The translations under genes and the position numbers were made by a program. Under the pieces are notes generated by a model. It worked only from the letters and a program-made list of their open reading frames with translations, was not told the DNA's origin and made no database searches. Shown one piece after another: positions 1 through 24,084 of a stretch of 24,084 nucleotides of DNA (its first letter is position 1; each line of letters opens with the position of its first letter). Source of the stretch: a virus. The stretch covers positions 1 through 24,084 of the IMG/VR virus record IMGVR_UViG_3300031974_002928; one strand, given 5' to 3'.

Positions 1-1
1 T

Positions 2-658
2 ATCGTTGTTTTGAATAATACAGCAACTCTACAACGTGGCGAAGGATTACCTGACGTAACATGGGAAGGTTACATAAACGCATTACCTTTCCACTTCACA
101 GACTATGTTACTACTATAAAATTACGTAGAGCAGATACAGGATATGAAATAAGCGGCACTGTGTCATTAAGTTCGAATGATCCTAGAGAGCTTGATATTA
201 ATTTTGATACTGATAGCACTCCGAGCGATACACTTTTAGAAGGTGAAAATGGCACTAGAGGCACAGTGGATTATATTGTAAATCCTAGGAATTTTGATCC
301 AAGAAACGTAAGTAGTGAAAGCCCCCGTATTTTACTTCTAGAAGCTATCAATACAAGTGTTAATGTAGGCCAGGATGTAGGTTCTACTCCAAACAATTAC
401 GTGTATGACGGACCAGACGCATGGAAGAATGCAGACGGGAGTGATTTCGTTGCAGGTGCTAATGATATAGTAGAATGGACGGGCACGAAATGGAATGTAG
501 TATTCGATGCAAGTGTTGCAAGTTTAGATAGTACAATAATATATACAACAAATATAAACACCAATATACAATATAAATTTGACCCCGACGAAGGCGAATG
601 GTACAAGGCATTTGACGGAATTTACCATCCGGGAACATGGCGTCTAGACTACAATTGA
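2..658 (+). CDS. Virion structural protein, 5' truncated by the window edge
   Basis: The reading frame is open from the first bases, so the true start lies to the left; the TTG at base 11 is only the first in-frame start-like codon. About 218 residues are visible. The sequence is acidic and rich in beta-prone, Asn/Asp/Thr-containing stretches. It has a Trp-rich C-terminal part (WTGTKWNVVFD, then a section ending in GTWRLDYN) like that of tail, neck or baseplate proteins of marine T4-like phages. I cannot assign it to a numbered T4 protein. It is followed after 13 bases by the Nudix gene on the same strand. The structural role is inferred from composition and neighbours, not from a defined domain. 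Confidence 0.5.
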   Translation: MVVLNNTATLQRGEGLPDVTWEGYINALPFHFTDYVTTIKLRRADTGYEISGTVSLSSNDPRELDINFDTDSTPSDTLLEGENGTRGTVDYIVNPRNFDPRNVSSESPRILLLEAINTSVNVGQDVGSTPNNYVYDGPDAWKNADGSDFVAGANDIVEWTGTKWNVVFDASVASLDSTIIYTTNINTNIQYKFDPDEGEWYKAFDGIYHPGTWRLDYN

Positions 659-671
659 TAATATATATTAT

Positions 672-1094
672 ATGAGCAATATTAGGTGTAGCGGAGCAAT
701 GATTTATTCTCTTGCTACTAGACGATTTTTATTTTTATATAGAAAACAAAGTAAAAACAGCAATGTGTGGGGATTAGTTGGCGGCACTAACGAATATGAA
801 GAGTCTCCGGGCGAAGCATTATATAGAGAAATTGACGAAGAAATAGGTAAAGTAAACATACTTAAAACAATACCTATCGAAACTTTCACAAGTAGAGACA
901 AACGTTTTAAATATTATACTTACGTTTGTACAGTTGAAAACGAGTTTATACCTAAACTAAATGACGAACACTCTGGTTATGCATGGGCAAGTTATAACGA
1001 CTGGCCTCAACCTTTGCATCAAGGTATAGTAAAAACATTGAAAAGTAAAGTAATTAAAAATAAGTTTGAGACAATTTTTTCAGTGCTTCATTAA
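672..1094 (+). CDS. Nudix hydrolase
   Basis: This 140-residue protein carries a nearly perfect Nudix box at residues 38-60: G, five residues, E44, seven residues, then REIDEEIG (52-59). E56 and E57 are the expected Mg2+-binding glutamates. Only the final hydrophobic position is unusual (K60). Family members hydrolyse nucleoside diphosphates linked to another group, such as oxidised dNTPs, NADH, ADP-ribose or capped RNA. The substrate cannot be read from the sequence. T4 also carries a Nudix enzyme (NudE), but this need not be its orthologue. No clear Shine-Dalgarno precedes the ATG, and the short AT-rich spacer suggests translational coupling to the preceding gene. Its stop codon overlaps the stop of the convergent gene. 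Confidence 0.88.
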   Translation: MSNIRCSGAMIYSLATRRFLFLYRKQSKNSNVWGLVGGTNEYEESPGEALYREIDEEIGKVNILKTIPIETFTSRDKRFKYYTYVCTVENEFIPKLNDEHSGYAWASYNDWPQPLHQGIVKTLKSKVIKNKFETIFSVLH

Positions 1095-1333
1095 ATGTCA
1101 ATGTAATTATACAACTTAGGTTTAATAATTTCGTTTTGTTCTAGCCACTCAACAGCAAGTTTTTTTACATTATTATCACTGCTTTCGCTAAATTTACTGC
1201 TATCACTCAAGTGATCTAAATGATCATATAACATTTTTATAGCATCTCTATCCTGTTTTCCACTTAGCTTGATACGATTAAGTAAATCAAAAACCACTTG
1301 ATTACCATGAGTAGTATTCATTCCAAATGTCAT
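1091..1333 (-). CDS. Small hypothetical protein
   Basis: An 80-residue polar protein with no domain I recognise. It is mostly charged and probably helical (LLNRIKLSGKQDRDAIKMLYDHLDHL region, then a VKKLAVEWLEQN helix). A GAGA-type ribosome site precedes the first ATG; a second in-frame ATG four codons on is an alternative start. It is the last gene of a minus-strand run of virion genes, seven bases after the preceding stop. Its end overlaps that of the Nudix gene in a tail-to-tail arrangement. Being a real gene is supported by tight packing and continuity with the operon, not by homology. Confidence 0.6.
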   Translation of the reverse strand: MTFGMNTTHGNQVVFDLLNRIKLSGKQDRDAIKMLYDHLDHLSDSSKFSESSDNNVKKLAVEWLEQNEIIKPKLYNYIDI

Positions 1334-1340
1334 AAAGTTC

Positions 1341-2135
1341 TCACTTGTCGAAGTTATGAAGCACAGTAATAGGTTTTCCTAAATCTGGTGCAGAGGTAAA
1401 TTGCAAATAATAACCATCTAAATAAGGACCGGTGCTAGATCCTGCTTTTAAAATAAATCCAGTGCCTGCTACATAGTTTGCAATGTTTGCGCCTGATGTA
1501 TCAACTCCTAGTTCGAGTCTATTTGCTGCAGGAACGCTTTCAATATTATGACTTCCCGGGGACGACGAATCGTCAGTGTTTAACAGTTCTAGGTTATCGT
1601 CAGTGCTACTTTCAACCTGACTTACATACACTAGATCGCCTTGCGATAATCCATGATTAGTAGCTGTTTGTATTACAGTTGTAGTGCCGACACTAATAAT
1701 AGAGTCAATTTCGATTCTATTACCGGGATTTTGAACTATTGTATAGTTAGTGGTTGCTAATTGAAAAACATTTTCAACAAGCACTATAATATTTTGCGCC
1801 GCTGCTGGATTTGGGTAATCACTGTCACCGCTTGCTAATGGACCAAAAATAGTTTCAACAGCATCACCGTATCCTACTGTTTGCTGTGTGATAGTGGTAG
1901 GCTCTTTAAAGCGCATTTTACGTAAAGCGCCATTTTGATAACATTCAAACTCATTACTTGTTGTGTTGTAACGTATATGACCTTCAGTATAGCTTGTAGT
2001 AGCATCTGCTGTTGTACCTTTAGGTACTAACATCATATCTGTACTATCTAATACAACTTGACCGTTGATATCGTAGATTACACCTTTACCTTCAACAGCA
2101 GCTCTGTTTGTAGTTTGACGTTTTAAGTATCTCAT
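1341..2135 (-). CDS. Virion structural protein, fibre or decoration type
   Basis: A 264-residue acidic protein. Around residues 50-75 it has the pattern GHIRYNTTSNEFECYQNG, which resembles short beta modules (G-x-IRYNT-x-x-x-x-FE-x-Y-x-x-G) in fibre and structural proteins of marine T4-like phages. The rest is rich in Thr, Val and Asn and looks beta-structured, with no membrane segment or catalytic motif. Its start overlaps the stop of the upstream gene (TAATG arrangement), so the two are probably translationally coupled. It belongs to a run of four virion-like genes downstream of a late-type promoter. Whether it sits on the head, neck or fibre cannot be decided from the sequence. Confidence 0.65.
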   Translation of the reverse strand: MRYLKRQTTNRAAVEGKGVIYDINGQVVLDSTDMMLVPKGTTADATTSYTEGHIRYNTTSNEFECYQNGALRKMRFKEPTTITQQTVGYGDAVETIFGPLASGDSDYPNPAAAQNIIVLVENVFQLATTNYTIVQNPGNRIEIDSIISVGTTTVIQTATNHGLSQGDLVYVSQVESSTDDNLELLNTDDSSSPGSHNIESVPAANRLELGVDTSGANIANYVAGTGFILKAGSSTGPYLDGYYLQFTSAPDLGKPITVLHNFDK

Positions 2136-2446
2136 TATGCCACCATATAACTAATTGTAGCAGACAAACTTGTGCTTGCATTGTTAAACGTAACTACATC
2201 GGTTTCTTCTATTATAATTCTAGAAAAATCCCATACAAAAGTATCGCCTGCATCTACAGTAACAGAATTTGCAACTCTGTTTTCGTTATCAACTGATTCG
2301 CCATCTGGCCTAAAATGCAGATCAAATGATTGCGAAGAACCTGAGTTGTTACAAACAATTATATTCAAAATTGCATACTTTGTACTTGCTGGCACAGTCA
2401 ATATGTCAGTGTTACCTGCTGCTAATGTTGCGTTTGCTATTGCCAT
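2135..2446 (-). CDS. Small beta-rich virion protein
   Basis: A 103-residue protein made largely of alternating hydrophobic and polar residues (e.g. ILNIIVCNNSGSSQSFDLHFR and DTFVWDFSRIIIEETDVV), consistent with a small beta-sandwich. It resembles short accessory virion proteins placed between fibre-like genes in marine T4-like phages, but I cannot name a T4 counterpart. An AAGGA ribosome site lies eight bases upstream. Its stop codon overlaps the start of the 264-residue structural gene. Co-assembly or fibre attachment is an inference from neighbourhood only. Confidence 0.6.
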   Translation of the reverse strand: MAIANATLAAGNTDILTVPASTKYAILNIIVCNNSGSSQSFDLHFRPDGESVDNENRVANSVTVDAGDTFVWDFSRIIIEETDVVTFNNASTSLSATISYMVA

Positions 2447-2457
2447 TTTTTAAATCC

Positions 2458-3495
2458 TTAAAATAACATTGCAAAAAGCAATGCTTTATCTTTACTTATA
2501 AGTTCACTTGATGTGCCAGCACTGTTAATGAAGTGTAAACCTGTGTTACCTGCTCCGACTGTATCACCATAAACTTTTACACCTTCGCTAGGAGCAGTTG
2601 GAGCTGATGCATCTTCTGCTTGGAATGTAGTGTTTGTAATAATAATTGCATCATCTGCTCTAATACTTCCTGTACCGCCGGCACTAAGAATAAGATCTGC
2701 ACTTGTACTGTCCGCATTAAGCGTTGAAATTTGATTATCTTGTATTCTTATATTATGAAGCTCTGTACGATTAGAATAAAAATTAAATGGATTTAATCCA
2801 TCTACTTCTACTGCTACTCTACTTTCTTGCAAAGTTACATCTTCGTCTAGCGCTCTTACTTTCGTATCAGCACTGACAATTTGATTAGCCCCTGTGACTG
2901 TAAGTCTATATGTAACTAGATCATTTACTGCTTTAGCGTTTGGTATAGCATCATCATCTATGATATAGCCGCCGCCAAGATCTACAATTATTCCGCCTGC
3001 ATAACGATAAACGTTTTCTTCATAATTTGCTTCGCCAGCTACAGAAATATGACTACCAGGTGTAGTTAAATATAACGTGCCTTGTGCATGAATACTGTTT
3101 GTGCTTAATGGCAAGTGTGCACCTGTAGAGTCTTCTAGTTTAAAACTACCAGTGCCTGACGAGCCAGCAGTGTAAAATGCTGTTTGTTCATCAAAAACAA
3201 TACGTGCATTATTAAGACTACCTCGGTCTAATTCAACTCCTGACTTATAATTAACAGATGCGTTTATACCAGCACCAGTTTCGCCATCGTTTAAAACAAT
3301 TATATTATCGTCTATTGTAACAGTTTCTGATTCAACAGTAGTAGTTGTACCAAGAACTTGTAGGTTTCCTTTAATGACAGTGGTTCCTTGTATAGAACCA
3401 CTGTCACCTGTGGTGTCAAGGGTAATGGTTCCTGAAGAACCGTTATCTACAACTATACTATAATCGTCGTTATGTACTCTAACAATCCTTGACAT
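2458..3495 (-). CDS. Tail-fibre-like structural protein
   Basis: A 345-residue protein. Its N-terminal third contains IKGNLQVLGTTTTVES followed by TVTIDDNIIVLNDGE (about residues 42-75). I recognise this pattern (xGNLxVxGTTTTVxS...TIDDNIIxLN) from large fibre and structural proteins of cyanophages and other marine T4-like phages. The remainder is beta-rich with repeated short strands (DLILSAGGTGSIRADDAI) typical of trimeric fibres. There is no peptidase, chaperone or lectin signature at the C-terminus. It is preceded by AAGGG and follows the MGRPVNK gene by nine bases. A role in host contact or virion decoration is likely but not shown. Confidence 0.72.
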   Translation of the reverse strand: MSRIVRVHNDDYSIVVDNGSSGTITLDTTGDSGSIQGTTVIKGNLQVLGTTTTVESETVTIDDNIIVLNDGETGAGINASVNYKSGVELDRGSLNNARIVFDEQTAFYTAGSSGTGSFKLEDSTGAHLPLSTNSIHAQGTLYLTTPGSHISVAGEANYEENVYRYAGGIIVDLGGGYIIDDDAIPNAKAVNDLVTYRLTVTGANQIVSADTKVRALDEDVTLQESRVAVEVDGLNPFNFYSNRTELHNIRIQDNQISTLNADSTSADLILSAGGTGSIRADDAIIITNTTFQAEDASAPTAPSEGVKVYGDTVGAGNTGLHFINSAGTSSELISKDKALLFAMLF

Positions 3496-3504
3496 GTTTT
3501 ACCC

Positions 3505-3870
3505 TTAAATTGCAGTAAGTCTTAGAATAGACTCTGTTGAGTCATCTTCAGTAGCCCATGTATAACGATTGCCATCATAGTCTATAGCAGTTCTGTTAAA
3601 AAGCTTTGCAATTGCAATTGCTCCGCCACCAGCGCCAATGCCAATAAGTTGACATTCAAAGTTAGCATTAGGTGCAGAACCGTCTGATGTTAGTCTACAA
3701 ATTCTTGTGATTGTATCACCGTCGTTTGAACAGTTAAATTTGTTTGTGCCTCTTTGTGAAAGTATTTTACCTTCAATTAAACTAGAGCCATCGTGGAATC
3801 TAATTGGAATAGTTGGCGTAGCGTCAACACCTGTTGCGCCAAAATTTCTTTTATTTACTGGACGTCCCAT
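3505..3870 (-). CDS. Conserved virion structural protein of marine T4-like phages
   Basis: A 121-residue protein beginning MGRPVNKRNFG and ending with KLFNRTAIDYDGNRYTWATED then a strand ending LRLTAI. This start-and-end signature is one I recognise from a common small structural protein of cyanophages and relatives. The central part has KGTNKF-like and CRL motifs (QRGTNKFNCSNDGDTITRICRL). It is the first gene of the 3870-1091 run, has a strong AAGGAG ribosome site, and lies about 80 bases downstream of a late-type promoter octamer. The exact location in the virion is not known to me. Confidence 0.75.
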   Translation of the reverse strand: MGRPVNKRNFGATGVDATPTIPIRFHDGSSLIEGKILSQRGTNKFNCSNDGDTITRICRLTSDGSAPNANFECQLIGIGAGGGAIAIAKLFNRTAIDYDGNRYTWATEDDSTESILRLTAI

Positions 3871-3960
3871 TTTTTTCTCCTTTGTGACGTTCTAGGTCTA
3901 CGCTGTGGGTACAGCATAAGTCCTCATCATTGAGGTTCTCTCTATGACATTGTATTTATC
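3871..3960 (-). promoter_or_regulatory. Late-type promoter and structured leader of the virion gene run
   Basis: GATAAATA on the minus strand (3960-3953) differs from T4 TATAAATA at the first base. The leader to the ATG at 3870 is about 75 nt and carries two perfect small hairpins: 3922-26/3931-35 and 3902-06/3911-15. The AAGGAG ribosome site (3876-3883) is left free. The long hairpin-bearing leader is unlike the other genes here, whose leaders are 20-30 nt. Confidence 0.6.
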
Positions 3961-3973
3961 AACATAAGAGAAA

Positions 3974-3998
3974 AGGCATGCTGCAAAACAACATGCCT
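3974..3998 (-). terminator. Intrinsic terminator hairpin
   Basis: A 10-bp stem (3974-3983 with 3989-3998) around a 5-nt loop. Pairing is unbroken on the minus strand thanks to a G-U pair, whereas the plus strand has a C-A mismatch, so minus is the better sense. U-rich sequence follows on both sides. It separates the structured RNA from the downstream late promoter. Confidence 0.7.
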
Positions 3999-4004
3999 TT
4001 TTCT

Positions 4005-4183
4005 ATAAAAAAATAGGTGAAGGATTAAGGATTACCTTCAATGGGTCTTTGGCAGACTCCTGTCTACTCGACCCAAACCTACCTGCATCTGCTAAGACGG
4101 GAAGCTATCCCCTTCGGTATTACTTTATCCGCATCTGCCACGGATTATTCAGTCAACCTATATTGTAACAACGTCTTGTTACA
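4005..4183 (-). ncRNA. Candidate structured RNA with its own promoter
   Basis: A predicted start near 4183 would place an 8-bp hairpin (4164-71/4176-83, GACG loop) at the 5' end. A helix joins the two ends of the body (4013-18 with 4056-61's counterpart at 4156-61, six pairs and more with wobble) and is followed by a run of seven U, which could form the 3' end near 4005. Inside are helices 4019-23/4035-39, 4042-47/4070-75, 4054-57/4062-65, 4099-103/4108-12 and 4127-31/4141-45. The loop of the last (4134-40) is complementary over 7 nt to 4050-56, a possible pseudoknot that competes with 4054-57/4062-65. G-U pairs favour the minus strand. I recognise no known RNA family. Confidence 0.65.
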
Positions 4184-4189
4184 TTGTTT

Positions 4190-4217
4190 AATATACAGTC
4201 TTTGTTTATAAAGTCAA
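4190..4217 (-). promoter_or_regulatory. Promoter for the structured RNA
   Basis: On the minus strand TTGACT (4217-4212) and TATATT (4195-4190) are 16 bp apart, giving a start near 4183 at the foot of the 5' hairpin. TATAAACA, one mismatch from the late octamer, lies between them (4209-4202), so late transcription is also possible. It is located just after the gp23 terminator. Confidence 0.6.
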
Positions 4218-4228
4218 CCAAAAAAAGT

Positions 4229-4256
4229 CAAAAAAATAGGGCCCGTAGGCCCTATT
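4229..4256 (-). terminator. Strong intrinsic terminator after gp23
   Basis: A perfect 9-bp stem AATAGGGCC / GGCCCTATT (4235-43 with 4248-56) closed by a UACG tetraloop on the minus strand, followed by a U-rich tract. It starts 19 bases beyond the gp23 stop codon and marks the end of the head-gene transcript. Confidence 0.88.
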
Positions 4257-4274
4257 TTATAAAATAAACTTAAC

Positions 4275-5447
4275 TTAGCTAAAGGATACGTTACCGTTAG
4301 TAATAGCAACCTCAGCTAGGTAGTCACCAGCGTTACCTAGCGACGAAGCAGTGTTAGAAAGCTCAACATAGCCGTAGCGTGTTAAGAAGCTAACTACTGG
4401 TTCGAATGTGCTAGGATCTAGTACCACACCACTTGACATTAGCGGGATGTATGGGCAATAGAACGCTGCTGCATCAGACTCAGAAGAACCTTTGTAACCA
4501 ACAAGTACAGCTTGGCCGTCACCTGCATAAGTGTTTACGTAGATCTTCATAGCGTTGTTTAGAGTACCAACCATCTTTGTGTTAGTTGGTGCTTCAAAAG
4601 TACCTTCAGTTGTACGAGCGAACGCAGAAGTAGTTGCAGACTGAAGAATTGTAAGTGCGAATGGACTTACAACTGCCCAGTTACCTGCGCCACGACGTGT
4701 ACGCTGTGCAATTAGGTTAGCTGCACGGTTGATTTGAACTGCAAGTGCTGCGTGCTCGTCACCAACGAATGTAGCTGTACCAGACACTGCTGCCTGATCG
4801 TATGTTTCAACTGTACCAGCAAGTGTACCTAGGCTAGCTAGGATCTCTTGGTCGATTTCAGCTGTAATTTCTTGTGCTAGAGCAGCCATGATCTCAGCTT
4901 CAACATCAATACCATGCTGTGACTGTGCATCCTGTGCAGCTTCAAAAGTCCAGCGAGCGGATAGCTTACGTGACTTAGCTTCAACAGTTTGCTTTAGGAT
5001 CTGAATGCTTAAACGGTTACCAGCGGAACCTTCTAGGTTAGCTGTGTTAGCACCTTTACCTGTAGAAGTGTTACCGGAGTAAGCTTCTGCAATCTTGAAT
5101 GGTGAAAGTGCTTCTTCACCTGCAACTGCACCACTTGCACCAGAACCAGCTGTGTCGCTGTAGCGAACACGTAGAGTGTGGATCTGACCAACTGGACCTG
5201 TCATTGGCTGTACACCAACGATTTCGTTTGCAATTACAGTCGGCATTACACGTCTGATCACTGGTAGGATCACACGGTTAAGGGTAGCAACGTTACCTGC
5301 ACCAGTTGCACCAGCAGTCGCGGTTTCCATCAAGTGCTTACGAGTGTTTTCGAGAGTTGCTTCCATTACGGATTTTTTGTTACCGTTTAGGCCTTCAAGC
5401 AAAGCACTTTTAGTGTCGTGCCAGCGACCTTCTAGTAGTTCTGACAT
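4275..5447 (-). CDS. gp23: Major capsid protein gp23
   Basis: A 390-residue protein with the hallmark NRVILPVIRRVMPTVIANEI segment (about residues 57-76), continuing into GVQPMTGPVGQIHTLRVRY, which is diagnostic of the T4 gp23 family. It forms the hexameric shell of the head. T4 gp23 has an N-terminal propeptide removed by gp21 after (L/I)-x-E. Here HLME (ending E41) is the best-placed cleavage candidate, with several other LxE-like sites before it. It is shorter than T4 gp23 (521 residues), as in many marine relatives. A strong AAGGAGAG ribosome site precedes the ATG, and a strong intrinsic terminator follows the stop within 20-40 bases. It is the last gene of the gp20-to-gp23 head module. 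Confidence 0.97.
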   Translation of the reverse strand: MSELLEGRWHDTKSALLEGLNGNKKSVMEATLENTRKHLMETATAGATGAGNVATLNRVILPVIRRVMPTVIANEIVGVQPMTGPVGQIHTLRVRYSDTAGSGASGAVAGEEALSPFKIAEAYSGNTSTGKGANTANLEGSAGNRLSIQILKQTVEAKSRKLSARWTFEAAQDAQSQHGIDVEAEIMAALAQEITAEIDQEILASLGTLAGTVETYDQAAVSGTATFVGDEHAALAVQINRAANLIAQRTRRGAGNWAVVSPFALTILQSATTSAFARTTEGTFEAPTNTKMVGTLNNAMKIYVNTYAGDGQAVLVGYKGSSESDAAAFYCPYIPLMSSGVVLDPSTFEPVVSFLTRYGYVELSNTASSLGNAGDYLAEVAITNGNVSFS

Positions 5448-5460
5448 AATTAATCTCTCC

Positions 5461-6567
5461 TTATTTTAAGCCTGCAAGACGCTTGATGTCAACGACATTA
5501 TTATCGTCTGCTGTAGAACTAATGTTATTAATTGTTTCTTTGTTGCCTGTTACTTCTTTGCCTTCTGTTAATTTTGCCTTATTACTAGCTGCTGCTTTAG
5601 GAGCATCTCCATCAATAACCGCAGGTAAGTACTTGTTAAACGCTGTTTCTAACTTAGCAGTTTGTACACTTTCTAGTAGATCAGTCATTATTTCTTTTTG
5701 CTTTCTGCTCAAAGGTGATAGCAACTCATTTACTTTTTCTGTGCGCACTGCACTCTCTTTCAGAAGCTTGATTTCAGTATTCTTGCTTTCTGACAATTTC
5801 TTAGCTTCAGCTATTTTTTCTTCAGCTTCTTTAAGTTGTGTCTCTTTTTCAGCCACAATATTAAGAAGTCTTGCAGTTTCGGACTTTTTATTTAAATGAC
5901 TACCAACATATTCTTGCTGGAATGATTCAAACAATCTGCGTCCAAAATCATTTTGACGTGCTATTGTGATATCTTCTTTCAACTGAGAAAGTTCAGTCTT
6001 TAATGATTCACTTACAGTTTTGTTAACTAGTTTAGCACTTGTCTTGATAAAGTCTTTCTTTACTTCATCAAATGCGTTTCTTGATTCACGCATCAACTTA
6101 ACTTTTGTTTCAGCTAAGTCTTTCTTATCTGTATAGAATTCTGAAATCTCTTTAGTAAGAGCTTCAATTACAAATTCTTCTAATTTTTCAAACTTTGCTG
6201 CAACTTGTTTTTGATCTTCATGTAGTTCAGAAACTTCTGCACTTAGCTGTTCCATGATAAAGCCTTCAAGCTTTTCAGAGTGGTCACGCATTGCTACAGC
6301 ATACTTTGCCTTTGCTTCTGCTAATTGCTTACGATCTTCTTGGAATTCTGCAATTTCACCAGCTAGTGATTCTTCAAGCATCTTGTCAATAGATTCAACC
6401 ATTGTCTGCTTATCGTGCTCATATTTACGTGCAAATTCTTCACGAAGCTCAGCAGTTACCTGCTTTTTGTTTTCGTCAATTTTTTTATTCCACGCATCTT
6501 CTATGTCGGCACGAATTTCTTCCGATACTACATTATTTTCAAATAATGTTTTTAGTGCATCCAACAT
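5461..6567 (-). CDS. gp22: Prohead scaffold protein gp22
   Basis: A 368-residue, highly charged, almost wholly helical protein located between the gp21 protease and gp23, the place of the T4 scaffold gp22. Related helical modules recur at about residues 68-84, 108-124, 137-153 and 189-200, with the pattern L-x-x-E-(I/V/L)-S/A-E-F/L-x-x-D-x-K-x-(L/V)-A. A coiled coil follows at about 235-275. It is longer than T4 gp22 (269 residues). Scaffold protein fills the prohead core and is degraded by gp21 during maturation; LxE-type sites are plentiful. It has an AGGAGA ribosome site and lies 13 bases before gp23. Identity rests on position, charge and coiled-coil character rather than a unique motif. 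Confidence 0.85.
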   Translation of the reverse strand: MLDALKTLFENNVVSEEIRADIEDAWNKKIDENKKQVTAELREEFARKYEHDKQTMVESIDKMLEESLAGEIAEFQEDRKQLAEAKAKYAVAMRDHSEKLEGFIMEQLSAEVSELHEDQKQVAAKFEKLEEFVIEALTKEISEFYTDKKDLAETKVKLMRESRNAFDEVKKDFIKTSAKLVNKTVSESLKTELSQLKEDITIARQNDFGRRLFESFQQEYVGSHLNKKSETARLLNIVAEKETQLKEAEEKIAEAKKLSESKNTEIKLLKESAVRTEKVNELLSPLSRKQKEIMTDLLESVQTAKLETAFNKYLPAVIDGDAPKAAASNKAKLTEGKEVTGNKETINNISSTADDNNVVDIKRLAGLK

Positions 6568-6579
6568 ATTATTCTCCTG

Positions 6580-7203
6580 TTATTGGAGACCACTGATTAT
6601 ATTAACCAGCGATTCTTTTAGATATTTTTGTGCCTTTGCATCGTCTTGAACTTCTCTGCCTAATTGTAATGCCTTGTATCCGCCTTTAGTATTCAGTAAA
6701 TGTTCATAAATTGGACTTGGATAAGCACTAGGAGCACTTGGTTGTGCAACAATATCAACTGTTACAATTTCAAAATCGCTTACTTGCCCTGATCCGTCTT
6801 CTTTTACGTTACCTGAACCTCTGCTGGAAACGCCTAGCTTTACACCGCCTTCGAGCAATGTTCTTACTAGTTGTCCCATTGGTGTTTCTAAAATCTTTAG
6901 TTTCCCAAAACCTTTTGAGTCTTCACACCACATACCTTCGATCATGTGCGAAACACGATCAAGGTTGATGTTAAGACCGTCGGGATGATCAACTTCACCG
7001 AGAACCGAATAGCCGCCTTTAATTTGTTCATTAACAGTTTCGACAGCTTTCTGAATTTCATTCACAGGATAAACTCGTTGGTTAGCGTTTTTTACGCCAC
7101 CTTCGATGAAAATTCCTTTCATGAACAAATTCTTGCCTTCATTAGCAGACTCGACAACTATTTTGGCCTCGTCATATGTAAGGTTTTCTACTAAGTTGAT
7201 CAT
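6580..7203 (-). CDS. gp21: Prohead core protease gp21
   Basis: A 207-residue serine protease of the T4 gp21 / herpesvirus-assemblin-like type. Visible family features are the N-terminal NQRVYP (41-46), the LGEVDHPDG segment with candidate catalytic His73, and GVSSRGSG with candidate nucleophile Ser126 or Ser127. The DIVAQPSAP segment that follows is also typical. It cleaves scaffold, core proteins and the gp23 propeptide inside the prohead and then itself. The length matches T4 gp21 (212 residues). An AAGGAAT ribosome site precedes the ATG. It lies between the acidic core protein and gp22, the same order as in T4. Confidence 0.93.
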   Translation of the reverse strand: MINLVENLTYDEAKIVVESANEGKNLFMKGIFIEGGVKNANQRVYPVNEIQKAVETVNEQIKGGYSVLGEVDHPDGLNINLDRVSHMIEGMWCEDSKGFGKLKILETPMGQLVRTLLEGGVKLGVSSRGSGNVKEDGSGQVSDFEIVTVDIVAQPSAPSAYPSPIYEHLLNTKGGYKALQLGREVQDDAKAQKYLKESLVNIISGLQ

Positions 7204-7217
7204 CCCGATTCCTTTGT

Positions 7218-8105
7218 TTAGCTACCGATTGGTGAGCTAGCTTTGTTGTCTTCGTGTTTAGCTTTTGGAGCCGCACTCATTTTTTTGCCTTTATCGCCAG
7301 GAGCATTTTCAGCATCTACGCCCATGTCTTCAGCAGTTGGTGCTGCACGACCTTTTTCGTCGCCGCCATAGCTTTCGTTAGCTTCGCCGCCCATGTCATT
7401 TTTGCTTGCAACAGCTGATTTAGAATTGTCAGCAGTTGGGTTTTCCGGCTTTGGAGCAGGTGTGCTATATTCGTCTAGCTTTTTCATGTAGCGCTTCATC
7501 ATGTCTGACTCACTAACAGGATCTTCGTCTTCTTCAGCAGACTCTTCCATGTCGTCGTCTTCAACATCGTCTGCTAAATCGTCTGCTGGATCACCGCCCA
7601 TGTCTTCGTCTTCCATGTCCATGTCTTCGTCTTCCATGTCGTCGTCATCCATGTCCATATCTTCGTCGTCATCCATTGCGTCAATTGCAGCTTCAAGTTC
7701 AGCTTTGAGATCGTCTAGCTGTGCTTCTAAGCTATCTATTTGATCTTGCATGTCGCCGCCTTCCATGTCGTCATCCATGTCGTCCATGCCCATTTCCATG
7801 TCAGGACCTTCCATGTCGTCGTCGGCTTCTTCGATATCAAAATCTTCTTCGATATCAAAATCTTCTTCGATATCAAAATCTTCTTCGATATCAAAATCTT
7901 CTTCAAGATCTTCGTCAGCATCTTCTTCTAGTTCTGCATCAACATCTTCTTCGATTTCTTCATCGTACGTGTCATTTTCAAGTAAAGACTCGTAAATGTT
8001 TCTCGACTTTTCCACAACAATTTCATGGAAAAGATCTTTTGCGCCCTGCACGTCTTCGTTAACAAGACGCTCAAGCATTTCTTCAAACTTATTAGTTTTA
8101 GCCAT
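7218..8105 (-). CDS. Acidic prohead core protein (gp67/gp68 position)
   Basis: A 295-residue protein. The N-terminal helix contains GAKDLFHEIVVEKSRNIYE (21-39), which resembles prohead core proteins of marine T4-like phages. Residues 48-199 are dominated by Asp and Glu, interrupted only by a short coiled coil at about 121-143. A six-residue unit EEDFDI is repeated four times at 68-91. The C-terminal third is polar with mixed Lys, Ala and Gly and ends in SSPIGS. In T4 the small acidic core proteins gp67 and gp68 lie between gp20 and gp21; this single long protein occupies that place. Such proteins help fill the prohead core and may be processed by gp21. An AAGGAT ribosome site is present. Confidence 0.8.
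   Translation of the reverse strand: MAKTNKFEEMLERLVNEDVQGAKDLFHEIVVEKSRNIYESLLENDTYDEEIEEDVDAELEEDADEDLEEDFDIEEDFDIEEDFDIEEDFDIEEADDDMEGPDMEMGMDDMDDDMEGGDMQDQIDSLEAQLDDLKAELEAAIDAMDDDEDMDMDDDDMEDEDMDMEDEDMGGDPADDLADDVEDDDMEESAEEDEDPVSESDMMKRYMKKLDEYSTPAPKPENPTADNSKSAVASKNDMGGEANESYGGDEKGRAAPTAEDMGVDAENAPGDKGKKMSAAPKAKHEDNKASSPIGS
7833..7904 (-). repeat. Four tandem 18-bp in-frame repeats
   Basis: Four consecutive near-identical 18-bp units, each containing GATATC followed by AAAATCTTCTTC on the plus strand, encode residues 68-91 (EEDFDI x4) of the acidic prohead core protein. The near-identity at the DNA level, including third codon positions, points to recent expansion by slippage or recombination rather than ancient repeats. 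Copy number may vary between related phages. Confidence 0.9.
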
Positions 8106-8139
8106 TGCTATATCCTTTCTAATGCATAAAATGCCTACT

Positions 8140-8167
8140 ATTATACACAGGAAAAAATACTTTTATA
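8140..8167 (-). promoter_or_regulatory. Possible promoter for the core-gp21-gp22-gp23 genes
   Basis: On the minus strand TATAAAAG (8167-8160) is a two-mismatch relative of the T4 late octamer, and TATAAT (8145-8140) is a perfect -10. The sequence 17 bp upstream of the -10 is TTATAA, a poor -35. Either element could drive the capsid genes, whose first ATG is at 8105. It directly follows the terminator of the preceding genes, so some promoter is expected here. Confidence 0.4.
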
Positions 8168-8235
8168 AAAAAAATTTTACAAAAGGAATTTCGAGTGAAT
8201 GATTGTAAACTGTCATGTTATTTACGTATTTTATT

Positions 8236-8264
8236 AAAAAAGTAGTGTTTATACGTACTTTTTT
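8236..8264 (-). terminator. Intrinsic terminator after the 243-residue gene
   Basis: AAAAAAGTA (8236-8244) pairs with TACTTTTTT (8256-8264) around an 11-nt loop. The A and T runs give a U-tract on both strands, so it could act in either direction. It lies 36 bases beyond the stop codon at 8300, on the side expected for minus-strand genes. The stem is AU-rich and therefore weak. Confidence 0.55.
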
Positions 8265-8299
8265 GGTATATTTTTTTATTACTCTGGTATGTTAAAACG

Positions 8300-9031
8300 T
8301 TAATTAAATAAATTTATAAATGTTTCTTTGTGCAGTGTTTGTAAATTACTAAATTTTAAATCTTCTGGCATGAATGTATCAGGCTCTACTACTCTAACAA
8401 ATTGAACTTTTGTATGTTGCTGTATTACAGTTTTAGTTTGTTTAAGCCAATTTCCGTGATAAGTTGCACCGTCAGTTGACTTTTTATAATTGTTTGTATC
8501 TGCATACATGTTATTAAATTTTGAGCCATTGTTCAAACCTTTGTAGTCAAAACCTAAGATATAGATGGTTTTAGCGCCGTTTTCTATTGCTAAATTCAAG
8601 GCTGTAGGCCCACTACTCCAACCTTTACTAGGCTTAAAATAGTTTAAATTTTTAAATTTTTCGTAAGCTTTGTTATAATTTGTCCATACAGAATTGTGTA
8701 CGTTGTACCCTTCTCTGTTTATTTCCATTACCATTTTTACGTCAACAGCTATCAAATGATGAGGCCTGTGATTGCGATAAAGAGCATTACACCCATACAC
8801 AATCCCGTGATTCATTAATGCGTCTATATCAATACCACGCCTACTTGTTCCGTTGCCTATTACAAACGCTGTTACTCCAGAAGTTTTAGGAAGTTCAACA
8901 GGTTTTTCTATTATATTAGGTTGGGATATTGGATTATTTTTGCGTTCTCTTTTAAGTTTTTTCTGTTGTAATTTACGCTTAAGAGATCTATACTCTTCTT
9001 TGGTATACTTGCTTTTATCAATTTTGCCCAT
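8300..9031 (-). CDS. Rossmann-like protein resembling DUF115 / GT42-type transferases
   Basis: A 243-residue protein. Residues 1-32 are a basic helix rich in Lys and Arg. From residue 53 it shows AFVIGNGTSRRGIDID (nucleotide-binding-like GNG-S), then VYGCNALY (78-85), a middle HHLIAVDVKM, then WSSGPTALNLA (138-148) and TIYILGFDYKG (155-165). This order (GNGxS, CNxxY, GxxAxxxA, IYLxGxDF) is what one sees in sialyltransferase-like GT42 enzymes and DUF115 proteins, so a nucleotide- or sugar-nucleotide-binding fold is a reasonable reading. The substrate is unknown. It sits inside the head module, six bases after the 78-residue gene. Virion glycosylation or host-surface modification are both possible; neither is shown. 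Confidence 0.55.
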   Translation of the reverse strand: MGKIDKSKYTKEEYRSLKRKLQQKKLKRERKNNPISQPNIIEKPVELPKTSGVTAFVIGNGTSRRGIDIDALMNHGIVYGCNALYRNHRPHHLIAVDVKMVMEINREGYNVHNSVWTNYNKAYEKFKNLNYFKPSKGWSSGPTALNLAIENGAKTIYILGFDYKGLNNGSKFNNMYADTNNYKKSTDGATYHGNWLKQTKTVIQQHTKVQFVRVVEPDTFMPEDLKFSNLQTLHKETFINLFN

Positions 9032-9036
9032 GGTAT

Positions 9037-9273
9037 TTAGATAGATGCTTGATCAGGGACCTTATACATATCACGTATTTTAGAAAGTTCTTCTTGTTTT
9101 TCAGAATTATGAAAATCGCTAGCAAGGCGTGCACGATTTATGTCTTTCAGACATAGCCTAGTAACTCGTGTATCCGACGGATCAACAACAGATTGATCGT
9201 AGCTGTTGTCATAGCTAGGATCTTCTACATTCTCTAGGTTATCGTCAAAATAGAAAAATTCTCTTAAAAACAT
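9037..9273 (-). CDS. Small acidic protein downstream of the portal gene
   Basis: A 78-residue protein starting MFLREFFYFDD, acidic in its first half and with a helical, charged C-terminal half (INRARLASDFHNSEKQEELSKIRDMYK). Small genes occupy the space after gp20 in T4-like phages (gp67 in T4). The length fits gp67 (80 residues), but the sequence does not allow me to call it so, and the long acidic protein at 7218-8105 is the better core-protein candidate. The first ATG has a TTAGGAAT ribosome site that falls between the gp20 stop and this start. Confidence 0.6.
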   Translation of the reverse strand: MFLREFFYFDDNLENVEDPSYDNSYDQSVVDPSDTRVTRLCLKDINRARLASDFHNSEKQEELSKIRDMYKVPDQASI

Positions 9274-9287
9274 AACTTTATTTATTC

Positions 9288-11015
9288 CTAAATTCCGCCT
9301 GCGCCGCCTGCTGGGGGAGTTTCCCCTGCTTCCGGCGGAGATGTTGCTGTTTCTGGTGCAGTGCCTTCTTGTGGTACTGCATCTCCTAGATCATCTCCCG
9401 GTGCTTCAGTATCTAGTGCTCCTAAATCAGCACCGATGCCAGCGCCACTGATGCCAGCTGATCTCATTTCTGCACTAGGGTCCATAGCAGCAGCATCAGC
9501 GTCTTCACCGTTTTCTTCTTGCCACAATATTTCGTTTTCTTTGATTTCTTCTTCAGTAAGACCTAAGAAACGACTCATTGCAAATCTATTTGAAATATAT
9601 GGTAGAGCAGCCATTTGTCCGAATGTTGGAACTCTTGCATTATCTAGTTCTGCTTGTCTATAACTTGCAAAGTTTTGTGGCTTTACAAATGTCAAGTCAA
9701 ACATTTCAGTGTCAATGTTAACGCCTTTTTCTAATAGATATCTTTTAAATTCTCTATTAAATGTTTCTACAAGTAAGCCTTGTAGTCTTTCACAGTAAGT
9801 GTTGAAACGCAGTTCTTGAATGTATGCTGTACCAACTCTACCGTCTTGGAAATTATTTGCACCGTCATCTGCGCCGGTTGGCAAATAGCTCGAAGGAATA
9901 CGTAGTCCACGCACAAGTTTGTTAGTAAAATAGCGTAAGTCGTCGATCTCACCAAGGTTAGTACCGCCTGGTAGTGTTTCTACTTTAGAACCTCTACCTT
10001 CTGCTGTTTGCGGGAAGAAGTAGTCTTCGTTTATGCTAAGTGGGTTGTAGCTTGAATCAATAACATTAGTGCCGCCACCTGTAGCACTTGGTATTCTACG
10101 TTGATGAATTTCTGTTTTTACTCTTTCTACAAACTGCATAGCTAAGTGTGCAGGCATGTTACCAACGTCAACGTAAAATACTCTACGTTCTGGTGCACGC
10201 TGTACTCTATAGATAATAATTGCGTCTTCTAGCAATTCTTTCTGCTTGTAAACTTTGAATACAGTTTCTAACAAACTATTACCAAACGGAAAGTTGTTGT
10301 CTAGTCCTTCGCTCAAACTTAGATGTAAAACATGTTCAGCACCTACGCCAAGTTCTTGTTGTTCTCTGTAAAATCTAGAACCAGCTTGTTGAGCAGCGTT
10401 GCCTACCATACCTCGTGCTCCGCCAGTAGCGTATGCAGGATTACCGCCTTGTATGTTTCCGCTGGTTTGATGAGGTGTAGTTGCAATACCTTCTACAAAA
10501 TTAAAGTTGATGTCTCTAATTACATATTGTTCAGGTGTTTTGCCCTGGCTCTCGTTTACAATAATTCTCGAAACTTTAGCTGGATCTATATGATAGAGTT
10601 TTTTAGTTTCTGGATCTCTTAAGAATATTTCGTCACCGTACTTAAACACGTTTCTAAAAATTCTAAACATTCTAGTGTCGAAGTCATTTAGTTTGCACCA
10701 CTGCCTCATGTACTGCGTAAGTATTTGTACTTCTGAACTAGTAGCAGGTTTGTTAAATTCAAAATCAAAATGATTACCTTGATGATTTTTTTGTGTACAA
10801 AATTCTGCTAGGATGTCTAGTGCAGCATTTACCTCACTGTCCATGTCCATGGTATTGTACTGACCATAACGTTCAACACGGTTAGGTGAACCGACGTACA
10901 CGTCTGGCAAATAGCTACTGTAGTTTGCACTAGCTGGTCCGCTTGCATTTGTAGATGCGCCGCTTATAGGACTAGCAGAACCGTCATAGGGTGTAAAATA
11001 TTTTTTCCAACTCAT
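9288..11015 (-). CDS. gp20: Portal vertex protein gp20
   Basis: A 575-residue portal protein of the T4 gp20 family. Diagnostic segments are EVNAALDILAEFCTQ (61-75), VQRAPERRVFYVDVGNMP (271-288), the NEDYFFPQ region, and the TLPGGTNLGEIDDLRYF stretch near 350-370. The dodecameric portal nucleates prohead assembly and later serves as the DNA packaging and exit channel. It is slightly longer than T4 gp20 (524). The extra length is a Pro/Gly/Ala/Glu-rich C-terminal tail from about residue 505 onward that looks disordered. In T4 gp20 follows gp19; here it is the first gene of its operon, with a divergent Sm-like gene upstream. A late-type promoter octamer CATAAATA lies 25 bases upstream of the ATG. 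Confidence 0.97.
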   Translation of the reverse strand: MSWKKYFTPYDGSASPISGASTNASGPASANYSSYLPDVYVGSPNRVERYGQYNTMDMDSEVNAALDILAEFCTQKNHQGNHFDFEFNKPATSSEVQILTQYMRQWCKLNDFDTRMFRIFRNVFKYGDEIFLRDPETKKLYHIDPAKVSRIIVNESQGKTPEQYVIRDINFNFVEGIATTPHQTSGNIQGGNPAYATGGARGMVGNAAQQAGSRFYREQQELGVGAEHVLHLSLSEGLDNNFPFGNSLLETVFKVYKQKELLEDAIIIYRVQRAPERRVFYVDVGNMPAHLAMQFVERVKTEIHQRRIPSATGGGTNVIDSSYNPLSINEDYFFPQTAEGRGSKVETLPGGTNLGEIDDLRYFTNKLVRGLRIPSSYLPTGADDGANNFQDGRVGTAYIQELRFNTYCERLQGLLVETFNREFKRYLLEKGVNIDTEMFDLTFVKPQNFASYRQAELDNARVPTFGQMAALPYISNRFAMSRFLGLTEEEIKENEILWQEENGEDADAAAMDPSAEMRSAGISGAGIGADLGALDTEAPGDDLGDAVPQEGTAPETATSPPEAGETPPAGGAGGI

Positions 11016-11039
11016 TGCATTTCACTTGGTTTGATGTTA

Positions 11040-11047
11040 TATTTATG
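11040..11047 (-). promoter_or_regulatory. Late-type promoter for gp20
   Basis: CATAAATA on the minus strand differs from the T4 late octamer TATAAATA at the first base only. It lies 25 bases upstream of the gp20 ATG, leaving room for a short leader with an AAGTGA ribosome site. The same octamer precedes the membrane protein gene at 17181. Confidence 0.6.
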
Positions 11048-11086
11048 TTAATATTAAACGTATTTAAAAAAGTATAAGTAAGTTTG

Positions 11087-11227
11087 ATGGCTGACAAAAA
11101 GACAAAAAAACCAAGACCTGTGCACGTTGACCAAAGTAATCCCGGTCCTATGCTGACTACAGAACAGTACGAAAAGTATTACGGAAACAAACAAAAAGGT
11201 AAAAAAGATGACAATCACGACTCTTAA
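11087..11227 (+). CDS. Small basic protein, 46 residues
   Basis: An open frame from ATG at 11087 to TAA at 11227, translating as MADKKTKKPRPVHVDQSNPG, then a segment with YEKYYGNKQKGKK and a DDNHDS end. Lysines cluster at both ends around a Pro-rich middle. It overlaps the start of the Sm-like gene by 20 bases in another frame, suggesting translational coupling. The ribosome site is weak (AAGTAAG). It fills the only otherwise unexplained plus-strand space between gp20 and the Sm-like gene. I recognise no family. A coding role is plausible because the composition is phage-like and the start is well placed. Confidence 0.45.
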   Translation: MADKKTKKPRPVHVDQSNPGPMLTTEQYEKYYGNKQKGKKDDNHDS

Positions 11228-11549
11228 ACTGATCACAGGCGAAGAGATAATCGGCGATGTTACACAAGAAAACGATTCTGAGATTGTTGTAATGCGTCCA
11301 GTTACAATGGTAGAATCTGAAGAACCTGGCAGTATAAGTCTTGTACCATGGATCTACAGTATAGACATTGCAAAACCTATAACTATAGATAAAGACAAAG
11401 TGTTTTTAACAGCAGTTACTGACATTCGTTTTGCAGATAGTTATTCTAAGTATGATAGCAGTCTTACTACTGCACTTGAAGAATTAGAAGCTGAAGAACA
11501 GTATGCCCAAGAAGAACTAGACGAAGACGATACTGTAACTATTCACTAA
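11208..11549 (+). CDS. Sm/LSm-like small protein
   Basis: A 113-residue protein with the pattern LKLITGEEIIGDV (6-18), then EIVVMRPVTM (24-33), then a central SLVPWIYSIDI, then DKVFLTAVTDIRFADSYSKY (62-81). Short beta-strand proteins with TGEEIIGxV followed by IxxPV are found in many T4-like phages and look like Sm/Hfq-type folds, which often bind RNA or form rings. The last 25 residues are strongly acidic. The function is unknown; the fold is my inference. It is divergent from gp20 and its stop codon overlaps the stop of the convergent 631-residue gene. Confidence 0.6.
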   Translation: MTITTLKLITGEEIIGDVTQENDSEIVVMRPVTMVESEEPGSISLVPWIYSIDIAKPITIDKDKVFLTAVTDIRFADSYSKYDSSLTTALEELEAEEQYAQEELDEDDTVTIH

Positions 11550-13441
11550 CGAGCTCCCGGATTAAATGCTACTATCCCGCCTGTTTGTTGCGCAGTTGTG
11601 TTTACCCTATCATTAGCAGCAGCATTTTGCATTAATGAAGTATTTAATTTTTCTGCCATTAATGCTTGATTTTGATTACCTATGCGTAGTATCGGGATTA
11701 ATTCTGAAATTTTGTCAACTAGATCCAATATAGCTTCTTGAACTATATTTGGACTAACTTGCTGCCCTGCTAAGACGTTTCCGCCTGGTTGTTCATCGAG
11801 CATTTTTGCTCTTTCATCGTTAATTAGGTCACGTTCTGCAGCTCTTAGCGTGTTAAAATCTAAGGCCTCTTCATTACTAACTTGGCCGCCTGCGGCTAAG
11901 GTATCAATGGTGCTTTCTAAGGCAGAAAACTCTTCGAGCAATGATCTTTGCTCAGGCGTTAGGCCTTGTTGGCTTTGTAGTCTATCTAATATTCTAGACA
12001 TTGCTGTTGCATCAGATTGAATAGAGCCTGGTTCATTTTCTGCTGACCTTAGCATTTCTTTTACTTGTTGGGCTGTGCCTAGCATCACTTGAGAAAGTGG
12101 TATTAAGCCCCTTAAACCGTTTACTAAAATACCGTCGTTTGGATCTAAAAGTTCTGCTATACCTAAATTAACTTCTTTTGATGCTTCTGCTAGTAAAACC
12201 TGATTGTCTATAAGAGCATCCATTGTCTGATCGACACCTTGTATTCGACGGTTGATATTTTGTTGAGCATCAGTTCTTTGCATACTAACAAACATAGGGT
12301 TTTGCGCAGTGCCTAATATAGTTGCTCTCTGTCGTTCTACATCTCTACGTAAGAAACCAAACTCGCTGCCTAAGTATGGAGCAAATCTACCTAACTGCTG
12401 CATAACACCAGCAGACTCTTGAGCGTACACTTGTGCAATTCTATCTTCCATTGCCCTTATTTCTTCAGCACTTGCACCGCTTGCTATCATTGCGCTCATT
12501 TGTCCTAGTAGAGCAGTGGTCATAGGCTTCAATGCAGCTTCGATTTCATTTCCAGGTGTAGGCAAGCCGACGCCACTTAAGAATCCTTCAGCAAGGTCGC
12601 TTGCGCCTATAGCAGCTAGAGTATTACTAAATCTAATAAGATTTTGTGTTTGTCTTGGATTTGTTATTAGATCTAACTGTCTTGCGAGAAGTGCAGGAGT
12701 GTTTACCATAGATTCAACTGCTCGTTGTTGAGCTTCGACACTCATACCTGTAGTCTGTGCAAGTAGTTTTTGATTTTTAATGTTTTCTTCTATTACGCTG
12801 TCAAGTGTTTTTCGGTTTTCTTCATTAGCTAAGAATACAGGACCTAACAAAGCAGATTGAGCTGCCAAAGTAAAGGTTAGTGTGTCTAACTCTATACCTA
12901 AAGCTTTGAAATTTTCCAAAGTCTCTTGACCAAATGCATCTTTAACCTGTTCAAAATTTTCTAACACGTCGTCTGGTAATCCTCCAGACGCTCTTAATAA
13001 TTCTACCTGACTGCCTAGTTGTACAAGTTGATCTTTATTAATTTGTAGATTAGCAGCAAGCTGGTCAAATTGTTGAATAGTATTAAGAATTGTTCCTTGA
13101 TTAGCAAGAGCTTGCGATCTGTAAAAACTATCTTCTGCAATGTTTGCAAGTTGTGCTACTTGGCTCGTTAGGTCATCACCGAACACGTTGCCTGCTCTAA
13201 GTACACTACCTTGCGTATTACCTCTAGTTTCTTCTATTGCTGTGCCAACAACTTTAATTCCTGTTGTTAAGGTATTCACAACCTTTCCAAAGATTGCTGC
13301 TGTACCAGTTGCCGCCGTATTGACGTTATCCATGCTTTCTGATGCATTATTAGCATTCGTAGCTAGTTGGTTTGAAAAGCCGCGAGATTCCATTGCTTGG
13401 AATAAAGAATTAGCAAAGCGATCATAATCAAACTCGTCCAT
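11546..13441 (-). CDS. Long helical protein, candidate tail tape measure (gp29-like)
   Basis: A 631-residue protein dominated by Ala, Gln, Asn, Leu and Glu with long predicted helices throughout. Hydrophobic stretches occur near residues 45-70 (ATGTAAIFGKVVNTLTTGIKVVG). It has no cysteine cluster, catalytic motif or signal peptide. T4's tape measure gp29 is 590 residues and lies close to the hub genes. This gene directly adjoins the gp26-type gene, though on the opposite strand. Size, helix content and neighbours make it the best tape-measure candidate in the window, but no diagnostic motif confirms that. The start is preceded by AGGAAAAAT. A late-like octamer ACTAAATA lies at 13483-13490 on this strand. 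Confidence 0.5.
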   Translation of the reverse strand: MDEFDYDRFANSLFQAMESRGFSNQLATNANNASESMDNVNTAATGTAAIFGKVVNTLTTGIKVVGTAIEETRGNTQGSVLRAGNVFGDDLTSQVAQLANIAEDSFYRSQALANQGTILNTIQQFDQLAANLQINKDQLVQLGSQVELLRASGGLPDDVLENFEQVKDAFGQETLENFKALGIELDTLTFTLAAQSALLGPVFLANEENRKTLDSVIEENIKNQKLLAQTTGMSVEAQQRAVESMVNTPALLARQLDLITNPRQTQNLIRFSNTLAAIGASDLAEGFLSGVGLPTPGNEIEAALKPMTTALLGQMSAMIASGASAEEIRAMEDRIAQVYAQESAGVMQQLGRFAPYLGSEFGFLRRDVERQRATILGTAQNPMFVSMQRTDAQQNINRRIQGVDQTMDALIDNQVLLAEASKEVNLGIAELLDPNDGILVNGLRGLIPLSQVMLGTAQQVKEMLRSAENEPGSIQSDATAMSRILDRLQSQQGLTPEQRSLLEEFSALESTIDTLAAGGQVSNEEALDFNTLRAAERDLINDERAKMLDEQPGGNVLAGQQVSPNIVQEAILDLVDKISELIPILRIGNQNQALMAEKLNTSLMQNAAANDRVNTTAQQTGGIVAFNPGAR

Positions 13442-13465
13442 TATTTTTCCTGCCTATTTTAATAT

Positions 13466-13490
13466 GTTAAATACATATAGCTTATTTAGT
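13466..13490. promoter_or_regulatory. Divergent late-like promoter elements
   Basis: The short spacer between the divergent 631-residue gene and the gp26-type gene contains GTTAAATA (plus, 13466-13473) and ACTAAATA (minus, 13490-13483). Each lies 27-42 bases upstream of the corresponding ATG. Both share TAAATA with the T4 late octamer but differ at the first two positions. The same ACTAAATA precedes the baseplate operon at 22706. They could also be chance in such AT-rich DNA. Confidence 0.35.
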
Positions 13491-13499
13491 GAGAATATA

Positions 13500-14342
13500 A
13501 TGTCCTCTTTTTTAGAAAAATACAAAAGACAAGCAAAGTTATATATAGACTTACCTAGCAGCGGTATTTACTATGATGATTCTGTAGTGCAAGATCAGCA
13601 GTATGTTCACTTACCGGTGCATGCTCTAACCGCTGCTGATGAAATTACTATAAAAACACCAGATATTTTGTTTTCAGGACAAGCCACTGCTGATATAATA
13701 AAAAGTTGTGTACCTTCTATTTTAGATCCCTGGAAATTAGTCAAACCAGATGTTGATTATATTTTGTCGGCTATAAAATTAGCAACATATGGGGAAACTT
13801 CATCTATGACTGTAACTTGTCCTAAATGTGGTACAGAAAGCGAAGCTGAAATAAAGCTACAAGATGTTTTAGATTTTTACGAAAATGTTCCGCAAGAACA
13901 TGTTTTTTCTTATCAAGATCTAGAAATACAGCTTACACCTGTAACATACACTATTATCACTAAGCTTGGCCTAGAAATGTATAATTTACAAAGAACATTA
14001 GTGCAAGTACAAGCTAGCGATATGACCGATGAGGAAAAAACAGATCATTATGCAAAAGCTGCTAACGAGATGAAAAAAGCAGCAGTAAGGGCATTAGTTT
14101 ATTATGTGACATCGATATCGTCTAAAACTTCTGATGATGTAGAAGATAATAATGAAGTAATAAATGATTTTCTTTATAATAACGATAATTCTGTTGCTAC
14201 ACTTTTTACAAAAGAAGTAGACATATTTCTACAAAAATTGTCGTTTCCAGAACAGTTTTTACCCTGTTCTAATGAAGAATGTGATCATACGTTAAATGTA
14301 AAATACAGCAGTGATTACTCAACTTTTTTCGATCGATCCTAG
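13500..14342 (+). CDS. gp26-type baseplate hub / tail assembly protein, zero-frame product
   Basis: I start this at the ATG at 13500 (MSSFLEKYKRQ), 12 codons inside the longer frame, because a GTGAG ribosome-site-like sequence precedes it while the ATG at 13464 has none. The 280-residue product has LYIDLPSSGIYYDD (14-27), a zinc-finger-like CPKCG at 107-111 and a second cysteine pair C256/C261 near the end (PCSNEECDH). These match the T4 gp26/gp51 baseplate-protein family in marine relatives, which act in hub assembly. A slippery heptamer lies four codons before the stop, and a start-less ORF continues in the -1 frame. The protein may therefore be made in a short and a long form. Confidence 0.75.
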   Translation: MSSFLEKYKRQAKLYIDLPSSGIYYDDSVVQDQQYVHLPVHALTAADEITIKTPDILFSGQATADIIKSCVPSILDPWKLVKPDVDYILSAIKLATYGETSSMTVTCPKCGTESEAEIKLQDVLDFYENVPQEHVFSYQDLEIQLTPVTYTIITKLGLEMYNLQRTLVQVQASDMTDEEKTDHYAKAANEMKKAAVRALVYYVTSISSKTSDDVEDNNEVINDFLYNNDNSVATLFTKEVDIFLQKLSFPEQFLPCSNEECDHTLNVKYSSDYSTFFDRS

Positions 14343-14563
14343 TTGCAAAGTCGAATTCTGAGATTGAAGAACTTATCAAAAAATACGAAAATCAGATAAA
14401 AGAAATAAAATATAATCTCTATAAATTAGGATGGTTCATGCGTGGTTTTATGGACTATAACACAATTATGCATGTAATATCTCCAGAAGATATACGAATA
14501 TTAAATGATATTGTTAAAGAAAACTTAGAAACTACAAAAGAAAGCGGAATGCCGTTTTTCTAA
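14324..14563 (+). CDS. Probable -1 frameshift extension of the gp26-type protein
   Basis: At 14324-14330 the zero frame reads T-TTT-TTC, a canonical X-XXY-YYZ slippery site. After a -1 slip, translation bypasses the TAG at 14340 and continues for 77 codons to TAA at 14561. The extension begins RSILVAKSNSEIEELIKKYE and includes LGWFMRGFMDYNTIM and a KENLETTKESGMPFF end. The -1 frame has no ATG before codon 38 of the extension. The conserved-looking helix of its first half would be untranslated without frameshifting. The full fusion would be 354 residues. Alternatively a 41-residue protein could start at ATG 14438, preceded by AGGA. Frameshifted chaperone pairs beside tape-measure genes are widespread in long-tailed phages. 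Confidence 0.65.
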   Translation, partial: FFRSILVAKSNSEIEELIKKYENQIKEIKYNLYKLGWFMRGFMDYNTIMHVISPEDIRILNDIVKENLETTKESGMPFF

Positions 14564-15574
14564 TTAAGATTTTTCAATTTTGTCAAAAATGTACATAAGA
14601 TCAGGCCTGTTAGCCTGCACATCTTTTTTGATATCATAATACATTTCTTTACATAAATTGTTTAAATCATTAAAGTCGATGTTAGAAAAGTTGTCAGTTT
14701 GCATTACACTATCTGCATCGGGATTAGCTGATTCTAAAGTAGACCGGCTAATGACAGGCACGTACAAGTCTACAAGATCCCCAAAGCCTGGATCTTTTAG
14801 TTCACACCACGAAGCAATCTCTTCTTTTGTAATAAATTTCAACATAAATCTTGCAACAGGTTCTGCTATAAAATTAGCAAATTTGTCTTGACGTTTTAAA
14901 ATGTGTGCTATTGCAAATTCTGCAGCGGTTGTAACTAGTAAAGCAGCTATCCAGCCTACAAAGCCGCCAGCTGGAAAAACAAGTAATATATTTTTTAATA
15001 ACTTAGAAAGTCTTACCAAGCCTATGGCAGTTGCGCCAGCACCTGCAATTAGAGCCACAGACCACCCCTGTATTAAAAAATATAATAGCATGCCAAAACT
15101 AGTCTCATTTTTCATATTCAATAATGTTGGATCTATATTTTTGTCATTTTTTGGTTCATAATTAGGCATACGTTCGCACGGTGATGCCTGTGTCCCTGGG
15201 ACTTTATATGATCCTCGTACATAGCTTACTAAATTTGTTTTCCATCTGCTGAAATCTATCATTGGCGCTAAGCCAGTTAAGATTATGCCGGCTAAACTTC
15301 TAGAAAGACCACCTCCTACAAAGTTTCCAAATCCTTTCCATATACTTTTACTATTGCGTTTATATTTGTTATCATTGTCAACCTTGTCGTCTACTTCGGG
15401 CGATTTGTTAGCCTGACTCGATAATTCTGTAGTTGCTCGTTGTGCAGCTTGTTGAGCAAGTGCTCTATTTTTAAAAGTTTGATCACCTATTTTACCGTCA
15501 GGACCTTTTAACCTAAACTCATTATCAACTTTTACAACTTTGAATTCTTCTGCTAAAAATTCAGTAGCTCTCAT
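14564..15574 (-). CDS. Membrane protein, shorter paralogue of the upstream gene
   Basis: A 336-residue protein starting MRATEFLAEEFKVVK. Hydrophobic stretches lie at about residues 82-105, 160-187 and 194-226. The last two are separated by VRLSKLLKN and followed by a basic segment (ILKRQDKFANFIAEPVARFM). The C-terminal part has ESANPD (281-286) and LNNLCKEMYYDIKKDV (304-319). The central and C-terminal parts parallel the 536-residue neighbour in order and spacing, so the two look like diverged tandem copies. Start and stop overlap as ATGA with that gene. The function is unknown. Membrane-active proteins beside tail genes may be ejected or associate with the host membrane, but there is no motif to show this. 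Confidence 0.65.
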   Translation of the reverse strand: MRATEFLAEEFKVVKVDNEFRLKGPDGKIGDQTFKNRALAQQAAQRATTELSSQANKSPEVDDKVDNDNKYKRNSKSIWKGFGNFVGGGLSRSLAGIILTGLAPMIDFSRWKTNLVSYVRGSYKVPGTQASPCERMPNYEPKNDKNIDPTLLNMKNETSFGMLLYFLIQGWSVALIAGAGATAIGLVRLSKLLKNILLVFPAGGFVGWIAALLVTTAAEFAIAHILKRQDKFANFIAEPVARFMLKFITKEEIASWCELKDPGFGDLVDLYVPVISRSTLESANPDADSVMQTDNFSNIDFNDLNNLCKEMYYDIKKDVQANRPDLMYIFDKIEKS

Positions 15575-17181
15575 GCCGGATCTCCGATCATACGCTGTGC
15601 TTTTCTTTCTGCCTTTGATATAGCGTCTTCAAGTTGCTGTGACTTTTCAGGATCGCTAGCTACAGCTTTGCGCATGTCGTCTAGTACTGCTTCACAAACT
15701 TGATTAAACAACTCTGCATATTCATCATCAATAATTTCTGCTAGTTGCTGCATCTGATTTGGTCTTTGCTGACTGTCAGGATTAGCAGCTTCGGGTACTA
15801 GATCTAACAATTCTAAACTAGGATCATCGTCGTCAACTTCTATACCTCCTGATACACCGCCTAATTCTAGATACATGTTTCTGCGTTGACATGCTTGATT
15901 TACATAAGCTTTTGTAGAAATTGTAGAAGCTAAGAAGCCGCCAACTTTGTTACTTAATGGTCTTAACCATTGTTCCTTGCGTTTCATAAAACGGTCAATT
16001 GCTATACTTATGATCCAACTAGCGCCTCCGCCTACTAGCACAGTTATAATTGCAGCTGGCATACCTACACCGCTACCTGCAAGTGCAACAGCAGCCATTC
16101 GAGACAGTCTCATAATAAGTTTAGAAGCTATAATTGTACCTGTGAGTGCATTTACAATTAAATTAAAAGCCCAACTTGCTAATCTTCGACTTATAGTATA
16201 TCTCGTAGTAGGATCACTTGGTTTTTGGCCTGCTCTTGTTACCCATCCTTGTTGTGTAACATACCATAAAGGATTGTACTGTAGATAATCATCAAAATTT
16301 CTTGGATCAAAACTATTTAAATTACCGCCGAAGTTGGTTAAAGTGCCATCTTCAGGATGAAGCACTCCAGCTTGTGCTACTGTAAATGTCTGATCTGCAT
16401 TTTCGTAGTCAACGTCTAAATAAGGATCATCAAATGGATCCCAAGAGCTGTTATCACACGGAGCAAGAGTTTTTCCAAATTCTTCAACTTTTTCATAACC
16501 AGTAAGATATTGATCCCATTGCCAAAGAATTTTTGTAATAGAGCCAACACTGATTGCAGTACCTATCCAATTGAACATAGGATGATTTGCTAGCTCAGTA
16601 AGATAAGGAGCTCTAATTTTTTGCATTGCAGCTCGATATCTTTTATTAGTAGCTAATCTTTCTTTTGCTTTTTCTTCTGGAGACAGGTTGTCCCATTGTT
16701 GCATGCGTTGTTCAATATCTGATAATTTGTCTTTAACGCCGCCAGTGCCGGGCGCACCTACTCTTGATGGTTGACTATTACCGCCTGGAGCTCCTACTGT
16801 GGGTTCTCCGGGTCTTGGTGCTCCTACATTATTGCCGGGTGGTGAAATTCGTTGAGTAGTTTGTCTTGTTGATGAATTAGGTTTAGGTGTGTTACTTTTT
16901 CCTGTATTGTTATTAGGATTTTTAGGAGCTTTGCCAGATTTTTCTAATGCTATAGCGTTTGCTTGTGCTTCAGGTCCAAGCACGCCACTAAGAGCAGCTC
17001 GGTGGGATTCATACGCAAGTGCTGCTTTTTGTTTTTGATATTTTTGATAAGACTCAATCTCGTCTGGAGTAAGATTAGGTAAACCGCCTGTAGGACGTTT
17101 GTAATCATCGTTCTCTAATAGATTATCCAACAAACGATTTTGAATATCAAAGGGGTCTCTAACAAACTGAGATTTTTTCAT
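15571..17181 (-). CDS. Large membrane protein with Pro/Gly-rich linker
   Basis: A 536-residue protein. Residues 1-80 are polar; 85-150 form a Pro/Gly/Asn-rich linker with three VGAP units (119, 129 and 141); residues 155-195 are a charged helix. A hydrophobic region at 205-222 is followed by a Pro-Cys at 241-242. Two strong hydrophobic segments at about 335-356 and 362-396 flank MRLSRMA. The C-terminal region has EAANPDS (464-470) and LFNQVCEAVLDDMRKAV (491-507). The last 200 residues align by eye with the adjacent 336-residue protein. An AAGGAAT ribosome site and a late-type octamer (CATAAATA) precede it. No known family is recognised; expression is expected to be late. Confidence 0.65.
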   Translation of the reverse strand: MKKSQFVRDPFDIQNRLLDNLLENDDYKRPTGGLPNLTPDEIESYQKYQKQKAALAYESHRAALSGVLGPEAQANAIALEKSGKAPKNPNNNTGKSNTPKPNSSTRQTTQRISPPGNNVGAPRPGEPTVGAPGGNSQPSRVGAPGTGGVKDKLSDIEQRMQQWDNLSPEEKAKERLATNKRYRAAMQKIRAPYLTELANHPMFNWIGTAISVGSITKILWQWDQYLTGYEKVEEFGKTLAPCDNSSWDPFDDPYLDVDYENADQTFTVAQAGVLHPEDGTLTNFGGNLNSFDPRNFDDYLQYNPLWYVTQQGWVTRAGQKPSDPTTRYTISRRLASWAFNLIVNALTGTIIASKLIMRLSRMAAVALAGSGVGMPAAIITVLVGGGASWIISIAIDRFMKRKEQWLRPLSNKVGGFLASTISTKAYVNQACQRRNMYLELGGVSGGIEVDDDDPSLELLDLVPEAANPDSQQRPNQMQQLAEIIDDEYAELFNQVCEAVLDDMRKAVASDPEKSQQLEDAISKAERKAQRMIGDPA

Positions 17182-17208
17182 GAGTATTCCTTGAAGTACA
17201 TTTGTAAC

Positions 17209-17216
17209 TATTTATG
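17209..17216 (-). promoter_or_regulatory. Late-type promoter for the membrane protein pair
   Basis: CATAAATA on the minus strand, one mismatch from T4 TATAAATA, lies 28 bases upstream of the ATG at 17181. It is identical to the octamer in front of gp20. An AAGGAAT ribosome site follows at the right distance. Confidence 0.6.
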
Positions 17217-17218
17217 TC

Positions 17219-17312
17219 TCAACTTCGTTGATCCAAGTCTTCGCTAACGCTCGACTATTTTACTTCGTAAAACAATTAACAAGCATAGTATCACATTTAA
17301 AACTGTACTATG
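17219..17312. other. Cluster of small hairpins left of the structured region
   Basis: Perfect inverted repeats occur at 17219-17231 (TCAAC-TTC-GTTGA), 17258-17272 (TTTTAC-TTC-GTAAAA) and 17284-17312 (CATAGTA and TACTATG around 15 nt). The first two have triloops that read GAA closed by C-G on the minus strand. A third TTCG-containing segment near 17240 lies between them. Their role is unknown; they could be the 3' part of the structured RNA or DNA sites near the late promoter. Confidence 0.5.
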
Positions 17313-17341
17313 AGAGATATTCCTGTAGATTAAGCTGCTCA

Positions 17342-17686
17342 GACGGAACCTGTTAAGGGTTCCGTCATAAAGAAAAAATTGTTTTCCTGTGAGTATCACC
17401 ACCCGTGACATGGAAGTAGGTATTTAATTTTATACACACGTTCAACGGGCTCCGACCTTTCCCAACCTACATCGACATCACGCAATATGCGATACCTGTG
17501 CTCTCGTTCCTACTTGCACAGTTTTTATGAACTTGTGTGTTTTCGATTGACAGCAATCAATCTATGTTAACTTACCGCCTCTGGGCGTTGGCTTAACATG
17601 TTACGTGTTCAGGTCTTCTCCCTGACTTTTCCACAGCGGTATTGTAACTGGCCCGCTAACCTTTTGTGCTGTATGCTTGCCTACAG
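17342..17686 (-). ncRNA. Candidate large structured RNA, family unknown
   Basis: This non-coding stretch begins at the stop codon of the GIY-YIG gene and is full of nested inverted repeats. Helices (plus coordinates) are 17669-73/17682-86, 17635-39/17653-57, 17609-13/17621-25, 17564-70/17593-99 capped by 17576-79/17584-87, 17545-50/17557-62, 17496-501/17516-21, 17481-84/17488-91, 17389-92/17396-99 and 17342-50/17358-66. A long-range 10-bp helix (17434-43 with 17529-40, two-base bulge) encloses a domain. The loop at 17509-15 is complementary to 17414-20 over 7 bp. Unpaired loops are purine-rich on the minus strand (GAAAA, GGGAAAGG), favouring that strand as sense. No promoter is evident, so it may be processed from the gp47-GIY-YIG transcript. 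Exact ends are uncertain. Confidence 0.6.
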
Positions 17687-18121
17687 TTTTGTTTTACCTG
17701 TTTCATTGCCTAGATACTCCTTTAATATTTTAGAACCACCAATACGAACGTTTATAATACCGTTATAGTATTCGTCAGATTCTAAAACTCGCCTTTCAAA
17801 TTGTTCTCGTGCTTCTAAATAACTTGCTATGCCTCTACTTGGACAGATATAAAGTATTTCTCTTGTAAATTTTTCTTTGCCTAGTTCTTCAATGTCTCTT
17901 AACAAATGATCTGATGAACCCCAATAGTCACGCCAATCACTTTCTACCTTAGTGCGTCTTTTTCTTTTTTTACCTTTAAGTGGTGGTTTTGTTCTTGTTG
18001 CCTTTGCGTACTTCTTGCCTACGTATTTTTTATTGTTGACTGTGTTAGTGATTAGATATACAAAGCCTTCACAATCTTGGGGTAATGAGTCTATAGCTTT
18101 GCCTTGGTAGGTCCATTCCAT
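17681..18121 (-). CDS. GIY-YIG endonuclease
   Basis: A 146-residue protein with the GIY-YIG core: GFVYLITN (19-26, the GIY half) and KKYVGKKY (31-38, the YIG half, as YVG). A very basic insert (KGKKRKRRTK, 49-58) follows, then DWRDYWGSS and YLEAREQFE (101-109), where E103 or E106 is the candidate metal-binding Glu. It ends NGIINVRIGG. Enzymes of this type cut DNA and are often free-standing homing endonucleases in T4-like phages (Seg proteins); others act in repair. It is the last protein gene after gp46 and lies directly before the structured non-coding region. Whether it is mobile cannot be judged without relatives. Confidence 0.88.
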   Translation of the reverse strand: MEWTYQGKAIDSLPQDCEGFVYLITNTVNNKKYVGKKYAKATRTKPPLKGKKRKRRTKVESDWRDYWGSSDHLLRDIEELGKEKFTREILYICPSRGIASYLEAREQFERRVLESDEYYNGIINVRIGGSKILKEYLGNETGKTKL

Positions 18122-18141
18122 ATAATGTTTATGGTCATTGC

Positions 18142-18387
18142 CTATTTGTCGCCTTCGGTCTTGGTTCTAGTAGTTCTTTTTTCGTAAAATTCAGTTTGTA
18201 TTTCTTTTTGCCTAATTCGGGCCAGCTTAATGATATTTCTTAAATGTCTTCTGCCTGCAAGATGTGTTCTCACACTGTGCCTTTTATTAAAATCTGTATG
18301 AGCTTGATAATATTTTAAATATTCTTTTACTAATTGTTCATGAGTTGTTTCTGCTTCAAAGTCGTTGTCGTTTTTATCTTTGGTCAT
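18142..18387 (-). CDS. Small hypothetical protein in the recombination operon
   Basis: An 81-residue, strongly charged protein with a central NKRHSVRTHLAGRRHLRNIIKLARIRQKEI (34-63), a basic helix likely to bind nucleic acid or protein. The C-terminus is also basic (KRTTRTKTEGDK). Its start overlaps the gp46 stop as ATGA, indicating coupling. Similar small basic proteins occur near gp46 in marine T4-like phages as far as I recall, but with no known function. Confidence 0.6.
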   Translation of the reverse strand: MTKDKNDNDFEAETTHEQLVKEYLKYYQAHTDFNKRHSVRTHLAGRRHLRNIIKLARIRQKEIQTEFYEKRTTRTKTEGDK

Positions 18388-20159
18388 ATCACTACATCCA
18401 AGTCTGTTGAGTAGGAAGTAAAGCCAGATTCTTTGATTACTTTTAGAACATGATTCACTCTGCCAATTAATTCATCTTTGTGAGAAATAAGAAATACATT
18501 TTTATGACGTTCTCTACCCATTTGTTTAATAACCCCTAAAGCATTTTCAACTCCTGCAGAATCCATGCCGCTGTCGATGAGCTCATCGATAAACAACAGG
18601 TTTACATTTTGATATAGGTTTTCCCAAACGTCTCTAAATGCAAAACTCATTCCGAGTATAAGTCTGTTTCTTTCGCCTCGACTTAGATTATCAAAATCTA
18701 AGTCTTGACCCAGCTGAGTAATTTCTACTGCAAGATCATTTTGGAATAGTACCTGATGTGGCAAGCCTAGTTTGTTTAAGTAATTTGTAAGCCTATTGTT
18801 TAGATAACTTAAATTTTGATCAATAATTTTCTTTCTAATAAAGCTGTCTTTATTAGTAAGAAGTTTTAACAAAAATTCTTGATGTTCTTGAAAGTTGGTA
18901 AGATTATTTACCGTGTCCCAGTTGATCTCTTGCAACGCAGTTAATGATAATTCGTCAATCTGTGCCTGATAAGGATCAGTTTCTTGTTGTTTTGCTTCTA
19001 AGCTGCTGCGTAAACTATCAATATTTTGCCTGTGATCGTATGCTTCCTTCATTGATTCATAAAATACTGTAGGCTTTACATCTATATCACCAATATTTTC
19101 GATTGCTGTCTTGGTATTATTGAGATTATCTGTAATTTCTTGCAAGTATTTTTTAGAATCAGCTAGTTCTTGAGACTTTTTATCTAGTATTTCTTGTTTT
19201 TTGTCTTCATGTAATGGTTGATTACATGCGTAACACACAGCATCTTCAAGATCACTAATGTCTTTTTGTATTTTTTCTACACTTTTCTTAGATCTTTCTT
19301 GTGCAATCTCAAAATTACCAAGTTCTTTGGTTAGATTTGCTAGTTCATCGGTGATTTTTTGCCAGTTTTGTAGTTTTTCGTGCGACTCGATCTCTTTTTC
19401 GATGTCTAATTTATCTAATTCAGCAATAGCAGCTTCTAAATGGTCACAATCTTGCTTCTTTTTTGCCTGCCATGCCTTTTGAGTGCGACCTAAACTACCA
19501 ATTGTCTCCTCAATCTTCTCATTTGCTGACTGAATTGCTTGAATTTTTGTTGTTTCTTGGTTAATTTTGTCTTTTGATTCACGTATTTTCTCTTTTAGGG
19601 CTTCTGCCTTCTCAGAAAGTATGGTTATGCCGAGCAATTGTTCAATAATTGCACGTTGATCATTGGTTCTCATAGCCAAAAACGGTTCAGAGTATGTATT
19701 AAGAGCTACAACATGCTTAAACATGTCGTGACTCATGCCCAAAAGGTTGTTTATGTACTCTTGAGTCTTACGACTATCGCCTTGTGACTCGTCAGTAAGC
19801 TCTTGTTCTTCGTTATTCACATAAAACTTAGTAAAAGTAGGCGATCGACCACGTTCGATTCTATATTGTACATTGTTTTTTTCAAAATTCAATGTCACTA
19901 ACATGTGTTTTGAGTTTGTTTTGTTAATGAGATTGTTTCTTTTGATATTAGTAAGTGCTTGGCCGTAGAGAGCATAAGACAATGCATTAATAATTGTAGT
20001 TTTGCCCGTCCCGTTTCGTGAGCCTGAGTCATCACCTCCTTGATCTAAGTTTTCACCAAGCACTAGAGTGAGCTGTTCTTGATCAAATCTCACACCTTGA
20101 GTTTGATTACCAACGCTCATAAAGTTTTTTACTGTTAAGTCTTTAATTAAAATTGTCAT
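18384..20159 (-). CDS. gp46: Recombination endonuclease subunit gp46
   Basis: A 591-residue SMC/Rad50/SbcC-type ATPase. The Walker A motif is GSRNGTGKT (46-54), the zinc hook is CYAC (309-312) at the tip of two long coiled coils (about 180-305 and 315-400), the ABC signature is LSRGE (492-496) and Walker B is LLFIDE (521-526). With gp47 it resects double-strand ends to make 3' single strands for UvsX-driven recombination and recombination-dependent replication, and in T4 it helps degrade host DNA. The length is close to T4 gp46 (560). It is four genes' worth downstream of nothing else but gp47 and the SDR-like gene, and four bases separate it from the latter. Confidence 0.97.
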   Translation of the reverse strand: MTILIKDLTVKNFMSVGNQTQGVRFDQEQLTLVLGENLDQGGDDSGSRNGTGKTTIINALSYALYGQALTNIKRNNLINKTNSKHMLVTLNFEKNNVQYRIERGRSPTFTKFYVNNEEQELTDESQGDSRKTQEYINNLLGMSHDMFKHVVALNTYSEPFLAMRTNDQRAIIEQLLGITILSEKAEALKEKIRESKDKINQETTKIQAIQSANEKIEETIGSLGRTQKAWQAKKKQDCDHLEAAIAELDKLDIEKEIESHEKLQNWQKITDELANLTKELGNFEIAQERSKKSVEKIQKDISDLEDAVCYACNQPLHEDKKQEILDKKSQELADSKKYLQEITDNLNNTKTAIENIGDIDVKPTVFYESMKEAYDHRQNIDSLRSSLEAKQQETDPYQAQIDELSLTALQEINWDTVNNLTNFQEHQEFLLKLLTNKDSFIRKKIIDQNLSYLNNRLTNYLNKLGLPHQVLFQNDLAVEITQLGQDLDFDNLSRGERNRLILGMSFAFRDVWENLYQNVNLLFIDELIDSGMDSAGVENALGVIKQMGRERHKNVFLISHKDELIGRVNHVLKVIKESGFTSYSTDLDVVI

Positions 20160-20162
20160 AAT

Positions 20163-20702
20163 TTAGTTTTGTTTAGGATCGATACTGATTTCGTTTATAC
20201 AAATGTCTTCGGGCTGCTCAAATATCCATTTAATATAACTTGCTGCTTTGTCAATGTCAAGACATTTACGATCAGGATGCTTTTCTTGATTATTTGACAT
20301 GGTACCAAAACTGATATATGATACTTTAGGACCATTTGACCATACTCCGCCAATAGACATACTATTAGAATAGTCTCTCAACGCTTTCTTTTCGGCATTA
20401 TAGCGCCAAACTTTACCGCTTTTCACTCTATCGGTTGTGCTTCCGACAGTTATAATGTGTGGAGTATGTTTGTTTTTAACACACATTCTATAAACTTCGT
20501 CTAATAAGTTTGTTTGATGAAACTTATATAGTGCAGCACATATGATTATTCGATCATGATCAAGAGATTCTGTTGCAAATCGAAAAGCTCCATCGTAAGA
20601 ACACAAGTCATAACCAGTTGCACGACTACAATAAACCGCATCAGGATATATTTTATGTAATGCTTGTGCAACTCCAAAGTCTTTGTTACCTGAAATAATC
20701 AT
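20163..20702 (-). CDS. Rossmann-fold SDR-like protein between gp46 and gp47
   Basis: A 179-residue protein. The N-terminus MIISGNKDFGVAQAL looks like a degenerate SDR cofactor loop (SGxxxFG in place of TGxxxGIG). A strand with IIICAAL (52-58) follows, then PHIITVGSTT (81-90) at the place of the SDR catalytic Ser, then WRYNAEKKAL with Y101-x3-K105 matching YxxxK. These features suggest a small short-chain-dehydrogenase relative that may bind NAD(P) or a nucleotide. Activity is uncertain because the glycine loop is incomplete. The gene start overlaps the gp47 stop (TAATG). Presence between gp47 and gp46 suggests co-expression, not necessarily a recombination role. Confidence 0.6.
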   Translation of the reverse strand: MIISGNKDFGVAQALHKIYPDAVYCSRATGYDLCSYDGAFRFATESLDHDRIIICAALYKFHQTNLLDEVYRMCVKNKHTPHIITVGSTTDRVKSGKVWRYNAEKKALRDYSNSMSIGGVWSNGPKVSYISFGTMSNNQEKHPDRKCLDIDKAASYIKWIFEQPEDICINEISIDPKQN

Positions 20703-21712
20703 TATAAATCCCTATAAATGTCTAATAGCATCTTTTTGTCAAAAGATTCGGAATCAATTTCTACAATTTCACGTGACACAATTTCATCTACACTTTCAAA
20801 CTTGCTAATATCTAGTTCTGTTGTAATTTCGTCAATTTGTTTTTGAGGAATAAGTGTAATTTCTCTACAGTTGTATTGTTTTACATATGTTTCTTTAATA
20901 AAACTAGCTTCTTCATATGAAATTGGAATATCAATTGACACTCGCAAATACATTTTATCTTTAATAATATCATTTTCGGGATCAAGAAGCTGTGACAACG
21001 TTACTGTTCGATACTTAGGACACGCATCCCAGTTGATATATTGAGGTTCTAGATCATTTTCCCTGTCAACAATTACCATTCCTCGTTCGTCATCCCATGC
21101 ATCAGCATAGTTGTGCGGAAACGCATTACCAATATAATGAATGTTTCCTTTTATCTGACGTTTATGAAAGTGTCCTGAAAACACATATTTTTGATTTTGG
21201 AAGTGAGTAGCTCTTAGATCGCCATGTTCAGGCATTTGCACATGAGCATTCATTAAAAATGTAGGGAGTTCGAAATGTCCAAACATGTATTTTGTTTGTG
21301 AACGCTCAATTTTTTGCCATTCATTGTCAACTAACCAAGGTACTAGTGCAACATCTTCTATTTCTGTAAATTCATCTAGCACAGTTACACCTGGAATGTG
21401 TCGAGCAAAATTAGTACTACTAATGTCTCGGCGGTCTTTATAGTACAAGTCATGATTGCCTACAAACATGTAGAAGTTATCAAAACTTTTTCCTAATTTT
21501 TCTAAACATCTGACAGTGTAGTCTAGCGTAGAAATATTCACGCTACTGCGATTGTGATGCCAATCGCCACAAAAGATTCCTGTTTCGCAGTTGTTTTCTT
21601 TAGCTTGTTCTATATACCAATCCACAAACTCTTCACAGTCTGTGTTATGTGTTTTGCTATTGCTTTTTAAGCCAAGATGGATGTCTGTAAATACAGCAGC
21701 TCTTTTAAACAA
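20702..21712 (-). CDS. gp47: Recombination endonuclease subunit gp47
   Basis: A 336-residue Mre11/SbcD-type metallophosphoesterase. The metal-binding motifs are in order: D10-x-H12 (FTDIHLG), GDWHH (49-53), GNHD (85-88), GHFE (145-148) and SGHFHKR (179-185). It is the nuclease partner of gp46 and acts at DNA ends during recombination and replication. The length matches T4 gp47 (339). It is the first gene of a minus-strand operon and has a TGAGGTAA ribosome site. A good sigma70-type promoter lies immediately upstream, consistent with early or middle expression. Confidence 0.97.
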   Translation of the reverse strand: MFKRAAVFTDIHLGLKSNSKTHNTDCEEFVDWYIEQAKENNCETGIFCGDWHHNRSSVNISTLDYTVRCLEKLGKSFDNFYMFVGNHDLYYKDRRDISSTNFARHIPGVTVLDEFTEIEDVALVPWLVDNEWQKIERSQTKYMFGHFELPTFLMNAHVQMPEHGDLRATHFQNQKYVFSGHFHKRQIKGNIHYIGNAFPHNYADAWDDERGMVIVDRENDLEPQYINWDACPKYRTVTLSQLLDPENDIIKDKMYLRVSIDIPISYEEASFIKETYVKQYNCREITLIPQKQIDEITTELDISKFESVDEIVSREIVEIDSESFDKKMLLDIYRDL

Positions 21713-21742
21713 AGTTACCTCAATATAAAACTAATTTATAAT

Positions 21743-21771
21743 ACTATAACGTAAAATACTATACAAGTCAA
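21743..21771 (-). promoter_or_regulatory. Sigma70-type promoter for the gp47-gp46 operon
   Basis: On the minus strand TTGACT (21771-21766) and TATAGT (21748-21743) are separated by exactly 17 bp. Transcription would start near 21736, about 25 bases before the gp47 ATG. It lies in the 64-bp gap after gp55. Confidence 0.75.
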
Positions 21772-21776
21772 TAAAA

Positions 21777-22622
21777 TTATTTGCTAGTAACTGGATTATT
21801 TGCTTCCCATTCACGTGCCGCTTGTCTTGTATAGCTAGGAGACATGTCGTTCATTTCTAAAATATCGTCTCTTATATTTTGATTGCGTTTTTCCAAATTA
21901 ATTACACGCACAAAAGAATTTGTCACTGCGGCAGTATAATAAGCAAATGGATTTTGCGATTTAGATTCATCAAACTGTAAGCCTATTTGTGTTAACTGAA
22001 GTATAGCTTGACCACGCATTTCGTCGTTATAGGTATAACCTCTTACATTGCCTCTAGTTGCATAACGTTCGCATAGTTTCATCCACATGTGAGCAAGTTT
22101 GTTTGTTACCTTGCCGTGTTGTTTATCAAAATAACCATTATCCATTCCTCCTACCCAATGTGATTTGCCTACACAGAATAAATTTCCGTCAGCGTCAAAT
22201 TTAAAGTGTTGGAACGGAGGAAAATTAAGTTTAGTTTTTGTATCTGCTACAGTTTTTGGAGTTTTCTTTCTGCCTACTTCTTCAGGTACATGATCATAAG
22301 ACATAACTCTAAACACTAGGTCTTCTTTTTTGATCTTTTTCCAGTTTACTTCAAATTCGGCTAGTTTTACTTTTTGACCTTCGGCTTTAGCAGCATCAAA
22401 AGCTTGAGTCTGCAAACGTTTTGCTTGATTTCTTTTTGCTTCTGCTATAGTTCTAATGTTTATTTTAGCTAGTCCTTCTTCTAACGTACCGTAAGGACCT
22501 TGTAGCGGTATAATTAAATCATATTGATTGTATTCGTTTTCAGTGTAACTACAAAAACTGCTTTTAGATTTATGAATTTCGGATAAAATGTCTTTGTTGT
22601 TTAGGTAATTGTGTTTTCTCAT
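21777..22622 (-). CDS. gp55: Late-transcription sigma factor gp55
   Basis: I place the start at the ATG at 22622 (MRKHNYLNN), which has an AGGAAT ribosome site. Longer in-frame starts would run through the promoter and the divergent baseplate gene. The 281-residue product has the sigma-region-2-like block of the gp55 family: GYTYNDEMRGQAILQLTQIG (195-214), QNPFAYYTAAVTNSFVRVIN (223-242) and EKRNQNIRDDI (244-254). gp55 binds host RNA polymerase core with gp33 and the gp45 clamp and recognises the TATAAATA late element. It is about 100 residues longer than T4 gp55 (185), with an N-terminal extension of the sort seen in marine relatives (SYTENEYNQYDLI, DLVFRVMSYDHVPEE). A perfect-consensus sigma70 promoter precedes it. 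Confidence 0.92.
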   Translation of the reverse strand: MRKHNYLNNKDILSEIHKSKSSFCSYTENEYNQYDLIIPLQGPYGTLEEGLAKINIRTIAEAKRNQAKRLQTQAFDAAKAEGQKVKLAEFEVNWKKIKKEDLVFRVMSYDHVPEEVGRKKTPKTVADTKTKLNFPPFQHFKFDADGNLFCVGKSHWVGGMDNGYFDKQHGKVTNKLAHMWMKLCERYATRGNVRGYTYNDEMRGQAILQLTQIGLQFDESKSQNPFAYYTAAVTNSFVRVINLEKRNQNIRDDILEMNDMSPSYTRQAAREWEANNPVTSK

Positions 22623-22649
22623 TAATTGTTGATTCCTAATAATGTATTT

Positions 22650-22678
22650 ATTATAAAATATGTATATAATTTTGTCAA
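22650..22678 (-). promoter_or_regulatory. Perfect-consensus sigma70 promoter for gp55
   Basis: On the minus strand TTGACA (22678-22673) and TATAAT (22655-22650) are separated by exactly 17 bp. Both hexamers and the spacing match the consensus without mismatch. Transcription would start near 22643, about 20 bases before the gp55 ATG. AATAAATA (22652-22645), a one-mismatch late octamer, overlaps the -10. Confidence 0.85.
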
Positions 22679-22685
22679 CTAAATA
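22678..22685 (+). promoter_or_regulatory. Late-like promoter element for the baseplate operon
   Basis: ACTAAATA on the plus strand lies 20 bases upstream of the ATG at 22706 and touches the first base of the divergent gp55 -35 hexamer. It differs from T4 TATAAATA at two positions. The same octamer precedes the 631-residue gene at 13441. The AGAGGA ribosome site follows closely, so the leader would be very short. Confidence 0.4.
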
Positions 22686-22705
22686 CAACAAAGAGGACAT
22701 GAAAA

Positions 22706-23527
22706 ATGGCAGTTGACTTTGTAGAAAATCCATCAGCTGAAGCACAACGACGTAGCAGTCAAAATCCACAAGCGACTGTTGACAATTTAACTGGTAGTTC
22801 TGTAACATATGGAGACAATACCAGCAACTACGCCGAAACTGCTGCAACTGAAACATATGATTCTAAAGATTATGTGAGTAATTTACGTAAAAGGAATATA
22901 CCTGCAGGCGCAGATCCTACTCCGCTGCCGTTTAACACTGCGGCTTGGAAAGCTACAGGAGCAGCTGACTGGAGAGTAAGATTAAGTATTCCGTCTGGAG
23001 TTAACTTTGGACCTTTGCACGGAAGTTTAGCAAGAACAAATGGTTGTATGTGGCCATATACACCTAATATTACATTTGGCACAGGTGCAACATATTCTGA
23101 AATGACGCCTACTCATGCGCTATACCCGTATGTGGTTTATCAAAACAGTCAAGTAGAGCAAATATCTATTAGTGGTACTTTTACTGCACAAAATCAACAA
23201 GAAGCTACATATGTTATTGCGGCACAACATTATTTAAAAACAATGACAAAAAGTGCATATGCTAACAGTGCGTATCAAGGTTCGCCACCGCCGGTTGTAT
23301 TTTTAAATGGATATGGCCAATTTATGTTCCAAAGTGTGCCAGTAGTTGTTTCAAGCTGGAATATTAATCTGCCATCAGATGTTGATTATATACAATCAAA
23401 TACAGGCACATATGCACCTACTAAATGTGAAATATCATGTAGTCTTAAGGTTGCATACAGCAGAAGTAAAACACAATCGTTTAGCTTACAGAGCTTTGCT
23501 GCTAGTGGTGGAGGAGGTTTTGTATGA
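22706..23527 (+). CDS. Baseplate tail-tube cap / initiator-like protein (gp48/gp54 type)
   Basis: A 273-residue protein. After a polar N-terminus it shows ADWRVRLSIPSGVNF, WPYTPNITFGTGATYSEMTP, YPYVVYQNSQVEQISISGTF and then PPVVFLNGYGQFMFQSVPVV, ending with APTKCEISCSLKVAYSR and FSLQSFAASGGGGF. This order (FPYTPxI, YPxxxYxNSQV, PPxVxLNGYG, YSR...FSLxxF) is one I recognise from baseplate tail-tube-cap or junction proteins of cyanophages. In T4, gp48 and gp54 sit between baseplate and tail tube and start tube polymerisation. I cannot separate gp48 from gp54. An AGAGGA ribosome site precedes it and its stop overlaps the start of gp53 by four bases. Confidence 0.7.
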   Translation: MAVDFVENPSAEAQRRSSQNPQATVDNLTGSSVTYGDNTSNYAETAATETYDSKDYVSNLRKRNIPAGADPTPLPFNTAAWKATGAADWRVRLSIPSGVNFGPLHGSLARTNGCMWPYTPNITFGTGATYSEMTPTHALYPYVVYQNSQVEQISISGTFTAQNQQEATYVIAAQHYLKTMTKSAYANSAYQGSPPPVVFLNGYGQFMFQSVPVVVSSWNINLPSDVDYIQSNTGTYAPTKCEISCSLKVAYSRSKTQSFSLQSFAASGGGGFV

Positions 23528-23844
23528 CAACTGAATATCAAAAAGTTTTTTATAACAATGCAAGTCCCTATTTTGCAACAGAAGTAAAGAATGATCAATT
23601 TTTAAGTTATCTTACAATTAGGCCTGTTCCTGCAAGAGCAAATGATGTCCTTTACACAATAGAACCCCAATATACACATAGACCAGATTTGCTAGCTTAT
23701 GATCTTTACGGAAGTTCTGATCTATGGTGGGTTTTTGCGCAGCGTAACATGAATGTTATAAGAGATCCAATTTATGACTTTGAAGCTGGCACAGAAATTT
23801 ACTTGCCGCAAAGTAAATTTTTACGAGATACCTTAGGAGTATAA
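23524..23844 (+). CDS. gp53: Baseplate wedge protein gp53
   Basis: A 106-residue protein whose core LLAYDLYGSSDLWWVFAQRN (58-77) followed by DPIYDFEAGTEIYLP (83-97) is characteristic of the gp53 family and is LysM-like. gp53 binds and clamps wedge components at the inner baseplate, joining neighbouring wedges. It is shorter than T4 gp53 (196) but contains the conserved core. It is coupled to the preceding gene by an ATGA overlap and followed after one base by the next ORF. Confidence 0.88.
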   Translation: MTTEYQKVFYNNASPYFATEVKNDQFLSYLTIRPVPARANDVLYTIEPQYTHRPDLLAYDLYGSSDLWWVFAQRNMNVIRDPIYDFEAGTEIYLPQSKFLRDTLGV

Positions 23845-23845
23845 A

Positions 23846-24084
23846 ATGGCAATTATAAGAACAGATGCTTCTTTATCAGACGGCGGTGAAAGTGTACAAG
23901 ACATAGGTAGACCGTCTGCTGATGATAGCTGGCGTACATGGCGAGGAGAAAGCCCTGATGAATTTTTCTATTTACGAGAAAATAGACAGTTTTCAGGCAA
24001 AGGTCTTACTAATTCCGGTGGCGGAGGAGGAGGCGGAGGTCCTAGTGTAAATCCTCTACATAAGTTTGCAACCTATAGTTGGAT
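23846..24084 (+). CDS. Virion structural protein, 3' truncated by the window edge
   Basis: A frame of 79 complete codons open to the end of the window, with AGGAGT six bases before the ATG. It begins MAIIRTDASLSDGGESVQD, has a run of eight glycines near residues 58-65, and then NPLHKFATYSW, a segment I recognise at the start of large baseplate structural proteins in marine T4-like phages. Position right after gp53 fits a hub or baseplate component. The exact identity needs the rest of the gene. Confidence 0.7.
   Translation, partial: MAIIRTDASLSDGGESVQDIGRPSADDSWRTWRGESPDEFFYLRENRQFSGKGLTNSGGGGGGGGPSVNPLHKFATYSW

Follow-up and report, generated by a model that had tools for sequence, protein, structure and literature searches.

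A manA RNA with a predicted promoter and terminator of its own in the gap after gp23 of a T4-like phage

The gap that follows the major capsid gene of this T4-like phage raises the question of whether it holds an RNA gene in its own right or the leader of the gene behind it. The window analysed here is the whole stretch of 24,084 nucleotides, positions 1 to 24,084 of IMG/VR record IMGVR_UViG_3300031974_002928. An initial annotation had placed in a gap of about 400 bp an independent structured RNA gene, read from the minus strand and insulated by terminators. The gap measures 404 bp on the minus strand, from the end of gp23 at 4275 to the start of the next ORF at 3870. Sequence comparison supports the independence of the RNA gene through a family match, a promoter and a terminator of its own, the conservation of both signals, and a lack of co-adaptation between terminator and aptamer. 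In minus-strand order, gp23 and the elements that follow it are:

4275-5447, minus strand: gene for a gp23-like major head protein, preceding the RNA gene (PHROG 138, E 1.1e-99)
4233-4258, minus strand: intrinsic terminator of gp23, AAAATAGGGCC TACG GGCCCTATTTT TTT
4190-4217, minus strand: sigma70-like promoter of the RNA, with a -35 TTGACT at 4217-4212, a 16-nt spacer and a -10 TATATT at 4195-4190 (10/12 matches)
4009-4183, minus strand: manA RNA (RF01745), matched over the full model (1-192 of 192) with 63.7 bits, gathering score 55.2, E 2.7e-14 (Rfam)
3971-4001, minus strand: intrinsic terminator of the RNA gene, AAAAGGCATGTTGTTTTGCAGCATGCCTTTT then CTCTTATGTT, -18.1 kcal/mol

The gp23 product shares 66-70% identity with the capsid proteins of T4-like jumbo phages. 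A MutT/NUDIX hydrolase gene (672-1094, plus strand; PHROG 1198, E 2.3e-25) runs in the opposite direction to the capsid genes. A plus-strand ORF of 56 aa at 4041-4211, which overlaps the manA RNA on the opposite strand, was dismissed as a chance frame.

The match to manA exceeds the curated covariance-model cut-off across the whole model, and the landmarks of the family consensus alignment are present, namely a 5' hairpin with a GACG loop, a closing helix that joins the two ends, and a 3' hairpin with the conserved GGUA...UCC. The Rfam check that had been proposed for this locus thus identifies a fold that is already catalogued, and the structure is not new. The 5' hairpin at the predicted start, the body closed by pairing of its ends and the U-run (4015-4009, minus strand), all noticed earlier from the letters, were recovered. 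The elements of the fold are:

4164-4183, minus strand: manA 5' hairpin, TGTAAC-AAGACGTT-GTTACA, at the predicted transcript start
4156-4160, minus strand: 5' strand of the closing helix, UAGGU, which pairs with ACCUA (Rfam manA alignment)
4014-4018, minus strand: 3' strand of the closing helix, ACCUA (Rfam manA alignment)
4019-4039, minus strand: 3' hairpin, GAAGG-UAAUCCUUAAU-CCUUC, holding the most conserved bases of the manA family

Selection on an RNA of the minus strand had also been proposed. A strand bias in folding exists (-53.1 kcal/mol and z -2.86 for the minus strand, -44.6 and z -2.34 for the plus strand) but it is modest, and the decisive strand evidence is the covariance-model match, which lies on the minus strand. 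Only manA and freshwater-2 pass among the Rfam models in the window, with no match to the GOLLD, ROOL, tmRNA or tRNA models. For the manA family, found in marine sequences, cyanophages and gamma-proteobacteria, Weinberg et al. in 2010 rated structure and cis-regulation as certain and a riboswitch function as probable (PMC2864571). Rfam classes it as cis-regulatory, a probable riboswitch, and the cis-regulatory label is repeated in later cyanophage papers (PMC9964418, PMC10665884).

The TTGACT-16-TATATT promoter was found where it had been read, on the minus strand. Promoter-like sites number 9 in the 2.5-kb region, compared with 4.2 in shuffles; taken alone the window promoter is not significant, and its significance comes from conservation at the corresponding place before the RNA in relatives. 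The true intrinsic terminator is the hairpin at 4001-3971, beyond the U-run, so that the predicted transcript is about 215 nt long and not about 180 nt as first suggested, the end of the RNA having been set slightly early. This transcript would probably extend from about 4184 to about 3967. The RNA therefore has, as judged by sequence, what is looked for in a stand-alone small RNA gene: a promoter and a terminator of its own, at a conserved distance from the fold.

Relatives were collected as viral contigs encoding a relative of the 121-aa protein downstream (77 loci) or of gp23 (80 loci), with further contigs picked by a short manA pattern alone, and were searched with a covariance model built in this analysis (R1). 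A TTGAC-N15/18-TATATT-like promoter, the RNA and the 3' end of the RNA were recovered together in 37 distinct sequences, in most of which a terminator and GATAAATA come next. The call for a covariation check is answered by 16 of the 18 consensus pairs, which show changes on both sides that preserve pairing in a MAFFT alignment where the window itself is poorly aligned, and by the 48 significantly covarying pairs of the family given in the Rfam 14 paper (PMC7779021). As the window RNA aligns poorly with its divergent relatives in MAFFT, its own assignment to manA is based on the Rfam model instead. Searches of related loci, at or near the gp23-adjacent site, recovered manA in 29 of 53 and in 26 of 69. 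Rapid loss in close relatives, which had been named as evidence that would speak against the RNA, is therefore partly true: the RNA was detected in these loci and not in the rest. Found in only part of the related loci, manA appears to come and go at a fixed site, and its distribution fits a cassette gained and lost there.

Removal of near-identical copies left a non-redundant set of 75 manA RNAs, 74 of which were scored for downstream context; the sample is biased to gp23-linked loci and to one sequence subfamily, and its fractions do not describe the whole manA family. Promoters, called as consensus matches, scored at least 10/12 within 60 nt upstream of the RNA in 60 of the 75, compared with 3% of shuffled flanks. 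The distance from the end of the -10 box to the start of the RNA is 2-16 nt, with 27 copies at exactly 4 nt. Of the 74 copies, 36 have a terminator no more than 90 nt downstream (2.75 expected from dinucleotide shuffles), a tRNA or tmRNA gene adjoins manA in 11, and an ORF with a ribosome-binding site follows at 18-130 nt, with no terminator detected, in 18; ten copies fit none of these classes. The ORFs behind terminator-less copies include gp32, rubrerythrin-like, peroxiredoxin-like and other genes. In one relative (L219) manA is flanked by both a promoter and a terminator, and the gene behind it is encoded on the opposite strand.

Blastn searches of phage records with the RNA of one relative (L012) and that of cyanophage S-CREM1 matched no other isolate; the manA sequence diverges too fast for blastn, so that covariance models are needed. 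A degenerate pattern scan of bacterial genomes gave essentially chance matches, with only weak R1 scores. One of the scanned genomes, a Photobacterium, had a true manA elsewhere. Of 50 Photobacterium genomes, 6 have a manA RNA; its position in the chromosome is conserved, a TATAGT box stands a few bases upstream, and a membrane-protein/stomatin gene pair follows about 250 nt downstream.

Among cultured phages, the cyanophages P-HM1 and S-SSM5 show the layout of the window, with manA immediately behind gp23 and with promoter and terminator present. In these two phages and in P-SSM2 the -35 TTGACA lies inside the hairpin of the upstream gene's terminator (GGGTGCTTGACACCC or a similar sequence), with TATAAT and then the RNA downstream; upstream terminator and manA promoter thus overlap. 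P-SSM2 is a leader-like exception, with manA 15 nt before purL. The manA of S-SSM7 ends one base before a tRNA-Gly, and that of S-CREM1 (10215-10429) is fitted with almost no spacer between a tRNA-Leu ending at 10213 and a tRNA-Asn starting at 10429. Three relatives (L240, L262, L271) have a permuted tmRNA directly upstream, with manA within about 10-15 nt, and in a fourth (L244) the order is tmRNA, tRNA-Gly, manA. The permuted tmRNAs encoded by these four phages are of the alphaproteobacterial type. A further relative (L217) has a GOLLD RNA (9001-9447, minus strand) in a large tRNA array, with manA about 90 nt downstream and a tRNA-Met 9 nt after manA. In the reference genomes of P-HM1 (112705-112881), S-SSM5 (116417-116623) and S-SSM7 (151441-151572) hypothetical proteins are annotated over manA; these ORFs are probably spurious.

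Downstream of the manA terminator, the remainder of the gap leads into the next gene:

3953-3960, minus strand: T4-type late promoter motif GATAAATA of the next gene, beyond the manA terminator, in nearly all aligned relatives
3868-3936, minus strand: freshwater-2 RNA (RF02980), 51.0 bits, gathering score 49.9, ending on the start codon of the next gene
3505-3870, minus strand: gene for a 121-aa protein, MGRPVNKRNFG..., conserved after the RNA cassette, with 77 viral relatives

Since manA and freshwater-2 are each matched and each have signals of their own, the gap is read as two predicted RNA units, manA with its host-type promoter and terminator, then a late mRNA leader. The next gene's own predicted late promoter is separate from the manA unit. 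The 121-aa protein has no PHROG or Pfam match. About a dozen relatives have freshwater-2 at the corresponding position, and the order late promoter, freshwater-2, ribosome-binding site and ATG of the MGRPxNK protein precedes this gene family in many relatives; in one of them (L078) about 520 nt separate freshwater-2 from the matched gene downstream, and the RNA stands before a different ORF with an MGRP start. Freshwater-2 is thus a candidate leader of late phage genes that may act by autoregulation or on translation. Other cargo was seen at this site. Glutamine riboswitch aptamers lie between gp23 and the manA promoter in three relatives (L032, 1897-1943; L046, 2456-2503; L079, 4234-4281), each with an AAATA-type late-like motif before it and a very small basic ORF after it. 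In two others (L009 and L011, about 2200-3000) manA is replaced by a sigma70-like promoter, an ORF of about 150 aa resembling a membrane protein, and a terminator. It seems that RNA-controlled cassettes are carried as cargo in the gap behind gp23.

The alternative that survives best, although we consider it unlikely, is the suggestion of Weinberg et al. (2010) that manA is a riboswitch, for which the terminator at 4001-3971 would be the expression platform; ligand binding would allow transcription to continue into freshwater-2 and the 121-aa gene. Promoter, aptamer-like RNA, terminator and gene do stand in the order of an attenuating riboswitch, manA is filed by Rfam and by the original description (PMC2864571) among cis-regulatory elements, as a probable riboswitch, and about one quarter of manA copies lie just before an ORF. 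Such a platform is expected to pair better with its own manA. When terminators were swapped between loci, the 5' arm of the terminator paired with its own manA at -8.98 kcal/mol and with that of others at -8.95 (n=35, p=0.88), and this lack of excess leaves an antiterminator design unsupported. Terminator sequences are interchangeable among relatives, and no aptamer-coupled expression platform was found by antiterminator pairing, the design tested, other switch designs being possible. Nor does the window copy have the arrangement of a 5' UTR cotranscribed with its gene: the terminator is followed by the late promoter of the next gene, whose ribosome-binding site falls in a separate predicted transcript. 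Elsewhere, the genes downstream of manA are highly diverse or lie on the opposite strand, and there are copies inside tRNA arrays and after tmRNA, all of which argues against a switch.

Somewhat less probable again is that manA serves as a protective or processing 5' module, which stabilises whatever RNA follows and has no target of its own. Such a module would explain why most copies begin where transcription is predicted to start, and why what follows is so varied (terminator, gp32, stress genes, tRNAs). However, the deep conservation of unpaired bases, the structure of about 200 nt and the covarying pairs of the family (PMC7779021) exceed the needs of a stabiliser, many units contain manA alone, and in tRNA arrays manA is internal and not 5'. 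That the gap is ordinary intergenic DNA with RNA features arising by chance has next to no probability, frequent as lone promoter matches are in AT-rich DNA, and is already refuted by the match to a curated covariance model at E 2.7e-14 and by the conservation of the promoter, with promoter, fold and terminator kept together across dozens of relatives.

We favour, with a probability of roughly 0.7, the reading that the manA of the window is an independent, trans-acting phage RNA made by a host-type RNA polymerase, and not the leader of the downstream gene. A host sigma70-type polymerase would start at about 4184, the first base of the 5' hairpin, transcribe the manA fold and stop at the 4001-3971 hairpin, which would release a free RNA of about 215 nt. 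We infer transcription itself, early or middle rather than late timing, action in trans and a partner; the free RNA would probably be made earlier than the late structural genes and would act as a folded RNA. Because the capsid and virion genes on either side possess a T4-type late promoter or a terminator of their own, the manA RNA would not be their leader. Other copies are found with tRNA arrays, phage tmRNA and GOLLD, which suggests a place in the stable-RNA set of these phages, perhaps in binding a host protein or a translation component; such a role is the simplest conjecture, and confidence in it is low. The initial annotation had offered a regulatory RNA, or a decoy or sponge directed at the host, as possible functions. 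Against this model, the 18 of 74 terminator-less copies before an ORF, purL in P-SSM2 and the Photobacterium stomatin operon point to a real or possible 5'-UTR role in part of the family.

The predicted layout in the window and in most of the phage copies sampled contradicts the cis-regulatory label. This is what is new here, the family itself being known, and our literature search, in which most subscription papers and preprints were outside coverage, returned no paper describing manA as a stand-alone RNA. We put it at slightly better than even that manA is mainly no riboswitch but a noncoding RNA that acts in trans and is widespread among marine T4-like phages, carried as a promoter-RNA-terminator cassette after the capsid gene or in tRNA/tmRNA arrays, made by the host polymerase and acting on a host or phage factor. 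manA has been an orphan riboswitch candidate since 2010, and if the free-RNA reading is true this long-standing candidate has been misclassified. If most phage copies are free RNAs, ligand hunts by way of downstream genes look in the wrong place, and the partner of manA is to be sought during infection. The arrangement after gp23 is shared by P-HM1 and S-SSM5, which opens the question to direct tests with laboratory host-phage systems.

Several known systems resemble this locus. Like GOLLD and ROOL, manA would be a stand-alone structured phage RNA found near tRNA genes, and one copy adjoins GOLLD (L217); those RNAs differ in being far larger (416 positions in the GOLLD model), in having another fold and in having no match in the window. 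Freshwater-2 (RF02980) shares the gap with manA but is predicted to serve as a genuine leader, transcribed from the late promoter of the next gene, and a terminator separates the two. The manA of S-CREM1 (PMC9964418) belongs to the same family by covariance model, with 96.6 bits, whereas it sits in a tRNA array and its authors list manA as cis-regulatory. To manA as described (RF01745; PMC2864571) the window copy corresponds in its full-length match above the gathering score, in its marine T4-like phage context and in its complex multi-helix fold with paired ends. It differs from the described 5'-UTR, cis-acting element in having a predicted promoter and terminator of its own, and in being followed by a gene with its own late promoter.
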